Positions 1 to 60,283 of a stretch of DNA of 60,283 bases are shown one piece after another (position 1 is the first letter of the stretch; each line of letters starts with the position of its first letter). Where the stretch lies: positions 1 through 60,283 of IMG/VR virus record IMGVR_UViG_3300015360_000004; one strand, 5' to 3'. The translations under genes were made by a program, and so were the position numbers. Below the pieces are notes generated by a model. That model was not told where the DNA came from. It did no database searches and saw only the letters and a list, made by a program, of their open reading frames with translations. The stretch comes from a virus.

Positions 1-64
1 CAGCTTGTCCTCGCCTGCACGGGTAAGCAGGAAGTCGGATGCCTTCAGGTTCGCGTCACGCTTC
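1..64. repeat. terminal direct repeat, left copy (assembly closure)
   Basis: The first 64 bases are identical to 60220-60283. The repeat falls inside one reading frame (portal-MuF), which stays open and in register across the joint. This is what an assembler leaves on a circular or circularly permuted molecule. It is not evidence for a physical genome end. Confidence 0.93.
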
Positions 65-1653
65 AGGTGTTTCTGCTGACTGAGCCATTCGTCCACCAGG
101 TCTTCCATCCGGTTTCTCTGGGATGTGAAGAGTTTGACCATGGCGTCCTTCCAGGCGCGCTCTGGTGCCTTCAGGCTCTTGGTGACCCACTCTATCCAGA
201 CCTTGGTCCGTTCGTCCACTTGGAGGATGACTCCGTCCGCGGATTTCGACTTGGTGGGTTCCTTGGAGGGCGGAAGCTTGGGATTCTCCTCAGGGGTCTC
301 TTCCTTGGGTGCCTCGATTTCCGGGAGGGCGGCTTCTGGCGCTCCGCCGAACAGCTGGGACTCGCCCAGGATTGTGCCGTCGGCCAGGTTGACGCGGGAG
401 CCCTGCACTAGCGGCAGCTTCAGCCAGGGGTAGTTGTCGGAGTCGACCGGGATTTCAAGCAGGCGGTAGGCCTCGACCGGAGGGGTTCCCTGCCGGATGA
501 GGACGTCGGCGGCGTTGATTTTGTCCTTGAGGTCGGGCTTGAGGGCGTCGATGGTGGAGACATCGGGGAACAGCGTGTAGTTCTTGCGGTCGACGTGCTC
601 GACCCAGCGGGAGTTGACGGACTCGAACGCCTTCTTGATGAGCGGGATGACCGTCTCCTGCCAGAAGGACTTCTTCGCGGCGGCCGCCGTGCCCTCGTCT
701 ATGGTGTCGTAGAGGCCGAGCATGAACTTCGAGACCTTGTAGGCCGCTAGCACCTCGTCCATCTTCATCTTCTTCTGGTCCACGGCCTGCATGTCGGCCA
801 TCTTCTGGGCTGTGGCCTGGTAGGTGAGGCCCGAATGGAGAAGGGCGGTGCGGCCTGACTTGTCCACGCCCTCGTAGGCGGCTGACCAGCGTTGCTTTAG
901 GTCGTCGGCCTGGGGCTTCGTCAGTGACTTCTCGGTCGTGAGCACGCCGCCGATGTTCGCGTTGTTCTCGGCGAACCTGGTCCCGAGCTCGGAGAGCTTG
1001 ACATCGGAGTCGGCCGCCATCGCCGCCGCCGCGTACGGGCTCATGCCGAGGAGCATGTTGTAGGGATTATAGAGGTGGATGCGGACCACTTCCCACGGTC
1101 TGTAGAGCAGCGGCTCCGACCCGGGGATGCGGAGTTCCCATCCGACGTGCACGCCTTCGACTACCTTGGCGAACATCACCTCGTCCGTGAACGGGTACAG
1201 TTCGTCGGGAAGCTCGCCCAGACCGAAGTCGCAGGCCTCGCTGCCCTTGGGTTTATCGCCGACGAGAAAGACCTGGCCGCCCGGGGTTCGGGTTGTGGGG
1301 AGCAGGAGGCCGAGGAAGATTGCCTCGATGAACTGCGAGCGGGTCATGTAAGGGTTCGGCCGACGGAGCAGTTTGAGGAGCGCATGCTCCTTAACCTTGG
1401 TCTTCATATCCTGGTCGGTAAACAAGCAGACCGGAAGGGCCGACGCGTTGATTGCGATGACCGAAGCGCAGGCGTATACCCAGGTATAGTGCTGGTATGG
1501 CCGTTCACGGACCGCCCGGGCCATGCTTCCACTGTCTCCGCGCTGCTGCGCCATGGAGAACAGGAACTTGGGGTCAAAGTCAGGCGTCTGCTGTCTCAGG
1601 TGGATGGGGAGACCGTCCGCGCCGAGGAGTCCTTCTATCATGTCCATTCGCAT
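1..1653 (-). CDS. portal protein, N-terminal part of portal-MuF fusion (continues at 60219)
   Basis: Forms the dodecameric portal through which DNA is packaged. I translated from ATG at 1653, five bases after the terminase stop. The product starts MRMDMIEGLLGADG and holds HK97-type portal signatures, including a TWVYACASVIAINASALPV segment, LRRPNPYMT, and VVRIHLYNPYNMLLGMSP before a stem-like region. The frame reaches base 1 without a stop. Because 60220-60283 duplicates 1-64, it continues at 60219 in the same register to the stop at 59653, giving about 739 residues. The last ~150 residues are a MuF domain. ATG codons at 1647 and 1641 are alternative starts. Confidence 0.9.
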   Translation of the reverse strand, partial: MRMDMIEGLLGADGLPIHLRQQTPDFDPKFLFSMAQQRGDSGSMARAVRERPYQHYTWVYACASVIAINASALPVCLFTDQDMKTKVKEHALLKLLRRPNPYMTRSQFIEAIFLGLLLPTTRTPGGQVFLVGDKPKGSEACDFGLGELPDELYPFTDEVMFAKVVEGVHVGWELRIPGSEPLLYRPWEVVRIHLYNPYNMLLGMSPYAAAAMAADSDVKLSELGTRFAENNANIGGVLTTEKSLTKPQADDLKQRWSAAYEGVDKSGRTALLHSGLTYQATAQKMADMQAVDQKKMKMDEVLAAYKVSKFMLGLYDTIDEGTAAAAKKSFWQETVIPLIKKAFESVNSRWVEHVDRKNYTLFPDVSTIDALKPDLKDKINAADVLIRQGTPPVEAYRLLEIPVDSDNYPWLKLPLVQGSRVNLADGTILGESQLFGGAPEAALPEIEAPKEETPEENPKLPPSKEPTKSKSADGVILQVDERTKVWIEWVTKSLKAPERAWKDAMVKLFTSQRNRMEDLVDEWLSQQKHLKRDANLKASDFLLTRAGEDKL

Positions 1654-1657
1654 TTCC

Positions 1658-3076
1658 TCAGAGGACAACGAAGTCCGGTGCGGGTGTAACGGTGTCGTAT
1701 ATCTGGCCCCAAATTCCGTAGAAGAACGAATCTCCTTTATCGGGCGAGCGTTTCGCCTCCTTACGCATCCTGTCCTTGTCCCAGATGAGGATTTTCTTCT
1801 CCTGCTTGACGTCGTATCCGAAGATGGATAGGTCAGACTTGAGCTCGGCGTCGTCTATGCCGCCGACCTCACCGCGCTGGCAGAGCATCTTGGCGTTCCA
1901 GCACACCTGGGCGCGGAGGTTGTAGAAAGCGAGGGGGCCTTCCATGTTCTGCTCAAGCGGGGCATCGCCGCCGCGCATCATCTGTACGTCGTGGCCGAGC
2001 GCACAAAGTCTGTCGTAGACGCCGGCGCCTACGCCAACGACGTCGACGACGACGCGATGGTCTGGTATCTTGTACATGAGAATCTGCTCATGAACGACCT
2101 TGGCGACCTCCTGGGTGTCGGACCTCTCCAGGATGATTTGGTCGCCTTCCTTGTTGAGGCCGAGGAAGCGGGTGATGACGGTCTTGTCCGAGCCGAACCA
2201 GCCCACGTCGACTCCGAGAGAGCGCTCCAGCTGCCTCTCCTGCTCGGGGGTGTAGTCCAGCAGGTACTCGGCCTTGTGGATATCCTCCCAGGAGATGAGC
2301 TGATTTCGCTCGTCGGTGGCATCCCAAGAGCCTTCCACGAAGCGCTTGTACATCTTCGGGTCCATGTTCTTGAGCGAGGCCTTGTACGCCTCCGCGATGT
2401 GCGGGTTGTCCGTGATGAGGGACTGGAGGAAATAAAATGGCGCAGGGAGCTTTCCACGGACATGGGGGTCGTAGAACTTCCGCTTGAGATACCCTTGGGA
2501 GGGGTTGCACGTTGCCGCGACCAGTGGATGGGGTTGGACGGGGCGGGGGTTGTGCTCGGAGATGGGGATAATCCAGCTCCCTGCGCGTTCGATTGCCTTG
2601 TCGAAGGAGGCCTCGTTCAATTCATTGGCCTCCTCAAGGCCGAATCCGTTCACTTCAAGACCCTTCCACCTGTTGAGGTCTGGGTCATCCTGGAAGGACT
2701 CGGCGAAGAAGAGAATCTGGGAGCCGTTGGAGAACGTGGCCACCAGGTCGGTCTGGTTGAACTCGATTTCGTGGAAGGTCTTTCCCTTCGGCGCTATCTT
2801 CCTGTAGGAGGGAAGGGTGTTGCGCTTGAGGGTGGGGCGGTCGGTGCGGACTATCGCCCACCGTGAACCGGGGTAGACCCGGCAGAGGATGATGAAGAGC
2901 CCGAGCAGCGCGAAGGTCTTCCCGCCGCGGATGCCGCCCCCGAACAGGAGGTAGTTGTACTCCCCGCACATCGCGGCCTCGATGAACCGCGTCTGCTTGT
3001 CGGAGAATACGAGCGGACCTGCGGGTTGCGGGTCCATGGCCACCTTCGCGGCCTTTTGGTCGATGACGCTAGTCAT
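1658..3076 (-). CDS. terL: terminase large subunit
   Basis: Packaging motor and headful or cos nuclease, acting at the portal. The 472-residue protein has Walker [10 protein letters not shown] (46-54), a Walker-B-like acidic run near GFGLEEANE (144-152) and a coupling motif AATCNP (187-192). An RNase-H-fold nuclease half follows, with D290 in GVDVGW and D345 in VVVDVVG. Length is normal. The start overlaps the stop of the upstream HNH-like gene by eight bases, and the portal follows directly, the usual gene order. The small subunit is not adjacent but lies at 4856-5320. Confidence 0.95.
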
Positions 3077-3395
3077 CTTCCGGCAGGTCCTTCCAGGCGG
3101 CGGTCGCCTTCATTGCCTTCACGCGGTTGGAGGAGCGGCGGTTGTTCGCCTGCTCCTTCGCGGAAGCCCACTTGCAGTTGGTCGGGCCGTAGGGCCCGTC
3201 GTTGTCGATGCGGTCGAGCGTCATTCCGTCAGGCCGCAACCCCATGTCCTTCACGAACACGTCGAAAGAGGCCCACGACGGGTGGATGGTAATCCCCCTC
3301 CCGCCGTGGTTCTTGAACTTCTCTCGATTGGGGTTGTTGACCCTATAGAACATGGACTTCCACGTCATATAGGTCGGCTTGTGGAATTCGCTCAC
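3069..3395 (-). CDS. HNH-like small protein next to terminase
   Basis: 108 residues. It carries [14 protein letters not shown], then [17 protein letters not shown] and EQANNRR. This is the pattern of a widespread phage family related to HNH and homing endonucleases, in which the first His is replaced (DRID). No zinc knuckle is visible. HNH proteins coded beside terminase are needed for genome cutting in several phages. It could be such a packaging partner or a free-standing homing nuclease. Activity cannot be judged from sequence alone. Confidence 0.7.
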
Positions 3396-3407
3396 TCCGT
3401 TTGTCCC

Positions 3408-3893
3408 TTAGTTCGCGAACAGCCTGAGGCGCTTGACGTTCTTGTCGCCGCGGATGGTCATGTACACCAGCTCCAGGGCCTGGAGGAAGGTCGGGGCGGC
3501 TCCTGGGGCGGTCGACAGGGCTGCGAGGGCCACTCCGGCGCCGAGGATGGCGGTCCCGCCGACGAGGGCGTCATAGGTGTTGGCCGGCACGACCATGAAC
3601 TGGTGGAAGACGGGGCGGGCGGCCGCGTCCGCGACGTTGACCGTCAGGATGCCGAGGGTGTTGGTATCCGTGGCCCCGAGGGAGAGGTCGTACATTCCTA
3701 CTTCGTCGTAGGCGGCCCCTGCGTCGGAGGCCCCCTGGTCGGCGACCGCGGGGATGATGTTCCCGCCGTTCTTGGAGAGGCGCACGTTGGCCTTCTGGAT
3801 GGTGAGGGCGGCCTCGGCGGTGACGCCGTCGGTCGCGTCGACGAAAGGGCCGGCTTTGATGGTGGCGGCGGTGGACTGCTTCAGGTAAATCAT
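3408..3893 (-). CDS. conserved phage virion-associated protein
   Basis: 161 residues starting MIYLKQSTAATIKAGPFVD and containing VFHQFMVVPANTYDALVGG. I recognise this as a common phage protein of unknown function with a beta-rich N-terminal part (GPFVDxTDG, TIxKxxxRL, YDLxLxATDT). It is found near head and tail genes in many siphoviruses. Here it lies between terminase genes. No membrane segment or enzyme motif is visible. A structural or adaptor role is inferred from relatives and context only. Confidence 0.75.
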   Translation of the reverse strand: MIYLKQSTAATIKAGPFVDATDGVTAEAALTIQKANVRLSKNGGNIIPAVADQGASDAGAAYDEVGMYDLSLGATDTNTLGILTVNVADAAARPVFHQFMVVPANTYDALVGGTAILGAGVALAALSTAPGAAPTFLQALELVYMTIRGDKNVKRLRLFAN

Positions 3894-3949
3894 GCGGACC
3901 TCTTGGTTTGGAAGGGGGTGGTGATGGAAGGGCGGAAAGGCGTGGAGGT

Positions 3950-4090
3950 CTAGAGCCGGCCGTGCCAGCGTTCTCGACCGCGGAGCCTGGTGACCTCGCC
4001 GCAGCCGTCCGCGGTGGACTTCTGTATCAGGAGCTCAAGGGCGATGAGGTCGAGGTCCTGGCGGAGCCTGGCCTCGTATCTCTGGTGCAT
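3950..4090 (-). CDS. small basic helical ORF, possible spanin-like membrane protein
   Basis: From ATG at 4090 the frame encodes 46 residues beginning MHQRYEARLRQDLDLIALEL. The same frame stays open upstream to about 4180 and would add a hydrophobic stretch (LNLALATSLALCLAASAL), like the membrane anchor of an inner-membrane spanin. No ATG, GTG or TTG lies at the head of that stretch. The true start is therefore unclear, and a start within the gene ending at 4179 by frameshift cannot be excluded. No function is assigned. Confidence 0.35.
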   Translation of the reverse strand: MHQRYEARLRQDLDLIALELLIQKSTADGCGEVTRLRGRERWHGRL

Positions 4091-4178
4091 GACTCTCTCG
4101 GCCAGCCTGGCCCGATACGAGAGGGCGGAGGCGGCGAGGCATAACGCCAGCGAGGTCGCCAGCGCGAGGTTGAGGGCC

Positions 4179-4826
4179 TTAGACGTTCGAAGGTCCCTGC
4201 TTGAAGGAGTACGAGCCGTCCGGCCTGGTTTCGAAACGGCCTTCGTACTTGAAGGTGATGGGTTCGCCGGTCATGCGCGGCTCAAAGGTGAGGGTCGCCG
4301 GTGCCCCGACCTTGTCGAACTCGAATTTGACGTTGTGCGTGGTGGGTCCTCGATGGTTGAGGTAGTCCGGTCGCCATGAGACGCCGCCTCCTGGCACCAC
4401 CGAGGACGCCATGCCGCAGGCCTTGAGGCAGTCCTCGATTGAGGGGCGATGGGTTCTTCGCGAGGTTCCGGAAAAAAATCGGGCAAACGTACGTACGTTT
4501 TTTCCCAAATTTCCGGTACGCATTTTGGGGGTAGCCCCAAGGCCTGATAGGGCCTCAACGGGTTCCGCAGGCGGGGTGGGGGTGCGCGTGCGTGCAGCCC
4601 TGGACGACGTCGATTTGAGCCCCTGCGGAGTCGCGTGGCCAGCCCGACCAGGGGCCAGGTGTCCAAGCAGGGGGCCCAAGCCAGAACAAGCCTGGCCCTT
4701 GCCGCTATCATCCACGGCGTGAATGGCTCGGCCAATTGCCATGCCGGCATTTCGTATGCCGTCAACTACGGCCAGCGTAGTTATGGTCATGCGGTCCAGT
4801 ACCGCCTGAATGTTGACGAATGGCAA
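4179..4826 (-). CDS. hypothetical protein, start uncertain
   Basis: The 215-residue frame is open from ATG 4826. Only the last ~80 residues (from an internal ATG at 4412) look like ordinary protein, with KFEFDKVGAP and YEGRFETRPDGSYSF suggesting a beta-rich domain. The middle is low-complexity Arg/Pro/Ala. It is crossed at 4468-4516 by a long palindrome that looks regulatory. The shorter version, 4179-4412, is a real alternative. I do not recognise a family. Confidence 0.4.
   Translation of the reverse strand: MPFVNIQAVLDRMTITTLAVVDGIRNAGMAIGRAIHAVDDSGKGQACSGLGPLLGHLAPGRAGHATPQGLKSTSSRAARTRTPTPPAEPVEALSGLGATPKMRTGNLGKNVRTFARFFSGTSRRTHRPSIEDCLKACGMASSVVPGGGVSWRPDYLNHRGPTTHNVKFEFDKVGAPATLTFEPRMTGEPITFKYEGRFETRPDGSYSFKQGPSNV
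4468..4516. promoter_or_regulatory. long palindrome around CGTACGTACG
   Basis: A perfect 16-base palindrome AAACGTACGTACGTTT (4485-4500) is flanked by GGG/CCC and outer CCGGAAA/TTTCCGG arms, about 49 bases in all. The core decamer occurs again at 5465-5474 in the terminase-operon control region. It could be a regulator site or an RNA hairpin. It argues that this part of the overlapping frame is not coding. Confidence 0.45.
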
Positions 4827-4855
4827 TCTATTAGCTGTTGGGACTGTAATCGGGC

Positions 4856-5320
4856 CTAGAAGCTGAGCTTCTTAGCTCCGATTTGCCATTCTTCTGGGTG
4901 GGAGGGGGTGGGAGTAGAAACCTTTACCGTGGACTCCTTGGCGTATTCGGCCTTGAACTTTCTCTCAAGGAACCAAGTAGAGCTCTGGAAGTTGATGCTG
5001 CCATTGTGCACCTTCTGCAGGTGGTGGAACTTACATTGTGCCATGGCGCGGTCGAACGATGTCCGGAGTCCAAAGTGATTGCCTGCATAGAGCGCATAGA
5101 ATCTTTTGGGGTCTAAGCCATTGAGGAGGGCGACGTCCTCAAGGGATGCACCCTTGGTGAACTGCTCGCACATCTCCCCCATCAGCTTATCGGTAAAGGC
5201 GGTTATCTCGGCGGGGAACTTGGAAACGGGTAAATCATCCTGGACTTTAGCCATGAAAGTCAGGTGCTGGACTTTAACGGTCGGCACGGATGTCTCTTTG
5301 GCTACCAGAATTTTCCCCAT
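4856..5320 (-). CDS. terS: terminase small subunit (putative)
   Basis: Recognises phage DNA and hands it to the large subunit. 154 residues. An N-terminal helix-turn-helix-like region (GASLEDVALLNGLDPKRFYA, about 77-96) is followed by helices ending INFQSSTWFLERKFKAEYAK. The AWFLERKFP-type motif is typical of one small-terminase class. It is the first gene after the AT-rich control region at 5321-5670 and heads the packaging and structural operon. Three ORFs separate it from terL. Confidence 0.72.
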   Translation of the reverse strand: MGKILVAKETSVPTVKVQHLTFMAKVQDDLPVSKFPAEITAFTDKLMGEMCEQFTKGASLEDVALLNGLDPKRFYALYAGNHFGLRTSFDRAMAQCKFHHLQKVHNGSINFQSSTWFLERKFKAEYAKESTVKVSTPTPSHPEEWQIGAKKLSF

Positions 5321-5378
5321 ATAAGCAATACGGCGCGGGGGAGAATAATATCGCGATTATAATAATAATATCGCTATT

Positions 5379-5409
5379 ATTTTAGTCGTTACAACAAATA
5401 CTGTGTCAA
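5379..5409 (-). promoter_or_regulatory. sigma70-like promoter upstream of terS
   Basis: On the minus strand a perfect -35 TTGACA (5404-5409) precedes TAAAAT (5379-5384) with 19 bases between. A CGAATCTG/CAGATTCG inverted repeat sits just upstream of the -35. It would start transcription towards terS at 5320. The spacing is long, so strength is uncertain. Confidence 0.5.
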
Positions 5410-5539
5410 CAACGAATCTGCCTCAGATTCGCTCCGATTGACCAAGTAGTAATGATTCCATTATCGTACGTACGCTTAGGTCATTCGCCCGTGACGGGAA
5501 CATGGGCGTTACCGTATCTGCGATGTTTCCATTATTCGC

Positions 5540-5636
5540 CGCTCTTCCGCTCTTAACGAACAGCGTATACTATATTTCTTATAATAATAATATTATTATT
5601 ATTAAATAATCATATATATGCACTTCGTTAAGAGCG
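5540..5636. promoter_or_regulatory. inverted-repeat element A (paralogue of element B)
   Basis: CGCTCTTAACGAA (5548-5560) is the exact reverse complement of 5624-5636. The 63 bases between are almost pure A/T, built on TAATAATATTATTATT. The left arm repeats CGCTCTT twice. Arm sequence, AT core and flank (AAGAGCGGAAGAG followed by ATGGAAA on the minus strand) match the element at 41247-41349. It is a candidate shared operator or replication origin. Confidence 0.7.
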
Positions 5637-5670
5637 AGCAACCCCCTTCAAATCGCGTGAACGGAGCGCT

Positions 5671-6147
5671 TTATTTTTCCGAAGCCTTTACGCCGAGCCT
5701 TTTCACCCAAAACCGCTGCACCCAAACGCCTCCCGTGGCGTCCTCCCGCGGCACCTTCACGAGGCTCCCGGAGCTCTCCATGACCTCGCCGTAGGCCACG
5801 CCCTGTCCCGTCCACCACTTGATGGGAGTCCCTACCGCTAGTTTATCCATGCCCCCCGCCCCCCTTTTCCAAGCCGCCTCGGGCCTAAGCCGCTTCCTTT
5901 CGGCCGCCTCTATCTCCTTCCGCCTCTCCCTCTCGCCTTCGGGCAGCTTATTCCACGTACCCCTCCGCCTCGACAGGCATAGCCTCCTGAGCAGGCAGCT
6001 CGCCCACACCTTGGAGGCCGTGGTCCCGAACTCCTCCTGCAACAGCCGTATGGCCAGCACGGGGTCCTGTATCTTCTCCTCGCGAAGCCTCAGGGAATAC
6101 TCGGCCAACTCCATCCCGGCCAGCACCTTCGTCCCCTGGCTAGCCAT
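5671..6147 (-). CDS. hypothetical protein, charged N-terminus
   Basis: 158 residues. A helical first half is rich in Arg, Lys and Glu (SRRRGTWNKLPEGERERRKE). A small C-terminal domain follows with GTPIKWWTGQGVAYGEVM and VKVPREDATGGVWV, reminiscent of a short SH3-like barrel. Its start overlaps the stop of the SLOG gene by eight bases. I do not recognise a family. It is the last gene before the terminase control region. Confidence 0.65.
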   Translation of the reverse strand: MASQGTKVLAGMELAEYSLRLREEKIQDPVLAIRLLQEEFGTTASKVWASCLLRRLCLSRRRGTWNKLPEGERERRKEIEAAERKRLRPEAAWKRGAGGMDKLAVGTPIKWWTGQGVAYGEVMESSGSLVKVPREDATGGVWVQRFWVKRLGVKASEK

Positions 6148-6571
6148 CCGCGGCCACCCCAGGAAGGCGGGTCGAGACCCTCGCCAGCGTCCGCTTGAGG
6201 AAGGGCGTCCGCTTCGGGACGTCGGTCTCCGCTAGGTTAAGCGTGAAGACCTTCAGCCCCTTCGCAAGCGCCGTGGTAATCATGTTGCCGGTTCCGGGGC
6301 TCCGTCCGTCCCATACGGCTATGAGGGCGTCGGCGTATTCGGCCATCCGCGTATTCCTGACGGGGCCGGCGGACGTCCCGTATTTCCCCCACTCGGCCGA
6401 GAAGACGGTGAACCTCAGGGACCTGGACCTCGCCCACCGCTCCCCCAGCTCGTCGACCCCCTTGGCCCCTCCGCTCACGACCTCGGTAATCTCGAACCCC
6501 GAGCGCTCGACGGCCTGATAGACGAGGCGCGAGTCGAATATGGTTCGGCTCCCCGCGATGATGACCTTCAA
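6140..6571 (-). CDS. SLOG-fold protein (DUF2493/YspA-like), TTG start
   Basis: About 143 residues. KVIIAGSRTI at the N-terminus, VVSGGAKGVDELGERWA, and RNTRMAEYADALIAVWDG identify the Rossmann-like SLOG family, which binds nucleotide-derived ligands. ATG at 6619 would add 16 unrelated residues and overlap the upstream zinc-peptide gene. TTG at 6571 lies behind GGGAGGGGG and overlaps the upstream stop as TTGA, so I prefer it. In phages these proteins are common and of unproven role. Confidence 0.8.
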   Translation of the reverse strand: MKVIIAGSRTIFDSRLVYQAVERSGFEITEVVSGGAKGVDELGERWARSRSLRFTVFSAEWGKYGTSAGPVRNTRMAEYADALIAVWDGRSPGTGNMITTALAKGLKVFTLNLAETDVPKRTPFLKRTLARVSTRLPGVAADG

Positions 6572-6732
6572 GACGCCCCCTCCCGCTCTTGGACTTCGTT
6601 TTCTTTCTGCTTCGGACAATAGCTTTTACAGGGGCACCCTTTGGCTAAACAAGGCCGCTTAGCCCATAAGGAATGCGTCCGGTTAACGTGCCCGCATTCG
6701 CACCGGATAAAGTTTATATCTGCACTCTTCAT
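6568..6732 (-). CDS. 54-residue zinc-ribbon-like peptide
   Basis: Read by hand: starts MKSADINFIRCECGHVNRTH and contains six Cys (CEC, C, CPC, C). This can supply one zinc site of ribbon type. GGGAGGG lies just upstream of ATG 6732, the start overlaps the previous stop as ATGA, and the stop overlaps the TTG of the SLOG gene. Tight coupling on both sides supports a real gene. The function is unknown. Confidence 0.75.
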   Translation of the reverse strand: MKSADINFIRCECGHVNRTHSLWAKRPCLAKGCPCKSYCPKQKENEVQEREGAS

Positions 6733-6980
6733 TCTTCCCTCCCGTCATCCCATTCAATGTCACCAAGCCTATGCATCCAACGGCCCAATGGCTCGCCTGT
6801 GCTGGAGTCAACCATCGTCATCTCCATCACCGGCGTCGTCGGCATGGGCCAATCCTCCGGGCTGTCCGCGCCCACCAACTCCAGGTGGCCTTCGACCTCG
6901 TCAACCCAATAGATTATGCGGCGGCTGGCGCGCATGTACAGCCACCTTCCCGGCCTGTCTGGCGCGATTAGCTCTCTCAT
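6729..6980 (-). CDS. hypothetical protein
   Basis: 83 residues, starting MRELIAPDRPGRWLYMRASR, with alternating hydrophobic/charged segments (IIYWVDEVEGHLELVGA) that suggest a small beta domain, and an acidic tail. No clear ribosome-binding site precedes ATG 6980. An 80-base gap separates it from the upstream membrane-protein gene. It is coupled by ATGA to the zinc peptide downstream. No family recognised. Confidence 0.65.
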   Translation of the reverse strand: MRELIAPDRPGRWLYMRASRRIIYWVDEVEGHLELVGADSPEDWPMPTTPVMEMTMVDSSTGEPLGRWMHRLGDIEWDDGREE

Positions 6981-7059
6981 CTGTCGAAATCTAGTCTCTT
7001 AGCGGGAGACTGGCGTGAGGCCCTGGTCACGGAAGACGCCGAGGGAAGTCCATCGGCTG

Positions 7060-7815
7060 CTAAGGCTTTTCCGTTCCCTTGGCCTTGAGCAGCGAAATGA
7101 GGGAGCTGATGGCGAATCCGGCGGTGAAGCCCAACGCTATTCCGCCGCCGACTATCCCCAGGAGCCAGACCCACAGGCCGATGTCCGCGTTCAACCACAC
7201 CCATGCCGCCGATATTCGCTCCGGCACGACCAGTGGCTGGACAATCATGTCCACCGCCTGTGGGCAATCGACCGTTTTCGGCGCCTTCTCCCCGAACTTG
7301 TACGAGGTGGCGAGCATAGCACTTAGGCTCATCAGCGATACGCCAAAGGCCAATAGCATGGTCCTTCTGGTACCTGAGTCGCGAGCAGTGGAGTGAAGGC
7401 GCGCCTGCTTGTACACCTCCCCCGAAACCTTGGACACCTCCTTCATGACACCCAGCGTGTTTTCCACCTGCATGGTGATTCCGCGCGAGGTCTTTGCACG
7501 GAGGTGTAGCCCCTCGATGCGGGCCTTCATCTCGATGTTGGAGATTATTCCACGGGTAAGACGCATCTTCTGCTTCCCATCCCTCATCCATATGGAGGGT
7601 GTGCTGCTGTAGAGCCACGATTTCTCGTCTTCCAACGACTGCGCCCAGTTGTTCTCCTGCGTCTCTTCCCGGAGCAGCTTTACAGCCGCCGCGAGGATTG
7701 ACCAAAACTCCTCTTTCATTTCCCTGTTGGGGGAAGCGTCTTCGCCCTTCAGTTCCAGGACAGTCATCCTGGCAAGCAACGCGCGGGTAGATGTGCGGAT
7801 TTCCTCGTTGTTCAT
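7060..7815 (-). CDS. membrane protein with two C-terminal TM segments
   Basis: About 251 residues from ATG 7815 (TTG at 7833 is an in-frame alternative). The first ~140 residues are soluble and helical. Two hydrophobic segments follow: TMLLAFGVSLMSLSAMLATS and LWVWLLGIVGGGIALGF. Between them is a short loop (TVDCPQAVDMIVQPLVVPER). The topology suggests an inner-membrane protein with a large cytoplasmic N-terminal domain. Holin or superinfection-exclusion roles are possible, but nothing in the sequence decides. Confidence 0.65.
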   Translation of the reverse strand: MNNEEIRTSTRALLARMTVLELKGEDASPNREMKEEFWSILAAAVKLLREETQENNWAQSLEDEKSWLYSSTPSIWMRDGKQKMRLTRGIISNIEMKARIEGLHLRAKTSRGITMQVENTLGVMKEVSKVSGEVYKQARLHSTARDSGTRRTMLLAFGVSLMSLSAMLATSYKFGEKAPKTVDCPQAVDMIVQPLVVPERISAAWVWLNADIGLWVWLLGIVGGGIALGFTAGFAISSLISLLKAKGTEKP

Positions 7816-7859
7816 GCCCAGGAAACATAGCAATCCCCTGTGCCAATATCGGTCCCCGC

Positions 7860-8216
7860 TTACCCAATCTCCGCTCTCCCCGCAGTCCTGGTTATCTCCA
7901 AATCCCTGGCTCTAAGCCGTCCGATAACGATTCGCGCTTTGGCAAGACATTGGTCCAATGGGTGGCCGGTGAGTACCCATATCGAGTCTGCAATCACTTG
8001 TTCCGCCGTCTCCAGGGGATTAGGATTGGAATTAGGTGCGTCGATACGCTCTGCATTTAATGCAGTTTGGAATTCATCACTTTTAACCTCCATATGCTTG
8101 CGGCACAAGGGAACATCACCGAAATACGTAACAGCCGGGAGTCCGCATCCGGTGGTGTAGCAGTGCCCGTATGTAGAGAGCATTGGGGAGCTTTGCGGAC
8201 TGTCAAAGTCTTTCAT
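7860..8216 (-). CDS. zinc-finger-containing hypothetical protein
   Basis: 118 residues. Near the N-terminus C-x4-C followed by PLCRKHME gives a Cys3His-type metal site, a pattern seen in small phage proteins that recognise or tag unknown partners. The rest is a helical domain (AEQVIADSIWVLTGHPLDQC). ATG 8216 overlaps the stop of the upstream gene as ATGA. Function unknown. Confidence 0.7.
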   Translation of the reverse strand: MKDFDSPQSSPMLSTYGHCYTTGCGLPAVTYFGDVPLCRKHMEVKSDEFQTALNAERIDAPNSNPNPLETAEQVIADSIWVLTGHPLDQCLAKARIVIGRLRARDLEITRTAGRAEIG

Positions 8217-8413
8217 CCATGCTCCATCAGCGTGGCGACGGCCTTGGCGTTGGCCAGCCTCCTGAAGCGGAGCGTATGCCCGCCCAGCACCAGCCTATAG
8301 TGGGAGGTATTTGGATTAGATGGCGTGTTCGGCGCATGGATGACGTACTCGTGCTCGGTATGCCACCACATCCCGAAGGATTTGTCTTTCTTCCATTTGA
8401 GATTTTCCATCAT
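8213..8413 (-). CDS. hypothetical 66-residue protein
   Basis: Begins MMENLKWKKDKSFGMWWHTE. It is rich in Trp, His and aromatic residues, followed by YRLVLGGHTLRFRRLANAKA, which could be a beta hairpin plus helix. It is coupled to both neighbours by overlapping stop-start codons. No family recognised. Confidence 0.65.
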   Translation of the reverse strand: MMENLKWKKDKSFGMWWHTEHEYVIHAPNTPSNPNTSHYRLVLGGHTLRFRRLANAKAVATLMEHG

Positions 8414-8700
8414 TCCCTCCCTTCTGCCTTGGCTATTGCTGCTATTGCCATCTTGACCGAAATATCCTCCCGCGTGATGTATGCGGGGCCCTCGTAGCTC
8501 GTCATTTTGAAGTTGTGGGAAGCCTTATAGACTATTTGACGTAATGCTTCCAACAACTCAGGAGCGGCGGCAATAAGATTAGCATCACCCTCTTCCATGG
8601 CTTCGGCATGGTGTGGGAGGTTTTGGCTATTAGACGCTATCAAATATCCGCCGTCTACCTTATCGGCTATCCAAGGCCCGGGGGTGTGCTTGGCGTTCAT
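8410..8700 (-). CDS. conserved phage protein (HTPGPW family)
   Basis: 96 residues from ATG 8700, placed behind AAGGAG. Starts MNAKHTPGPWIADKV and contains DANLIAAAPELLEALR. This is a very common phage accessory family in which HTPGPW and an IAAAPELLEAL helix are diagnostic. Its function is unknown. The longer frame to 8778 lacks a ribosome site and overlaps the upstream gene. Confidence 0.8.
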   Translation of the reverse strand: MNAKHTPGPWIADKVDGGYLIASNSQNLPHHAEAMEEGDANLIAAAPELLEALRQIVYKASHNFKMTSYEGPAYITREDISVKMAIAAIAKAEGRE

Positions 8701-8701
8701 G

Positions 8702-8896
8702 TTAGTTCTCCTTAAGGGCATTGGTTTGTTCGATAAGCACAGACTTAATGGCTTCCAGGATAAGGTGGCCTTTTTCACTTATCAGCTCATCAGCCAACTC
8801 GGCGAGAGCAACCTCGCCTTCCGCGTCCGAGTCCATTTCCCAGAGGGTTTGCGTAAGCTGCTTCAACAGTTTGTCAAGGTCGGTCCGGTTGCTCAT
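8702..8896 (-). CDS. small acidic helical protein
   Basis: 64 residues from ATG 8896, directly behind AAGGAGAACACC. Starts MSNRTDLDKLLKQLTQTLWE and is mostly acidic amphipathic helix (EGEVALAELADELISEKG). It resembles a dimerising or protein-binding helix bundle. The upstream in-frame extension to 8965 is not favoured because of the strong ribosome site. Function unknown. Confidence 0.65.
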   Translation of the reverse strand: MSNRTDLDKLLKQLTQTLWEMDSDAEGEVALAELADELISEKGHLILEAIKSVLIEQTNALKEN

Positions 8897-8906
8897 GGTG
8901 TTCTCC

Positions 8907-9119
8907 TTATTTTCCGAGGGTGAGCACATGCATCGCGGCCCGGAGGGAGGTGGCCATACCATCAAACTCCTTCAATTCGGATTCGATAAAATCTCGCTCG
9001 CTCCCCCCGTTGCAGAACGTCAGCTTATCACGTTCCATCCTAGTCCTCCGGGCCAATTCGGCGATTACCGTTTCGATATCTGAAAAGGCTTCGGTCTTGC
9101 TTGGGCTGAGGGCGTTCAT
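8907..9119 (-). CDS. small helical protein, first gene after a TGTACA promoter
   Basis: 70 residues from the second ATG (9119), starting MNALSPSKTEAFSDIETVIA. AAGGAG lies eight bases upstream. An earlier in-frame ATG at 9143 is only a few bases from the -10 box and would give an almost leaderless start. The eight-codon stretch between the two ATGs (MDTSKENK) has a close twin before the gene at 20414. Function unknown. Confidence 0.65.
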   Translation of the reverse strand: MNALSPSKTEAFSDIETVIAELARRTRMERDKLTFCNGGSERDFIESELKEFDGMATSLRAAMHVLTLGK

Positions 9120-9149
9120 CTTGTTCTCCTTGCTCGTGTCCATGTATTA

Positions 9150-9178
9150 ATAATAACGCCCAGTTTGAGGTTTGTACA
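9150..9178 (-). promoter_or_regulatory. TGTACA-type promoter
   Basis: Minus-strand TGTACA (9173-9178), 17 bases, TATTAT (9150-9155). The flanks GGCGACAAACGTG and AAACTGGGCG match those at 20624-20652 nearly base for base. The promoter would drive the accessory operon from 9119 downwards. Confidence 0.6.
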
Positions 9179-9267
9179 CACGTTTGTCGCCCTATTTTCG
9201 GCCCGACTTTAAGAGTTTGGCGGGGAGTATTTTTCCTACCTCTAAATATGGTCATTTCGAGGCGCCC

Positions 9268-9462
9268 CTACGGCCTGTGGGCCTCCTGGGTGGGTAAAAC
9301 GTCCGGGCATGGAAGGAAAAGGCCGCACCGGTCGCCGATGGACTCCGGTTCGAGCCAGGATTGGCGGTAGCCATTCGGCTTGGCCGTGAACCTGCGGCAC
9401 TGGAGCCGTTTCGGACAGACCGCGAAGCCGATTGCGCCGGAGCATTTGGAGATGTCGCTCAT
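9268..9462 (-). CDS. small Cys-rich conserved phage protein
   Basis: 64 residues, MSDISKCSGAIGFAVCPKRL onwards, with C-x8-C-x5-C-RFTAKPNGYRQSW and a later Cys (DRCGLF). I recognise the Cys...CxRF-tail-RQSW layout from small phage proteins of unknown function that probably bind zinc or iron. It overlaps the phosphoesterase stop as ATGA. It ends about 90 bases before the next promoter. Confidence 0.7.
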   Translation of the reverse strand: MSDISKCSGAIGFAVCPKRLQCRRFTAKPNGYRQSWLEPESIGDRCGLFLPCPDVLPTQEAHRP

Positions 9463-9968
9463 CGGGCGGTCGCCTCGAAGAACTCCTTTACCTGGAGGAT
9501 GGAGACCGGGCGGAAGTTCCAGACGTCGACGCCCACGTCAAGCCGCCTGCTTCCAGGGACATAGGGCAGGTTGCCGTGGGCGTGGCCGTGCAGGTGCCAG
9601 GCCCCAATGTCCTTGTCCGGCCAGTCGTCGTGATAGTGGTGGCTCATGTAGACGGAGGCTCCCGCCTCTTCGAAGTGCCCCTGGAATTCATCGCGGCTCC
9701 AGGCGAACCTGTCGGTCTTCAGCTTCTTGTCGTGGTTCCCCGCGATGTGGTAGATGTTGCCATTCAGCTTCCTGAGGATGGAGCCCGTCCATTCTTGGTT
9801 GACGAAACTCACGTCGCCGAGGTGGTATACCTCGTCCTCCGGCTTCACGCAGTCGTTCCACCGCCTGATGAGCGCCTCGTTCATCCCCTCGCGCGTGCGG
9901 AACGGCCGCTTGCAGTACTCTATGATGTTCTTATGCCCGAAATGGGTGTCGCTCGTGAACCAAATCAA
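9459..9968 (-). CDS. calcineurin-like metallophosphoesterase
   Basis: Hydrolyses phosphoesters with two metal ions. 169 residues with all family motifs in order: D7-T-H9, GD (51-52), GNHD (77-80), paired His in MSHHYH (about 112) and GHAHG (about 133). The short compact form matches stand-alone phage phosphoesterases whose substrates are unknown. Unlike the protein at 37859, it has no DNA-binding extension. Confidence 0.88.
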   Translation of the reverse strand: MIWFTSDTHFGHKNIIEYCKRPFRTREGMNEALIRRWNDCVKPEDEVYHLGDVSFVNQEWTGSILRKLNGNIYHIAGNHDKKLKTDRFAWSRDEFQGHFEEAGASVYMSHHYHDDWPDKDIGAWHLHGHAHGNLPYVPGSRRLDVGVDVWNFRPVSILQVKEFFEATAR

Positions 9969-10171
9969 GCGCCAGCCCTCAAGGTCGACTCCACCAGCTG
10001 GTTGTGGTAAAGGCCACGGCTCTCGGCCAGCTTATTGAAGGCCTCCTCACCGTAGGCGATGGTATGCCCGTTGCTCAGGCGGTTCTGGTTCTCCGCGTGC
10101 ATGCCCATCGCCTCTACCAACGCCGCCGCCGCGTTGCAGAGCGCGAATGCCAATTGTCTTTCCTCTGTCAT
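9965..10171 (-). CDS. hypothetical 68-residue protein
   Basis: Starts MTEERQLAFALCNAAAALVE. The N-terminus is hydrophobic and Ala-rich but interrupted, so it is more likely a soluble helix than a membrane segment. AYGEEAFNKLAES follows. It is coupled by short stop-start overlaps to both neighbours. No family recognised. Confidence 0.6.
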   Translation of the reverse strand: MTEERQLAFALCNAAAALVEAMGMHAENQNRLSNGHTIAYGEEAFNKLAESRGLYHNQLVESTLRAGA

Positions 10172-10497
10172 GCCATCCGCCTTTCCATCTCTTTAATGAC
10201 CTCTTCCAACTTGTCCGCTGACTTTATCACCCTGTCGCAAGCCCACTCCGCGAAGTCGCAGTCGGCCGAAACCCATCCCCTGCCAGACAATCGCCTGAAG
10301 GGTATCCCATGAGACGCCAGGTACTTCACGTCCAGCGCCAGGTCCTTGTACGCCTGCTTCGCAAGGTCTCCCAGGCGCTTTTTCCCCGCCTTTTGGAGCG
10401 GACCTTTCTTACGGCGTGACCCCATGCTCGGCCCATCCACCAGCGGCAGCTCGTCCGGCCGGTGCCTCCATACGTCCTTGTCCCTGTGCTGCTTCAT
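10168..10497 (-). CDS. hypothetical basic protein
   Basis: 109 residues from ATG 10497, which overlaps the stop of the 24-codon ORF upstream (TGATG). Starts MKQHRDKDVWRHRPDELP. A basic central segment (GSRRKKGPLQKAGKKRLGDL) may bind nucleic acid, and a C-terminal amphipathic helix (DKLEEVIKEMERRMA) could dimerise. No family recognised. Confidence 0.6.
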   Translation of the reverse strand: MKQHRDKDVWRHRPDELPLVDGPSMGSRRKKGPLQKAGKKRLGDLAKQAYKDLALDVKYLASHGIPFRRLSGRGWVSADCDFAEWACDRVIKSADKLEEVIKEMERRMA

Positions 10498-10571
10498 CAG
10501 CACACCTCATCGCAGCGGTCGTCGTACGGCCCGCATGGCTCATAGTCCCACCACGAGAAATCCCAAATCAC
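10497..10571 (-). CDS. 24-residue micro-ORF
   Basis: GTG at 10571 overlaps the previous stop (ATGTGA), and the ORF ends in TGATG with the next start. The peptide VIWDFSWWDYEPCGPYDDRC ends DEVC and is rich in Trp, Asp and Cys. Overlap coupling on both sides and even spacing make it more than chance, but the length is very short. Confidence 0.4.
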   Translation of the reverse strand: MIWDFSWWDYEPCGPYDDRCDEVC

Positions 10572-10864
10572 ATCAACCCCCGCCGCCAAGCCTCTTTCCT
10601 CATCTGCGCGTAGACGGGAAAAAACTCCTCGACTTCAACGCCATTCTCTTCCATCTCACGAAGGTCGGACTCTATGGAGTACTGGGCCATCTCGCCGTTC
10701 ATCGAAGACAGGACCGCGTACCCGGAATCTACCGCCTCCTGGGAAAGAACCTCGGACCGCTTTTCCAGCATCCGCATGGTGTTGAGAAGATGGCTGTCCG
10801 TCATGTCACAGACGCGAATGCTCCCGCCGTGCCGCGTCTTCCAAATGGCGGTAATCTTCCTCAC
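10568..10864 (-). CDS. conserved phage hypothetical protein
   Basis: 98 residues. MRKITAIWKTRHGGSIRVCD is followed by MTDSHLLNTMRMLEKR. A W-x-T-x-(G)G-x-I-R-V-x-DM-x-D-xHL-x-NT pattern recurs in phage accessory regions without known function. It is helical from residue 20 on. It is coupled by ATGA to the upstream gene. Confidence 0.65.
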   Translation of the reverse strand: MRKITAIWKTRHGGSIRVCDMTDSHLLNTMRMLEKRSEVLSQEAVDSGYAVLSSMNGEMAQYSIESDLREMEENGVEVEEFFPVYAQMRKEAWRRGLM

Positions 10865-11130
10865 GCTCCCTCACCAATCGGGCCTAGCGCATCGAGGTAG
10901 CCGCACGTGCAGGGGACGGCCTTGCAGTCTTTGAAATGGACGCCGTGGATTGCCAGGGCCTTTTCCAGCACCTGAATCCTGGCCGCTCGGTCTGTAATCA
11001 GGTTCCGTATCTCGGCAGCCGCGGCTATCGCCGCCTGCTTCGAATCGCATTCTATCGTGCCGTCCTTTAGGATGCCAAGCCGCTGACCGTCTTTCCCGGT
11101 GATTTGAATCAGGTAGTGCTTCTCGCTCAT
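10861..11130 (-). CDS. hypothetical protein with C-terminal Cys pair
   Basis: 89 residues from ATG 11130 (ATGA overlap with the gene before). MSEKHYLIQITGKDGQRLGI suggests a short beta sheet. A long helix (AAAAEIRNLITDRAARIQVL) follows, then DCKAVPCTCGYLDALG, which might bind a metal. No family recognised. The ORF could begin three codons earlier at 11139. Confidence 0.6.
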   Translation of the reverse strand: MSEKHYLIQITGKDGQRLGILKDGTIECDSKQAAIAAAAEIRNLITDRAARIQVLEKALAIHGVHFKDCKAVPCTCGYLDALGPIGEGA

Positions 11131-11279
11131 CTCTTCCACTCCACGATGAATGAGAATCCGAGCACGGTGACCTCCGCGTACCTGGCGCCCCTGATGGTGA
11201 CGCCGTACGAAGCCGTGAGAACCTCAACCGCCGCATAGTCTCGACCCATATACCACCTGTTGTCTATCAGGAATTTCAT
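11127..11279 (-). CDS. 50-residue beta-rich hypothetical protein
   Basis: Read by hand. Starts MKFLIDNRWYMGRDYAAVEV and continues ASYGVTIRGARYAEVTVLGF. AGGGAG precedes ATG 11279. Start and stop both overlap neighbouring genes as ATGA. Alternating hydrophobic pattern suggests a small beta barrel or sandwich. Function unknown. Confidence 0.7.
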   Translation of the reverse strand: MKFLIDNRWYMGRDYAAVEVLTASYGVTIRGARYAEVTVLGFSFIVEWKR

Positions 11280-11557
11280 AAGCTCTCCCTCTGGATTTTA
11301 TTCGCCTTGCAATACTGACACGCACCCGGAATCCTTCTGTGCTCGCACCGCAGGCTGAAGGCCGGTCTTTTTGCCGGGCTCTCATCCCCCATCTCACCGT
11401 GAAGCTGGCATCTGAAGGTCATCAGCACCTCGCCGTGGTTGAAGCAGCGGCACTTCTTGTCCAGGAACTCCTGGCATCCGCAATCCTCTATGAAGCAGCG
11501 CCCGTCAACCGTAAGGTGGGCGGATTGCGAGTGCCGGCATGTGCACATGCCGCTCAT
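11276..11557 (-). CDS. Cys/His-rich zinc-binding hypothetical protein
   Basis: 93 residues holding about twelve Cys. MSGMCTCRHSQSAHL and CFIEDCGCQEFLD form the CxC-H...C-x4-CxC-xxF motif of a widespread small phage/bacterial family. A middle CRCFNHGEVL and a C-terminal CEHRRIPGACQYC add two more likely metal sites. It probably mediates protein or nucleic-acid binding. Role unknown. Confidence 0.72.
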   Translation of the reverse strand: MSGMCTCRHSQSAHLTVDGRCFIEDCGCQEFLDKKCRCFNHGEVLMTFRCQLHGEMGDESPAKRPAFSLRCEHRRIPGACQYCKANKIQRESL

Positions 11558-11748
11558 TTAATCCTCGCCCGCTTCTTGTCCGGCCTTCCTTGCCGCATCG
11601 TAATCTCCGTGTGCATTTCCATGGTTTGAACCTTGAATTTTTTCTTCCCTATCATGAGCGTGCCACCGTTGCGCACGAGGTCCTGGAGGGCCGGAAGGAG
11701 CTCATCCTCGTACTCATAGACGGCCAACTTGAGGTGGACGGCAATCAT
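11554..11748 (-). CDS. hypothetical 64-residue protein
   Basis: From ATG 11748: MIAVHLKLAVYEYEDELLPA, then LVRNGGTLMIGKKKFKVQTM and a very basic tail (RQGRPDKKRARIK). The frame continues upstream to 12015, but that part is a shadow of the lipoprotein gene. The start overlaps the lipoprotein stop. No family recognised. Confidence 0.6.
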   Translation of the reverse strand: MIAVHLKLAVYEYEDELLPALQDLVRNGGTLMIGKKKFKVQTMEMHTEITMRQGRPDKKRARIK

Positions 11749-12044
11749 CTGGGCCTTCTGGAGATAAGGCGCATCTCGCCTCCGCTGGTCAGCATGCTCC
11801 TGCCGTGCAGCCTTTCGTCGAGGACCTCGTACTGCCTGTAGCACGGTTCGCCGCGCGTCGTCATCCTCAGGACGTACCCCGTGCGGCCGGTGTTGTACCC
11901 GCCGGTCAGCTCGACCTTGTCTCCGAACCGGTAGTCCAGGCAGGCGAGCGGCTCCAGCTTTGCCGCGCATCCGGCCATACCCAAGAGGGTATAAGGGAGC
12001 AGGAAGCAAAGGCATTTATACCCGACGGGGTGTAGCCGGCTCAA
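11745..12044 (-). CDS. small lipoprotein, TTG start
   Basis: 99 residues. A hydrophobic leader KCLCFLLPYTLLGMAGC gives a lipobox with the acylated Cys at about 26. The mature part is beta-rich (YRFGDKVELTGG, QYEVLDERLH). TTG 12044 overlaps the stop of the upstream gene (TTGA). It could be an outer-membrane spanin or an exclusion factor, but it lies far from the endolysin and its mature part is not proline-rich. Confidence 0.6.
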   Translation of the reverse strand: MSRLHPVGYKCLCFLLPYTLLGMAGCAAKLEPLACLDYRFGDKVELTGGYNTGRTGYVLRMTTRGEPCYRQYEVLDERLHGRSMLTSGGEMRLISRRPR

Positions 12045-12232
12045 CGAGTCATCCCCGCATGAAAGTCATGCCAGTCCCTGTAGTACGCCCCGTCCTTGTT
12101 GGTTCGCATGTCAAAGTCAGCCATCAGCCCCGCATCTGGCCGATAGACCTCTATGTAGATGCCGTTTCCCGGCTCCATGCTGACGTTGTGCTTCCTGCAA
12201 AGGGCTAGCAATTCCTTCTTGAACTCATCCAT
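12041..12232 (-). CDS. hypothetical 63-residue protein, first gene left of the divergent region
   Basis: MDEFKKELLALCRKHNVSME, GNGIYIEVYRPDAGLMADFD and HDFHAGMTR. A helix-then-strand layout. The ribosome site AAGGAGGTAGGAG before ATG 12232 is among the strongest in the window. The 17-base GACAG palindrome lies directly upstream, so this gene is probably under that operator. No family recognised. Confidence 0.65.
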   Translation of the reverse strand: MDEFKKELLALCRKHNVSMEPGNGIYIEVYRPDAGLMADFDMRTNKDGAYYRDWHDFHAGMTR

Positions 12233-12246
12233 CTCCTACCTCCTTG

Positions 12247-12263
12247 GTGACAGCTTCTGTCAC
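12247..12263. promoter_or_regulatory. operator-like palindrome GTGACAG-CTT-CTGTCAC
   Basis: A perfect 7+3+7 palindrome lies between divergent genes (12041-12232 minus, 12287-12499 plus). The same GACAG-N3-CTGTC core occurs at 27899-27911 upstream of another operon. Size, symmetry and position fit a dimeric repressor site. Confidence 0.6.
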
Positions 12264-12286
12264 GGTTGAATACGTACCTTTGGCCT

Positions 12287-12499
12287 ATGAGCCGAATACC
12301 CGAATACCTTGTCAAGTTCATCCTTGGCTCCAGCGACTGGGACCTAATGCAGGAATCTGTAAAGCACCTTACTGCGCGAAATCGCCACCAGGGCTACCTG
12401 GACTTCATCGAGCCCGAGATTGCCAGGAGGATAGCCGAGGGCAAATGGAACCCCGAGCCTATAGTTACGTCACACCTTGGGAAGCCGCTCCCGCCTTAG
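12287..12499 (+). CDS. lone plus-strand gene, possible small regulator
   Basis: 70 residues from ATG 12287 (TTG 12266 is an in-frame alternative). Starts MSRIPEYLVKFILGSSDWDL and continues QGYLDFIEPEIARRIAEGKW. The minus strand has no competing frame here. Its stop overlaps convergently with the minus-strand stop at 12496. Codon choice looks like the other phage genes. It is transcribed away from 12232 across the palindrome at 12247-12263, as repressor/antirepressor pairs often are. No helix-turn-helix is obvious, and no good ribosome site is seen. Confidence 0.6.
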   Translation: MSRIPEYLVKFILGSSDWDLMQESVKHLTARNRHQGYLDFIEPEIARRIAEGKWNPEPIVTSHLGKPLPP

Positions 12500-12684
12500 T
12501 CAGTCGCCTCTTCCCACTCGCGGACGCACCTGACCGCGGAAACCGGGAAGCTGGACCGTTCCCGCGCCTTCCCAAGTTCGGAGAGGTGGTCGATGATAAG
12601 CCAACTCCTCGTCCGCTTGATACGCACGCCTTCGAAGACGGGGGCGTGTGACTCTCCACGTAGCTCGACCTGCGCGCACCTCAC
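12496..12684 (-). CDS. hypothetical protein, GTG start
   Basis: 62 residues from GTG 12684, overlapping the upstream stop as GTGA: VRCAQVELRGESHAPVFEGV, SWLIIDHLSELGKARERSSF. The longer frame to 12765 only shadows the upstream gene. Beta strands followed by a helix. Function unknown. Confidence 0.6.
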   Translation of the reverse strand: MRCAQVELRGESHAPVFEGVRIKRTRSWLIIDHLSELGKARERSSFPVSAVRCVREWEEATD

Positions 12685-12887
12685 GCTCCTCCGCCTTCCA
12701 TTCGCGAGTAGATGGAGTATGCCTTGGCGCAAGACATGGCCTCGGCGAGCACGCTGGGTGGGCAAGGGCGGACAGAGACTTGGAGTCTGCGGGCGGTCTC
12801 CAGCCAGTTTACGGTGAAGGACATCCTATTCCCCATCCTGGCAAGGCAAAGCGCGAGCCTGGCCTTACTCATCTTTCTGCGCATCAT
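12681..12887 (-). CDS. hypothetical 68-residue helical protein
   Basis: MMRRKMSKARLALCLARMGN, RMSFTVNWLETARRLQVSVR, VLAEAMSCAKAYSIYSRMEG. The central FTVNWLETARRLQV could be a helix-turn-helix recognition segment, but the match is weak. It overlaps both neighbours by stop-start coupling. Confidence 0.6.
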   Translation of the reverse strand: MMRRKMSKARLALCLARMGNRMSFTVNWLETARRLQVSVRPCPPSVLAEAMSCAKAYSIYSRMEGGGA

Positions 12888-13072
12888 TCGGGGCCTTTGG
12901 AGAGGAATTCTATAAAGCCATTGACGCCGTCGCCCTTGAGCTCGCGCTCGGTTGCGTAGTATGCGTCTCTTGACTTTCCGGTATCATCCAGCGTTTTGAT
13001 GTAATCCTCGGCGAACTCCTTCAGCCGCATCATCGCGACCGAGCCCACCCTCGGCTTAGTTTGCTTCTTCAT
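12884..13072 (-). CDS. hypothetical 62-residue protein
   Basis: From ATG 13072 behind GGGGAAG: MKKQTKPRVGSVAMMRLKEF, AEDYIKTLDDTGKSRDAYYA, ERELKGDGVNGFIEFLSKGP. Mostly helical and charged. The in-frame extension to 13186 would overlap the upstream membrane protein and lacks a ribosome site. No family recognised. Confidence 0.62.
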   Translation of the reverse strand: MKKQTKPRVGSVAMMRLKEFAEDYIKTLDDTGKSRDAYYATERELKGDGVNGFIEFLSKGPE

Positions 13073-13083
13073 CTTCCCCGCCT

Positions 13084-13308
13084 TTACTTGGTCTGCCAGT
13101 TCGCTATAAGTCCACGAGTCCACACGCACGCCGATACGATTGCCAGCCCGAGGATTCCCCATTGGCTGTTCGTCCAGGCCACCCACATCCAGAGCGGCTC
13201 ATTGGCCAGCCCGAATACGAACCCCCACCTCCGAATCCGAGGAGCCTTAACACCCACCAGGAAGATGGCCAGTATTCCCTGGATGAAGAGAACGACCTGG
13301 AGCATCAA
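13084..13308 (-). CDS. small two-TM membrane protein
   Basis: 74 residues. VVLFIQGILAIFLVGVKA and WGILGLAIVSACVWTRGL are hydrophobic segments. A loop WGFVFGLANEPLWMWVAWTN lies between. The pattern NEPLWMxVAWTNxQWG is shared by many small phage membrane proteins of unknown role. It is a possible holin-type or host-modulating protein. It overlaps the upstream stop by ATGA. Confidence 0.68.
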   Translation of the reverse strand: MMLQVVLFIQGILAIFLVGVKAPRIRRWGFVFGLANEPLWMWVAWTNSQWGILGLAIVSACVWTRGLIANWQTK

Positions 13309-13496
13309 TTGAGCTCGCCTCGGTCCCTCTTCCCACGGATGAAGGCCTCCATATACCGTTCGAGCGCCTCATCGAGCATTTTCGCAGCCGCGGTCAGCTC
13401 GTCCAGTTTGCGCATACGGCCGATGTACCCGCACTCCATGGCATCGGCCAGCCGGTTGATTGTGAATACCAGGGATTCCATTGCCTGCTCGTTCAT
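13305..13496 (-). CDS. small helical protein
   Basis: 63 residues, MNEQAMESLVFTINRLADAM to KMLDEALERYMEAFIRGKRD. It is predicted to be almost entirely amphipathic helix, with a hinge at ECGYIGRMR. It is coupled to both flanking genes. Possibly a helical hairpin that binds another protein. No family recognised. Confidence 0.6.
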   Translation of the reverse strand: MNEQAMESLVFTINRLADAMECGYIGRMRKLDELTAAAKMLDEALERYMEAFIRGKRDRGELN

Positions 13497-13738
13497 GCCA
13501 TAGACCCGCGACGTTCGACCTTCACGCCGGGAAGCAATTGCTTCAGCCGTATCATCGCCTCGTTCGGCGCATGCGCGGGCAGCATTACCGAGCCCGATTT
13601 CACCACCCTTACGGCTTTCGCTATCAGAAGCAGTCCTTCCTCGTCGAAGCGGACTTGCATGCTTCCTTTCGTCCGCGGAGACTGCCTATACGCGCGGTCG
13701 TCCGCTTGAGGCTTGTTCATCTTCTTTATCAAGTTCAT
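13493..13738 (-). CDS. hypothetical 81-residue protein
   Basis: From ATG 13738 behind TAGGAG: MNLIKKMNKPQADDRAYRQS, then MQVRFDEEGLLLIAKAVRVV and a C-terminal basic stretch (QLLPGVKVERRG). A disordered basic N-terminus precedes a small folded part. The longer frame to 13813 overlaps the upstream gene without need. Function unknown. Confidence 0.58.
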   Translation of the reverse strand: MNLIKKMNKPQADDRAYRQSPRTKGSMQVRFDEEGLLLIAKAVRVVKSGSVMLPAHAPNEAMIRLKQLLPGVKVERRGSMA

Positions 13739-13746
13739 CTCGGCTC

Positions 13747-14154
13747 CTAATCCTTGAGGGGGCAACGGTCTGCATGACGCTTGAACGCGGCGAAGTGTGA
13801 CTTGCATGAGCACTCGACTCTTGGGTCTTCAGCCCAATAGCTATTGTTATTCGGGTCGTACCTAAACGTTCCGCCGTTCCTCGCGTGTCCTGCTATCTCC
13901 GCCGGGGTCATAGGTGGATTCGCCGGAGAGGTAGGCTGTCCGCCATAGTTGATGGAGTTGAGGGCGCCCTTCAATTGGCGAAACGCGTATGCCCTACTGG
14001 TCTCCCTGTAGAAGCAGATTGCCTGCGCCTCTATAAGCTGGAGCGCTTCGAACAGGCTTACCTTGTCCAGGTCCTCGGAGCCGAGAGTCCGAATGGGGTT
14101 GACGTACTCTGTCTTCGCCTTCATCGGATATTGAATTTTCGGGTAGATGGCCAT
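13747..14154 (-). CDS. hypothetical protein with C-terminal Cys/His motif
   Basis: 135 residues. An N-terminal helical part (SLFEALQLIEAQAICFYRET) is followed by GHARNGGTFRYDPNNNSYW and a C-terminal ECSCKSHFAAFKRHADRCPL, which could bind one zinc (C-x1-C...H...C). Its ATG shares bases with the upstream stop (TAATG). Function unknown. Confidence 0.65.
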   Translation of the reverse strand: MAIYPKIQYPMKAKTEYVNPIRTLGSEDLDKVSLFEALQLIEAQAICFYRETSRAYAFRQLKGALNSINYGGQPTSPANPPMTPAEIAGHARNGGTFRYDPNNNSYWAEDPRVECSCKSHFAAFKRHADRCPLKD

Positions 14155-14432
14155 TACTTCGCCGCCTCCATCCTCACCAGGAACGGCTTGCCCTTGGCGG
14201 ACAGGTAGACCATGAATAGGTCTTCCCCGTCCTGGAAGAAGGCGAGCTCGCGCTCCACCATCTTCTCCAGGAGGACGTCCAACCGGTCCTCTTCAAGGAA
14301 CCGGACACGTGCGTGGTTTCTGGTCTTGTCCGTGAGCACCTGGGCATTTCCTTTTACGAGGAAAACCCTGTTCCCATCTTCAGAGAGAAGCATCACTGAG
14401 GTCGTGGTCTGGTAGTTATTCATGTCGGTCAT
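14154..14432 (-). CDS. hypothetical 92-residue protein
   Basis: MTDMNNYQTTTSVMLLSEDG, NRVFLVKGNAQVLTDKTRNH, ELAFFQDGEDLFMVYLSAKG. Strand-rich, acidic in the second half. ATG 14432 overlaps the stop of the hand-read 40-codon gene upstream. No family recognised. Confidence 0.62.
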   Translation of the reverse strand: MTDMNNYQTTTSVMLLSEDGNRVFLVKGNAQVLTDKTRNHARVRFLEEDRLDVLLEKMVERELAFFQDGEDLFMVYLSAKGKPFLVRMEAAK

Positions 14433-14551
14433 TTCTTTTTCCCTTTTATACTGTTTAGGATGGCCTCTTCGACTGTGTTGATTTCCTCTTTAGGCTTGGC
14501 TGGAGCAGGCCAATTGAAGAGCATGGCCAGGATGCGGTGGAGTCGGCTCAT
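14429..14551 (-). CDS. 40-residue basic-tailed ORF
   Basis: Read by hand: MSRLHRILAMLFNWPAPAKP, then EEINTVEEAILNSIKGKKKK-like basic end. The start overlaps the stop of the gene before (ATGA) and the stop overlaps the next ATG. An amphipathic N-terminal helix might touch membrane. Function unknown. Confidence 0.55.
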   Translation of the reverse strand: MSRLHRILAMLFNWPAPAKPKEEINTVEEAILNSIKGKKK

Positions 14552-14817
14552 GCCGCCGCCCCTACGGCTGAGAACAGCTTCTTGTCTTTCTTGTTCACGA
14601 ACTCTGGAAGGCCGCAGGCCTCGCAGTACAGGATGCGCCCGCCGTCAATCGGCTTGACGTGTTCTGGGTTTATGTACTGGGGACAGGACGTCTCGGGGAT
14701 GCGGATGTTCAGCCAGCGGGTTACCTGGGGTACCCCGTGTCCGGCCATTCCGCCCATGTTCATCTTGTCGGCAAACTCTCTCTTCGAGAGCCACCGATGA
14801 TTTCCATTGCACTTCAT
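14548..14817 (-). CDS. hypothetical Cys-containing protein
   Basis: 89 residues: MKCNGNHRWLSKREFADKMN, GVPQVTRWLNIRIPETSCPQ, GGRILYCEACGLPEFVNKKD. C-x2-C plus CNGNH and a further Cys could form a zinc site. It is the first gene downstream of the palindrome and TGTACA promoter at 14836-14892. Function unknown. Confidence 0.65.
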   Translation of the reverse strand: MKCNGNHRWLSKREFADKMNMGGMAGHGVPQVTRWLNIRIPETSCPQYINPEHVKPIDGGRILYCEACGLPEFVNKKDKKLFSAVGAAA

Positions 14818-14835
14818 GTATACCCTCCAGCCCTT

Positions 14836-14865
14836 ATTGTATCGGGGCTGGAGAGGCGATGTACA
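14836..14865 (-). promoter_or_regulatory. TGTACA-type promoter
   Basis: Minus-strand TGTACA (14860-14865), 18 bases, TACAAT (14836-14841). The segment CCCGATACAATAA recurs at about 36944-36956 before the RecB-like nuclease gene. Just upstream is the palindrome TGGTAATA-TTAT-TATTACCA. Confidence 0.55.
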
Positions 14866-14872
14866 CTTTTAA

Positions 14873-14892
14873 TGGTAATATTATTATTACCA
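14873..14892. promoter_or_regulatory. AT-rich palindrome
   Basis: TGGTAATATTATTATTACCA, a perfect 8+4+8 palindrome centred on A/T. It lies just upstream of the TGTACA -35 box, the position of an activator or repressor site. Its TAATATTATTATTA core recurs in the elements near 5.59 and 41.30 kb. Confidence 0.55.
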
Positions 14893-14943
14893 ATCTTAAG
14901 AGTCTTAAGAGTTATGCTTTCTTAAAGGACCCATTGGCCTCCA

Positions 14944-15336
14944 TTAGCCGAGGAAACATCCAGGTTTCCCCTCACGGATGCTTATCCAACCCTCTGGACC
15001 GACCAGGATGTGGTCAAGGACCGGAATGCCAACCAGCTTGCCGACTTCGCAGATACGCTTTGTGGCCTGTAGGTCGGACTCGCTCGGCTCAAGGCTTCCG
15101 CTGGGGTGGTTGTGCGCGAGGATGATGGATACGGCGTTATTTCGAATCGCCCACTTAAACGTCTCCCGCGGGTGGACCATGGATTGGTTGACGAGACCGA
15201 CCGTCACGATGTGCAAGGAGGTAACCACGTTATTTCCGTCCAGGCAAATCACCACGAAGCATTCTTGCTCGGCGTTCTTGATATTCCCGAGCAGCGGGAC
15301 CACGTCTCCCGGCACTCGCACCTTGACCTTGTTCAT
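14944..15336 (-). CDS. radC: RadC-like JAB/MPN metalloprotein
   Basis: 130 residues from ATG 15336 (ATGA overlap; the frame is open to 15384). HPRETFKWAIRNN, AHNHPSGSLEPSESD and a C-terminal LDHILVGPEGWISIRE are diagnostic of RadC. The JAMM metal motif E...HxH-x(10)-D is intact. RadC proteins are common on mobile elements, and their reaction is unresolved. The N-terminal HhH domain of full-length RadC is absent, as in most phage versions. It lies two genes from the integrase. Confidence 0.9.
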   Translation of the reverse strand: MNKVKVRVPGDVVPLLGNIKNAEQECFVVICLDGNNVVTSLHIVTVGLVNQSMVHPRETFKWAIRNNAVSIILAHNHPSGSLEPSESDLQATKRICEVGKLVGIPVLDHILVGPEGWISIREGKPGCFLG

Positions 15337-15653
15337 AGCCATTCCGAATCCTCTATCACCCGACCGGAGAGGCACACGAAACACTTCTCCATCTTGACGC
15401 GGCGCATGGCCAAGACCGCTTTCACAAGATGCTCAGGCTCCACGTTATCGCGGATTAACTTATCCTTCACGAATCCACTGTGCCCGCAGTTCGCGATAAA
15501 ATAGACCATCGTCTTCAGACGCTCCTTGCACTCGTTGCAGGGCACGGGGTCCCAGGCCTGCTTGGGCGAAATCTCCTTCAGGCGCTTGTGGAGCAGGATT
15601 GCCCCCGACTCCTTGCCGCACATTCGACACAGGGCCATTGCTACGTAACTCAT
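15333..15653 (-). CDS. zinc-ribbon phage protein
   Basis: 106 residues. CRMCGKESGAILLHKRLKEI and DPVPCNECKERLK give two C-x2-C pairs, and KCFVCLSGRVI adds a third. A GGATAA-type strong ribosome site (AAGGAGG) precedes ATG 15653. The family, a zinc-binding protein starting xLCRMCGKES, is known from marine phages without assigned function. Confidence 0.7.
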   Translation of the reverse strand: MSYVAMALCRMCGKESGAILLHKRLKEISPKQAWDPVPCNECKERLKTMVYFIANCGHSGFVKDKLIRDNVEPEHLVKAVLAMRRVKMEKCFVCLSGRVIEDSEWL

Positions 15654-15695
15654 TTATCCTCCTTATGCGGAATATCGTGATAACGAATATATGGC

Positions 15696-15719
15696 AAAAA
15701 GAAAGGGCCGCGTCAGCCC
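15696..15719 (-). terminator. intrinsic terminator after integrase
   Basis: Minus strand GGGCTGACGCGGCCC (6-bp stem with one G-T pair, 3-base loop) followed by TTTCTTTTT. The integrase stop codon (15713-15715) lies inside the hairpin. Confidence 0.7.
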
Positions 15720-16888
15720 CCCTTCTTACCCTCCATCATTTCGGCGGTCAGCCTCCAGTCCGAATAGTTGGTGGTGGTGACCGCGCTTCCTTCGGAGTGA
15801 CCTCCCCAAAGCTGGACTACGGGGGTGGGTATTCCTTTGCGAATCCAGTAGTCGAAGAAGGTCCGCCGCATGTCCTTGAAGGTTTTCGTCTTTTTTCCAG
15901 GAAGCAGTTTCTCAAACAAACGTTTACGGCGGTTGGAAATGGCGCTGCCCCAACTCTCGCGCTGGTGGTCCTTGTACTTATGCCCGGTGAACATACGGGA
16001 GTCAGGGGATGGAGCCTCTGCCTTCTTCTGGAGGAAGAGGTCGAGGAGGTGGGTCTTGTCGATTGGGACCTGGTAGAACTGGCCTGGCTCCTTGGCCCTT
16101 TCCTTGTTTACATACCACCGTTCGTCGTCCTTCAGGACCATGTGGGATGGGGCGAAGTCGAAGTAGTCTGCCGGGTCCATGGAGGACCAGCGGACGACAA
16201 GGGAAAGTTCGTAGAGCTCGGGGTCGCCTTTCTTCGCGTCCGCCATGAAAAGCTCCCATTCATCCAAAGCCCACATTTCCTTCCGCTTCCCGAACTTCTT
16301 CTTGTCCGGCCTGGGGAGGTCTGCCGCGTAATTTCGGCGGAGGGGGGTCCCGTCCTGTTTCGCCTCCCATTCCAGGAAGCGGTCCCAGTCGGTCAGGGTC
16401 TCTGACCAAGTCTTCGGGGCGTATGGCTCCCCGTCCTTTTTGAGCTTTATTCCGTCCAGGTCTGCGATTAGAGCGTCCAGGGATTCCGGAGTAATGTCCT
16501 CGACCAGGTTACGAGCCTCCCCTTTGCCCTTGTCCGAGCGGATGGAGGTTAGGTACCCCAGTTGGCGGGTCGTGGACCTTTTGTAGCTGACCGACATGAA
16601 GCGCATTTCCCTCCCTATGAAGGTAAGGATTTGCGCGGAAATCGTACGCCCCTTTTGTATCGGCTCGGGGACTATTTTGGCGGCTTCCTCGACCTTCACG
16701 AGGGTGGCCTTCCAATGCTCGGTCACGGCCTTATAGGCAATTTTCAGGGCGTCGTCCTTGGACTTTACCCCTGTCGGTTTCTTGAATTGACCCTCGCCGC
16801 GGATGGAGTAAAAGAACCAGAGGGTTGGGTCCTCGGGGCGGTCCTTTCGGCGTCTGACCTTTATCTTCGGGAATTTCGGTGGGCGCAT
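15713..16888 (-). CDS. int: tyrosine recombinase (integrase), first catalytic Arg apparently replaced
   Basis: 391 residues. Inserts and excises the phage at the attP next to its start. N-terminal AP2-like arm-binding region (about 12-60), SAM-like core-binding domain (80-180), catalytic domain (205-385). Catalytic positions seen: K338 in place of the box-II His (FKDMRRTF), R341, H364 (GGHSEG) and nucleophile Y375 (TTTNYSDW). Where box I normally has TGxR, this protein reads WSSMDPADYFDF, so Asp238 sits in the Arg position. That is unusual and may mean a dead or rewired enzyme. Promoter TTACTT-N16-TATAAT lies at 16910-16937. Confidence 0.85.
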   Translation of the reverse strand: MRPPKFPKIKVRRRKDRPEDPTLWFFYSIRGEGQFKKPTGVKSKDDALKIAYKAVTEHWKATLVKVEEAAKIVPEPIQKGRTISAQILTFIGREMRFMSVSYKRSTTRQLGYLTSIRSDKGKGEARNLVEDITPESLDALIADLDGIKLKKDGEPYAPKTWSETLTDWDRFLEWEAKQDGTPLRRNYAADLPRPDKKKFGKRKEMWALDEWELFMADAKKGDPELYELSLVVRWSSMDPADYFDFAPSHMVLKDDERWYVNKERAKEPGQFYQVPIDKTHLLDLFLQKKAEAPSPDSRMFTGHKYKDHQRESWGSAISNRRKRLFEKLLPGKKTKTFKDMRRTFFDYWIRKGIPTPVVQLWGGHSEGSAVTTTNYSDWRLTAEMMEGKKGG

Positions 16889-16909
16889 GGGAGGTCTCCT
16901 ATGGGATTA

Positions 16910-16937
16910 ATTATAGCGTAATCAGTCCCAAAAGTAA
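16910..16937 (-). promoter_or_regulatory. integrase promoter
   Basis: Minus strand TTACTT (16932-16937), 16 bases, perfect TATAAT (16910-16915), with AGGAG before ATG 16888. The -35 half is covered by the 20-base repeat at 16922-16941, suggesting that integrase binding there could shut off its own promoter. Confidence 0.65.
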
Positions 16938-16941
16938 GCCC
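16922..16941. repeat. attP flank repeat, copy 1
   Basis: TCAGTCCCAAAAGTAAGCCC. 19 of 20 bases match 17151-17170 in the same orientation. The two copies bracket the tRNA-like core, the arrangement of integrase arm-type sites. A second repeat, ATGGGATTAA, also flanks (16901-16910 and 17101-17110). Confidence 0.65.
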
Positions 16942-16974
16942 GTCCGATGAATTTAGCTGATTTAGCCCTTTCCT

Positions 16975-17002
16975 AGCGGTTCGAATCCGCTTGTCGCCTC
17001 CA
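16975..17002 (+). other. attP: attP core: 3' end of a tRNA-Cys gene
   Basis: A T-arm AGCGG-TTCGAAT-CCGCT (16975-16991) is followed by TGTCGCC, T and CCA (16992-17002). That is a 7-base acceptor strand, discriminator U73 and CCA. The GGCGACA-type acceptor with U73 is characteristic of bacterial tRNA-Cys. The rest of the tRNA is missing (no GGCGACA upstream), so this is not a gene. It is the host identity segment that restores the tRNA on integration. It lies 87 bases from the integrase start. Confidence 0.75.
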
Positions 17003-17119
17003 CCTTCCAATCTTATCCCAATCAAGGTTTCGGTTTAACTTACCTTCCAACTCCTTGAAAAACAAGCCCTTGCGATAGAAATATTATGCAATGAGGTTCA
17101 ATGGGATTAAATAGACCAG

Positions 17120-17145
17120 AATAAGAAAGGGGCCTCTCTGGCCCC
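17120..17145 (-). terminator. intrinsic terminator of the lipoprotein pair
   Basis: Minus strand GGGGCC-AGAGA-GGCCCC, then TTTCTTATT. It lies about 30 bases after the stop at 17176 and isolates the lipoprotein genes from the attP region. Confidence 0.8.
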
Positions 17146-17150
17146 AAAAC

Positions 17151-17170
17151 TCAGTCCCAAAAGTATGCCC
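17151..17170. repeat. attP flank repeat, copy 2
   Basis: TCAGTCCCAAAAGTATGCCC, 19/20 identical to 16922-16941. It lies between the terminator at 17120-17145 and the lipoprotein stop codon. Confidence 0.65.
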
Positions 17171-17175
17171 AAGCA

Positions 17176-17610
17176 CTACAGGTCGGTCTCCTCGCACCTC
17201 GTCCACGCCCCCACCTCGGCCAAGGCGGCCGCCTCGGTCCTGTAGTTGTAGACCGCCGCGGAGTACTTGGGGTCCGGGTGGGTTACCGGCTTTATGAAGC
17301 CCTTGGCGGTGTCGATGGTCACCCAAAGGCCGGATTTTAGGGCGTGACCCATCTGCCCAGGGACCATGCTCTGGGGCACCTTCGGAATCTTGAGAAGGAC
17401 GGTGTCCCGCCTCAGCGTGTCATTCCATGAGAGCTCGACGAAGTTGTAGTTGCTGGTCTCATCAGCCTCCCCGGTAGCGGCGTACCAGCACCACTTCAGG
17501 GTCTTGGCGTAGCCGCCTGGGAGTGTGGTCTGTGGTTCGGGGTCTGGGTCTTGAAGGCCTTGGCAGCCAATGAGCAGAAACACCGATACACAGGCCCCCT
17601 TAAAGTTCAC
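17176..17610 (-). CDS. lipoprotein, probable moron gene (second of pair)
   Basis: 144 residues. A basic start, hydrophobic VSVFLLIG and Cys16 (lipobox LIGC) mark an exported, lipid-anchored protein. The mature part is short and Cys/Trp-containing (TLKWCWYAATGEADETSNYN, VELSWNDTLRRDTVLLKIPK). ATG 17610 overlaps the upstream stop as ATGA. With the next gene it forms a two-gene unit that has its own promoter and terminator. It is likely expressed in the lysogen to alter the host envelope. No family recognised. Confidence 0.7.
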   Translation of the reverse strand: MNFKGACVSVFLLIGCQGLQDPDPEPQTTLPGGYAKTLKWCWYAATGEADETSNYNFVELSWNDTLRRDTVLLKIPKVPQSMVPGQMGHALKSGLWVTIDTAKGFIKPVTHPDPKYSAAVYNYRTEAAALAEVGAWTRCEETDL

Positions 17611-17990
17611 TTACAGGCCTTAGCCGAATCCCCAATCGCCGTGGACTCATATTCCGTCTTGGTGACGGCGAAGAGGGTGGAATCCTGCATTAGGAACTCG
17701 TACTTGGCCGGACGCAACTCCTCCGTATTGTAGGTCCAGTAGCACATGGTTGTGCTGCCGCCGTTGCTTCTGGGCATTGGGCACGTCTTATCTGGGTTAA
17801 GGGCCGCGGAATCCGTGAAGGTACCGGTGATGACCGTCTTCTCGCTCACGTAGATTTTATTCAGAATCTTACAGAGGCGCAGCTCGGCTTTGACCGAATC
17901 CTTTGGGTCGTCTACGGGACCAGCCGGGCCGGTTTTTTCGGTGCAGTAAGTCAGGCAGAGCAACGAGCCGACTATCAGGAATCTACGCAT
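17607..17990 (-). CDS. lipoprotein, probable moron gene (first of pair)
   Basis: 127 residues. MRRFLIVGSLLCLTYC is a short signal peptide with Cys16. Tyr at -1 (LTYC) is atypical for a lipobox, so Cys12 or processing by another route is possible. Mature part begins TEKTGPAGPVDDPKDSVKAE, a flexible tether, then a Cys-containing domain (LRLCKILNKIYVSEKTVITG, KTCPMPRSNGGSTTMCYWTY). It lies 20 bases after the sigma70-like promoter at 18010-18039. Confidence 0.7.
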   Translation of the reverse strand: MRRFLIVGSLLCLTYCTEKTGPAGPVDDPKDSVKAELRLCKILNKIYVSEKTVITGTFTDSAALNPDKTCPMPRSNGGSTTMCYWTYNTEELRPAKYEFLMQDSTLFAVTKTEYESTAIGDSAKACK

Positions 17991-18009
17991 GGTGAACTTC
18001 CCCCTCTAT

Positions 18010-18039
18010 ATTATAGGCACGTCGAAAGAAACCGTTCAA
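18010..18039 (-). promoter_or_regulatory. promoter of the lipoprotein pair
   Basis: Minus strand TTGAAC (18034-18039), 18 bases, perfect TATAAT (18010-18015), ending 20 bases before ATG 17990. It overlaps the 3' end of vsr. Unlike the TGTACA promoters it looks like a standard housekeeping promoter. Confidence 0.7.
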
Positions 18040-18430
18040 TCTTCTTCGTTATCTTGTCGAAATTGGCGGTTTGGCACTCCCAAATGGCCAAAACCCTCCA
18101 CCCAAGCCTCTCAAGGGACACCTCGGCGTTGACATCCCTGGCTACGTTGTCGAAAAGCTTGGCCGACCAGAAGGCCTTGTTTGACTTCGGCATCGGGCTT
18201 TTTCCGCACCCATGCATGTGCCAGAAGCAGCCATGGACGAAGATGGCCTTCTTCCTGGAACGGAATACAAGGTCTGGCCGGCCTGGAAGGCCATTAACGC
18301 AGAGCCGGTACCCGGTAAATCCACAGGACCTCGCAGCCTTCCGTACCAGGAGCTCTGGCTTCGTGTCCCGGCCTCGGACTGAGGCCATGATTCGTGAGCG
18401 GACCTCGTGGCCGAATACATCCGGCATCAA
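18011..18430 (-). CDS. vsr: Vsr (very short patch repair) endonuclease
   Basis: Nicks DNA 5' of T:G mismatches that arise when 5-methylcytosine deaminates. 139 residues, full length. RIMASVRGRDTKPELLVRKA, RPDLVFRSRKKAIFVHGCFWHMHGC spread over 51-75: D53, H66 and H71 correspond to the catalytic Asp, His, His of E. coli Vsr (D51, H64, H69). The Cys residues that bind the structural zinc are present. No cytosine methyltransferase is in the window, so it is an orphan. It overlaps the next gene upstream by ATGA. Confidence 0.9.
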   Translation of the reverse strand: MMPDVFGHEVRSRIMASVRGRDTKPELLVRKAARSCGFTGYRLCVNGLPGRPDLVFRSRKKAIFVHGCFWHMHGCGKSPMPKSNKAFWSAKLFDNVARDVNAEVSLERLGWRVLAIWECQTANFDKITKKIERFLSTCL

Positions 18431-18756
18431 GCCTCGCCCTCGTCCCTGGCAAGCTTCTCGATAACGGCCTGGAGGACATATGCTGTCTTGTGGGTTTTCC
18501 TCCTTGCCCTATCCACCCGCTTGTCAATGCTTTCAGGCGCCCGGAAGTCCCAGCGCACGGTGCACGTAGACTTGGCAAGATGGTATATGTCCACGACGAG
18601 GATGACCTTGCCGCGGAGCTGGAGGTCCTCCAGGATTTCCTCGCACTCCTCCGCCGGTATGGAGAGGGTGGAGCAAATATCCTCCAATGTCGCTCCATCT
18701 TTAAGGGCGTTGAGGTTGCCGACAATCTTCTTTCTCTGGTAATAATAGGAGCGCAT
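18427..18756 (-). CDS. winged-helix-like protein coupled to vsr
   Basis: 109 residues. An N-terminal basic stretch (YYYQRKKIVGNLNALKDG) is followed by ATLEDICSTLSIPAEECEEI and LEDLQLRGKVILVVDIYHLA, the helix-helix-wing layout of a small winged-helix DNA-binding domain. The C-terminal half is helical and basic. It is co-translated with vsr (ATGA). It could regulate the operon, which would make it a candidate for the missing lysogeny regulator, but this is only structural resemblance. Confidence 0.55.
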   Translation of the reverse strand: MRSYYYQRKKIVGNLNALKDGATLEDICSTLSIPAEECEEILEDLQLRGKVILVVDIYHLAKSTCTVRWDFRAPESIDKRVDRARRKTHKTAYVLQAVIEKLARDEGEA

Positions 18757-18856
18757 CAGTGGTTCGCCTTTCCGAATCTACCTGTAACATTAAGTACGAA
18801 TCTGGAATTCGCCAAAGTAGCTGACCCAAGATTTCCCGCAACTACTTTTGCGGCTT

Positions 18857-18875
18857 TTGCGCACAGTTTGTGCGT
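18857..18875. promoter_or_regulatory. palindrome CGCACA-GTT-TGTGCG
   Basis: A perfect 6+3+6 palindrome in the 138-base gap between 18756 and 18895. It lies about 100 bases upstream of the vsr-containing unit and just after the stop region of the previous gene. Possible operator; no clear promoter beside it. Confidence 0.4.
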
Positions 18876-18894
18876 AACCTTGAGCCGCTTGAGC

Positions 18895-19287
18895 CTAGCC
18901 AATTTTACGGGCCTCCGCTAGCGCCATGATATTCGCGCCGTACTGGCACTTGAGGTTGACCATAACGTCAACCGCCTCGCCTAAGTCGGGAAAAAGGATG
19001 GCCTCTACGTAGTTCGCGCCCCAGACCGGGGTCCCGTCGTCCCTTTCCTCCACCAGGAAGACGGTACCGAAGATTCCATAGTCCAGAATGACGACGAAGC
19101 CTTCGCTTCGGAGTATTTCGGTATCTTCCGCTGGCATCAGTAGCCTGGAGGTGGGCCACTCACTGATGATTCCCGGCTCATGCCAGTGGACGAAGGTCGT
19201 GTCGCCCTTGTACTCCGTGACGCTTCCCCATATCACCTTGCCCGCGAAAAGAGTCTTGACCAAATCATCCTGCTTGAAGTTTCTCAT
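18895..19287 (-). CDS. hypothetical beta-rich protein
   Basis: 130 residues. Starts MRNFKQDDLVKTLFAGKVIW and contains VTEYKGDTTFVHWHEPGIIS and VILDYGIFGTVFLVEERDDG, suggesting two small barrel-like repeats, then a helical tail. No enzyme motif. A two-base gap separates it from the upstream gene. Function unknown. Confidence 0.65.
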   Translation of the reverse strand: MRNFKQDDLVKTLFAGKVIWGSVTEYKGDTTFVHWHEPGIISEWPTSRLLMPAEDTEILRSEGFVVILDYGIFGTVFLVEERDDGTPVWGANYVEAILFPDLGEAVDVMVNLKCQYGANIMALAEARKIG

Positions 19288-19288
19288 G

Positions 19289-19492
19289 TTACTTACCCTC
19301 CGGCGCCTTGCGGGCCTTTAAGATTTCCTCTGTCATGTCGGCGGCATCGTCCATGAGCCGTTCGAGCAGCTCATCATCCGTCCACTTCGGGTTGCGCTCC
19401 TTCAGGGCGAGTAGTTGCTCCTTGATGGCCTTCTTAAGGGCCGTCGTCGAAGAGGTTAGCCTGATGAGTGACGCGTTGGTTGGTCTGGACAT
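19289..19492 (-). CDS. small helical protein
   Basis: 67 residues from ATG 19492 behind AAGGAG: MSRPTNASLIRLTSSTTALK, KAIKEQLLALKERNPKWTDD, ELLERLMDDAADMTEEILKA. Two amphipathic helices separated by a turn. The longer frame to 19669 is a shadow of the upstream gene. Function unknown. Confidence 0.62.
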   Translation of the reverse strand: MSRPTNASLIRLTSSTTALKKAIKEQLLALKERNPKWTDDELLERLMDDAADMTEEILKARKAPEGK

Positions 19493-19494
19493 TT

Positions 19495-19962
19495 TCAGCT
19501 CCTTGGTTGTTGATTTGGAAAGTTCATTTCTAGCATGTTCGAATCGAAGGACTTCATCCGGTTTTTCAGGTCCCGCATGAGCTCGCTCTTCCGCTTGTTG
19601 TGGGCGGCGAGTGCCGGCCTGACCATCCTTCCGAAGGCCTGCATCTGGTCCCAGTTGGCGGTAATCCAAATCTCGTAGGGCTTACGGCCTTTAGTCCACT
19701 TCAACCCGAGGTGGTCGGCGATGTGCGTATAGATATGGACGCAGTAGGACTGGCACTTGACCTCGTACTGCGTGGGCGGGGCTTCCGCCGGCTTGCCCGT
19801 CCTCTCCACGGAGAGCCCCCACTGGGCGGACAGCTTGTCGTACTGCGCGGCCGCATTGGCGGCGAGCCCCGGCTCCGTCCGTGCGTGGTCAGCCAAGTCA
19901 CGGAGCTTCCGTAGCTTCCGCAGCTTCTCCTCCCGGGTGTATTCCTTGGTCGCAACGGTCAT
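19495..19962 (-). CDS. DUF2786-like protein
   Basis: 155 residues. The N-terminal KLRKLRKLRDLADHARTEPG, LAANAAAQYDKLSAQWGLS matches the DUF2786 layout (a helix pair that counts as a nucleic-acid-associated domain in many phages). YCVHIYTHIADHLGLKW and IWITANWDQMQAFGRMV follow. Role unknown. It lies in the operon started by the TGTACA promoter at 20624 and is two bases upstream of the next gene. Confidence 0.6.
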   Translation of the reverse strand: MTVATKEYTREEKLRKLRKLRDLADHARTEPGLAANAAAQYDKLSAQWGLSVERTGKPAEAPPTQYEVKCQSYCVHIYTHIADHLGLKWTKGRKPYEIWITANWDQMQAFGRMVRPALAAHNKRKSELMRDLKNRMKSFDSNMLEMNFPNQQPRS

Positions 19963-19963
19963 T

Positions 19964-20170
19964 TCAGCCTACCCTCCGATATCCGATGTTATTCAGGACA
20001 TCGATGACCGTGCACGGGTACTCGGCGTATAGTTCCGAGCGAGTGACCCCGTTGACGGTCGAGGAAAGCTTGAATTTGAACGCGCCAGCTAAGGGGACCA
20101 GCGTATACGTCCCGCTGTAGGTCTTAACCAAAGGGTGCTGAAGCTTCGGGAAGTAGAATTTCTCAATCAT
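19964..20170 (-). CDS. hypothetical 68-residue protein
   Basis: MIEKFYFPKLQHPLVKTYSG, TYTLVPLAGAFKFKLSSTVN, RSELYAEYPCTVIDVLNNIG. Strand-rich, with a GxFKFKL segment and a C-terminal helix. Separate ribosome site AAAGGAGC precedes ATG 20170. No family recognised. Confidence 0.6.
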   Translation of the reverse strand: MIEKFYFPKLQHPLVKTYSGTYTLVPLAGAFKFKLSSTVNGVTRSELYAEYPCTVIDVLNNIGYRRVG

Positions 20171-20182
20171 TCCATGCTCCTT

Positions 20183-20401
20183 TTAGATTTTCACCAGATA
20201 GCCGCGGACGGTACCGCAGGCGCAATCATGAACGGACGTCGAGAAAGCGGATTCCTTCTCCAGCCCGAGAGCCATTAGGACCTCAATACGGGTCACCTTC
20301 CTGGAGGAGAGGAAGATGAGCACTCCTTCCTCTAGGATGACGGCCTCGAAGCCTCTGTTCCGAATGTCATCGCGTAGTATTTTCTTGGCCACGTCGCGCA
20401 T
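20183..20401 (-). CDS. hypothetical 72-residue protein
   Basis: MRDVAKKILRDDIRNRGFEA, VILEEGVLIFLSSRKVTRIE, DCACGTVRGYLVKI. A helix-strand-strand-helix order and a C-terminal CAC pair. AGGAGGAT precedes ATG 20401. Function unknown. Confidence 0.6.
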   Translation of the reverse strand: MRDVAKKILRDDIRNRGFEAVILEEGVLIFLSSRKVTRIEVLMALGLEKESAFSTSVHDCACGTVRGYLVKI

Positions 20402-20413
20402 CTAATCCTCCTC

Positions 20414-20593
20414 TTAAACCATCTCGTAGCCCATGCGCTCCAGCCGGGACGCATTGGCGGGGGTGACGACCAGAAAAAGGCCTTCGCCGAGGACGACACG
20501 CATCGGCTTCAAGCAGCGATGGGCGAAGGACTCGGCGGTCCCAAGGGCGCTGAACCTGAAGGCGGTCGCCAGAATCTGTTCGTAGGTCTTCAT
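20414..20593 (-). CDS. hypothetical protein, first gene after a TGTACA promoter
   Basis: 59 residues from ATG 20593: MKTYEQILATAFRFSALGTA, HRCLKPMRVVLGEGLFLVVT. An earlier in-frame ATG gives MKTSKEHR as an eight-codon leader, the counterpart of MDTSKENK before the gene at 8907. The ribosome site AGCAAGGA inside the leader points to the later ATG. Function unknown. Confidence 0.6.
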   Translation of the reverse strand: MKTYEQILATAFRFSALGTAESFAHRCLKPMRVVLGEGLFLVVTPANASRLERMGYEMV

Positions 20594-20623
20594 CCGGTGT
20601 TCCTTGCTCGTTTTCATATTTAT

Positions 20624-20652
20624 AATATATCGCCAGATTTCAGGATTGTACA
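20624..20652 (-). promoter_or_regulatory. TGTACA-type promoter
   Basis: Minus strand TGTACA (20647-20652), 17 bases, TATATT (20624-20629). It is aligned with 9150-9178 over about 50 bases, including GGCGATAAATGTG upstream and the ACGAGCAAGGA leader downstream. It would drive 20593 to about 18.9 kb. Confidence 0.6.
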
Positions 20653-20657
20653 CACAT

Positions 20658-20958
20658 TTATCGCCTTACTTTAAAATAAAAACTGGAGCTTAAAGTTCCA
20701 TCCCGTAACCGGCCTGTGTCGTAACAGAGCGGGTACGGACAATCCCACGAGCCATACGGGGCTGCGTGGACATGCCTGCCAAAACGAGGCCGTTTATAAG
20801 CGCCCCCTGCCGGTTTGACCAAATCGGGCACCCGTTTAAGGCCGATTTGGCGTATGAAAGGCCAAGGAGGATGTGACGAAGTCTCATGAGTCAGGCTTTC
20901 CTCAGATTCCACAGTTTCCTCGCTTTCCAGGCCTTTTTGGCTTTTCGGAAAAAAGGCC
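20658..20958. other. intergenic stretch without a convincing gene
   Basis: Between the TGTACA promoter and the terminator at 20959-20985. Minus-strand frames of 100 (20658-20960) and 65 codons are open, but their products are low-complexity. The first would overlap the promoter, and neither has a good ribosome site. A plus-strand AAGGAGG at about 20862 is too close to its GTG to count. Confidence 0.5.
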
Positions 20959-20985
20959 AAAAAATAAGGGACCTAAAGAGGTCCC
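20959..20985 (-). terminator. intrinsic terminator of the 27.7-21.0 kb operon
   Basis: Minus strand GGGACC-TCTTTA-GGTCCC followed by TTATTTTTT. The stop codon of the upstream gene (20973-20975) is in the loop. Confidence 0.85.
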
Positions 20986-21158
20986 CGAGATGGGTCAGCA
21001 GGCTTCCAATGCTCGCACTTGTCGGTCAGGGCCTTGGACACCCTGTCGCCCGACTTGATGAAGATGTAGCCACACACGTTACCCTTGTCCTTGGTCTTCG
21101 TGAGGAGCCAGCAGTTCGCGCAGTTGCGAACCCTGTCGGACCTGTCCTTCTTATCCAT
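20973..21158 (-). CDS. small Cys-rich protein
   Basis: 61 residues from ATG 21158 behind GGCGGGGGG: MDKKDRSDRVRNCANCWLLT, KTKDKGNVCGYIFIKSGDRV, TDKCEHWKPA. Four Cys arranged C-x2-C...C...C with W and G between them resemble a short zinc ribbon. It is the last gene of its operon, ending within the terminator. Function unknown. Confidence 0.65.
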   Translation of the reverse strand: MDKKDRSDRVRNCANCWLLTKTKDKGNVCGYIFIKSGDRVSKALTDKCEHWKPADPSRGPL

Positions 21159-21489
21159 CCCCCCGCCTTCCCTCGAATTCCTGGAGGTGGTAGTGAATGG
21201 GCATACTGAGGGAGAGCGCCAGGTCACGCTCAAGCCGCGCTCCGTGTGACTTGGGCCAAAGCGGGAGCATGAGTACCTCGTCGCAGTCTAGCATCGCCTT
21301 CAGCGAATTCCGCATGTAGAAGGACCAGGGCTTATCCCTCGGCGCGTCCTTTCCGTCCGTGGACTCGGTGACCTCGTGCGGGCTGACGACGTTGAACCCA
21401 CGCGCGCGGAGGTAGTCGGTGGCCTTGCGGAACTCCGGGAAGTTGAAGTCCGGAATACCTGTCATCGGGCCGGCTATGTATATCTTCAT
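21151..21489 (-). CDS. DUF4406 protein, nucleoside 2-deoxyribosyltransferase-like
   Basis: 112 residues. MKIYIAGPMTGIPDFNFPEF, DYLRARGFNVVSPHEV, and DEVLMLPLWPKSHGARLERD are diagnostic. The family shares the fold of nucleoside 2-deoxyribosyltransferases, with the IAGPMTG phosphate/sugar loop and the acidic SxGARxE segment. The enzymatic activity of phage DUF4406 proteins is not established. It is co-translated with the RNA ligase gene upstream (ATGA). Confidence 0.85.
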   Translation of the reverse strand: MKIYIAGPMTGIPDFNFPEFRKATDYLRARGFNVVSPHEVTESTDGKDAPRDKPWSFYMRNSLKAMLDCDEVLMLPLWPKSHGARLERDLALSLSMPIHYHLQEFEGRRGDG

Positions 21490-22085
21490 AGCTCCTCCTG
21501 TGTAACGCCCTTGGGCGACTCGTCCTTCTCTAAGGTCTTTTTGAATAGCGTCCTAGCCGCGGAATGAAAGATGACTATGCCCTCCGGTTTCATGAATCCC
21601 GGGGCGGCTACGCTTCCACGTTCCGCCAGCGCCTTCAGCGTCCCATCTACGAACTGGGTCTCGAACGGCCCCCTGAAAAGTACTGGGACGACATTACAGC
21701 AGGCCGGCCTTGACTCCCCCCACTTCGCCGCGTTGAAAAGCGAGAATCTCTTCTCCGTCAGCCCGTACTTACGCTGGATGCCTTGTCCCCACCATTCACC
21801 GAAGTGCGCGCCTGGCCCGAGGTTCTTAAGGTCCTCGAAGTTGGCCAATGCCCATTTGGCGAAGCCGTAGTTATCGTCCGATGGAGTAATCCAGCGAGTA
21901 CGGCTACCGGCATACATCGCCCAGGTCGAGGCGTCAGGCCCGTACCAGTAGCCGAGCATCTTGTCATCGTGATAGCCCTTGGCGATTGGCACATTGCAAA
22001 TCCGGCCGTTGGTGCCGTCAATTTTCTCGGTTATTACCACCTCACGGCTCAGGCGCGCAATCTTCGTGAAATCCTTGAATATCAT
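21486..22085 (-). CDS. RNA ligase family protein
   Basis: About 199 residues from ATG 22085 (ATGA overlap; frame open to 22154). MIFKDFTKIARLSREVVITE, KIDGTNGRI holds the nucleotidyltransferase motif KxDGTN with lysine K21 as the AMP-accepting residue. HFGEWWGQGIQRKYG gives motif III/IIIa, and EGIVIFH motif IV. The C-terminal lysine-bearing segment (FKKTLEKDE) may serve as motif V. The protein resembles short Rnl2-type ligases that seal nicked RNA. No kinase-phosphatase partner is visible. Confidence 0.8.
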   Translation of the reverse strand: MIFKDFTKIARLSREVVITEKIDGTNGRICNVPIAKGYHDDKMLGYWYGPDASTWAMYAGSRTRWITPSDDNYGFAKWALANFEDLKNLGPGAHFGEWWGQGIQRKYGLTEKRFSLFNAAKWGESRPACCNVVPVLFRGPFETQFVDGTLKALAERGSVAAPGFMKPEGIVIFHSAARTLFKKTLEKDESPKGVTQEEL

Positions 22086-22399
22086 TTGACCACCGGCTTT
22101 ATTCCAAGCTCTTCCGCCCGCTCCTCCAGGGAACGCCCCTTCGGTCTTTTCCATTGGGGCTTGGGGTTATGGGCCTTTGCCCAGTTCGCCGCGTCCGCGC
22201 TGTCCTTCGCGATGACTTCAGGCGCCAGCTCTTCCATCGTCTTGATGGTCCTGTTGAACTCGGCCACGAGCTGGTCGCACCTGTCCATAAATCCGTAGAC
22301 GATGGAACCAGACCAATCCACAACGAGAAGCGTGGTTACCGCCCAGAGGATGTTGGTCAAAAGCCTTATGCGGGTCGCGGGTTGTAGTTTGTTATTCAT
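22082..22399 (-). CDS. single-TM hypothetical protein
   Basis: 105 residues. Residues 12-35 (RLLTNILWAVTTLLVVDW and GSIVYGFM) form one membrane segment. The remaining ~65 residues are soluble and helical (QLVAEFNRTIKTMEELAPEV), ending in a basic tail. N-in anchor with a coiled-coil-like body resembles an inner-membrane spanin, but it is far from the endolysin. Function unknown. Confidence 0.6.
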   Translation of the reverse strand: MNNKLQPATRIRLLTNILWAVTTLLVVDWSGSIVYGFMDRCDQLVAEFNRTIKTMEELAPEVIAKDSADAANWAKAHNPKPQWKRPKGRSLEERAEELGIKPVVK

Positions 22400-22592
22400 C
22401 GCTAGCTTCCTCCTGCTGGTTATGTTCCCTCAGCCAAGTCTCGTACATAGCCCTGGCCCGTTCGACGTCGGCCTGTTCCATGCATCCCGTGTCTACCCAG
22501 CTGATGGTGAGCCCCTTGACGAGCTGAGTGAAGAGAGTTTGAATCCGCTCCTCCCGCTCCTGCATGGCGTTGAACTTGTCAAATGAGCTCAT
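22392..22592 (-). CDS. small helical protein
   Basis: 66 residues from ATG 22592 behind AGAGAG: MSSFDKFNAMQEREERIQTL, FTQLVKGLTISWVDTGCMEQ, ARAMYETWLREHNQQEEASD. Charged helices with an acidic tail. The longer in-frame start at 22640 overlaps the upstream gene. Function unknown. Confidence 0.58.
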   Translation of the reverse strand: MSSFDKFNAMQEREERIQTLFTQLVKGLTISWVDTGCMEQADVERARAMYETWLREHNQQEEASDE

Positions 22593-22803
22593 CGCGAATC
22601 TCTCTGGGCAGGCTTGTTGATTCGACAATCTCGAACGCAAGCGGGATTGTCAGAGCCCTGGTCACCGTCTCATGGCCGAGGGTGTCTGCCATTGCAAGAA
22701 TATTGGCTTGTTCCTGCGGATAGCCTTTGATGATGTAAGCCGCGGCCTGGATGTCAATAAGGTCGCTTTCGGCCTTGGTCACCTCGATGAACCGCTTAAT
22801 CAT
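22579..22803 (-). CDS. hypothetical 74-residue protein
   Basis: MIKRFIEVTKAESDLIDIQA, AAYIIKGYPQEQANILAMAD, TVTRALTIPLAFEIVESTSL. Mixed alpha/beta, neutral. It overlaps the neighbours on both sides by a few bases. No family recognised. Confidence 0.58.
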   Translation of the reverse strand: MIKRFIEVTKAESDLIDIQAAAYIIKGYPQEQANILAMADTLGHETVTRALTIPLAFEIVESTSLPREIRDELI

Positions 22804-23059
22804 CCTCGGCCTCGTCTTCCTTGCCTGCGCCTGGGATGTCCCCTTTGACGTCCGGGTCCCCGGACTCTTTCTCCTTCTTCTGCCGCTGAATCTCGTCCGC
22901 GTACTCAGCGACGCGGTGCACCTGCCCCAGGGAATCCGTAATGCAGTGGTCTGCCACGGTGAAGAGGTCCCGGTAGTCGATGAAGAAAGGGCGCTTCTTT
23001 CTTACGCACTCCTCGTCCAGGTACACCTCTGTCAGTTTCACGTCACGGTCGTAGTACAT
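22796..23059 (-). CDS. hypothetical protein with acidic tail
   Basis: 87 residues. MYYDRDVKLTEVYLDEECVR, KKRPFFIDYRDLFTVADHCI, then a disordered charged tail EIQRQKKEKESGDPDVKGDI ending EDEAEDD. The ordered part is strand-rich. Function unknown. Confidence 0.6.
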   Translation of the reverse strand: MYYDRDVKLTEVYLDEECVRKKRPFFIDYRDLFTVADHCITDSLGQVHRVAEYADEIQRQKKEKESGDPDVKGDIPGAGKEDEAEDD

Positions 23060-23075
23060 TCGCGGCTCCTATCCC

Positions 23076-23363
23076 TTAGATTATTTTCAAGGCCTGGGCG
23101 ATGTTGGCGGCCATGAAGGCGGCCAGCATTCTCTTCTTGATGTAGTAGCTCTCGTACTGGGGGTCGCACATGATTTGCATCGCGGTCCCGATGTCCTTTA
23201 TGAAGACCTGCCAATCGTCTTCCCCATCCTCATTGAACTGGCACAGGATGACCGGCTCGTTGGAGTGGACGTCCTGGTGGACGTAGCAGTCGACGCCTAG
23301 CCATTGACCGATAAAGGTGCAACAGGCACAGGTCCGCCGCGTATAAAGAGGGCCTACAATCAC
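23076..23363 (-). CDS. hypothetical Cys-rich N-terminus protein
   Basis: 95 residues. RRTCACCTFIGQWLGVDCYV opens with a Cys cluster, then HSNEPVILCQFNEDGEDDWQ and a helical C-terminus (RMLAAFMAANIAQALKII). The layout suggests an N-terminal metal site plus a strand-rich domain. It is co-translated with the upstream gene. Function unknown. Confidence 0.6.
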   Translation of the reverse strand: MIVGPLYTRRTCACCTFIGQWLGVDCYVHQDVHSNEPVILCQFNEDGEDDWQVFIKDIGTAMQIMCDPQYESYYIKKRMLAAFMAANIAQALKII

Positions 23364-23623
23364 CAGCGGCTCCCGGCCTGCTTCACGGCGTTCAGAAAAT
23401 TAAGCCTCTGGGCTTCCTTCCATACAAGCTTGCAGACACGGGACATGCTGTCCTTTCTTGCGCTGCACCTCTGGGCGATAGTCCGAACAGTGTCGAATTC
23501 CAGCAAGTGGTCCAACCCGCACAAATCCTTAATCTCCTTTAGGTAGGCCAGGGCCTTCTCTACATGAAGCCGGTCAAACCCGGTTTCATTTTGGATTTGC
23601 CTGTACTGCGTGTCAGAGAGCAC
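23360..23623 (-). CDS. hypothetical helical protein
   Basis: 87 residues: MLSDTQYRQIQNETGFDRLH, VEKALAYLKEIKDLCGLDHL, RCSARKDSMSRVCKLVWKEA. Helix-rich, with a TGFDRLHVEKAL segment that could be a helix-turn-helix, though no wing or recognition helix is convincing. Function unknown. Confidence 0.58.
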   Translation of the reverse strand: MLSDTQYRQIQNETGFDRLHVEKALAYLKEIKDLCGLDHLLEFDTVRTIAQRCSARKDSMSRVCKLVWKEAQRLNFLNAVKQAGSRW

Positions 23624-23840
23624 CGATGGATTCCTTTGTCAGCTCCTCTCCACTCGTGTGGAGGTTGATGAGCTTGGAGATTAGCGCTGTCTCCACCGGC
23701 AAGGCGACTGACTTCGGAAATTCGCTCTTAGCCATCTTAGCCTCGATGCAGTGCCCGCTCCGGAATACCTTAGTGCTGGCAAGGCGCATCTTGCCCTCGC
23801 CGTCCTGAAAGAAGACCATCCACTTGCTATGCTTTTTCAT
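23613..23840 (-). CDS. hypothetical 75-residue protein
   Basis: From ATG 23840 (ATGA overlap): MKKHSKWMVFFQDGEGKMRL, ASTKVFRSGHCIEAKMAKSE, SLPVET-like strand then helix. A small alpha/beta fold is likely. Function unknown. The longer frame to 23891 lacks a ribosome site. Confidence 0.55.
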   Translation of the reverse strand: MKKHSKWMVFFQDGEGKMRLASTKVFRSGHCIEAKMAKSEFPKSVALPVETALISKLINLHTSGEELTKESIGAL

Positions 23841-24073
23841 TCCGCTTTCTCCATGTTCGTGCTGTAGAACTGCCCTTCCCTGCTGCGCCACACCATTTTG
23901 GGCGGGTCACACATCGCGAATCCAACCTCGCCAGGCAGCAGCTTAAGCTTCAGGCTCTCCAGGTCATCTTCCTGGAGGAAGACGCATCTGGGGAACCCGA
24001 AGAAGACGCCGTTCGAGGCTGTTACCATCGTCAACGTCGAATGCTCTGGGAACCCGCTTAGCCGAAATCTCAC
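23837..24073 (-). CDS. hypothetical 78-residue protein
   Basis: MRFRLSGFPEHSTLTMVTAS, GVFFGFPRCVFLQEDDLESL, KLKLLPGEVGFAMCDPPKMV. Strand-rich with a central acidic turn. It overlaps both neighbours by stop-start coupling. No family recognised. Confidence 0.58.
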   Translation of the reverse strand: MRFRLSGFPEHSTLTMVTASNGVFFGFPRCVFLQEDDLESLKLKLLPGEVGFAMCDPPKMVWRSREGQFYSTNMEKAE

Positions 24074-24285
24074 GTCGGCTTCGCCTCGGCCATGAATCCA
24101 AAGCTGAGCCAGGAGACAACCAGCCAGTCCTTATCCCAGAGGACCCAGGGGAACCAGTGGAATTCAAGTAGGTCGATTCCGATGGCTACATCAAGCTGGA
24201 GGGCTTGGAAGGTTAGGGTCAGGCTGCCCGGTCCCACAAGTACACCCGCGGCAATGATTCTGTAAAAGTTCTTTTCGTCTTTCAT
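24070..24285 (-). CDS. hydrophobic hypothetical protein
   Basis: 71 residues, MKDEKNFYRIIAAGVLVGPG, SLTLTFQALQLDVAIGIDLL, FPWVLWDKDWLVVSWLSFGF. The C-terminal WVLWDKDWLVVSWLSFGFMA is strongly hydrophobic and may touch or cross the membrane. The pattern GP(G)SLTLxFxALxLDVAIGI is seen in small phage proteins without known function. Confidence 0.58.
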   Translation of the reverse strand: MKDEKNFYRIIAAGVLVGPGSLTLTFQALQLDVAIGIDLLEFHWFPWVLWDKDWLVVSWLSFGFMAEAKPT

Positions 24286-24466
24286 TGAAGCCCCTGGTTA
24301 TTCCTAGCTGGACTTCGTTATCGCCGGTTATCCCCCACCGCTCCCGCGGGTCTATCCGATACCCCAGCCACTGAAGGAACCTTGCTAGGCGCTTTAACGC
24401 CGACGGCGAGGGTGAACTTGGGTCCCACTCCCCGCTCCGGTAGTGGCGCACGAACAGCGGGCTCAT
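24191..24466 (-). CDS. alternative overlapping frame with XRE-like helix-turn-helix
   Basis: In the +1 frame relative to the 24318-24707 gene, ATG 24466 gives MSPLFVRHYRSGEWDPSSPS, PSALKRLARFLQWLGYRIDP. This resembles the recognition helix and following helix of Cro/C1-type regulators and has high GC at third positions. The frame stays open upstream to 24559. It runs 95 bases into the next gene, which is abnormal. A frameshift (biological or in assembly) may join it to the N-terminus of the other frame. Confidence 0.35.
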   Translation of the reverse strand: MSPLFVRHYRSGEWDPSSPSPSALKRLARFLQWLGYRIDPRERWGITGDNEVQLGITRGFNERRKELLQNHCRGCTCGTGQPDPNLPSPPA

Positions 24467-24707
24467 GCGGCATATATCTCGAATCAAGACGAGCCACCAC
24501 CTTATAGGCGACGTCGGCCAATCGCTTAGTCTTCGTGTCTCTTCGCTTGCCTCGTACATATTCCGCCTCCATCTTTGCGGCGAATTTCTGTAACGCGGTT
24601 CGGACGCCGCCGTAGAAGTCCACCTTGTTGCACTGAACCAGTCCGCCGGTTAGAATTGCGCGGATAGCCTCATCTGCCGTCATGCTCTTACGCTGCTCCA
24701 AGTTCAT
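24318..24707 (-). CDS. hypothetical protein, C-terminal half doubtful
   Basis: 129 residues. The N-terminal part (MNLEQRKSMTADEAIRAILT, GGVRTALQKFAAKMEAEYVR, KTKRLADVAYKVVARLD) looks like normal helical protein. The last ~50 residues are Pro/Ala/Val-rich and unlike a fold, whereas another frame over the same bases reads as a DNA-binding helix pair. See 24191-24466. ATG 24707 overlaps the upstream stop. Confidence 0.5.
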   Translation of the reverse strand: MNLEQRKSMTADEAIRAILTGGLVQCNKVDFYGGVRTALQKFAAKMEAEYVRGKRRDTKTKRLADVAYKVVARLDSRYMPHEPAVRAPLPERGVGPKFTLAVGVKAPSKVPSVAGVSDRPAGAVGDNRR

Positions 24708-24964
24708 ACAAAGCCCCCTAGCTCCAAGTGGTGAATGAAATTCGTCGGCGAGAAAACCATGCCCCCGCCGGGGAAATAAACAGGCTCCATCACGTCCAAA
24801 TACCGCCTGCCGTCATCGGAGACGAAGAAAAGCGAGTCCAACTCCTCCACGAGGACATACTTGCCCCAGAAGGTGAGGGGAAACTTTCGCTTCCTGGCGT
24901 CCTTCGCGAAACACTCCTGCCGCTTTATGTGTACGACCTCGCGAAGGAAAACCGGCTTCAGCAT
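24704..24964 (-). CDS. hypothetical 86-residue protein
   Basis: MLKPVFLREVVHIKRQECFA, LTFWGKYVLVEELDSLFFVS, YLDVMEPVYFPGGGMVFSPT. Strand-rich, compatible with a small barrel. It starts within the last codons of the sigma-like gene (seven-base overlap), so it is translated with it. Function unknown. Confidence 0.6.
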   Translation of the reverse strand: MLKPVFLREVVHIKRQECFAKDARKRKFPLTFWGKYVLVEELDSLFFVSDDGRRYLDVMEPVYFPGGGMVFSPTNFIHHLELGGFV

Positions 24965-25617
24965 TCAGACTCAGCCTTGAGCTGGGCGAATAGGGTTCTA
25001 TTCGTGCGGCCTTCGGTCTTGGTAAGCCAGACCCGAATCTTGGTGACGGCCTTCTTCTTGGCGTCGGTCACGGTGTTGTAGCTGCGGCATAGCTTCTCGG
25101 CCAGCTCGCGAAGTGAGAGGTCATTGGAGGAGTAGTATTCCTCAAGCAGGCTGTACTGGCTCTCGGACAGGCCAATCGCACGGCGATTCTTACGAATCAG
25201 CTCAAGCAGCATATTCCTGTCGATGCTGGGTTCCTCGGATGGCTCGATGCCGGATTGGTCAAGCCCGATGAAGCGCTTGCCCTTGAGACGGGCGCGCTCA
25301 TATTCCGATTTGGCGTGTTGGTAGGCCCACTCAATGTCCTTGACCGTGTTCAACTGGTTAAGGGCCTCCGGGCGGCCGATTCGCCTGACCAGGCAGAGGA
25401 AGGCGTCCTGGAGGAGGTCATCGTGGTCTGCTCGCGGAATCCCCTTGCACATCGCCTTGAGCATGGGCATGGTAGCCTGGTAAATGAGTCCGGCTATGCG
25501 GCCCTTGGCTTCTTTCGACTCCGCCTTGTGGTACTCGATGACCTTGGCTGTGTTGTACTGATAGGCTTCTTCTACAGTCATCACGAGTGTCATCTTTCCC
25601 TCTTTCACGGTTATCAC
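24958..25617 (-). CDS. sigma-70-family (ECF-like) sigma factor
   Basis: 219 residues. AKGRIAGLIYQATMPMLKAM and ADHDDLLQDAFLCLVRRIGR (about 63-82) match region 2.1-2.2, where the D-x2-Q-x2-F motif contacts core polymerase. A variable linker follows. SESQYSLLEEYYSSNDLSLR and ELAEKLCRSYNTVTDAKKKA, VTKIRVWL form the region 4 helix-turn-helix that reads the -35 box. It would redirect host polymerase, plausibly to the TGTACA promoters (inference). GTG 25617 overlaps the upstream stop as GTGA; ATG 25593 behind GAGGGAAAG is an alternative start. Confidence 0.72.
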   Translation of the reverse strand: MITVKEGKMTLVMTVEEAYQYNTAKVIEYHKAESKEAKGRIAGLIYQATMPMLKAMCKGIPRADHDDLLQDAFLCLVRRIGRPEALNQLNTVKDIEWAYQHAKSEYERARLKGKRFIGLDQSGIEPSEEPSIDRNMLLELIRKNRRAIGLSESQYSLLEEYYSSNDLSLRELAEKLCRSYNTVTDAKKKAVTKIRVWLTKTEGRTNRTLFAQLKAESEC

Positions 25618-25796
25618 CTCAATGCCTGGTTCAGAAACTTCTTCGGGTCAAACGCCTTGCCGTGCTCACGCGCCTTCTGGACGGAGTAGGCGTAGTCTAA
25701 CGGCCACCATTCCCCGGTAACCGGGTCTTCGAAACGGGAACCCGCCTGAATCCACTGCCTGGAGAGTAGGTGGGTGACCTTCGGGTCAGTTTTCAT
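25614..25796 (-). CDS. hypothetical 60-residue protein
   Basis: MKTDPKVTHLLSRQWIQAGS, RFEDPVTGEWWPLDYAYSVQ, KAREHGKAFDPKKFLNQALR. It reads like a compact alpha/beta domain with a conserved-looking DPVTGEWWPL turn. It is coupled to the genes on either side. Function unknown. Confidence 0.6.
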   Translation of the reverse strand: MKTDPKVTHLLSRQWIQAGSRFEDPVTGEWWPLDYAYSVQKAREHGKAFDPKKFLNQALR

Positions 25797-26068
25797 CCCT
25801 TCACCAGGCTCTTCTCAACTGCCCACTTCGGGAACTCGCCGTACTTCGCCTTCCAGAGGATGGCGACCTGCCGCTCGCGCTTCTTCAGCTTCCAGGAAGC
25901 GTCAAGGAAGTCGGCGCGCCACCTGTTGACCGTGTTTTTCATGTGCTCCTGTTTCTCTGCCAGAGCCTCGTTGCGGAGCGCCAGGCGCTTCAGTTCAGCC
26001 CGTTGCAGGAGGAAGAGCCAAGCAAGGCTGGCCAACGGGGCAACGAGGAAGAGATTGAGATACAGCAT
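25793..26068 (-). CDS. membrane-anchored coiled coil, inner-membrane spanin candidate
   Basis: 91 residues. NLFLVAPLASLAWLFLLQ is a single N-terminal membrane segment. It is followed by a long charged helix (RLALRNEALAEKQEHMKNTV, RADFLDASWKLKKRERQVAI). That is the Rz-type i-spanin layout. The gene begins one base from the endolysin stop, the usual lysis-cassette position. An outer-membrane partner inside or beside this gene was not found, so the lipoprotein at 11745 or an embedded frame would have to serve. Confidence 0.55.
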   Translation of the reverse strand: MLYLNLFLVAPLASLAWLFLLQRAELKRLALRNEALAEKQEHMKNTVNRWRADFLDASWKLKKRERQVAILWKAKYGEFPKWAVEKSLVKG

Positions 26069-26763
26069 TAGGTCTTCTCCTTTTTGTACATGAGCGTGAG
26101 GGACGGCGGAATGATTTCACCGCTGTTCATCAGCGCATAGAAATCGTTGAGGTACATGACGAACCGGTCGAGGTACCTGGAAGTGCCGATTGGGTAGCAC
26201 TTTATCCGGAATCTGTTCTGGGTGCTGGAGTTGGCGTATACGCCGCCGGCGTTGTAGCTCGCGGCCACGAGGATTGGGTCAAAAAGGGATTTCTTCCGCT
26301 GGTCATCCATGTAGGAAACGCCGGCCTGTATGCTGTTCTCTGGGACGAAGAGCCACTTCCGGGTGACCGTTCCGCCGGTCACGCCGCGCTTCAGCAGGCT
26401 CTCCTTTGCGGTGGAGAGGAGGGTCTGCATTATCCCGGCGCTGACCTTATTCGGAGTCTTCTCGTCCGAAACGAACCCTGGTTCCTGCCGGATGTCGTAG
26501 TATGCCTTGGAGTCCTCGCCGGCGATGATTGCCACGATTAGGTCAGCTGGGACGAGATACTCCCTCGACCACTTCTCGATAATGTCGGAATAGTTGTGCC
26601 ATATCCTGGACACGGTGACCGGCTCGCCCCTGGTGCGCTCATAGAAGGCGAGGTCCATTGACCCGTTGGTCACGGGGTTCGGGTTCCTGACCAGAAGACC
26701 GTTGGTGGTCATCTTCCACTCGACACTGCCCTCAAACTTCTTATGCCAGTCGAATATGTTCAT
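26068..26763 (-). CDS. endolysin, SLT-type lytic transglycosylase
   Basis: 231 residues. Cuts the glycan strands of peptidoglycan. The catalytic domain runs from about 65 to 205: LIVAIIAGEDS with catalytic E83, SAGIMQT (about 108) as the second SLT motif, and AASYNAGGVY (about 178) as the third. No signal peptide is seen, so a holin or spanin-like partner is needed for release. It is followed by the spanin candidate, making this the lysis cassette. Confidence 0.82.
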   Translation of the reverse strand: MNIFDWHKKFEGSVEWKMTTNGLLVRNPNPVTNGSMDLAFYERTRGEPVTVSRIWHNYSDIIEKWSREYLVPADLIVAIIAGEDSKAYYDIRQEPGFVSDEKTPNKVSAGIMQTLLSTAKESLLKRGVTGGTVTRKWLFVPENSIQAGVSYMDDQRKKSLFDPILVAASYNAGGVYANSSTQNRFRIKCYPIGTSRYLDRFVMYLNDFYALMNSGEIIPPSLTLMYKKEKT

Positions 26764-26981
26764 CTTTTCCTCTGCTCCTTTAGGCCGACTTTACAGACGG
26801 GGTAATACCCGCCGCGATTCTCGAAGGTCTTGCTCCTCGGGAATAGGTCCTTGTGGTGGACGGTATTGCAGTGCGAGCAGTGGAGATAATCCTGGATGAT
26901 GACCAGCATCTCGTCCACCACTTTGGGATTGCTGCATTTCTCGCGCAGGATGGTCGCGTAGAGGTCGATGTCAACCTTCAT
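26760..26981 (-). CDS. zinc-ribbon-like hypothetical protein
   Basis: 73 residues. MKVDIDLYATILREKCSNPK, then IQDYLHCSHCNTVHHKDLFP and YYPVCKVGLKEQRKR. C-x2-C...C in a CSHC-NTVHHKDLFP context resembles a treble-clef finger. It is co-translated with the endolysin (ATGA). Function unknown. Confidence 0.62.
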   Translation of the reverse strand: MKVDIDLYATILREKCSNPKVVDEMLVIIQDYLHCSHCNTVHHKDLFPRSKTFENRGGYYPVCKVGLKEQRKR

Positions 26982-27283
26982 AGCGCCCTCTCAATCTCCG
27001 CAATCTCGTTCTTGACGCGGTTGAGGGAGTGCAGCTTCTTCTGCTTCTCCGCCAACCGTTGGAAGTTCAGAATGTTCTTCTCAAGCCCGGAAGCCCGCTG
27101 CTTCATAGCCGCGAGCTCGAAGGCCCAGACGTCCATCCTGTTCTTCATGGCCTCTACGCGGCCGGTAAGACTGACGACGTCCTTGCGGTACTCCTCAATC
27201 TTGTTTGCGCGGAAGATTATTCCATCGCAAAGCTCCGCCATCTGTGCCTGGGACTTCCTCAGGCTCTCTTCGTAGGAAAGCAT
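26978..27283 (-). CDS. coiled-coil protein
   Basis: 101 residues, almost one continuous heptad-patterned helix (YEESLRKSQAQMAELCDGII, LTGRVEAMKNRMDVWAFELA, NILNFQRLAEKQKKLHSLNR). A strong AGGAG precedes ATG 27283. It could assemble as a dimer or trimer and may act as a chaperone or tether. Function unknown. Confidence 0.6.
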   Translation of the reverse strand: MLSYEESLRKSQAQMAELCDGIIFRANKIEEYRKDVVSLTGRVEAMKNRMDVWAFELAAMKQRASGLEKNILNFQRLAEKQKKLHSLNRVKNEIAEIERAL

Positions 27284-27351
27284 TTTGACTCCTGGTAACC
27301 TTTTTTGGTCAGCTCCTTCCCCAGGGAGCCAGCACGGTTTTCACGCCTCGC

Positions 27352-27374
27352 AGGAGTAGCTGGGGAACGCTACT
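27352..27374 (-). terminator. hairpin after the 27.4-27.7 kb gene
   Basis: Minus strand GAGTAGC-GTTCCCCA-GCTACTC directly after the stop at 27375, without a T-run. It may attenuate transcription or protect the mRNA 3' end rather than terminate fully. Confidence 0.45.
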
Positions 27375-27728
27375 CTAGGCGATGCCTAGCTCGGCCTTGA
27401 GCTTGGCCTCCTCCGCGCGCAGCTTCGCGAGCTTGGCCATGCCCTTGGCCTTGGGGTCCTTGCTATTGACATGTTTATCCAGGCGGTCCTGCGCGAGGTC
27501 GACCATGTACTGAAGCTTCGCCTTGACGCCTTCGAACTTGAACTTGGGGTCTTCGACGTGGGCGGTGAAATCCGGTCCCTTGATGCCGATGATGAGCTTT
27601 CCGGCATCGTCTTTGGTTACGGGGATTCCCCGTTCATCGACCACCAGCTCGAACTCCGCTTTGGGGGCCTTCGCGGGTTTTACTGGCTTTTCGGCTGCTG
27701 CGGCGGGTTTCTTTTCGTTCTTGGCCAT
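27375..27728 (-). CDS. Lys/Ala-rich hypothetical protein, operon leader gene
   Basis: 117 residues. A disordered basic N-terminus (KKPAAAAEKPVKPAKAPKAE) precedes a small strand-rich domain (FELVVDERGIPVTKDDAGKL, IIGIKGPDFTAHVEDPKFKF) and a coiled-coil tail ending LRAEEAKLKAELGIA. The Lys/Ala/Pro tract resembles the linker of the DUF669 protein at 32876. First gene after the 450-base control region. Possibly a nucleic-acid-binding protein. Confidence 0.6.
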   Translation of the reverse strand: MAKNEKKPAAAAEKPVKPAKAPKAEFELVVDERGIPVTKDDAGKLIIGIKGPDFTAHVEDPKFKFEGVKAKLQYMVDLAQDRLDKHVNSKDPKAKGMAKLAKLRAEEAKLKAELGIA

Positions 27729-27898
27729 GGTGTCCTTCCTCGTTTCCTATAGACATAGCTTGCCTAATACCCCGTAGGGTTCATCAGGAGGGAGTCGCTA
27801 TCTGACCCTCGACTATTGGCGGGATTTCCGCCTCAGTTTCGGCTTACTGTCTTATGTGCGGGTGGTGCACTCTACACTTAGTATCGACCTGGGAGCCT

Positions 27899-27911
27899 GA
27901 CAGAAACTGTC
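27899..27911. promoter_or_regulatory. operator-like palindrome GACAG-AAA-CTGTC
   Basis: Perfect 5+3+5 palindrome (6-base left arm TGACAG) with the same half-site and spacing as 12247-12263. Located 170 bases upstream of the gene at 27728. Confidence 0.5.
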
Positions 27912-28121
27912 CCCGGCCCCCTTTCGTATCTGGGCGGCGGTATTCGTCCTATTCCATGATTTATTCGATGCCGCGTCTCTCATATTTACAATTCTATCGC
28001 CCCGTAATTCGGAAGTACATGTTTATTCGGTATTAATATTTTTATTACATGAATGTGACTCTTTATTGGAGTAACAGCCACGCTAATTTAAATTCGTACA
28101 CACACCGGCTACCTTTTCGCC

Positions 28122-28150
28122 CAATAAATAAAGGGCCTTCAGAGGCCCCT
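28122..28150 (-). terminator. intrinsic terminator after primase
   Basis: Minus strand GGGCC-TCTGAA-GGCCC then TTTATTTATT, about 30 bases beyond the primase stop at 28180. It closes the replication operon. Confidence 0.82.
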
Positions 28151-28179
28151 ATTAATACCACACTATCATTGTCACTACT

Positions 28180-30309
28180 TCACTTTCGGATAATTTTTGT
28201 CCTAATCCTCACGGTCTTAGGCGCAGAATCCTCAGGCTTTAACCTGCCTGTTACCCCATAAAGACCGGCCTTCTTCGCCAGGTCCGCAAGGTCCGGATGT
28301 GCGACGTACATGCTCAGCAATCCGTGAGAGCCCGCAGTTTTCTTTATAATCCTCAATGCCTGGAGGTCCTCCGCCACCCTGTGCATGGTGGACTGCGAAA
28401 GGCCCGTCCTTTCTATCAGCCACTTACTGTCCTTCGGCTCCTCGGGAGTATTGGACAGCAGAAGGTTGATAATGTATTCGAACCGGTCCGGGCAGGTATC
28501 GCAGGCGACCTGGCGAACCAGGCGAAGCTCATCCTCTCCCACCTCCGCATGGTCCAGGTAAACCGCTATACCTATGGCCAGCTTGCAGAGCTGCTTGCCG
28601 ATGCGGGTACCTATCTCCTTGATTGGCATGGTAAGCTGCTCCTGGCTGAAGCGGTCCTTCTGGAGAGAAGCCCTCATCCGTGAAACGAACATGGCCATCG
28701 CGGCGACCTGCATCTTGAACTCGGGAGGAAGAATGGGGAAAGTGGGAGGCATGGGCTTCTCAAGCATCCTGTAACAGAGGTCTCCGAGCTCCTCCTTCAT
28801 CTCGTTCTCATGCTCGATTCCATCAATGGCCTTGAGGATTCTTTCCTCCTCGCTTTCCGGGGATAGGTGCTTGTCCAGCCGAAACTTCATGAAGCGCTCA
28901 CCCAGGGAACTCTGGAGCGTGAGGTAGCCGTCAATCGCGTTGGTCACCGCTGCTATGATGCCGAACTTCGACTCATACTTGCGAGTATGCCCGGAGTAGC
29001 TCTTCTCGATTCGTCCGTCATAGATGTCGCGCAGAAGCCCGAATATCTCGTCGCGGGTATTCGGGTGCCCGGACAAGATGGTCGTGAAGTCCTTGATTAC
29101 CAGGACGCGGTTATTGAGCCTGGGCAGGATGCTGGGGTCCGCGCCGTCAATGCCTCGGTGGCCGGAGATTAGTGAAGCCGGCGTCAGGGTCGTCAAAGTC
29201 TCGATGAAAGGGCTCTTGCTAAGCGGCGAGACGAAGGTCGTCTTTCCGCCGCCGGGAGGCGCTACCAGAAACTGCCATATCGGCTCCCCCGTCGGCATCT
29301 TGTTCGCGAAGCAGGTTCCCATCACGACCGTGATTGGGTCGTAGTTAAGCAGTTTCAGGTATTTCGAAAACGCCGCCTCCAGCTCTTTTCGCGTCGGTAC
29401 CACCACGTTGGAAACGGTCTCCGCCTTGACTTCCACCGGGGAATCACGTTCTACCTGGGTATTCAATGAGAACATCTTGTTGAACCGTTCGAATCCGGTT
29501 TTAAGCCCGGTCTTCGTCGCCTTCATGAAATTGTATTCAACCGACTCCAAGACCAGGTCCCGTATGTCATAGCCGTCTGAAACCGCCTCCGGCCATTGAA
29601 GGAACCGGACCTCGGAAGCCACTTCGCGAAGAGCCCTGGCAGATTTCTCCTCGCCCTTCCGTCCCGCCTCGTCATGGTCAAAGCAACAGAAGACCTTCCG
29701 GTCCTTGAAGTACAGGAGCCAATCCTTATTGAGGTTGCCGGCGCCGGGCAACGCCACGACCACGGCGTCATGCGCCAAGAGCTTGAACCAGTACTGGAGG
29801 GCGTACATATCCCACTCGCCCTCGCAGATGTAGACGGGTTTCGAGTTTCCTGGAATATGGTGACAGCCCTTCAAAGGCAGCTTGACTCCCGCGGTCCTGA
29901 ATATCTTGCCCTTCGGCTCCCAATACGAAAGGGCATTCAGCTTGCCCTCCAGGTTGAAGGCCGGAATCATGAAAGCGCCCGTCAATGGGTTCTTGGCCAC
30001 GTCCCCGTAAAATGCCGTTGGAGGTAGGCCTCTATCCTTCGCAAGGGGCATCAGGTCGGCGTTCTTGGTCGTGGTAAGGCAGAACCTGTACCACTGGTCC
30101 AGGAACGTATAAAGGTTTCCAGAGCGGCTGGTATTCTTGGAATCCCACATCCCCGTCTCTTTGTTGACGAAGAACTTGTCCTCCTTCCCTGAGAAAGGGC
30201 AAATGCCGCGGAGGTTTTTACCGTCCGAGGCGAAGCCGCTGAACCTGACTCCGTGCTGGTAGAAAGCGAAGCCCTGCTCGTACTCCTCCTTCAGCTCTTT
30301 AAAGCTCAT
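28180..30309 (-). CDS. TOPRIM primase / AAA+ ATPase (replicative primase-helicase)
   Basis: 709 residues. N-terminal CHC2-like segment (LRGICPFSGKEDKFF, then TGMWDSKNTSRSGNL) keeps the shape of a primase zinc finger but only one Cys (C37). TOPRIM: ICEGEWD (E163) and CFDHDEAG (D211, D213). ATPase: APPGGGKTT P-loop (350-358), Walker B VLVIKDFTT (about 402-410), then a sensor-like LIAAVTNAIDG region. C-terminal winged helix (WLIERTGLSQSTMHRVAEDL). It would make primers and translocate on DNA at the fork. Last gene of the replication operon; ends before a terminator. Confidence 0.85.
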   Translation of the reverse strand: MSFKELKEEYEQGFAFYQHGVRFSGFASDGKNLRGICPFSGKEDKFFVNKETGMWDSKNTSRSGNLYTFLDQWYRFCLTTTKNADLMPLAKDRGLPPTAFYGDVAKNPLTGAFMIPAFNLEGKLNALSYWEPKGKIFRTAGVKLPLKGCHHIPGNSKPVYICEGEWDMYALQYWFKLLAHDAVVVALPGAGNLNKDWLLYFKDRKVFCCFDHDEAGRKGEEKSARALREVASEVRFLQWPEAVSDGYDIRDLVLESVEYNFMKATKTGLKTGFERFNKMFSLNTQVERDSPVEVKAETVSNVVVPTRKELEAAFSKYLKLLNYDPITVVMGTCFANKMPTGEPIWQFLVAPPGGGKTTFVSPLSKSPFIETLTTLTPASLISGHRGIDGADPSILPRLNNRVLVIKDFTTILSGHPNTRDEIFGLLRDIYDGRIEKSYSGHTRKYESKFGIIAAVTNAIDGYLTLQSSLGERFMKFRLDKHLSPESEEERILKAIDGIEHENEMKEELGDLCYRMLEKPMPPTFPILPPEFKMQVAAMAMFVSRMRASLQKDRFSQEQLTMPIKEIGTRIGKQLCKLAIGIAVYLDHAEVGEDELRLVRQVACDTCPDRFEYIINLLLSNTPEEPKDSKWLIERTGLSQSTMHRVAEDLQALRIIKKTAGSHGLLSMYVAHPDLADLAKKAGLYGVTGRLKPEDSAPKTVRIRTKIIRK

Positions 30310-30310
30310 G

Positions 30311-30838
30311 CTAGCCCTTCACTTTATAGAGGTCCATGCCCTTGAACAGATACTCGACACCTTCCAGAAGGGTCGATTCAGGCATGTGGCCGAACTCCAC
30401 CGACTTGGGGTACTCCGCGCTCAGGAAGTCGAAGTAGATGGCTATGTCAAACCGGTGAATCACATAGTGGAGGATGACCATGCGCCAGCCTTCATTCTCT
30501 TTTGCCGGGGTGATATCCAACCTGGCGCCCTTAACGTCTATGTCGCAGTTGTACCCCTTCTTGCCCGCCCACGCTTTTACGGCCTTTATCCATGGCGCGG
30601 ACCTGCCTCCGGCCGGCTCGTCACCGTCGAGCTCGATATCCTTGTTTGGCTTGCGTGGCTTTCTGGCCTTCTTGCTCGTTGCAGCATCCTCATCAACCGC
30701 CTCCTCGTCGTCATCCAGGACCTCTTCGTCCGATTCCGCGGCCATCTGCTTTTGGATTGCGGCGAGCTTCTTTTTCTTCTCTTCCATGGATTCTACCGGA
30801 GCGACTGCCTTCCTGACGATTTTGACTACCTGGGTCAT
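30311..30838 (-). CDS. hypothetical protein with acidic/basic linker, between primase and polymerase
   Basis: 175 residues from ATG 30838 (ATGA overlap with polymerase stop). The first ~80 residues are charged and disordered (ESDEEVLDDDEEAVDEDAAT, then a Lys/Arg run). The C-terminal ~90 form a folded domain: WIKAVKAWAGKKGYNCDIDV, RLDITPAKENEGWRMVILHY, KSVEFGHMPESTLLEG. The domain reads like a VRR- or PDDEXK-related fold (D-IDVKG-RLDI), but catalytic residues are not certain. Replication accessory role inferred from position. Confidence 0.6.
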   Translation of the reverse strand: MTQVVKIVRKAVAPVESMEEKKKKLAAIQKQMAAESDEEVLDDDEEAVDEDAATSKKARKPRKPNKDIELDGDEPAGGRSAPWIKAVKAWAGKKGYNCDIDVKGARLDITPAKENEGWRMVILHYVIHRFDIAIYFDFLSAEYPKSVEFGHMPESTLLEGVEYLFKGMDLYKVKG

Positions 30839-32820
30839 AGCTCTAGCTTCACTTTCTGAGCCCAACTGGTCTCTGTTACTGATGGTTCAATTATGAAGGG
30901 ACTCGGCATTCCGAAGTACGTGTGTAGGTTTCCCTGCATCGCCTTTGTAATGTCCCGACCGAGCCGCTTTGAATGGTGCTTAAGCGGAATCTCCATGCCG
31001 AGTTCATCGTGTACGGTCAGCAGGGTGCGGCACCCGGGATACTTAGTGCGAAATACATTGGCGACGTTATTCATTGCCCGCTTGATGACCCCCGCAGCAG
31101 GGCCCTGAGTATCGTAGTTCAACGCCTTGTAGGCGAACCGGGGGTCAATCACGTACACACGGCCGAAATTATCCTTAATCCAACCCTGCATCTGGATTTG
31201 GGTCATCAATTTACGGTTGTAGTCAAACACCCCGCGGTACGTACGCCAGTACCCGTCGTACAGCTGTTTGGCTTCTGAGTAATCGATGAGGAGCTGCTCG
31301 GCTATGGCCGACGGCCCGCCTCCGTACGGCATGGTGAAATTAACGGTCTTCGCCTTCTTGCGATAATTGTCGAAGGCTTTCTTGTCGCCGAAATCCGCTT
31401 CGGTACCGAATAGGCTTGTTGCCAGGTAGGAGTGCATGTCCCTACCGCCAAGCAGATTTTCCACCATTACTGGGTCCTTCGAATTGAAAGCCAGAATCCA
31501 AATCTCTATCTGTGAATAGTCGAAGAAATAGAGGACATGGTCTTTCCTGGGGACAAAGCACTCACGGATTCGGTAATCGACCGTACCCTTGCGCTTGATT
31601 GAGGTGGCTGAGCTGATATTCATCAGATTGGGCTCAGAACAGGACAAGCGACCGGTGACGGTACCACAGGTCCGGAAATTGGGATGTAGGACGAAGTCCT
31701 CTCCTTCCCAGACGCCTAGGCGCTTGAACGGCGCGATGAACGAGCCGAGCTGGTGCTCTGCGCCGCTCAGGTTCACCAGAACCTTGGCCAGCTCATTCCC
31801 ATTCTTTGCCCACTTGGCAAGGGTAGTGCCGTCCGTGGTCAGGGTCTCCTCCCGGATTCCGTCTTTCCGCTTACGCCGCTTGTACTCCGGCCGCAACCCG
31901 AATTGGCCCTTGCCCTTGCCGTAAAAGGTGGCCTTCATCTGGATGGGGGAACCGGGATTCAGGTTGCCGTAACCCAGGTCTGCTTTCGCCTTTTCGGAGC
32001 TGTCAATTATGCCCTGGTAGTACTGCTCCAGCTCCAGAACCTTCTCGAAATCCAGCTTTATGCCGGTGAGCTGCATTTCCCTGGTAACGGATAGGAGCTC
32101 GTTTTCCATCTCCAGGATGGGCCGATAGCTGTCATACTGAGACCCGTCCTCCGGAACCTCTTCGTAGAAGTCCTCGTAGCCAGTATACAGGGCCATGGTC
32201 CTGTCCGTGTCACCCAGGGCGTAGGTCTCGCACTTTTCCGCGTCACCAAGCCAGTAGTCGGCCTCGGGGTCACCCAGCGGATTGAACCACTGCCTTGTCT
32301 TTGACTTGCTGTCGGCCGAAATGGCGTAGGAAACCTTTCTGGCTGCTCGTCTGGCGGTCTCGACTGTCTTCAGCAGGTCCTTCTGGTCCTCTTCGCTCCA
32401 GTTGAATAATTCCTTGCACAGGGGCTTCAAACCGAACGCAAAGCGGTTCGGGTTATGTACGTGCGACATGACGAGGGTGTCAAAGACTGGGCCAACCACC
32501 TTGATGCCAATCTTAAGCAACATGGTCACGTCGAAGTTCGCGTTATGGAAAACCTTGACGATGTTCGGGGTGGATTCGAAGAAATGCTTCAATGCCAAGT
32601 ACCCCGGCATGTTCCTGCGGTAGAGGACCTCCCTGGTGTAGGGGTTGACCTCGAACCGGATGTAGGCGTTCTCACCATCATACGAAGTGAAGGAAAAGGC
32701 GAATGGCCTCGCCGGATGGTATCCAAGGCGAACAATCGAGCCGTAAACATGCAATCCGGTTGTTTCCGTATCTGCCGCGACAGCCTTGCTTTTGTACAGT
32801 TTATCCAGCATTTGTCCCAT
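30835..32820 (-). CDS. family A DNA polymerase with 3'-5' exonuclease
   Basis: 661 residues, no 5'-3' exonuclease domain. Exonuclease I: D17-T-E19; II: FHNANFD (N95, D97); III: ALGDTD (D204, D206). Polymerase motif A DYSQIE (D434), motif B with R487 and KTVNFTMPYG, motif C HDE (604-606). In motif B the usual NFG is NFT. It replicates the phage genome, probably with the TOPRIM protein downstream. Position in the nucleotide-metabolism operon fits. Confidence 0.95.
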   Translation of the reverse strand: MGQMLDKLYKSKAVAADTETTGLHVYGSIVRLGYHPARPFAFSFTSYDGENAYIRFEVNPYTREVLYRRNMPGYLALKHFFESTPNIVKVFHNANFDVTMLLKIGIKVVGPVFDTLVMSHVHNPNRFAFGLKPLCKELFNWSEEDQKDLLKTVETARRAARKVSYAISADSKSKTRQWFNPLGDPEADYWLGDAEKCETYALGDTDRTMALYTGYEDFYEEVPEDGSQYDSYRPILEMENELLSVTREMQLTGIKLDFEKVLELEQYYQGIIDSSEKAKADLGYGNLNPGSPIQMKATFYGKGKGQFGLRPEYKRRKRKDGIREETLTTDGTTLAKWAKNGNELAKVLVNLSGAEHQLGSFIAPFKRLGVWEGEDFVLHPNFRTCGTVTGRLSCSEPNLMNISSATSIKRKGTVDYRIRECFVPRKDHVLYFFDYSQIEIWILAFNSKDPVMVENLLGGRDMHSYLATSLFGTEADFGDKKAFDNYRKKAKTVNFTMPYGGGPSAIAEQLLIDYSEAKQLYDGYWRTYRGVFDYNRKLMTQIQMQGWIKDNFGRVYVIDPRFAYKALNYDTQGPAAGVIKRAMNNVANVFRTKYPGCRTLLTVHDELGMEIPLKHHSKRLGRDITKAMQGNLHTYFGMPSPFIIEPSVTETSWAQKVKLEL

Positions 32821-32875
32821 TAACGGCTTTGGGCGGGGATTAGCCCGCCCTCCACCTTCGAGATGTCTAAATCAC

Positions 32876-33661
32876 CTACCCTTCTTCGATGACGCCGGTG
32901 ATTTGGTCTCGGGTCACCGTGCCCTTCACCTTGCCCTTACCCGGTTTCACGTAGACCGCCTTGAAGGAGTCGCCGTCGATGACCTCGACGATTTCCCCCT
33001 CCAGGTCGACGCCGTCCTTCGTGAAGGTGATTTTGGTGCCGACCTTCAGCTCTACCGCGGCTTCACCGTCATCGCTGGCGGCGTCGTCGTCAGCGACCTC
33101 GTCCTCGTCTTCGGCGGGGGGCGGTTCCGGCTTCTTGGCGGCCTTGGCGGGTTTCTCCGCCTTGGGAGCCTTTACCGGTTTAGCCGGCTTTTCCTCCTCT
33201 TCTTCCTTCACTTCTGCGACAGGCGTGCTCTCCTCACCCGTATCGACCATGTTGTCGATGCGGAAGTTCTTGAACTGGGGATTCGCCGAGTTGTCGTAGA
33301 TGGAGGCCAAGATTGTCGGATGCGCTTCCTCCACGTCCTTGCAAGACTGTTCCAGGTCTTTCTCGTCCTCGATGGTGGAGATGTCGAAACCCATCGCGCG
33401 CCACCAGCCCAGCATGATGCTGAGGGAGACTTCGTGCTCCCATTTGGTGAACAGCTTGTGCGGCTTATCCTTCAGTTCGCCGTCCATGACCTTCCATTTG
33501 TGGGTAATCATGGGGTCACCCTTTTTGCTGGTGCCGAAATTCACCGACTCCAGGTACAGCACGTACTGCCCATTGGGCAGGTCGGAGAATCCATCGACCG
33601 CCTTCTGTTTGGCGTTCCCGATAAGGCCCTTCAGGTCTGCTTTGTTGAGTTTGGCTACCAT
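32876..33661 (-). CDS. DUF669-type single-stranded-DNA-binding-like protein
   Basis: 261 residues. An N-terminal domain (FSDLPNGQYVLYLESVNFGT, DPMITHKWKVMDGELKDKPH) fits the DUF669 family, which accompanies recombination ATPases and is thought to bind ssDNA. After a Lys/Pro/Ala and acidic linker (about 150-205) comes a small SH3-like domain (VELKVGTKITFTKDGVDLEG). It is three bases downstream of the RecA-like ATPase gene. Confidence 0.75.
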   Translation of the reverse strand: MVAKLNKADLKGLIGNAKQKAVDGFSDLPNGQYVLYLESVNFGTSKKGDPMITHKWKVMDGELKDKPHKLFTKWEHEVSLSIMLGWWRAMGFDISTIEDEKDLEQSCKDVEEAHPTILASIYDNSANPQFKNFRIDNMVDTGEESTPVAEVKEEEEEKPAKPVKAPKAEKPAKAAKKPEPPPAEDEDEVADDDAASDDGEAAVELKVGTKITFTKDGVDLEGEIVEVIDGDSFKAVYVKPGKGKVKGTVTRDQITGVIEEG

Positions 33662-33664
33662 GTT

Positions 33665-34552
33665 CTACTTCCCTCCAAGTTTGGTGATTGTTCTACCCAT
33701 CGTCTTCGTCTCCGTCCCCTTCGTTTCATCCTTCTGCGGCAAGGGGGTCTTGTTGTTGAAAGCCGCCATGAAGTTCGTGTACGCCTCCTTGCTGGTCTTC
33801 CCCATCTCGATATCTGAGATGGCGGTACCGTCCGGATAGCGGAAATGGTTCGCGAAACGATTACCCGCCTCGACGTGCATGTCCGGGATGATTCGCATTT
33901 TGCGCTTGTTCTGCGGGTCGATGTATATGTACCCGGTAAGGTCGCAGAACTTGGCCAGCACCTTGTGGCCTGTCGCCATGATGGTCGGCCTCATCATCGA
34001 GTAGGAGCTTCCGTCTGCCCGCTCTATCTCCCGTTCCGCCGCGTGGGAAAGGAAGATGGTCCCGTAATGGCGTGATAGCCGGTAGATGGCGCTGCGGAAC
34101 TCCTCCTTGATGGCGTTCCAGCCCTTGCCGAAATCGTTCTGAGGGGGGTAACTCCAGCCCTGATTCTTACCGACGTGCTCTAGGCACTGGTCCAGACACA
34201 AATCCACCACGTCGAAGGCGACGTTTTTGAAACGCTCACGACCCGCCTTCTTTTCCTGGATGAGGAGGTCGATATAGCCGAGTGTCTCTACCCAGGAATC
34301 CGGTTGACGTGCCTTGAGCCTGTAGTCCTTTCCGGACGGCTCATAGAACAGGTGGAACGTATCCTCGAACTCCATGGAGAGCGAGGTCTTACCGCACTTC
34401 TCTGCCCCGTAAAGGTAGAGCGCGTACCCTTCCGGGGTCGTCGGCGGAATGGTGAACTCATGCTCTCCTGGAAGGGAGAGACTGCTCGCCCTTACCGCTT
34501 TCGGCGCAGCGGCCGCTCCTAGCGGGCTTCCCGTCATCTTCACTTTGTTCAT
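33665..34552 (-). CDS. phage RecA-like nucleotide-binding protein (AAA_24)
   Basis: 295 residues from ATG 34552 behind AAGGAG (frame open to 34693, but that extension lies in the upstream gene). YALYLYGAEKCGKTSLSMEF holds Walker A (GAEKCGKTS). KNVAFDVVDLC (Walker B, D-x2-D) and TIFLSHAAEREIE (sensor/motif 1a) follow. This family is the phage single-strand annealing/RecA-fold ATPase called Sak4-like in some phages. It is placed beside DUF669 and a RecB-like nuclease, as usual. ATGA overlap with the deaminase gene. Confidence 0.82.
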   Translation of the reverse strand: MNKVKMTGSPLGAAAAPKAVRASSLSLPGEHEFTIPPTTPEGYALYLYGAEKCGKTSLSMEFEDTFHLFYEPSGKDYRLKARQPDSWVETLGYIDLLIQEKKAGRERFKNVAFDVVDLCLDQCLEHVGKNQGWSYPPQNDFGKGWNAIKEEFRSAIYRLSRHYGTIFLSHAAEREIERADGSSYSMMRPTIMATGHKVLAKFCDLTGYIYIDPQNKRKMRIIPDMHVEAGNRFANHFRYPDGTAISDIEMGKTSKEAYTNFMAAFNNKTPLPQKDETKGTETKTMGRTITKLGGK

Positions 34553-34950
34553 TCCTTCTCCTTCGTGAGTTTGTAGGTGAGAACGCCCTCTTTTTCGAAC
34601 ATGAGCGCTGGCTTTTCCATCTTGTCGTGGTCGTGGCGGTAATAAATAAGGGAGATTCCCGAGTTGATGAGCAGGGTCGCGCACCTGGCGCACGGGTAAA
34701 CGGTGACGAAGAGAACCTTCATCGGGTCATCAACGCAGCACTTGGCGAGAGCGTTCTCCTCAGCGTGCGCGCAACCGCAGGCCGAGCCATCAAGCTGGCA
34801 TGACCAATCCTGACCCCGCGGTCCACCGTTGTACCCCATCGAATAGATACGCGTGAAGCTGCCATCGGTCAGGATTGCCCCGACCCGCTTCGTCTCGCAC
34901 TCAACTCTTTCCGCCAGTGAATCGGCGAAGGACATGAGGATTATTTCCAT
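34549..34950 (-). CDS. dCMP (deoxycytidylate) deaminase
   Basis: 133 residues. Converts dCMP to dUMP. Zinc and catalytic residues: H62-A-E64-EN (CAHAEENAL), and PCARC (C87, C90). The N-terminal ADSLAERVECETKRVGAILT, GYNGGPRG is typical of dCMP deaminases. A second Cys-rich patch ACGCAHAEE is common in the phage form. It lies next to two nucleotide pyrophosphohydrolases and, two genes further, a TS-family enzyme. ATG 34935 is an alternative start. Confidence 0.88.
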   Translation of the reverse strand: MEIILMSFADSLAERVECETKRVGAILTDGSFTRIYSMGYNGGPRGQDWSCQLDGSACGCAHAEENALAKCCVDDPMKVLFVTVYPCARCATLLINSGISLIYYRHDHDKMEKPALMFEKEGVLTYKLTKEKE

Positions 34951-34963
34951 CCTCGGTTTCGGC

Positions 34964-35437
34964 TTAGTAGCCAGAGGCCTGCCGCTCCCTTACGACTTTG
35001 TTCTTTAGCTGGAATATTTCTAGAATTTCTTCCGGTTTCATGAAGTAGGACACGTAGTTCCAGTAGGACATGAACGCATGCCTGAGAAGGCATTGAAACA
35101 CCACCTCGTTGGTCTTCGAGAGGGTTTTCTTCCATGGCTTATTCTTCAGTTCATGGCTAGCGCCAGCAAGCTGCTCCACGAAATCACGCCACCTACTGCG
35201 CGGAACCACTTCAAAGGTCCACGGCTTGATGCCACAGAGTATTAGCAACTCAAGCGTAAAGTGGAGCCCGTCGACCAGCTCGACCTTGTGCTCGTCCTCA
35301 TGGCCAGAATTGTCCTCAGCCACCGCCTCGAAAAGTTCCTCGACCGCAAACCACATCATGCTCCTTAAAACGGCCTGATGCTCAGGGTCGTCGATATCCA
35401 GTGGCCATTGAGGAATGACTCCTAAAAATCCGAGCAT
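34964..35437 (-). CDS. dUTPase/dCTPase-family (all-alpha) pyrophosphohydrolase
   Basis: 157 residues from ATG 35437, behind AGGAGGAAACG (GTG 35488 is an in-frame alternative). Hydrolyses dUTP, and in some relatives dCTP, to the monophosphate. AVEELFEAVAED and ELVDGLHFTLELLI carry the EE..E and D/E metal-binding residues of the dimeric dUTPase family; the length agrees. T4-like dCTPase-dUTPases belong to this superfamily. The substrate cannot be read from sequence. Dense cluster with the deaminase. Confidence 0.75.
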   Translation of the reverse strand: MLGFLGVIPQWPLDIDDPEHQAVLRSMMWFAVEELFEAVAEDNSGHEDEHKVELVDGLHFTLELLILCGIKPWTFEVVPRSRWRDFVEQLAGASHELKNKPWKKTLSKTNEVVFQCLLRHAFMSYWNYVSYFMKPEEILEIFQLKNKVVRERQASGY

Positions 35438-35484
35438 CGTTTCCTCCTGAAGTAGGTAGACGCGCTCAAAGCAGGTGGGTCCGG

Positions 35485-35880
35485 TCACTTGGCCTGCTCC
35501 TGGCAGGTTATGACCGTGCGGTCATCGAAACCGGGCTCGGGCTGCCGGTAAACCGGGGGCGGGTAGGTAAATGCCCCGTCCGCGGGACGGTCGTCCTTGT
35601 CCCGACGCAAGCGTATGTGGTGGGCGAGTGCGAGGCAGTTGAACGCCGCGTGGATGGCGTGCGGAAGCCCAGTCTCCGGGTCGTTCTCCTCCTTACGCCA
35701 GAACGCCCAGAGGTGACGCATCGCCGCGCCAAACAGGCGGCTCCAGGCCAGCCCTTGCTCCCAGTTCCGGTCGGAGTACTTCTTGCTTCCGAGGGTATAG
35801 ACCTGCGCGAGCAGCTCAAGCTCCTCGGCTGGTATGAGGTCGTACCTGGTTTTTCCCTCGTCGTGCTTGATGCCGCTCAT
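35485..35880 (-). CDS. DUF5664 (dATP/dGTP-type) phosphohydrolase-like protein
   Basis: 131 residues. KHDEGKTRYDLIPAEELELL, YTLGSKKYSDRNWEQGLAWS, RHLWAFWRKEENDPETGLPH and HAAFNCLALAHH are the signature of this phage family, annotated as dATP/dGTP diphosphohydrolase in phage collections. The HD-type pattern H-x-W...E(N)DPETG-x-PH-x5-N suggests metal binding. It is part of the nucleotide module; activity is not proven. ATGA overlap upstream. Confidence 0.75.
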   Translation of the reverse strand: MSGIKHDEGKTRYDLIPAEELELLAQVYTLGSKKYSDRNWEQGLAWSRLFGAAMRHLWAFWRKEENDPETGLPHAIHAAFNCLALAHHIRLRRDKDDRPADGAFTYPPPVYRQPEPGFDDRTVITCQEQAK

Positions 35881-36926
35881 GCCTCCTCCTCCTCGGCGAT
35901 GGTCTTGTACTTGTCATGGGTATCCGGCCGAATCTCCAGGCCGGTCAGGTTCTTGCGCCTGCTGTTGCAGTAATCCATATAGACGCAGGGCTTATTGAAG
36001 TTGAAACAGGCGTCCGTGTTCTCCAGGTCGTCCTTATGGCCCCTATCCCACCATTTCTTGTAGGCATCCAACTCCAACTTCAGCCGACGCTCGAATTCAA
36101 CCAGGTCCTTCTCCAAGCATGGAACCTCGTAGCGGACGAAGTAAAAGTCGGGGCGGGACATGACGTCCGCCTTAACCCTGGCGCAATAGGCCGCGATGGT
36201 CTCATTCGTTCCCAGACGAAGCTGCGGCCGGCGAATGACGTCCTTGAGGACGCCCTCCGGCACCTCGCCGCGGTCTCTCCAGGTCACCAGCTCATAGAGC
36301 AGGACCTGGAACTCCCTTGCCGTGGTGGCGGCGATGTACTCCTCGTTCCACCGGTCCTTAGTCTTTGTCTCGTCAAGCCAAAGCCGGCCGGTCTTGGTAA
36401 GGCGGTAGATTCCGTCGCACTTGAACCGGATGGGTATGCCGCTTTCCGCCTCGACGTACTTGCCCTGCCGCTCCAGCTCGACCCACTGCTTCTTCTCCTC
36501 GCTGAAGTCCTTCGCCCAGAACCTGAAATAGAAGGGCAGCATTATTGACGCGACCCCGTACGCCAGCTCCATCTCTTTCCGTGAATACTCGTCCAGGCCG
36601 AGGTACTCATCATTGAAATGCCGCTGGAATTCGGCGGGTAGTTTCTCGCATAGGGTCAATGCCTGCTCCAGCGTCTTTACCGTGCCGTCCAATTGGCCGC
36701 GGCGGATAAACTCCAGACCGTAGTGGAATACTCCACCCTGCGCCTGGGCCTTGGAGCGGTTGGTATTCCGAACATAGCCGCGGGCGTACATGCGAGCCTT
36801 GACCTCGCACTCCTTCTTCATCTTCAAAAGCGACTGGGTAACGCCCTGCACCTTCGGGTCATAGTTGAGTTCAACCGCCTGGCGCTTGAATTTTATCGGA
36901 ATAACCACTCGCTTCTTTTCAACCAT
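35877..36926 (-). CDS. RecB-like PD-(D/E)XK nuclease
   Basis: 349 residues. FKCDGIYRLTKTGRLWLDET, KTKDRWNEE carries the D...D-E-x-K nuclease core (LDETKTK). EFQVLLYELVTWRDRG is the QxxxY-like helix. C-terminal CFNFNKPCVYMDYC gives three Cys that may hold an iron-sulphur cluster as in AddB/RecB-type nucleases. It would process DNA ends for recombination with the RecA-like ATPase. First gene after the 94-base intergenic region. Confidence 0.82.
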   Translation of the reverse strand: MVEKKRVVIPIKFKRQAVELNYDPKVQGVTQSLLKMKKECEVKARMYARGYVRNTNRSKAQAQGGVFHYGLEFIRRGQLDGTVKTLEQALTLCEKLPAEFQRHFNDEYLGLDEYSRKEMELAYGVASIMLPFYFRFWAKDFSEEKKQWVELERQGKYVEAESGIPIRFKCDGIYRLTKTGRLWLDETKTKDRWNEEYIAATTAREFQVLLYELVTWRDRGEVPEGVLKDVIRRPQLRLGTNETIAAYCARVKADVMSRPDFYFVRYEVPCLEKDLVEFERRLKLELDAYKKWWDRGHKDDLENTDACFNFNKPCVYMDYCNSRRKNLTGLEIRPDTHDKYKTIAEEEEA

Positions 36927-36945
36927 CGTTCACCTCGCTTGTGTT

Positions 36946-36974
36946 ATTGTATCGGGATTGGCCGCAAATGCGAA
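36946..36974 (-). promoter_or_regulatory. promoter-like site before the nuclease gene
   Basis: Minus strand TACAAT (36946-36951) inside CCCGATACAATAA, identical over 13 bases to the site at 14833. A weak -35, TTCGCA, lies 17 bases upstream within a GGCCG/CGGCC hairpin (about 36960-36980). Confidence 0.4.
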
Positions 36975-36997
36975 CGGCCAGGGAAGAAGTAATGTTC

Positions 36998-37019
36998 TTA
37001 TTATAATCGCGATATTATT
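36998..37019. repeat. AT-rich TCGCGA palindrome (inverted copy of 5344-5365)
   Basis: 22 bases identical to the reverse complement of 5344-5365, built on ATAATATCGCGATTAT. It sits at the stop codon of the TS-family gene, immediately before the hairpin and promoter of the nuclease gene. Confidence 0.55.
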
Positions 37020-37862
37020 TCATACGGCGATGTCGAACTTGATTCCGGAATACGGGTCGTAACCTATAAGTGACACATCCTTATGAGTCCAATCATAGAT
37101 GCCGCCCTTCCATTCCATGTGCAGCTTCGGATGGGTTCTTGGTGGGCGCATCAATTGAATTTTTGCGTTGTCGACATGGTTTTCGTAGATGTGCGCATCC
37201 CAGAATACCGCAGTCAATTCTCCTGGAATCATACCAGTCTCATGACAAATCAACTCCAGAAGCATGCCGTAGAAAATGATATCGGCCGGAACCCCAATCA
37301 TGATGTCCGCGCTCCGCTGCGCCCAGTTCAAATTGATAACGCCGTTGCAGTGGGTGATATTCCACATGAGATGGCAAGGCGGGAGGGCCATCAGGTGCTC
37401 CTCGGTCGGATTCCAGGCGGAGACTACCATGCGGCGGTCGTCCGGGTTCTTCCGAAGCGTCTGGAGCACCCGCTCCACTTGGTCGAAGCCAATGCCGCCC
37501 CACGGCTGTTGAGGGTACAGGCGGCCCCAATTACGCCACTGCCAGCCGTATATAGGACCGAGGTCTGGGCATTCCGCCGGCGTTTGTCCATTCAGCTTGG
37601 CAGTGACTGGGTTGGCCCAGTGGTCCCAGAAACGGCAACCGCGCTGCTGGTACCAGCCCTTGTCCGTAATTCCATGCAGGAACCCCTCAAGCTCGACGGC
37701 GTTGTTCTTGATTCCCAGCTTCCTGGTGGTGGGGATGGGAAAGCCTTCGGCCATGTCGTGTCTGAAATGGAGTGAATTGACCATAAGGGTATTGCCTGCC
37801 CTCGTCGGCTTAGCCTTGCCGCGGGTAAGCGCGGTCTCGACCAAATCCAGGTATTCCCTCAC
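37020..37862 (-). CDS. thymidylate-synthase-family enzyme with Asp in the pyrimidine-selecting position (dCMP methylase/hydroxymethylase candidate)
   Basis: 280 residues, GTG start overlapping the upstream stop (GTGA). All catalytic marks of ThyA are present: FWDHWANP, GPIYGWQWR, C163 in PPCH, Q182-RS-AD, H224 and Y226 (DAHIYENH). The C-terminus is FDIAV. At the position of E. coli Asn177 (GLPFN) this protein has Asp194 (GVPAD; codon at 37281-37283). Asn there selects dUMP; Asp is found in dCMP hydroxymethylases such as T4 gp42. The folate-binding parts are otherwise TS-like. Substrate dCMP is therefore likely, product 5-methyl- or 5-hydroxymethyl-dCMP. An ordinary dUMP-using TS is the fallback. 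Confidence 0.9.
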   Translation of the reverse strand: MREYLDLVETALTRGKAKPTRAGNTLMVNSLHFRHDMAEGFPIPTTRKLGIKNNAVELEGFLHGITDKGWYQQRGCRFWDHWANPVTAKLNGQTPAECPDLGPIYGWQWRNWGRLYPQQPWGGIGFDQVERVLQTLRKNPDDRRMVVSAWNPTEEHLMALPPCHLMWNITHCNGVINLNWAQRSADIMIGVPADIIFYGMLLELICHETGMIPGELTAVFWDAHIYENHVDNAKIQLMRPPRTHPKLHMEWKGGIYDWTHKDVSLIGYDPYSGIKFDIAV

Positions 37863-39061
37863 TTATGGACGTATATCGGCATGACCTTCGTCTTCCGAGT
37901 TTCTTTCTTGTCCAGGAGGAACATCGTCTGCTGAGGAGGCTCCGGAGAGGCGCCGATGCTTTCGGCATAGGGATTGTACCCAATCATGCTGCCGTTCACC
38001 AGAAACTTCCCACCATCGAACATCTGGTGGAAGTGGCCTATGCAGTCATAGTGTGCATGACGCGCCTCGTTCCACTTGGCGATTTTCTTGTTCATCGGTA
38101 CGGTGAGACCTCCCACTCCGCCGTTGAACTGGACGTTGTCTCCATGGTGGAACCTGAGCCGGATGCCGAAGACCTGCACGTAATTCAGGTAGGCCTTCGT
38201 CAACTTGAATGTCACCCTCTTTTCATCACGGAACTCATCTGCCAAAATGAGGTAAAGCAGAAACTCGAAACTGTTATCCGCGTAAGTGGATACCCGGCGC
38301 TTGAGAGTGGTGCGACCGTGGTTACCTTGGCTGCACGGGATGGTTATTGCGTATGGTGACTCCTTCAAGAGGAATCGTATCCCGCCCGAGATGTACTTCT
38401 TCGCCTGCCAAATTGCCTCGACCGGCGACAGGTAATTGGTCTCCTGAAGCTCTTCGTGTATGTACCCTGTGATAAGGTCTCCACCCAGCCAAAGAACGAT
38501 GTTCTTGATGCTGGTGAAATGGGCTTCCTGGTTGGTGAGGGTCAGGAGATTCTTGAAGAAGTTTCCCGCTCGGACGGCTGAAATCTCCAGGTTGTATTCG
38601 TTGTGTACGCCGCCAATCGTCCAAGGGTCTACGCGTTCCTCCACGTGCCAGTCGCTGGCAAGGGCGATTACCGCGGCCTCGCCGTTGCTGTCCGACCGAT
38701 TTGGCTTGATGATGAGCTCCTCGGTGAACTTCGACACGCTGTCGATGATTCGGTTCCGTGCCTTGCAGTTGAGCAGCTCTTTCTCAGCTTGCTGATACTT
38801 CTCCTTCGCGAGCTTAAGGCTATCGACCAAAGTCCTGACTCGGCGGTCAGTCTCGACTGCGGCCTCGGTTGATACCGGCTGCGGGGTTGACTGGGACGCC
38901 GACTGCGGTTGTCCCAGGCGAATCGCCCCCTCTTTCAGCCGATTATAAAACGTGCCTGCGGGGATTCCCAATGCAGCCGCGGCTTTGACCTTGCTCCCGT
39001 GCTTCTGGAGGGCGTCGACGGCCTCCTTGCACTGCTGGTCGGTTAGCTTTGGATTAGCCAC
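37859..39061 (-). CDS. HTH-metallophosphoesterase fusion protein
   Basis: 400 residues, GTG start. Residues 1-50 form a Fis/HTH-type domain (TDQQCKEAVDALQKHGSKVK, AAAALGIPAGTFYNRL). A coiled linker follows (SLKLAKEKYQQAEKELLNC). Then a calcineurin-like phosphoesterase: ALASDWHVEE (D-x-H), WLGGDLITG, SQGNHGR and GHFHQ. This is a recurrent phage architecture, presumably a DNA-targeted nuclease or phosphatase; the substrate is unknown. It overlaps the small gene upstream by eight bases. Confidence 0.8.
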   Translation of the reverse strand: MANPKLTDQQCKEAVDALQKHGSKVKAAAALGIPAGTFYNRLKEGAIRLGQPQSASQSTPQPVSTEAAVETDRRVRTLVDSLKLAKEKYQQAEKELLNCKARNRIIDSVSKFTEELIIKPNRSDSNGEAAVIALASDWHVEERVDPWTIGGVHNEYNLEISAVRAGNFFKNLLTLTNQEAHFTSIKNIVLWLGGDLITGYIHEELQETNYLSPVEAIWQAKKYISGGIRFLLKESPYAITIPCSQGNHGRTTLKRRVSTYADNSFEFLLYLILADEFRDEKRVTFKLTKAYLNYVQVFGIRLRFHHGDNVQFNGGVGGLTVPMNKKIAKWNEARHAHYDCIGHFHQMFDGGKFLVNGSMIGYNPYAESIGASPEPPQQTMFLLDKKETRKTKVMPIYVHK

Positions 39062-39224
39062 GCTTTAGGGCCTCTTCGTCGGGAGCTACCATCTTCTTGT
39101 ACTTGTCGTAGTCGGCCAAGGTGCCGCGCACCTTCGCCTTGGGAGCGAATGCTTCTACGAACACCCTCCCCTCTTCGGTCTTCAAATCCTTCTTTAGGTC
39201 GTCCAGCTCTTTCAATCCGTCCAT
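39054..39224 (-). CDS. small acidic hypothetical protein
   Basis: 56 residues from ATG 39224 behind GAGGAGG: MDGLKELDDLKKDLKTEEGR, VFVEAFAPKAKVRGTLADYD, KYKKMVAPDEEALKRG. Charged helix plus short folded part. The longer frame to 39527 is a shadow of the resolvase gene. Function unknown. Confidence 0.6.
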   Translation of the reverse strand: MDGLKELDDLKKDLKTEEGRVFVEAFAPKAKVRGTLADYDKYKKMVAPDEEALKRG

Positions 39225-39247
39225 AGAGTCCTCCTCGTCTTGGTTTA

Positions 39248-39709
39248 TCAAAGTCTTCCCTGCGCCCAGAACCCTATGGCCACCGCGTCCAGCGCGTGGC
39301 TGGCCTGCTTGTCCATTGGCTTCCAGAACCTGAACATCCACTCGAAAATCTTCTCTTTCGGAACCTGCCCCTTCCACTGCATCACGGAGACGAGGTTGAC
39401 TGGGACCTTCAGCTCCCAGAATATCTGCTCCGTTCTCCCGATGAACTTCGCCAGCTTGACCAGGTCTCCGGTCCTTGCGGCAATCTGTCCCTTTTCGCTT
39501 GACTGCATGAAGGCGCAGTCCTCGCACCAGACCTCCGCGACGTTGTTGGATATCGCCAACTCGCGCAGGTAGTCGAAGTACTCACCGCGCTCCTTGAAGC
39601 GCTTGGTCTTGTACCAGAGCGGCTCCGCCTTCTTCTTCTTGAACTCGAAGTAATCCCAGGCGCAGAGGCCTAGCCCAACGCCTGGGTCTATGGTAAGGAC
39701 CGTCTTCAC
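39248..39709 (-). CDS. RuvC-like Holliday-junction resolvase / RNase H-fold nuclease
   Basis: 153 residues, GTG start overlapping the helicase stop. TVLTIDPGVGLGLCAWDYFE has the first Asp (D8, in IDPG), VWCEDCAFMQSSEKG the Glu, and SHALDAVAIGFW the C-terminal Asp pair region. This is the order of the RuvC fold. It cuts branched DNA formed in replication and recombination before packaging. Co-translated with the SNF2 helicase. Confidence 0.82.
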   Translation of the reverse strand: MKTVLTIDPGVGLGLCAWDYFEFKKKKAEPLWYKTKRFKERGEYFDYLRELAISNNVAEVWCEDCAFMQSSEKGQIAARTGDLVKLAKFIGRTEQIFWELKVPVNLVSVMQWKGQVPKEKIFEWMFRFWKPMDKQASHALDAVAIGFWAQGRL

Positions 39710-41163
39710 TTGACCGCGGCTTTCTGGAAAAGAGTCTGCTTGCGCTTGGCGATATTCGCCAAAAGTCTGCTCATGAACATCTGCGAGTTTTCTCCCTTGT
39801 AGTTCAAGGCGTCCAGGACATCCTCATCCGTGGAGCCCTTTGTCTTAAGGTCGATGATTAGGAGCGGCTTTTTCTTGAACTGCGAGACGATTCGGTCCTC
39901 ACTCTGCGCCCTAGGGTCTCCCCCGTATTCGTTGGAGAAGTAGACCGCCGTGTCCGCGGCCGACCAGTCCGTCCCCTGCTTCATGGACTTGATGGTCGCT
40001 ACGGCGACCTTGAACTTGCCCGCCATAAACCGACGGCGAATCTCCTCGCGCTCGTCACGGTCGACCGAGCCACGAACTCCTTCGCAGGAGATGCCGGCCT
40101 CGCGGATGACCCTGAGCAGTTCCGTCCATTCGTGCTTGAACCTGCACCAGACCAGGACCTGCTCGCCCTTGAGTTCGCCCGTCAGCAGGTAAACCAGCTC
40201 CTTGAACTTCGCCCGCGACAGCCATGGGTCAACCCCGACCGGCGGCTCCTTGTCTACGTCCTCGCCATACGCGGGGTGGTACCCACCGGCAATCTTGTTG
40301 AGCCAGCCTGCCTGGGTAACCGCGTACTTTGTCTGGTGGCCATCGTACTCAAAGCCCTTCAAGACTTCCTTGTGCGCCTTCCTTTGGGCCTCGGACATCT
40401 CTACGTCGCGAACCTGGTAGAACTTCTTGGAGCCAACGCCTGCCTGTGCGCGTGTCCTAATGAAAGCGTTCGCGTGGACAAAGTGGTATATCTCGGCCTT
40501 TGTCCCGGGTTTCGGAATCCATCCGTACCCGGCCTGTACGTACTTGGCCAGCCTGAAGGACCAGAAATTCCGAAAGCCCATGAATGTCTTCTGGACAAAG
40601 AGAAACTGGGGCACGAACTGCAGCTCGCTCTCGGGGCAAGGCATTCCGCAAAGCTCGTACTTGAATTCGAACCTGGCGAAGTGGTTTACCAGGTAGCGGG
40701 TGGTCGACGAGCCGGGGTTACCAAGCCGAACCGACTCATCGATTACCACCGCGCCCCAGTTGTAGTGGTGCAGTTCAAGGCCTTTCCTCGTGACCTTGAC
40801 TGAACCCGTCTCCTTGTCCTTCCTCCTGGAAGGAACGGCTGACTCGAAGTTGACGACGTACCAGTCGGCCTCGGCCGCCATCCTTGCCTCCTTGCGGGTG
40901 CGGGTGCCCTCGACCACAAGGACAGAACGCTCTCCTTCGGCCGCGAGCTCATTCAGCCAGGTGGAGATAACCGAGTTAGGGCAGATGATGAGGTATGGCC
41001 GCTTGATTCCACTCTGCTTCAGGAAGCGAATCATCGCCAGGGTCTTCCCCAGTCTCATTTCGAGAAAGAGAAAGCCGCCGAGGCCAATGGCCATGCGGTC
41101 ATTCAGGTACTGAACGGCCTCGCGCTGCAACGGCATGAGCGGTCGACGGTGGATGGTCTGCAT
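39706..41163 (-). CDS. SNF2/DEAD-type superfamily 2 helicase
   Basis: 485 residues. Motif I EMRLGKT (35-41), Ia-like PNSVISTW, II VVIDESVRL (D142, E143), III LCGMPCPE, then a C-terminal RecA-like domain with VLVWCRFKHEWTELL (IV), KSMKQGTDWSAADTAVYFSN (V) and AQSEDRIVSQ (VI). ATP-dependent translocase, likely for fork reversal or branch migration with the RuvC-like protein. First gene after element B, so it heads the replication operon. Confidence 0.88.
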   Translation of the reverse strand: MQTIHRRPLMPLQREAVQYLNDRMAIGLGGFLFLEMRLGKTLAMIRFLKQSGIKRPYLIICPNSVISTWLNELAAEGERSVLVVEGTRTRKEARMAAEADWYVVNFESAVPSRRKDKETGSVKVTRKGLELHHYNWGAVVIDESVRLGNPGSSTTRYLVNHFARFEFKYELCGMPCPESELQFVPQFLFVQKTFMGFRNFWSFRLAKYVQAGYGWIPKPGTKAEIYHFVHANAFIRTRAQAGVGSKKFYQVRDVEMSEAQRKAHKEVLKGFEYDGHQTKYAVTQAGWLNKIAGGYHPAYGEDVDKEPPVGVDPWLSRAKFKELVYLLTGELKGEQVLVWCRFKHEWTELLRVIREAGISCEGVRGSVDRDEREEIRRRFMAGKFKVAVATIKSMKQGTDWSAADTAVYFSNEYGGDPRAQSEDRIVSQFKKKPLLIIDLKTKGSTDEDVLDALNYKGENSQMFMSRLLANIAKRKQTLFQKAAVK

Positions 41164-41246
41164 AATCCAATTATGGCGCGAGAGCCAAATGGATGGTGCA
41201 GAATAAGGCGAGTAATCAAATGATTATAATATTTCCATCATGTCAC

Positions 41247-41349
41247 ACTCTTCCGCTCTTTACAAAGTGTGTACTGACTATTTTTTATGATAGTAATATT
41301 ATTATTATAAGAAATAAGCATATGCACACTTTGTAAAGAGTGGAAGAGT
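41247..41349. promoter_or_regulatory. inverted-repeat element B (paralogue of element A)
   Basis: 25-base arms (41247-41271 and 41325-41349) are reverse complements with one mismatch. The 53 bases between are A/T-rich with TAATATTATTATTATAAG. Arms contain CACTCTTCCGCTCTTTACAA and its complement. Order, arm sequence and flank (AAGAGCGGAAGAG then ATGGAAA on the minus strand) match element A at 5540-5636. Confidence 0.75.
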
Positions 41350-41361
41350 TGCTCATTCTGG

Positions 41362-41406
41362 CCCATAAACGAGAAGAGGCTCGATGGTTTTACCCACCGA
41401 GCCTCT
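41362..41406 (-). terminator. intrinsic terminator
   Basis: Minus strand AGAGGCTCG (41398-41406) pairs with CGAGCCTCT (41375-41383) over a 14-base loop, followed by TCTCGTTTATG. It lies 24 bases after the stop at 41430 and ends the tail operon. Confidence 0.7.
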
Positions 41407-41429
41407 TTACCTGAGAATAAATTCGGTTA

Positions 41430-41873
41430 CTACTTCGCTTCCTTCTCCTCGTCCAGGTGCTCACCATCGTCGGCCGGCCATACGACCTCGATGACATCCG
41501 AGACGAGGGCGGCGTTGATGGAGGGAAGTTTGTGCGACTTGCGGCGCACAATCTTGACGGGTTCGGTAATGGGAAGCTCGAATTCGGTTTCCGCCAATTC
41601 CTGTATATAAGCGTCGTACTCCTTCAGCTTCTCGACATCGAGGTCCCTCAAGGAATAGGCGCCCATCTTGGGGTCCAGCTTCCCGAATCGACGGGTTGCC
41701 TTTTCCCTCAGCGCCTGGTACTCCTCACCCGCGCCCATGATTACCTTCAGCATGCGGAACAAAGCCGCGTCCTGCTTACCCCCGAAAGACTGGTTGCAGA
41801 TTTCATTGAGAGATGCCAGGAATTGGCTTCCGGGTCCCATCATCTTGTACTTCAGCTTGATTTTCTCGGCCAT
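41430..41873 (-). CDS. hypothetical helical protein
   Basis: 147 residues from ATG 41873 behind GAGGAG. MAEKIKLKYKMMGPGSQFLA, SLNEICNQSFGGKQDAALFR, MLKVIMGAGEEYQALREKAT. Helical N-terminal half, charged C-terminus (WPADDGEHLDEEKEAK). It is followed by a terminator, so it closes the virion operon. No family recognised; role might be tail assembly or early regulation. Confidence 0.6.
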   Translation of the reverse strand: MAEKIKLKYKMMGPGSQFLASLNEICNQSFGGKQDAALFRMLKVIMGAGEEYQALREKATRRFGKLDPKMGAYSLRDLDVEKLKEYDAYIQELAETEFELPITEPVKIVRRKSHKLPSINAALVSDVIEVVWPADDGEHLDEEKEAK

Positions 41874-41937
41874 ATTCTCCTCCTCTGGCGGCATGCGCCA
41901 ATAAAGGATTATATCGCCGATGTAGCAGGAAGGGAGC

Positions 41938-41965
41938 GCCGCGATAGTAATATTGCTATCGCGGC
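41938..41965. promoter_or_regulatory. GC-flanked AATATT palindrome
   Basis: GCCGCGATAG (41938-41947) and CTATCGCGGC (41956-41965) around TAATATTG, an almost perfect 28-base palindrome between genes at 41873 and 41974. A TATAAT lies about 45 bases further towards the 41873 start. Possible operator; no T-run, so not a terminator. Confidence 0.5.
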
Positions 41966-41973
41966 CTTAGCCC

Positions 41974-42240
41974 TTATCTAACGGCGAGGAAGACTGCGAT
42001 TGCCGCCTTCGCCTCCTCGGTCCATTCATGGCTCTCTGAGACCTCCGCGCCGGCTTCACCGAAGTACAGCGTATAGGAGTCTTCTGAGACATGGACTCGG
42101 TGCAGAATTCGGCTCTTGACTATGAAGTCTCCCCGGTCTATAGGGTCCGGAAGAACTTGCCTGCGTTCGGCCTTGACCTGCTCCTTCACCGGAACTTCGG
42201 GCTCGGTGGCCGGAATTTCTGAAATTGTCTGCTTTGCCAT
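41974..42240 (-). CDS. small protein downstream of tail fibre
   Basis: 88 residues: MAKQTISEIPATEPEVPVKE, VLPDPIDRGDFIVKSRILHR, DSYTLYFGEAGAEVSESHEW, ending AIAVFLAVR. N-terminal disordered acidic part, then a strand-rich domain. Genes in this slot are often fibre chaperones or small tail-fibre-associated proteins; no motif confirms it here. Confidence 0.6.
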   Translation of the reverse strand: MAKQTISEIPATEPEVPVKEQVKAERRQVLPDPIDRGDFIVKSRILHRVHVSEDSYTLYFGEAGAEVSESHEWTEEAKAAIAVFLAVR

Positions 42241-42267
42241 GATTTACTCCTTGATTGTTTTAAGAGA

Positions 42268-44526
42268 TTACCAAAAAGGCATGTACCGGTCGGTACCGTT
42301 GATGTCGATTCGCATCCAGCCCTGAGGATTACCCGCGGTAGAGCCCGTCGGCCCGACGGAGCCGAGGGTCGTCGCGACGGCTGCGTTTGCTGTTGCATTG
42401 ACGATGCGGAGGGTCTTGCCCGTGGCACCATCAATGGTCAACCGCTTCGCCACGCCGATACCGCCGTTGACGATAAGTGCGCCGGTGCCTAGGCTGGTTG
42501 AATCGGTGGTGGTTGCAGCGGTTACAATTCCGGAGGGAGAAACTTCAAGCCCTAGAGTTTGCACCTCGTTATTTGAACCATAAAGTCCAATCTTAGAGGT
42601 CCGAATAGTGGTGGTTGGGTCCACGCAAGTAAACCGGATGGTGCCGCCGTCGATATTAGCCCCTACGGTATTCCTGTGGCGGGAGAGGATGAACATATAA
42701 CTGCTCGCTGCCCCGGTGGACTCGCCAGTCTGGAGCCGGAAAACCTCGGCGGAAGCGGAATTGGCTCCCGCGACAGCCAGGGGGGCCGAAGCGCCAGAGG
42801 CGTTTGTGCCAATGCCGACGTTGCCGGTTACGGATAAAGCAACTGGGACTGTGACTAAGGTACTAGACGCGGAAAAGATTTCCGTAAAGCCGCCCGCATA
42901 CAGCTTAAGAAGGGCGGAAGCGTTGTTTGGCCCAATGTGCATCACATTCCCGGAATAATTCCAGCGTATGAGCGCCCCAAGATTGGCCGACGGGCTTCCG
43001 AAGTAGATGTTCGCCTGATTCGCGTCCGGGCTTAGTATGGATATGCCGTGATTTCCGGCACCTTCGATGACAACGGTGTCCCCGCTGGTATTTGCCGTCA
43101 CAGAACCAGCATCAGCGCCAGCATCAAAAACGTGAATTTGCCCTTCGGTTCTGGCTAATCCAAACCCTACCGCCCCGGTAAGAAGCGTGATTCCGGTGAC
43201 CGCCAGGGTCGAGGCCATGGTGACAGCCCCAGTAAAGGCTGCGACCTTCGTCTCGTTGATGGAGAGCGCGAGCAAGGCGTTTCCCGTATAAAACGAGATA
43301 ATGCCGCCCGCCGCATTTCCGGCGACGAGATTTAAGGCGCCGGCGGACCCGTTCTCATTCCCCCGGAGGTCTATATAGGCGCCGCGATTGACGTCGCCAT
43401 TCGTCCCACCTGCTCCGGTAATCGTAAGCCGACCATTGTCCGAGCCGTCGACGGTGTTGAAGTTGATATTTGCCGTGGCAGCGGTGAAAGTCGCGCCTAC
43501 CGCTAGAGAGAGGAGCCCGGTGACCGCCAGGGTCGAGGCCATGGTGACAGCATCCCCGAGGGTAACAAGTCCTGTACCCGTCCGGATTGCGTAGTTTGTG
43601 CTGCCGCCCGACTGATTGGCAATATCCAGGCCGCAAAGGGTTGTAACCGCAGAGCCGGCGCCGATGTTTGGAGATGCGATTCGTATTCCCGCGCCATTGA
43701 CCATGGTGAATGACGTGGCTTGCGTCCTTAACTGCGCGTTGACGCTTCTCCCCGCCGTCGTCGCTCCAGATTGGATAACTGGAGAGGCGTCGATTCCGTT
43801 TTGCGTGGTGCCGGAAAGTCCAGCTGTACCAGCCAGGTAGAGCCACGTATCGGCCGATGTGGAGCCGCCGACCCCGACGATACCCGAAAAGGTCGAGGTA
43901 CCCGTAACGGCCAAGGTCGAGGACGCAATCATCGTCCCGGAGAAGGTGTAGTTACCCGCTATTGTCGTAGCGTTTCCCAGGAGGCCAGCGGACGTCGCCG
44001 TGACCAGCCGGGTGCCGGTGCCGACAAGAACGGTATTCGTGGTATTGCCGGTAACTACCAGAGTTCCACCCACGGCCGTATCCCCTGCGGCGCTGATAGA
44101 GAAAACTTCCGCCGCAGCCGATGTCTCGGCTACGAACAGTTTCACCGTCTGTGAGGCGTTCCCACGAACGACCAAACCAATGAAGTCGCCGGTAGGCTGA
44201 ATCCTATTCCGGGTCGAGGAGGCCGGAAACAGGGCCACACCACTACCGGCGACCGAGGTGTTCATTTCTATGAGGAGGTCTTCGAGGTTCGTGGAGACAT
44301 ACCCGCCGAAGGAGGGTACGCCGATTATCGAGGCGCCGGAATCCCCGCTGGTGGTGTCATCCAGCCTTTCACGGGAAGGAAAGTGCCGATAGGCGCCCGC
44401 TTGCGTTTTGACCGTCAGCTCCTGGTAGCCGGCCTCGTCGGTATATCCTGGTTCCCTGGTGGCGAGGGAGGCCTCCAACAATGCGTTGGTGGTCTCTTCT
44501 CGCATCTGATAGAGTATCTTGGCCAT
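42268..44526 (-). CDS. tail fibre / receptor-binding protein
   Basis: 752 residues, dominated by tandem degenerate repeats with the consensus ALTMASTLAVTGxxxLxGAVG, each roughly 25-30 residues of beta strand. The C-terminal region is ASAEVFRLQTGESTGAASSY and ends in ALIVNGGIGVAKRLTIDGAT. The N-terminal ~130 residues would attach to the tail tip. No peptidase/intramolecular chaperone motif was recognised. Two exact 35-base repeats encode part of this motif. Probably host-range determining. Confidence 0.78.
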   Translation of the reverse strand: MAKILYQMREETTNALLEASLATREPGYTDEAGYQELTVKTQAGAYRHFPSRERLDDTTSGDSGASIIGVPSFGGYVSTNLEDLLIEMNTSVAGSGVALFPASSTRNRIQPTGDFIGLVVRGNASQTVKLFVAETSAAAEVFSISAAGDTAVGGTLVVTGNTTNTVLVGTGTRLVTATSAGLLGNATTIAGNYTFSGTMIASSTLAVTGTSTFSGIVGVGGSTSADTWLYLAGTAGLSGTTQNGIDASPVIQSGATTAGRSVNAQLRTQATSFTMVNGAGIRIASPNIGAGSAVTTLCGLDIANQSGGSTNYAIRTGTGLVTLGDAVTMASTLAVTGLLSLAVGATFTAATANINFNTVDGSDNGRLTITGAGGTNGDVNRGAYIDLRGNENGSAGALNLVAGNAAGGIISFYTGNALLALSINETKVAAFTGAVTMASTLAVTGITLLTGAVGFGLARTEGQIHVFDAGADAGSVTANTSGDTVVIEGAGNHGISILSPDANQANIYFGSPSANLGALIRWNYSGNVMHIGPNNASALLKLYAGGFTEIFSASSTLVTVPVALSVTGNVGIGTNASGASAPLAVAGANSASAEVFRLQTGESTGAASSYMFILSRHRNTVGANIDGGTIRFTCVDPTTTIRTSKIGLYGSNNEVQTLGLEVSPSGIVTAATTTDSTSLGTGALIVNGGIGVAKRLTIDGATGKTLRIVNATANAAVATTLGSVGPTGSTAGNPQGWMRIDINGTDRYMPFW
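43193..43227. repeat. 35-base direct repeat in tail-fibre gene, copy 1
   Basis: Identical to 43517-43551, 324 bases (108 codons) apart and in the same reading frame, encoding ...TMASTLAVTG. A third, diverged version lies at about 43904-43928. Exact repeats of this length can recombine and shorten or lengthen the fibre. Confidence 0.8.
43517..43551. repeat. 35-base direct repeat in tail-fibre gene, copy 2
   Basis: See 43193-43227; identical in all 35 bases. Confidence 0.8.
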
Positions 44527-44528
44527 TG

Positions 44529-47500
44529 TTATCTCCCGTTTCCTGTTCCCTCCCCGTCGGCGTGTGAGCCGTCCGGGAAGTCGTAATCGCTGTTTACTCG
44601 CGTTCCAGGGCCACTCGCGTCGGCGTGGGTGCCCAATTCATTTGTAAGGCCATATGAGGTGTCCGGGAATACGTACTGCGCATTGGTGCGCGGACCGAAA
44701 CCGGCATCCCAGACATGGTCAATCTCGAATCCCGTCACGCCAGGAGGCAGCGGGATGTAGAGGGTAATTGTCGCAAGCCCGTCATAGAAGTCCGGCTGAA
44801 TCCCGATGACAAACCCGTATACCGTCGTATCGCCGGTATGAAAGGTCGTGCTCAACGAGACCTTGTCCATCAGCTTCAGCCGCCTGTCAACAGTGCCAGC
44901 CTCGTCCTGAAGGCCGTTGATGGACGTGTTGTGGATGACGTGTTTCATATGGGTCTTGAAGGAGAGCACCCAGGAGTTGTATACATTGAACCGGAGGTAC
45001 TTCGAAAGCAGCTGCTGCATCGCGACCTTGGGCTGAACGGCGCTGGCGTGGATGGTCGAGAGGTTTGGAAGGTCGCGCTCCACTTTCTCCCCGGTATTCG
45101 CGTTTACGTCGGTTGGCCGGTAAAACATCGGCATATCGATTGTCTTGGTCTGGTCAAACCCGGCCTCGTTCACCTTCCCGGCGACGGTGTAGAGCATGGT
45201 GGATACGCGGCACCGCTCCGCCAGGACATCCTCGTCTGCCCCATCCGGGGTGGAGACGACACCCGTCGTCGCGTCCAGGATTTGACGACCGTAGCCGGAG
45301 GCGATTTTCCGGTTGAGGGAAAGGTCCCAGCCGACCACCATCTCCTCGGTGAACCCGCCCTTGAAGGTCCCGGCGTCATCTGCGACTGGCTCATAATTGT
45401 ACCTGAGCTTAAACTTCTGGAAAACCTCGTTGGCCTTCCGGAAATCCGGCTTGGAGAGGGTGTTCTTGAGGATGTTGGAGTCATTGAACGCGAATACCGT
45501 GGGAACGTCCGGCTCCTCTATGTCCAAAGTCCTGAGGTAAAGTCCGTCGACCGGGGTGATGGTGAAGCACCCCCAGATGTTCCTGGCGAGCAGGAGCAGG
45601 AGCTCATTCACCGACATCGCGTTGTTCGTCTGCAGCCGCCATATCCAGGTGTCGCGGCCGCGCATCTCGTTTCCTATGTACGTCGGAACCGTACCCAGGG
45701 TCTTCTTGAGGATGTAGTTGGTGACGTGCTTGGCCTTCTCGACGATGAGCGCGGAGGCCGTGCCGGTCACGGCCGCGTCTTCCACTGTCACGCCTCCGTC
45801 AATTCTGGCGTACTGCGGCTTGGAGAGTCCTCCCTGAAACACCTTAGTGAACTCCAGGTAGTATGCGGACTTGTGCTGGGCGACCTCGGACCATGTCTGG
45901 CCGGGAGGGCCTCCGATGCCAAGCCTGTACCCCCACCGCGTATTGCCGGAATACTTCACGTCGACGGAGTCGTTGTTGGTAACGGCGAAGACTATGTAGT
46001 CTACCTCCTTCCACTCCTGGGCGTCATCCTCGAACAGGTAGTCGGGTATTTTCCAGAGGCTCTTGCCTGTGTAGAGGCCGGTGGAGGTGGGCGCCGAGCT
46101 GTCACTGTCATAGTTGGCGTCATTGCCGCCCTTGGAGGTCGGGAGGTTCAGGAAACGGGCGTACGCCCCCCATCCGGAGGCGTCTGGAATTGCGTGCGGC
46201 TGCATCGCCTCATACTGGGCGATGATGAACGACTTCCCGTCGCGGCGAATAGCCCGAGCCTGTATGATGAAGTTCACCGGCTCTTTTCTTGCTAGCGCCG
46301 ACATGCCTGTGTATGACCTGACGACGAAGTCCGCGAGTATGCGAACGTCCTTGGCCCCGGAGAGGTCCGGCAGCTTCTTATGGTCTATGGCCAGCGTCCA
46401 GGTGAACAGGGCGGAAGCCGGCAGAAATTGGCCGTTGAAAGGCTGCGTCGTACGCGAGACTATTCCCCAGCTGAGAAGCTGATTGAACTGATTTACATCC
46501 GTGTCGGTGACGGTCGTGTTCCTGGGAGTGACGGAGGAGTCTACGAGCTGCTTGAGGTCCCATGCCCCGTTGAGTTCGGCGTCCGTTCTCCTCCACCAGG
46601 TATCCGCCGTCGTCCCCAGCGTGTTATACTTGAATGCGACCTTGAATACGTAGGGTTGGTCATTGCTGAGTCCGGGGACCGTGTAGTACCCGGCGGTTGC
46701 GTCAGCGCCCGCGCGCGTCGCGATAAGCACGGAGCCATGATAAATCTTGACCTCGGAGAGGGTGGACGGAACCGCCCAGGCTAGATTGGCCGAGGAGTCG
46801 TCCCAAACACCGGCAAGTCCGTTCTGCCCGTTGGGGATGGCGACGCACTTCCCGCGGTTTGTCTCGATGTCCCCGATTCCCTTTCCGGCCGCGTTGACCA
46901 TGTAGACCACGTATTTGTATTCATAGTCGGTGTTCTGGTTAAGGCCGACGTTATCGACGAAGAAGTGCTGAGTTGGCGAGATGCCCGTAATGGTTCGGTC
47001 CAGCGTAACAGAGACGCTCTTGGACGTTGTGACGGACATGCTGGCGACCCCGGCAACCCCCACGCGGGTCTTGCCCTCGCGCTTCTTGTACCTGTACCGC
47101 TTAAGCGTGAATGTCGTAGCCTGGATGCTGGGGGTCCACAGGATGACGACCTGGTTCTGGGAGAACACGGCGCGGGCGTGCTGGTAGTCATCGCTCCAGA
47201 AAAGCTTGGCGAACGCCTTCTGCTCCGAGTCGCTGGCTGATTTGAAGTCCGAGGGGAGGTCATGCGGGGTGACCTTTATATCGGGGGACTGCGGCCCGGT
47301 CGGCGTGAACCCGAAATCATAGGTCCAGTACGTAGAGCTGAGCTCCCCAATCAGCCTGTACACCGCGCCCATGGCATTGGCCTGAAGGCTCACGGCGTGG
47401 TTGGATATGACATTCCCGACGTTGTCCACGTCCAGGAAATCAACGTCGACCGTTACCTGGTTGGCATCGGAGTCCGTCGGCCTGTAGATGTGGTCTGGCA

Positions 47501-49115
47501 CCTCCTCTAGCTCGTCGATGTCATTCAGGGAGAACAACTCCAGCGGCATGGCGTCCACGGATGAGTCCTTGAGGTAGCCGTTCGCCTGTAGGCCAACCAC
47601 CGGGTCGTCGTCGACTATCAGGCGGACATTCGCCATTTGGAGCAGGTAAATCGTCGTGGCGTCAGGGGGATTCTCGAACACCGAGGAAATCGTCAAGCCG
47701 GTGACGCCGGAGGATATGCTTGCGAGCGCCGTCACCTTCTTCATCCGGCCTATGTCCGCGTTCCCGGTCTGCTGCTTCACCTGGAGGTAGAGGGTCTTGG
47801 TGTCCGAACCGGCCGGATAGGTGGATGCAGTGTACCCAAGCAGCTCTGAAAATTCGGATATGTCGACGTTAACGCGAATCTGGAGGCTGGAGATTGAGTT
47901 ATGGCTGAAATACCTGCGGCCGTTCGGAAACGCCTGGGGTAGAAGGGTGAAGTTCACCGGCTGAAGCCTTCCCCTGTCCCACCGGCCGAGGGTCACCTGC
48001 GCCGGCTTCTCGGACTGCTCCTTGGCGCAGTCGGTCCAGACCTGGCCGACCGTTTTCTCGGGGAACGTCTTGGTCTCGTTCAGGAGCCTGGGCTCCACCT
48101 CGAAGACGTAGTTCGAGTAGTCGAAGCTGTTCTTGTAGTTGTAACCGGTCCTGATTTGCTTCATCACGCCCGCGGAGCGGTCATAGGCCTTGAGCTTGAC
48201 CTTCGCGCCGTACAGGTTGATGCGGTTATCCACGATGAAGCTGTGGAACAGCGAGGAGTTGTTGAGGGCGAAGGAGAACCCCTCCAATCGTTCGACGGCC
48301 GGGCCGTTCCTGGGGTCGATGTTGTAGTTTGGGAACTTTATCCCATCCTTGTTGAGGACACCGGATTTCCAGGTGTGGCTTTCGGCCCCGGTAGAGGAGC
48401 TGCTTATGTCAGCGAATGAGGACAGGTAGAAGACCCCGCGGTAGAAGCCGAGGGAGGCATCATCATCCGCGACGACGTAAAGCACCGACCAGTCCCTCGT
48501 GGTACCGTCGAACAGGCAGACCTGCCCGCTGCCGGTGGTGTAGCCGATGGCTCCTCCCTGAACGAGGAGGTGGGTGGGAAGGTCGGGGAGCTCATTATTA
48601 ATGTAGGACGCGTTTATGGTGTCGATTTCCACGCAGAAGTCATAGAGCGAGGTGTCCGCCGCATTAGGCATGGCGGTGTCGGTGAGCCCGACCCAGGCGA
48701 GCTTTATCCCGACGGCGTAGAGGGAGTCGTTCACGGAGAAGTCCGCCTCGCCTTGGTCGCGCCATTCGACTATGGATGCGTAGAAGACGTCGGACCCGAC
48801 CATGTCGTCAAGGCCCCACGGGTTCTCCGCGTCATTCTCCAGTTCGAACCGAATGACGCTGCCGACATTCGCCGTTAGGTAGGAGCTCAGGACGAAGTAA
48901 TCCGCCTTCAGGAGGTCGACGAACTCAAGCTCGGCCGTCCACTCCTGCCTAGCGCCGAAGTCGACGGTGTCTACCGAGCCGTCATTCATGACGAGCATCT
49001 TGAAGGTTTCCGCGAACGGGTACTCCGGTCCCTTGTGGCCGAGCGATATTTTCAGGGATATGTCATAGACGTCATCGGATACAGCTCCAAGTTTCATTTT
49101 AAGAGACCCCCGCAA
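44529..49115 (-). CDS. central tail tip / tail host-specificity protein (J-like)
   Basis: 1528 residues. N-terminal half has beta-rich tip domains with repeated Ig/FnIII-like modules; about 690-760 and 790-850 contain the FnIII-like QVVILWTPSIQATTFTLKRY and VPGLSNDQPYVFKVAFKYNT. Further C-terminal part (WSEVAQHKSAYYLEFTKVFQ, KHVTNYILKKTLG, VAMQQLLSKYLRFNVYNSW) resembles a phage tail hub. Sits between the distal-tail-like protein and the fibre, the place of lambda J. Together with the fibre it forms the adsorption apparatus. Confidence 0.78.
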   Translation of the reverse strand: MRGSLKMKLGAVSDDVYDISLKISLGHKGPEYPFAETFKMLVMNDGSVDTVDFGARQEWTAELEFVDLLKADYFVLSSYLTANVGSVIRFELENDAENPWGLDDMVGSDVFYASIVEWRDQGEADFSVNDSLYAVGIKLAWVGLTDTAMPNAADTSLYDFCVEIDTINASYINNELPDLPTHLLVQGGAIGYTTGSGQVCLFDGTTRDWSVLYVVADDDASLGFYRGVFYLSSFADISSSSTGAESHTWKSGVLNKDGIKFPNYNIDPRNGPAVERLEGFSFALNNSSLFHSFIVDNRINLYGAKVKLKAYDRSAGVMKQIRTGYNYKNSFDYSNYVFEVEPRLLNETKTFPEKTVGQVWTDCAKEQSEKPAQVTLGRWDRGRLQPVNFTLLPQAFPNGRRYFSHNSISSLQIRVNVDISEFSELLGYTASTYPAGSDTKTLYLQVKQQTGNADIGRMKKVTALASISSGVTGLTISSVFENPPDATTIYLLQMANVRLIVDDDPVVGLQANGYLKDSSVDAMPLELFSLNDIDELEEVPDHIYRPTDSDANQVTVDVDFLDVDNVGNVISNHAVSLQANAMGAVYRLIGELSSTYWTYDFGFTPTGPQSPDIKVTPHDLPSDFKSASDSEQKAFAKLFWSDDYQHARAVFSQNQVVILWTPSIQATTFTLKRYRYKKREGKTRVGVAGVASMSVTTSKSVSVTLDRTITGISPTQHFFVDNVGLNQNTDYEYKYVVYMVNAAGKGIGDIETNRGKCVAIPNGQNGLAGVWDDSSANLAWAVPSTLSEVKIYHGSVLIATRAGADATAGYYTVPGLSNDQPYVFKVAFKYNTLGTTADTWWRRTDAELNGAWDLKQLVDSSVTPRNTTVTDTDVNQFNQLLSWGIVSRTTQPFNGQFLPASALFTWTLAIDHKKLPDLSGAKDVRILADFVVRSYTGMSALARKEPVNFIIQARAIRRDGKSFIIAQYEAMQPHAIPDASGWGAYARFLNLPTSKGGNDANYDSDSSAPTSTGLYTGKSLWKIPDYLFEDDAQEWKEVDYIVFAVTNNDSVDVKYSGNTRWGYRLGIGGPPGQTWSEVAQHKSAYYLEFTKVFQGGLSKPQYARIDGGVTVEDAAVTGTASALIVEKAKHVTNYILKKTLGTVPTYIGNEMRGRDTWIWRLQTNNAMSVNELLLLLARNIWGCFTITPVDGLYLRTLDIEEPDVPTVFAFNDSNILKNTLSKPDFRKANEVFQKFKLRYNYEPVADDAGTFKGGFTEEMVVGWDLSLNRKIASGYGRQILDATTGVVSTPDGADEDVLAERCRVSTMLYTVAGKVNEAGFDQTKTIDMPMFYRPTDVNANTGEKVERDLPNLSTIHASAVQPKVAMQQLLSKYLRFNVYNSWVLSFKTHMKHVIHNTSINGLQDEAGTVDRRLKLMDKVSLSTTFHTGDTTVYGFVIGIQPDFYDGLATITLYIPLPPGVTGFEIDHVWDAGFGPRTNAQYVFPDTSYGLTNELGTHADASGPGTRVNSDYDFPDGSHADGEGTGNGR

Positions 49116-50115
49116 CTTGCTTGAATCGAACGTCTATGCGCCATTTCCTGTCGAACTCCTTGAACGGCGGCTGGTAGCCGACGCAGTAAACCGTATTGAC
49201 CGTGTATGCATCTCCGAATGGGTGTGCGCCCGGTGTGGAGATATCGAAGGTGCTCGCGTAGTAAGCTCGTAGGTATTCCATGAAGTAGCCGAAGACGCTC
49301 TGGTCCACGCGAAACTTCAGCGTGCAGTATTTCTCGTTTCCCTCACGCGCCGTGACCTTCCAAGCCCGTGCGTCGGTTGCGTGGACGAGCCTGTCGGCGA
49401 TTGGCTCAGGCACAATCGGGTAGAGCAGCTCGACGCCAGCCTGCGGGAATCCGATGCCCTGGCATGAACCAGGAAGGTCGAGACCGGTGATATAAAGCTG
49501 CTCGACGGTCATGGCCGAGCCGGGGCCAGGGGAAACTGGCCCATTAATGAATAGATTCACGGTCGGCCAAGAAGACAGGAGGAACAAGGGGTCTATCTCA
49601 CTATGGTCGATGCCGGCGGCGGGTATTTGAAGGCGATGTGTCAGGGTGTAGTATCCAGCAACCGGCGCTTCCGAAACAGTGAGGGTAATGATGACGCCGT
49701 ATGTAGTGAGCGAGGCTAAGTTTCCGGACTCGTAAAGGGTCGTGATATAATGATTCATCACATACCTCGGCGTTGTGTAGTGGGGGACGAACCAAACTCC
49801 ATCCGGTACGGCGGCGCTTGGGTTAACTCCGGATGCGCCGCGGGCAAGGCCCATACCTCCGCCAATCCATAGGCTCCCTAAGATGCTGGAGCTTCCGCTG
49901 TCGGAGATGGTAAAAGCCATTTCGGCTTTCAAGCCCGCCGGGTTTAAGCCGGTCATGACGACATGGTCGGTTATGGTGTTCCCGACGAAGGTGAGCTGGT
50001 TCGGGTCTGTGAAATTCCCATTGACAACGACATTGAAATCCGCCGAGAGAAAGTTGGGAGCGCTATAATAGGTCTGCCCGAGTACGCAGGCCGCCGGGTG
50101 GAGAGGGAGGCTCAC
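49099..50115 (-). CDS. distal tail protein (Dit-like)
   Basis: 338 residues. N-terminal half is strand-rich (NVVVNGNFTDPNQLTFVGNT, KAEMAFTISDSGSSSILGSL). The C-terminal GYFMEYLRAYYASTFDISTP, HPFGDAYTVNTVYCVGYQPP, RKWRIDVRFKQV resembles tail-tube-joined hub proteins. Between tape measure and tip is the standard site for Dit. The 17-base overlap with the tip gene suggests coupled translation. Confidence 0.7.
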   Translation of the reverse strand: MSLPLHPAACVLGQTYYSAPNFLSADFNVVVNGNFTDPNQLTFVGNTITDHVVMTGLNPAGLKAEMAFTISDSGSSSILGSLWIGGGMGLARGASGVNPSAAVPDGVWFVPHYTTPRYVMNHYITTLYESGNLASLTTYGVIITLTVSEAPVAGYYTLTHRLQIPAAGIDHSEIDPLFLLSSWPTVNLFINGPVSPGPGSAMTVEQLYITGLDLPGSCQGIGFPQAGVELLYPIVPEPIADRLVHATDARAWKVTAREGNEKYCTLKFRVDQSVFGYFMEYLRAYYASTFDISTPGAHPFGDAYTVNTVYCVGYQPPFKEFDRKWRIDVRFKQVAGVS

Positions 50116-51761
50116 TTGTAGCCCTTCTTCTGCTGCTGACCGTACCAGCGGAAGAAGTTGTCCTTGTCCCGGTCCAGCGCCTCGACGATGGAAACCGTGG
50201 AACCGCCTGAGTTGGTGATGTGGTTTGTCGGGGCATAGTGAATCTCGTTCACCACGTTGTAGACCGGGGACTTCCCGTTATTCAGCTCATTGATGCGGCC
50301 GACCCCGAGCAGGTTGCTCGCCCTGCCGTTCAGCAGAGCCTCCTGACCTCCGCCCCCGTCATTTACCCGAACCAAAGAATCCCTCCCAGGAAAGAACGGA
50401 GTTCCACTCTTTAGCGGGGTCGCGGCGACCTTGGCCGCCTGTGCGGCTCCGAGGACGCCGATGGAGGCCGCGAGGACCAATCCCGGTATTCCCGCCGCCG
50501 TGACCGCCATGATGCCGCGCGCGGTGTTTACTCCGATTTCGGCCATGGCAAGGGCCTTAAGCAGGGCACCTTGCTTCTTATTCATTCCCGCGACGAGGGT
50601 CGCCGCGCTAAGGAGGTTGGAGGCGGTGTCCATCGCCGCCTCGGTCTTCATCTGCTTCTCTTTGCGGGCGAGGGCTATGCGCTGGTTCGTCTGCATCTCG
50701 TCAATCTTTGTCTTGTCCATGCCGAGCTTCTGCGCCTGCTTGAGCAGTTCCTGGTAATGGGCCTCGGTCATTTCCTCTTCACGGAGGAAGTCGTTCTGGA
50801 TAGTGGCGAACTTGGATTCCGACAGCTCCGCCTGGAGTTCCTTCTCGAAGGCGGCGCGGTCCTTGGTCAGCTGCTCCAAGGCCTTCATCTTCTCCTCGTT
50901 CTCCAGCTTCGCGTTCGCCTTGTTTACCACGTCCTGCTCCATGCCCTGCGCGGCGGCCGGGTTATTCCTTTGAAGGTCGAGGAACGCACCCATCTTCCGG
51001 GAGCGGATGGCGGCCTGGGCGTCGATGGTGGAGGTCTTCTTCTCTGGCGCGTCCCCGAACAAGCCGTCGGTCTGCTTCGTGTATTTCCCGATGCCATCAA
51101 GGCCGCCCTTCAGGGTGGCCACCGTCTTGCCGACCTTGCCGAAGTTTGCCACGGCTTTCTCCGCCATGCTTGTGGAGGCCTTGTCCCACTTGTCTGCGGT
51201 GTCCTGGGAGGCGAGCCCCAGCTTGGCGAGCCCGCCCAGAATCATCGCGCCGGCGTTGAGGAACCCGGAAGACGCCATTTGGAAGACGCCTATCAGGCTG
51301 AAGAAGGCGTCGGAAATCGCCGAGCCGCCCAGGATGAACGCGAAACGGACCTTGTCCCAGTTCTTGATGATGAAGTCCATCGCCTTGATGAGCATCGGGG
51401 TCGCCTTCTCGGCGATTTCGGTGAACAGGGAGTTGGCTTTGCCCTTCAGCTGCTCGAACATTCCTGCGAGCTTTGGGGAGTTCTTGGTGGCCGCCTCAAA
51501 CACCTTGAAGATGCTCTGCTCCAGCATGTTCATTATCTTCTGCACTCCGGCGAACTTGAGCAGCTCCTTAAAGATTCCGCCGCCATTCCCGATTGGCCGG
51601 GAGGCCGCCTTCGTCAGTTTATCCCATGCGGATTCCAGGGCACTGACCTTGGACTTTCCCTGTCCTGTCATGCGCGTGATGTTCTGGTTTATCCGGTCGA
51701 TGTTCTTGCTGATGTGGTCCATCAGCCGTGCTTCCATCGTAAGGACTGCGTCGGCGGCCAT
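50112..51761 (-). CDS. tail tape measure protein
   Basis: 549 residues. Sets tail length and is ejected with DNA. N-terminal helical part (LMDHISKNIDRINQNITRMT), hydrophobic segments DKVRFAFILGGSAISDAFFS and LVLAASIGVLGAAQAAKVAA, a long coiled-coil centre (KANAKLENEEKMKALEQLTK, RAAFEKELQAELSESK), and a C-terminal Asn/His-rich end. Rather short for a tape measure, so the tail should be short. It follows the tail-chaperone genes. GTGs and ATGs nearby leave the start at 51761 well placed. Confidence 0.88.
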   Translation of the reverse strand: MAADAVLTMEARLMDHISKNIDRINQNITRMTGQGKSKVSALESAWDKLTKAASRPIGNGGGIFKELLKFAGVQKIMNMLEQSIFKVFEAATKNSPKLAGMFEQLKGKANSLFTEIAEKATPMLIKAMDFIIKNWDKVRFAFILGGSAISDAFFSLIGVFQMASSGFLNAGAMILGGLAKLGLASQDTADKWDKASTSMAEKAVANFGKVGKTVATLKGGLDGIGKYTKQTDGLFGDAPEKKTSTIDAQAAIRSRKMGAFLDLQRNNPAAAQGMEQDVVNKANAKLENEEKMKALEQLTKDRAAFEKELQAELSESKFATIQNDFLREEEMTEAHYQELLKQAQKLGMDKTKIDEMQTNQRIALARKEKQMKTEAAMDTASNLLSAATLVAGMNKKQGALLKALAMAEIGVNTARGIMAVTAAGIPGLVLAASIGVLGAAQAAKVAATPLKSGTPFFPGRDSLVRVNDGGGGQEALLNGRASNLLGVGRINELNNGKSPVYNVVNEIHYAPTNHITNSGGSTVSIVEALDRDKDNFFRWYGQQQKKGYK

Positions 51762-51764
51762 TGA

Positions 51765-52106
51765 CTATCTCCCGTTCTTTTTCATTTCGTATTCGGACTT
51801 CTTGCCCAGGTAGTAGGAGCGAGCCAGGAGGTACCTCCTCGGCCTGTCCTTGAGCCGTGGAACCGGACAACCCGGGAAGTCCTGCTCGTACTCGTAGAGT
51901 TGCCACCAGTACAGGACCGAGTCCGGTATGTGGGCAATCACGCAGCACATATAGCGGATGTGCTGGCCGTTTTCCTTTTCCTCCGCGCTTGGCAGACCAG
52001 AGGGCTTAAAGCAGGTTCGCTCTAGCTTTTCGTCGTATCCATGGTCGCACCAAGGCTGGTGCGGCCGAAGGATGCCGGCGTGAATGCCAGCTAGAAGCCT
52101 AAACCT
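51765..52106 (-). CDS. tail assembly chaperone, downstream frame (T-like extension, -1 frameshift)
   Basis: The frame is open from 52159 down to the stop at 51765. It encodes HQPWCDHGYDEKLERTCFKP, SGLPSAEEKENGQHIRYMCC, WWQLYEYEQDFPGC and a basic end. The first ATG is at 51950, leaving ~45 credible residues upstream with no start codon or ribosome site. The frame is -1 relative to the gene at 52091, as in lambda G/GT. The best slip site I see is AGGTTTA at 52100-52106 (minus strand), near-canonical. Required for tube-tape measure assembly. If a start exists, it might be ATT or the ATG at 51950. Confidence 0.6.
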   Translation of the reverse strand, partial: RFRLLAGIHAGILRPHQPWCDHGYDEKLERTCFKPSGLPSAEEKENGQHIRYMCCVIAHIPDSVLYWWQLYEYEQDFPGCPVPRLKDRPRRYLLARSYYLGKKSEYEMKKNGR

Positions 52107-52585
52107 GCGAGTTCCTCTGGAGTGAGGATGGAGCGCTCGTTGATGGCGTCCTGGAGTTCAATCTGAAGCAAAACGGGAAAGGCCTCCAGGTGCTTTTCGC
52201 GCAGGAGGCCATCCGTTCCTATAAAATTCGGATTGAACTTGATTTCCGTCCCGTCCTGTTGCCAGAAGTTACGCCAGCCCTTGATGCCGGAGCGCAGGGT
52301 GAGCAGCCGCTCCTTGCCTGATTCCAGGTGGAGGGTCGGCTTCTTTTGGTCGTTGTCATAGGATAGGTACCCTGCGTCGTTTTCCAGCTTTGAGGCTTCG
52401 ACGCCGTTCTTGCCCTTGAGGATGTAAACGGTCCACAGTTCCTTGGGGAAGACGTATGAGCCGTCGGGGTTCAACGCGCGGAAGGCTTTTGGCACGTACG
52501 GGAAGGTGGAGTCGGTGTCGAATCCAAGGATTCCGGAGAGCGCGGCGCGCTGCTCCGGAGTGATGATGATGTCTTTGATTTCCAT
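52091..52585 (-). CDS. tail assembly chaperone (G-like)
   Basis: 164 residues. PEQRAALSGILGFDTDSTFP, YVPKAFRALNPDGSYVFPKE, LWTVYILKGKNGVEASKLEN. Sits between tail tube and tape measure like other G proteins. C-terminal INERSILTPEELAGLGF ends where the downstream frame takes over. The protein presumably binds the tape measure and is not in the virion. Assigned by position and by the frameshift layout; sequence similarity is weak. Confidence 0.68.
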   Translation of the reverse strand: MEIKDIIITPEQRAALSGILGFDTDSTFPYVPKAFRALNPDGSYVFPKELWTVYILKGKNGVEASKLENDAGYLSYDNDQKKPTLHLESGKERLLTLRSGIKGWRNFWQQDGTEIKFNPNFIGTDGLLREKHLEAFPVLLQIELQDAINERSILTPEELAGLGF

Positions 52586-52618
52586 AGCTTACCTCGAATA
52601 GGCTAAGGGTTTATAGTC

Positions 52619-52637
52619 GTCCCGGACCCGCCGGGAC
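52619..52637 (-). terminator. hairpin between tail tube and chaperone genes
   Basis: GTCCCGG-ACCCG-CCGGGAC (7-bp stem) in the 63-base gap after the tube gene, no T-run. It probably reduces expression of downstream genes relative to the abundant tube protein. Confidence 0.5.
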
Positions 52638-52647
52638 CTCGGGCAGA

Positions 52648-53613
52648 TTAGGCTCCCTGCAGGAGCTTCCATTCGTCTTCACCGGCCGCGGTGTTCTTCT
52701 TCAGGCCGAACTTCTTCTTTAGCACCCGATAGTTGTTCCGCTCCTCAGGACCGTTCTCGATGTACTGGGCCTTCGGCGCTGAGATGGTGAGCAGCGGGGT
52801 GGCGGAGAATGCGCAGGAGAACGCTCCGGTTGTGGACGCCTTCCACTGGGTGTACCAGGCCTCGGTGGCGAGCAGCTTCATCGACGGGTCGAGTTCCAGG
52901 GTCGGGTCGCGGCCGACAATCTGGAATCCCTTGATGCCGGTTGCGTTTGAGGGGTCGACGATGGGCTGGACGTCGTTTCCGAAGTCCAGGGTCATCTTGT
53001 CGATGTCCTGCGCGACGCCGCCATGGGTGAGGGTTGCCGACAGCACGCGGGCGGTGGTGGCGGTGGTCACGAGCGCGGGGACGATGATTGAGGCGAAGGC
53101 CCTGTCCGCGATGGATTGCAGCCGGCCCTTGAACTCGAACTCCATCCTGACGGGTTCACCGACCTGGTTGAGGACGAGCTTGCAATTGCCCATGCACCCG
53201 GCAAGGGTGATGACGAGCTGAACGGGGGTCGCCCCTTCGGAACGCTCGACGATTTCGATGGTGATGGGTTTCTGGGTGAGCTCGCTTGACGGCTCCCACT
53301 TCACGCCGGTCGTGCTGATTACGGTTTCCTTCGCCCCGCATGCCTGGAGCAGCTTCGAGTACGGGCCCGCGGTGTTTACGGAGGTCATGCCGGCGAGGTC
53401 CACGTAGAAGCTGACCGAACCGGACTGCTTCCCGATGATGGAGATGTCCTGGGAGAGGGTGCCGGTGGCGTACTTTCGCTTGTACTCGTTCATCTCGTGG
53501 CCGTACTGAATGCCGTCGGCCTGGAAGTCGTAATCGGCCGCCACCAGGGTCTCGGCGGTATACGCCGTGGCTTCCAGCTTGGCGCCGATGGTCATCATGT
53601 TGGGAAGCAGCAT
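52648..53613 (-). CDS. major tail tube protein
   Basis: 321 residues. Starts MLLPNMMTIGAKLEATAYTA, with KRKYATGTLSQDISIIGKQS and GSVSFYVDLAGMTSV. Beta-rich, of the size and position of phage tail tube proteins with an added C-terminal domain (NYRVLKKKFGLKKNTAAGED). Strong ribosome site AAGGAG before ATG 53613. It would be the main tail subunit after capsid protein. Confidence 0.78.
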   Translation of the reverse strand: MLLPNMMTIGAKLEATAYTAETLVAADYDFQADGIQYGHEMNEYKRKYATGTLSQDISIIGKQSGSVSFYVDLAGMTSVNTAGPYSKLLQACGAKETVISTTGVKWEPSSELTQKPITIEIVERSEGATPVQLVITLAGCMGNCKLVLNQVGEPVRMEFEFKGRLQSIADRAFASIIVPALVTTATTARVLSATLTHGGVAQDIDKMTLDFGNDVQPIVDPSNATGIKGFQIVGRDPTLELDPSMKLLATEAWYTQWKASTTGAFSCAFSATPLLTISAPKAQYIENGPEERNNYRVLKKKFGLKKNTAAGEDEWKLLQGA

Positions 53614-53699
53614 TCGAAAATCTCCTTGGTTTTACAGTTGAGGTAGGGCATGCTCTGTGACGGTGGCCGTCTGGGAAGCTCTGGAATCGCGGGGAAAGA

Positions 53700-54167
53700 C
53701 TAAAGCAGGGTGGTCGGGTCGGTAATCGACTGGGAGTAGTAGACTTCCAACTCGATGGTGACCGCGACGTTCGGCTTATTCACCGTCAGGTAGACTGGCG
53801 CATTGGACGAGAACATGAGCTCACGGCAGGTCCCGCTGATGGAGTACCCGGTAGCTGACGCGAGAAACAGTTTCTCCATGTCCTGGATGAAGTTGTCTAC
53901 GATGTCCTGTGCGTTCTTTGGCGCGACGAAATATGCGTCTAGCGAAATCGGAAGGACCTTGTCAATCGCCCCCCTGGATTCAGCCCGCTTGAGAACTCGC
54001 TCGGTGCCGAGAACGATGTTCACGCATGGGAAGTTCTTCATGTTCCCGAGGTCCACGTCCTCCGTGTTGACTTCGGCTACGTCCGTCAGGTAGTTTGAGC
54101 TCTTCCGAACAGTCCTGACCAACGTCGCCGCGGCCTTCCGGATGCGGGTTCTTACGGAGTCGGCCAT
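53700..54167 (-). CDS. tail terminator / completion protein
   Basis: 155 residues. RTRIRKAAATLVRTVRKSSN, FPCVNIVLGTERVLKRAESR, PISLDAYFVAPKNAQDIVDN, ending LEVYYSQSITDPTTLL. The mixed alpha/beta pattern with PxVxIxxG...DVxxxF resembles the U-like/DUF3168 tail terminator group. It lies just before the tail tube gene. Caps the tube at its head end. Confidence 0.7.
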   Translation of the reverse strand: MADSVRTRIRKAAATLVRTVRKSSNYLTDVAEVNTEDVDLGNMKNFPCVNIVLGTERVLKRAESRGAIDKVLPISLDAYFVAPKNAQDIVDNFIQDMEKLFLASATGYSISGTCRELMFSSNAPVYLTVNKPNVAVTIELEVYYSQSITDPTTLL

Positions 54168-54170
54168 CCG

Positions 54171-54626
54171 TTAGCCCTTGAGAGCGCGCTCGGCGTTCTC
54201 TTTAATGGCTTCCGCCATTTTCTCGGCCATGGCCTTGGCCTTGGCCATTTGCTCATCATAGCCGTCCAGGCGCTTAGTCAGCTCGGAGGGGGTTTCCAGG
54301 TCGGCCTTGGTGCCTTCTTGACGGGCCTGCATGTCGGGGTTGTCGCGAAGCGCTCCCCTGCGCAGTTCCTCGGCGTACTGGCAGATGGTGTCGAAGATGA
54401 AGACCTCAAGCGGGACGTATACATACTTGACGACCTTGTTCGAGGTACCGAGCGCGGAGATGAAGTCTCCGAACGGGGCCGCGGTGGCGAGGATGGAGAG
54501 GCGCAACTTTTCAAGGATGCCGGTGCTGATGAGGGCCTTGAGCGCGTATGGGACGGCCATGCTGCCCAGGATGATGGGCCAGTTTGCCGAGATGAGCGAG
54601 ATGATGGTGGTGATTATGGCGGGCAT
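54171..54626 (-). CDS. membrane protein in the head-tail module (holin candidate)
   Basis: 151 residues. N-terminal IITTIISLISANWPIILGSM and AVPYALKALISTGI are membrane-compatible, followed by LSILATAAPFGDFISALG. The C-terminal half is a charged helix (AKAKAMAEKMAEAIKENAER). No structural tail protein family fits. Paired with the gene at 54626, which also has a membrane segment. A holin or anchor role is possible. Confidence 0.55.
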   Translation of the reverse strand: MPAIITTIISLISANWPIILGSMAVPYALKALISTGILEKLRLSILATAAPFGDFISALGTSNKVVKYVYVPLEVFIFDTICQYAEELRRGALRDNPDMQARQEGTKADLETPSELTKRLDGYDEQMAKAKAMAEKMAEAIKENAERALKG

Positions 54627-54922
54627 TAGGGTTTCTCCTTGATTTCCTGTACGATTCTCTTGACTTCTTTGAGCTCGATGGTGAGCTCGTTTATGGTTTC
54701 CTTGAAGGTGTCCTTGATTTCATAGACCTTAGCCTCTAGGTGCTTGTGGTTCAGTTCCAGCTCCAGGAGACGGTCATCCGTGCTCTTTCCCTGAATGACT
54801 GGAGGCGCGGGGTAAGCAGCCTGTAGCTTCTGGGTGGTGGAGGGGAAATACCTGAATATCAAGGCCACCAGCGACACGATTGTCGTCATAACGATGCCCG
54901 CCAAACCTGGGTCTATGCTCAT
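54626..54922 (-). CDS. single-TM coiled-coil protein in the head-tail module
   Basis: 98 residues. Residues 5-27 (GLAGIVMTTIVSLVALIFRY) span the membrane. The rest is a long coiled coil (RLLELELNHKHLEAKVYEIK, FKETINELTIELKEVKRIVQ). Similar in layout to i-spanins or XhlA-like haemolysin enhancers. Its place between head-tail connector genes is unusual for lysis genes. Stop shared with the next ATG. Confidence 0.6.
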   Translation of the reverse strand: MSIDPGLAGIVMTTIVSLVALIFRYFPSTTQKLQAAYPAPPVIQGKSTDDRLLELELNHKHLEAKVYEIKDTFKETINELTIELKEVKRIVQEIKEKP

Positions 54923-55440
54923 TTCTTGGTTACCTCCTTCATTGCTTGACGAACATCATCGACCATCTGCGGAAATGCGGTGGCCTGGTACTCTTCTATT
55001 ACCCGAAGTCGCTTCGGTATGTGGATTGTGCGTGACCCGAAGGTCACTCCCTTCTTGGCCGCGTTCGCCTTTCCAGGCTTGGCGAACCGATGGACCCCTC
55101 GTTCATTTACCTTGAAGTTGACGTTGAGCCGCGTATGCGCGGGCTGGGCGATGTCCATACCCGTCTGGTGGACCTTCGCGTACTTGACGTCGGTGAACAC
55201 CTTCCCGACGACGTCCATCGAGTCCTTGATTATCTCCACCAGCGGAAACCACGAGCGCCGAAGGGTGCCGGTCTTTGCCTTCAGACCCGGGCGGCCGGTC
55301 ATTTGCTCTTTCTGGATTTTTCCGATAAACACAAGGAGGGTCTGGCTCCATCGTTTCGAGATGGACTTGGTCAACTCAACCGGCTTCTTTGCCAGCAAGC
55401 GCCGCAGCTTCTCTGACTCTCGCGGATTCCAGCCTATCAC
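54919..55440 (-). CDS. HK97 gp10-like head-tail or tail completion protein
   Basis: 173 residues. NPRESEKLRRLLAKKPVELT, TGRPGLKAKTGTLRRSWFPL, and YAKVHQTGMDIAQPAHTRL match the virion-morphogenesis/gp10 pattern (LRxSW...YAxxHxxG). Here the YAKVHQTG turn follows a beta-rich stretch. It joins the connector to the tail. Overlaps the connector stop as GTGA or ATGA. Confidence 0.75.
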   Translation of the reverse strand: MIGWNPRESEKLRRLLAKKPVELTKSISKRWSQTLLVFIGKIQKEQMTGRPGLKAKTGTLRRSWFPLVEIIKDSMDVVGKVFTDVKYAKVHQTGMDIAQPAHTRLNVNFKVNERGVHRFAKPGKANAAKKGVTFGSRTIHIPKRLRVIEEYQATAFPQMVDDVRQAMKEVTKK

Positions 55441-56267
55441 AGGTGTGTTCTGATGAAGCTGTTCAGCAGTGACCAGGTCTCCGGCTGAAGGTCGTACTTA
55501 TCGGCGCCGGAGCGGCGGTTGATGCCCTCGCGCTGCGTGCCGGAGTTCTCGAAGTCATGCATATGCTTCATGCGGTATCGAATCTCGACCTCGCAGGCGA
55601 GCACCAGCTCCGGCGCAACTTCGGCCAGGCACCGTGCGGTGACCGAAGCGAGGACGCCGGTTCCGGTCGCCGTGCCGACGGCGAATTCCGTATCCTGCTC
55701 GGTGAGGGTCTCCCCCGCCTCGAAGACTCCGTACAGGACCTCAACGATGAACGCCGCCGAGGTGGCGTCGACGATTAAGCCGACGGCCAGCGAGCTTGAG
55801 CCGGCCACGTACTTTCCGACGGTCATGTTAGACGCCCCGGTCAGGACGAAGGTCGAACGCGAGGCGCTTACCGCGAGTCCGCCCACGTAGACCACCCGGA
55901 GGGTCTTTCTGCCGGGGAAGAGGTCATAGGTCATCTGTAGGGATTCTGCGTGTGGGCCGATGGAGTAGTTTGAGTCGTCCAGCTCCGTCTCGGTGCCGTC
56001 AAACAAGCTGACGCTGTCATGGCTGACGGAGGTGATTGAGGTGACTGGGTGGGCGAGGAGCGGGAAAATCCGCTGGCCCTGCCTGATGTCCAGGTCCTCG
56101 GTGTAGGTTGTCTTCTCGATTCGCCGTCCGAGCTTGTCCTGGATGTCATTGGAAGTTGCACTAATCCATATTTTCGCCTGCCGGACATTGTTCATGCCTT
56201 CATCGGTGGAGACGTCCATGCTGAGACCGGTGTATTTTTCAATGCGGGAGAGGCTGGTGAGAATCAT
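55437..56267 (-). CDS. head-tail connector protein
   Basis: 276 residues. N-terminal MILTSLSRIEKYTGLSMDVS, RQAKIWISATSNDIQDKLGR has the adaptor fold of gp6/gp15-type connectors. A central insertion (VGKYVAGSSSLAVGLIVDAT, SVTARCLAEVAPELVLACEV) is larger than usual. It ends in a C-terminal YKMHDF... helical part (RYRMKHMHDFENSGTQREGI). AGGAG before ATG 56267. Docks under the portal. Confidence 0.7.
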   Translation of the reverse strand: MILTSLSRIEKYTGLSMDVSTDEGMNNVRQAKIWISATSNDIQDKLGRRIEKTTYTEDLDIRQGQRIFPLLAHPVTSITSVSHDSVSLFDGTETELDDSNYSIGPHAESLQMTYDLFPGRKTLRVVYVGGLAVSASRSTFVLTGASNMTVGKYVAGSSSLAVGLIVDATSAAFIVEVLYGVFEAGETLTEQDTEFAVGTATGTGVLASVTARCLAEVAPELVLACEVEIRYRMKHMHDFENSGTQREGINRRSGADKYDLQPETWSLLNSFIRTHL

Positions 56268-56292
56268 CTAGAAGTCTCCTGGAGGAAGGAAA

Positions 56293-56314
56293 GGAGGGGG
56301 ACTGCTCCCCCTCC
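56293..56314 (-). terminator. hairpin after decoration protein
   Basis: Minus strand GGAGGGGGA-GCAG-TCCCCCTCC (9-bp stem) followed by TTTCCTTCC. It begins 9 bases after the stop at 56323 and probably attenuates transcription into the connector genes. Confidence 0.65.
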
Positions 56315-56322
56315 TCGTTTGA

Positions 56323-56799
56323 TTACGAACCGTGGGTGAAGCTGACCGAGGTACCGGCCGGCTGGGTCACGGGGACTTTCTTCGCCTTGCAAAGGATTAC
56401 CGATGCGTCGAAGTAGAAGTCGTCCGAACCCGTGATGACCACCTTGAGGAACAGGTAGCGCTCCACGTCCGCGCACTTGATGCGGATGAGCTTGATGAGC
56501 CCGTCGTGCGTGTTCAGGAACTGGGCGGCGTTGTCAACCCCGTCGGTGCCTTCGACGATTGCGAAGGAGGCAGCCTCCGCGTCGTTGGCCGCGGCGGTCC
56601 AGGCCGTGAAGTCCAGGGTCTGGCCGGCTCCGATGACTCCGGCCTTGATGACGATGAGGGCCTCGTCGTATCCGGTCATGTCGATGCCTACGGCGTCGCC
56701 GATGGCGGTGTCGAGGTTGTACAGGGTGGTGGCGTCGGTCCGCAGCGCAGGCTTGAACAGGTGCGCGATGGCCAACTCTTCATGGGCAGCTTGAAACAT
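56323..56799 (-). CDS. virion protein next to capsid, possible decoration protein
   Basis: 158 residues. MFQAAHEELAIAHLFKPALR, TDATTLYNLDTAIGDAVGID, MTGYDEALIVIKAGVIGAGQ, DGLIKLIRIKCADVERYLFL. Beta-rich and flanked by hairpin attenuators, so expression is probably high, like a capsid-associated protein. Between capsid and connector is a usual site for decoration or head-stabilising proteins. A strong AAGGAG precedes ATG 56799. No exact family. Confidence 0.6.
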   Translation of the reverse strand: MFQAAHEELAIAHLFKPALRTDATTLYNLDTAIGDAVGIDMTGYDEALIVIKAGVIGAGQTLDFTAWTAAANDAEAASFAIVEGTDGVDNAAQFLNTHDGLIKLIRIKCADVERYLFLKVVITGSDDFYFDASVILCKAKKVPVTQPAGTSVSFTHGS

Positions 56800-56851
56800 T
56801 GTTGAACTCCTTGTCTTTCTTTGTTCTGTTACTTTATTGGGTGAGTGCGGA

Positions 56852-56869
56852 GGACCACGTTAGTGGTCC
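56852..56869 (-). terminator. hairpin after major capsid gene
   Basis: GGACCAC-TAAC-GTGGTCC (7-bp stem), 10 bases after the capsid stop at 56879, without a T-run. Likely mRNA stabiliser or partial terminator. Confidence 0.55.
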
Positions 56870-56878
56870 CCCTCGGGA

Positions 56879-58087
56879 TTACCACTTGGTCTCGTCGGTC
56901 TGGCAGCCGGTCAGGATTTTGAACGCCCCGGCCTGTTTGACCATGGTGTCCAAGTCCACGAAGAGGGCGAGCCAGAGCTCATTGGTCTCGAAGGCGGTGC
57001 CGGCTTGGTCGGACGACTTCAGCTGCAAACCTCCCCAGGTGGCCATCACGAATTCGGCGAAGTTGCCCACGATGGTCTTGGCGCAGGAGGCGCCGGAAGT
57101 TCCATGGGTGTCGGCTTTCGTGATTTGGGTCGTGGCGGCGAACACCAGGCCGAGGAGGTCGGCCAGGACCTTGTCGCTCATCAGCGGGTTCACCAGGGGC
57201 TGCCCCTCGGTGTCACCGGAGAACTGGGCGACTCGTTCGCGCTTCAGTCCGCTCTTCACCCTGGGGTGAAGGATGAGACCGGAGGCGGCGTAGTCTGCGT
57301 CCTCGATGTCGGCCATCGCCTGCGCGATGCGGTCAACGGTCAGGCGGGCGCCGTTCGCGTTGATTTCGTCCGAGTCGATGGCGCTGGCATTGAACAAGCC
57401 GAGCGGCTCCTTCGTGTTGCCGAGGCCGTAGAGGCCTACCCGGTCCATTCCGAGCTTGACGCCTTCCAGCATCTTTTCGCGGACGATTTTCTCGGCTACG
57501 CCGGAAGTCTGCTGCATGAGCTTACCGCTCAGCTTCAGGAGCATGGAACCGGTCTTCGGGCGCATGATGCGTTCCCCGAAGGCGACCGCGCTCGCGGTGG
57601 CGGCTCCGCCCTCGCGAATCCAGGTCAGGGTGGGGCGGTCCGTGGACTCGGGGAACGGCAGGTCGCCCGAGAGCCCGTCGTACTTCGTGATGCCCAACTT
57701 GTCCAGGACCGTGTTGGCCATGGCGGGTCCGATGATTTCCTTGGCGATTTCGATGGGGACCAGGTAGCCGCCCTGAGCGCCCGTCAGGCCGTTCACGGTG
57801 GAGCGCTTGCGGGCGTCCTCGAAGACCTTCTTCTCGAAGTCCGCGCCGGTCCAGTCCTTGGTGTTGATGGCGATGGTGGCCTTGGCGAAGGAGAACTTCT
57901 CCTTTTCGTCTTCCACGCCGGGGAGGGAGACGTTGCGCTCCTTGATGCGGCTGGAGAGTTCCTTCAGTTCTGCGGAAAGGGGCTCAACTGCCTTCTTCGC
58001 CTCGGATTCGGTCTTGCCTTCGATGGTGACCAGGCGCTGCTCCGTCGAGGTGACGAAGTTCTCGAATTTCTTAATCAGTTCATCCAT
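56879..58087 (-). CDS. major capsid protein (HK97 fold)
   Basis: 402 residues. N-terminal ~95 residues form a charged coiled coil (ENFVTSTEQRLVTIEGKTES, KKAVEPLSAELKELSSRIKE), the delta/scaffold domain cut off by the protease. The rest has HK97 signatures: GGYLVPIEIAKEII, TLTWIREGGAATASA, KLSGKLMQQTSG, and VFAATTQITKADTHGTSGAS towards the end. Starts two bases after the protease stop. No crosslinking Lys-Asn site could be judged. Confidence 0.93.
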   Translation of the reverse strand: MDELIKKFENFVTSTEQRLVTIEGKTESEAKKAVEPLSAELKELSSRIKERNVSLPGVEDEKEKFSFAKATIAINTKDWTGADFEKKVFEDARKRSTVNGLTGAQGGYLVPIEIAKEIIGPAMANTVLDKLGITKYDGLSGDLPFPESTDRPTLTWIREGGAATASAVAFGERIMRPKTGSMLLKLSGKLMQQTSGVAEKIVREKMLEGVKLGMDRVGLYGLGNTKEPLGLFNASAIDSDEINANGARLTVDRIAQAMADIEDADYAASGLILHPRVKSGLKRERVAQFSGDTEGQPLVNPLMSDKVLADLLGLVFAATTQITKADTHGTSGASCAKTIVGNFAEFVMATWGGLQLKSSDQAGTAFETNELWLALFVDLDTMVKQAGAFKILTGCQTDETKW

Positions 58088-58088
58088 G

Positions 58089-59336
58089 TTATTTCCTTAT
58101 TCCCTTCATTCGTTCGGTTGCGTTGTCCAGATATTTGCCGAGGGTTGCGGGGTCATACAGACCGCCTCCTTCGGAAGAGCCCGCTGGGACTTCCTCGGAG
58201 GTTGCGTCTTTAATTCCCTTGTCTTCCTCTTGGGGCTCATCGGCGCTCCCCCCAAGCAGTGAGTTCGCTTCTTCCAAAGCCTGCTCCAGGTAGGCCTGGA
58301 TGTTCTCGATGGATGCCTTGTTCTTTTTCGATAGAACGGCTCCGGCCTTCTGCTCCATGAAGGAGGCAAGGGCTTTTTCGATGTCGATGGGTTCTTGGGC
58401 CGCCGGTTGATTCGCGGAAACCAAATTCACGGTGACGTCGTATCCGGCTGCGGTCATTGCCTCGACGCTCTTGGCTACCTCTGCGGTGTACCCGGATACG
58501 TTGAGGGTGACGATGGATTTCTTCTTGCCAGGCACCGACTCGGGGGCAGGCTTTTCATCGAGGAGGAAGTTCGTGGCCGAAGTTGTGACAATAGTCGTTC
58601 CAACGACTTCTTCTGACGCGACCGACTCGTAGTCCTTCAGCGCCTGTTCGAACGCGGCCATCTCCTCGGCAGGGAGGAACTTGTTCGTCCGGAGGGTGTC
58701 TACCGCTTTCTGGGTGAACATTCCCTTGCGGACGGCTTCCTGGGTTGAGTTCGGGTTCGCGGGAAGCGGGGTGATGCTGTATTCCAGCAACTCCGTCTCG
58801 TCGTAGATGTACCCGTACTGGCTCATGCCGAGCTTCTTGCGCTCGTCTTCGCTTGGATTCCTGACCTTCTTGACCATGAACCCGATGGAGCCGGTGCGAA
58901 TTACCCCTGCGGCGGCCATCCTGAAGCAGGTCTCGGCGAATCCGGTGGTGTCGACCTGGTCATCCAGGAAGAGGACCTGACCCATGACCGCGTCGCGTTC
59001 GCCGTCGTACCAGCATTTGAGCGTGGCTCCGATGGGGAAACGGGAGGAGTCGTGGAAGCCGAGGACGATGGGATTGCCCATGTAGTTGTCCAGCTTTACG
59101 CCGGACGGTATCACCTTGTCTCCATAGCGGTCCACGGTGGCGTCCGTGTAGCGGTACTGGATGACCCGGCTTTCGTACCCAGGCCGGTATTCCACTCCGA
59201 CGGACTTACAGAGCGTCATGCACTCCTCTACCGTCATGGTAACCCGTGCGTTCTCCGTGGAGGTGAAGGCGCGGACCTGGAGGCCGGTGGTGGCCTCCTT
59301 CTTCGTTCTCATGTTTTCGGGCTGGGTCTGCTTCAT
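58089..59336 (-). CDS. prohead protease with C-terminal scaffold-like domain
   Basis: 415 residues. S78-type protease in the first ~200: SGVKLDNYMGNPIVLGFHDS with catalytic H95, and GVIRTGSIGFMV with S150; LLEYSITPLPANPN closes the fold. Residues 250-415 are acidic and coiled coil (KALASFMEQKAGAVLSKKNK, NIQAYLEQALEEANSLLGG), as in protease-scaffold fusions. It cleaves capsid delta domains and itself. Since the capsid also has a delta domain, two scaffolding elements may cooperate. Confidence 0.9.
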   Translation of the reverse strand: MKQTQPENMRTKKEATTGLQVRAFTSTENARVTMTVEECMTLCKSVGVEYRPGYESRVIQYRYTDATVDRYGDKVIPSGVKLDNYMGNPIVLGFHDSSRFPIGATLKCWYDGERDAVMGQVLFLDDQVDTTGFAETCFRMAAAGVIRTGSIGFMVKKVRNPSEDERKKLGMSQYGYIYDETELLEYSITPLPANPNSTQEAVRKGMFTQKAVDTLRTNKFLPAEEMAAFEQALKDYESVASEEVVGTTIVTTSATNFLLDEKPAPESVPGKKKSIVTLNVSGYTAEVAKSVEAMTAAGYDVTVNLVSANQPAAQEPIDIEKALASFMEQKAGAVLSKKNKASIENIQAYLEQALEEANSLLGGSADEPQEEDKGIKDATSEEVPAGSSEGGGLYDPATLGKYLDNATERMKGIRK

Positions 59337-59346
59337 CTTGCCTCCT

Positions 59347-59631
59347 TTATCGGCCGAAGTACATTCTGCGTTGTTTGAAGGGGACGACGTACTCGCCGCT
59401 GCCGGGCGCCTTTGCCCGCTCTTCGAGGTCGTCCTCGTCTTCGTCCTCGTCCTCGTCTTCTGGGTCCGGGCCGGGGTTGTGCGGGTTGAAGGTCGGAATG
59501 GCGGAGGCGACGTCCAGCTCTCGGTTCTCGGCTACCGGCCCTTCGACAGTCTCTTCTGCGTCGGCTTCGACGGTTTTCTTCTCGGCGGACTTAGTCGAGA
59601 TGACCTTCCGCACCATCTTCTGTTTATGCAT
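59347..59631 (-). CDS. small acidic head-operon protein
   Basis: 94 residues from ATG 59631 behind AAGGGA: MHKQKMVRKVISTKSAEKKT, then an acidic run DPEDEDEDEDEDDLEERA and a C-terminal VPFKQRRMYFGR. Basic N-terminus, acidic repeat, basic end: disordered. It lies between portal-MuF and protease. It could be a scaffold-associated peptide. The acidic run is encoded by a GTCCTC/GTCTTC simple repeat at about 59428-59460. Confidence 0.6.
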   Translation of the reverse strand: MHKQKMVRKVISTKSAEKKTVEADAEETVEGPVAENRELDVASAIPTFNPHNPGPDPEDEDEDEDEDDLEERAKAPGSGEYVVPFKQRRMYFGR

Positions 59632-59652
59632 CGATATTCCCTTCAATTTGGT

Positions 59653-60283
59653 TCAGTCGTCTTTTACGGCGAGCGCCACGCAGCGACAGTTGATGATGTT
59701 CCCTGCGGCGCCGTGGGGGTCGCTCGGGTGACGAAGCCCGGTCGAGAAGGACTTGCCTACCTCGACGATTTCCCCGTCCGCGTGCTTGTGGTCGAATTCC
59801 CCGTCCCGTACCGACTCATCGCGCGCGGTGAGCCACTCGTGCCGGAGGATGCCCTCCTTCTCGAAGATGGACTGGCGGGTCTGGGATGAGATGGTCGCGG
59901 TCTCAGTGCGGGCGATGGTCTGTGAATGCGAGACCCTGCTTTGCATGGTGTCCTTGATTGCATCCTTAATCTTGCGCCCCAGCTCGGGGATGGTCATGTT
60001 CTGCGACACGCCCTCGGTGATGGCCGTGCCGATGGCGTCCCGTGCCATCTCATTAGTGAATAGGTTGACCTGGGTGATGAAGGTGAGGCGGCTGCGGAGG
60101 AACTTGTCGACGTAGGGCGAGTTGATGTTCCAGTTGACCAGGTCCCCGATTTCGGAGGATACCTTGGCGGCCTGAGACTCAACCGACTTGTGGTATAGGG
60201 GTTTCGCGGCCTCCTTGAGCAGCTTGTCCTCGCCTGCACGGGTAAGCAGGAAGTCGGATGCCTTCAGGTTCGCGTCACGCTTC
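59653..60283 (-). CDS. C-terminal MuF domain of portal-MuF fusion (5' part wraps to 1-1653)
   Basis: The frame enters from the right edge (equivalent to position 64 and below) and reads KLLKEAAKPLYHKSVESQAA down to the stop at 59653. MuF domain: SHSQTIARTETATISSQTRQ, HEWLTARDESVRDGEFDHKH, then GAAGNIINCRCVALAV. This is the D-x2-R-x2-H...NCRC signature of the Mu gpF-type head-morphogenesis family. It is covalently joined to the portal, which keeps MuF inside the head at one copy per portal subunit. ATG 60048 is internal, not a start. Confidence 0.88.
   Translation of the reverse strand, partial: KRDANLKASDFLLTRAGEDKLLKEAAKPLYHKSVESQAAKVSSEIGDLVNWNINSPYVDKFLRSRLTFITQVNLFTNEMARDAIGTAITEGVSQNMTIPELGRKIKDAIKDTMQSRVSHSQTIARTETATISSQTRQSIFEKEGILRHEWLTARDESVRDGEFDHKHADGEIVEVGKSFSTGLRHPSDPHGAAGNIINCRCVALAVKDD
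60220..60283. repeat. terminal direct repeat, right copy (assembly closure)
   Basis: Same 64 bases as 1-64. Removing one copy gives a 60219-base circle. Confidence 0.93.

Follow-up and report, generated by a model that had tools for sequence, protein, structure and literature searches.

Replacement of the pyrimidine-selecting Asn of thymidylate synthase (TS) by Asp, as in the N177D mutant of E. coli ThyA and the N229D mutant of L. casei TS, switches the substrate to dCMP and yields 5-methyl-dCMP, according to the summary of that work in PMC8670742. The MetaGPA results given in the same section of the paper find Asp177 enriched in contigs with modified cytosine, and position 147 likewise differs between modified and unmodified contigs. 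Hydroxymethylation of the T4 type has a signature of its own, made up of Asp at Cys-3, the position three residues ahead of the catalytic Cys, where TS has Leu, Ser93 where TS has Val, Val replacing Trp83, and no C-terminal tail (PMC6400193). The DNA of Xp12 contains 5-methylcytosine (5mC) in place of all cytosine. The Vsr endonuclease repairs T:G mismatches arising from deaminated 5mC, as described in passages of PMC6116569 and PMC12907096, and in the Burkholderia phages KL3 and AH2 it is accompanied by a C5-methyltransferase (PMC3483164).

We analysed a virus record of 60,283 bases in its entirety (IMGVR_UViG_3300015360_000004), here called the window. Its TS-fold gene is an intact open reading frame on the minus strand, which the first-pass annotation did not specify, and the product, judged from its sequence, is probably a dCMP 5-methyltransferase and not an ordinary dUMP synthase. 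The protein matches the Pfam Thymidylat_synt profile (PF00303) over its full length (E=1.3e-74) and carries Cys163, the QRS motif (residues 182-184), DAHIYENH and the C-terminal IKFDIAV, bearing out the first-pass annotation, which had reported the catalytic Cys and the other ThyA marks to be intact. Along with this Cys, the Arg phosphate ligands, Glu58, Trp80, Tyr94, Asp169, His207 and Tyr209 are kept, as in members of the TS superfamily. The AlphaFold2 model (mean pLDDT 95.6) has its best PDB matches among ThyA-type enzymes, including the Asn229 and Asn177 mutants (Foldseek E about 1e-34, target-normalised TM mostly ≥0.9).

The Asn177 of a dUMP-specific TS is replaced in the window enzyme by Asp194. 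When E. coli ThyA, T4 gp42, the DLP4 enzyme and the window enzyme are aligned together, the column is unambiguous, pairing Asp194 with E. coli Asn177, gp42 Asp179 and the DLP4 Asp, in agreement with the earlier placement of this residue at the ThyA Asn site. All 79 of the nearest cellular relatives have Asn here (Asp 0/79), and the 75 viral matches from the same search divide into 56 with Asn, 14 with Asp and 5 with an apparent Ser in a shortened loop. Of the positions whose conservation in the Asn177 relatives is 93% or more, the window enzyme departs at two, Asp194 and a conservative Leu-to-Ile exchange. On the clear alignment, the AlphaFold2 model and the conservation of Asn in relatives, an alignment artefact or drift was rejected as the source of Asp194. 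In the viral TS homologues L354, L367, L371, L385 and L386 the specificity loop is cut from CGFPQN to CNQS and Asn177 is gone with it.

That Asp shifts a TS towards dCMP, as the first-pass annotation held, is well grounded in the published N177D and N229D mutants and in the Asp177 enrichment, as both are presented in the relevant section of PMC8670742. The annotation had left the product as 5-methyl- or 5-hydroxymethyl-dCMP, and the first of these is now favoured, because the hydroxymethylation signatures are all missing and the hydride-transfer features of TS are kept. Read by the criteria of PMC6400193, the window enzyme has Leu at Cys-3, Ile at 93, Trp at 83 and a complete tail, GIKFDIAV. 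It thus shares with T4-type hydroxymethylases the Asp at the specificity position, and has neither their Asp or Glu at Cys-3, nor Ser or Thr at 93, nor the missing tail. Asp177 is combined with an intact hydride-transfer site and a C-terminal seal, the combination predicted for a dCMP methylase, and His147 is retained. In terms of these residues, the window enzyme is a natural counterpart of the N177D and N229D laboratory enzymes.

Codon-pattern scans of IMG/VR for QRSxDxxxG[LV]PxD returned 87 stretches in which the serine is TCN and no fewer than 119 in which it is AGY, so Asp177 TSs are common in phages. Given this abundance, and the link of Asp177 to modified cytosine drawn in the MetaGPA section of PMC8670742, the residue by itself is not new. 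A large group of short viral Asp177 homologues (L114, L140, L153, L164 and similar) has Lys126, Asn127 and Leu147, and this Lys126 recalls Lys133 of the CMP hydroxymethylase MilA.

We built a careful tree of 49 enzymes from which columns 176-177 had been taken out. The window enzyme clusters with two Asn177 enzymes, L336 and L337 (support 99/91), and its branch of 1.19 is about four times longer than theirs (0.28 and 0.26), which would fit a change of function. The tree has six Asp/Asn changes, at least four of them forced by starred branches, and a wider FastTree tree has 12 and 7; the direction of these changes is not polarised, and long branches weaken exact placement. Since viral Asn177 enzymes surround the window enzyme in the tree, the Asn-to-Asp switch appears to have arisen on its own lineage. 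Membership of the Xp12/Bosavirus TS subfamily was rejected on this grouping and on an identity of 27-30%. Searches with the TS and with its motif found no close relatives of the window phage, and a PolA search found one distant relative, L590 (PolA 29%).

Table 1. Features of the window discussed in the text, by position.
Feature	Position	Strand	Remarks
RadC-like JAB-domain protein	14944..15384	(-)	
Tyrosine-recombinase-like integrase	15713..16888	(-)	E=5.7e-12
Vsr DNA mismatch endonuclease, complete	18014..18424	(-)	PF03852 E=3e-24; E. coli Vsr 1cw0 E=1.5e-23
RNA ligase-domain protein	21486..22154	(-)	
Family A DNA polymerase with 3'-5' exonuclease	30835..32820	(-)	candidate to incorporate the nucleotide
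dCMP deaminase	34549..34950	(-)	zinc motif HAEE..PCARC intact
All-alpha nucleotide pyrophosphohydrolase, dUTPase_2/MazG type	34964..35488	(-)	candidate dUTPase or dCTPase; no PDB sequence relative found
dATP/dGTP diphosphohydrolase N-terminal domain protein	35485..35880	(-)	PF18909 E=1e-31
Protein between the nucleotide genes and TS	35877..36926	(-)	no Pfam/PHROG match; Cas4-like by eye only (Cys-rich C-terminus)
TS-fold enzyme, predicted dCMP 5-methyltransferase, 280 aa	37020..37862	(-)	GTG start; read from 37862 down to 37020
Asp194 codon GAT	37281..37283	(-)	E. coli Asn177, T4 gp42 Asp179
Catalytic Cys163 codon	37374..37376	(-)	within ALPPCH, which has Leu at Cys-3; equivalent of His147 retained

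Genes of nucleotide metabolism and replication lie around the TS (Table 1). The deaminase gene lies about 2 kb from the TS gene, and the substrate of its product could be dCMP or 5-methyl-dCMP. Further downstream on the same strand are genes for a Sak4-like annealing protein, an SSB-like protein and a Toprim-domain protein, and upstream of the TS are an SbcD-like exonuclease, a RuvC-like resolvase and a helicase. The same replication block is found in L590, where a gene related by tblastn to the one between the nucleotide genes and the TS is present, and where the TS, the deaminase and the pyrophosphohydrolases have no match. Among the genes of the window we recognised no nucleotide kinase, no DHFR, no base-modifying enzyme and no second TS. 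Elsewhere in the window, the integrase-like gene suggests a temperate history, and RNA ligase-domain and RadC-like proteins are encoded. A survey of dCMP deaminases found them in 24 of 50 Asp177 phages and 14 of 50 Asn177 phages (p=0.06). As the deaminase is no rarer with Asp177, it is not an argument against dCMP use, and being non-discriminating it was dropped as evidence of dUMP use.

The window Vsr has the catalytic motifs SRIM..RDTKPE, LPGRPD, FVHGCFWH.H.C and GWRVL..WEC. No C5-DNA-methyltransferase (PF00145) was found in the 60,283-base record, which may be incomplete, so that such a gene could be missing from it. PF00145 is present in 47 of 50 Vsr-bearing viral contigs tested (the exceptions are G112, G134 and G037) and, among these, in 46 of the 48 that have no TS. 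In G037 (L586 8107-9937) Vsr adjoins an Asp177 TS and a DHFR-like stretch, and PF00145 is absent, a related case for the proposed pairing of Vsr with nucleotide-level synthesis. The Tyr94 equivalent of this TS aligns as Thr. The other TS among the 50 Vsr contigs, in G108, also has Asp, and G157 is an additional Asp177 phage with Vsr; PF00145 is present in both. Vsr without a methyltransferase is seen in 2 of 4 carriers of an Asp177 TS versus 2 of 48 carriers without a TS (a post hoc Fisher test on small numbers, p=0.026).

The frequency of stand-alone Vsr, 2/100 with Asp177 and 0/100 with Asn177, does not differ significantly (p=0.5) and was dropped as evidence. We kept the post hoc argument from Vsr without a methyltransferase, which rests on few cases because Vsr is rare overall. 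Depletion of CTAG as a Vsr footprint was also set aside as not diagnostic, since the window has 0.62 of the expected number but DLP4, with its Vsr status unchecked, has about 0.46. Beside the TS module of AXL1 and Xp12 lies an ENDO3c-domain protein (AXL1 gp65, L009 8327-8809) that could be the equivalent of Vsr in the form of a T:G glycosylase; its authors report that the catalytic motifs are missing.

The window contains no GATC (197 expected) and no CTCGAG (18.5 expected), and this complete absence indicates that the genome was probably under past restriction pressure. GATC is also absent from L339 and L362, in about 17 kb each, and is not avoided in DLP4, a likely 5mC phage. The avoidance of GATC is neutral with respect to cytosine, because what MboI- and DpnI-type enzymes sense is methylation of adenine. 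Cleavage of the XhoI type is blocked by 5mC, which makes the avoidance of CTCGAG awkward for a fully 5mC genome, and this avoidance may be older than the Asn-to-Asp switch. Modified cytosine in the virion DNA is plausible; Vsr without a C5-methyltransferase supports it, but CTCGAG is still avoided, and the nearby deaminase could divert the product to dTMP. We put the chance that the phage DNA carries 5mC at about even.

We propose that an ordinary viral TS became a dCMP methylase through the change of its pyrimidine-selecting Asn to Asp. Cys163 would attack C6 of dCMP while Asp194 held and protonated the N3 edge of cytosine, with the carbon coming from methylene-tetrahydrofolate. Hydride transfer in the closed, tail-sealed active site would then give 5-methyl-dCMP and dihydrofolate, the former to be phosphorylated and incorporated in the phage DNA as 5-methylcytosine, and the phage Vsr would nick the T:G mismatches that follow from deamination of that base. 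More tentatively, the phage may replace its cytosine with 5mC at the nucleotide level by means of this one-change TS, its own Vsr policing T:G mismatches, so that Vsr would be paired with nucleotide-level synthesis and not with a DNA methyltransferase.

The Asp at the specificity position is also that of gp42, and a dCMP hydroxymethylase of this type would lead to 5-hydroxymethylcytosine DNA. Such an enzyme is highly improbable, since Asp at Cys-3, Ser93 and Val83 are missing, the C-terminal tail is there, identity to gp42 is 22-24%, and the window has no recognised gene for a sugar transferase or any other modifier of hydroxymethyl groups; we rejected it on the signature residues. It is also unlikely that the enzyme is a TS still working on dUMP, or on both nucleotides, with Asp as tolerated drift in a classical dTMP cassette completed by dCMP deaminase and dUTPase. 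The deaminase and dUTPase-like genes directly downstream are what such a cassette would contain, the remaining TS residues are all intact, the nearest relatives are Asn177 enzymes, and the fold matches are dUMP-binding TSs. However, Asn177 in 79/79 cellular and most viral relatives implies that drift to Asp is not commonly tolerated, and at least four to six Asn/Asp changes on phage branches are as expected under selection. The published Asn-to-Asp mutants favour dCMP (summary in PMC8670742), and this reading leaves Vsr unaccounted for.

Methylation could also be followed by deamination, with the nearby phage deaminase converting 5-methyl-dCMP to dTMP in a dUMP-free route to thymidylate that would put little or no 5mC in the DNA. 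About 2 kb separates the TS gene from the deaminase gene, phages with an Asp177 TS carry a deaminase no less often than Asn177 phages, and studies of Xp12 listed in PMC11946847 (Wang and Ehrlich 1982 among them) reportedly concern, by their titles, a new biosynthesis of thymidylate and a deaminase of 5-methyl-dCTP. This route would leave little work for Vsr, and we consider it distinctly unlikely; the avoidance of CTCGAG and GATC does not discriminate it from the other readings.

The window adds to the known picture of Asp177 enzymes a clean methylase signature, a separate origin in the tree, and Vsr without a methyltransferase. If this reading is true, one natural Asn-to-Asp change has repeatedly turned phage ThyA-type TSs into cytosine methylases, echoing the laboratory work of 1992. 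It would also provide a readable test, in which Asp177 with a hydrophobic residue at Cys-3 and a C-terminal tail marks predicted 5mC phages, and Asp at Cys-3 marks 5hmC phages. Genomes with 5mC would then have a second marker in a Vsr gene unaccompanied by a DNA methyltransferase.

Comparison with the known systems indicates how this locus is placed among them. As in KL3 and AH2 (PMC3483164), a phage Vsr would repair deaminated 5mC; there the base comes from a DNA methyltransferase, whereas in the window, where none was found, the candidate source is a nucleotide-level enzyme. The TS homologues of modified contigs in MetaGPA, as far as they are described in that section of PMC8670742, also have Asp177, a phage origin, and deaminase and pyrophosphohydrolase genes near; relative to that description, the window keeps His147, has Vsr, and has no carbamoyltransferase found in it. 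The window enzyme shares with T4 gp42 the TS fold, an Asp selecting cytosine and a Cys nucleophile, but lacks all hydroxymethylation signature residues and has the closing tail. Xp12 was compared through the enzymes of DLP4 and AXL1 (Bosavirus), which stand in for its own. Asp at 177 and a nearby dCMP deaminase and pyrophosphohydrolase are common to these phages and the window, but the DLP4 and AXL1 enzymes are 27-30% identical to the window enzyme, have Pro147, Asn at Cys-3, Phe83 and another C-terminus, and adjoin a DHFR gene of which none was found in the window, consistent with a separate origin. With E. coli ThyA N177D and L. casei TS N229D the window enzyme shares a TS scaffold with all catalytic residues kept and the specificity Asn alone changed to Asp. 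Unlike those mutants, it carries the change naturally, in a phage and in a viral TS lineage whose identity to ThyA is 34-38%.
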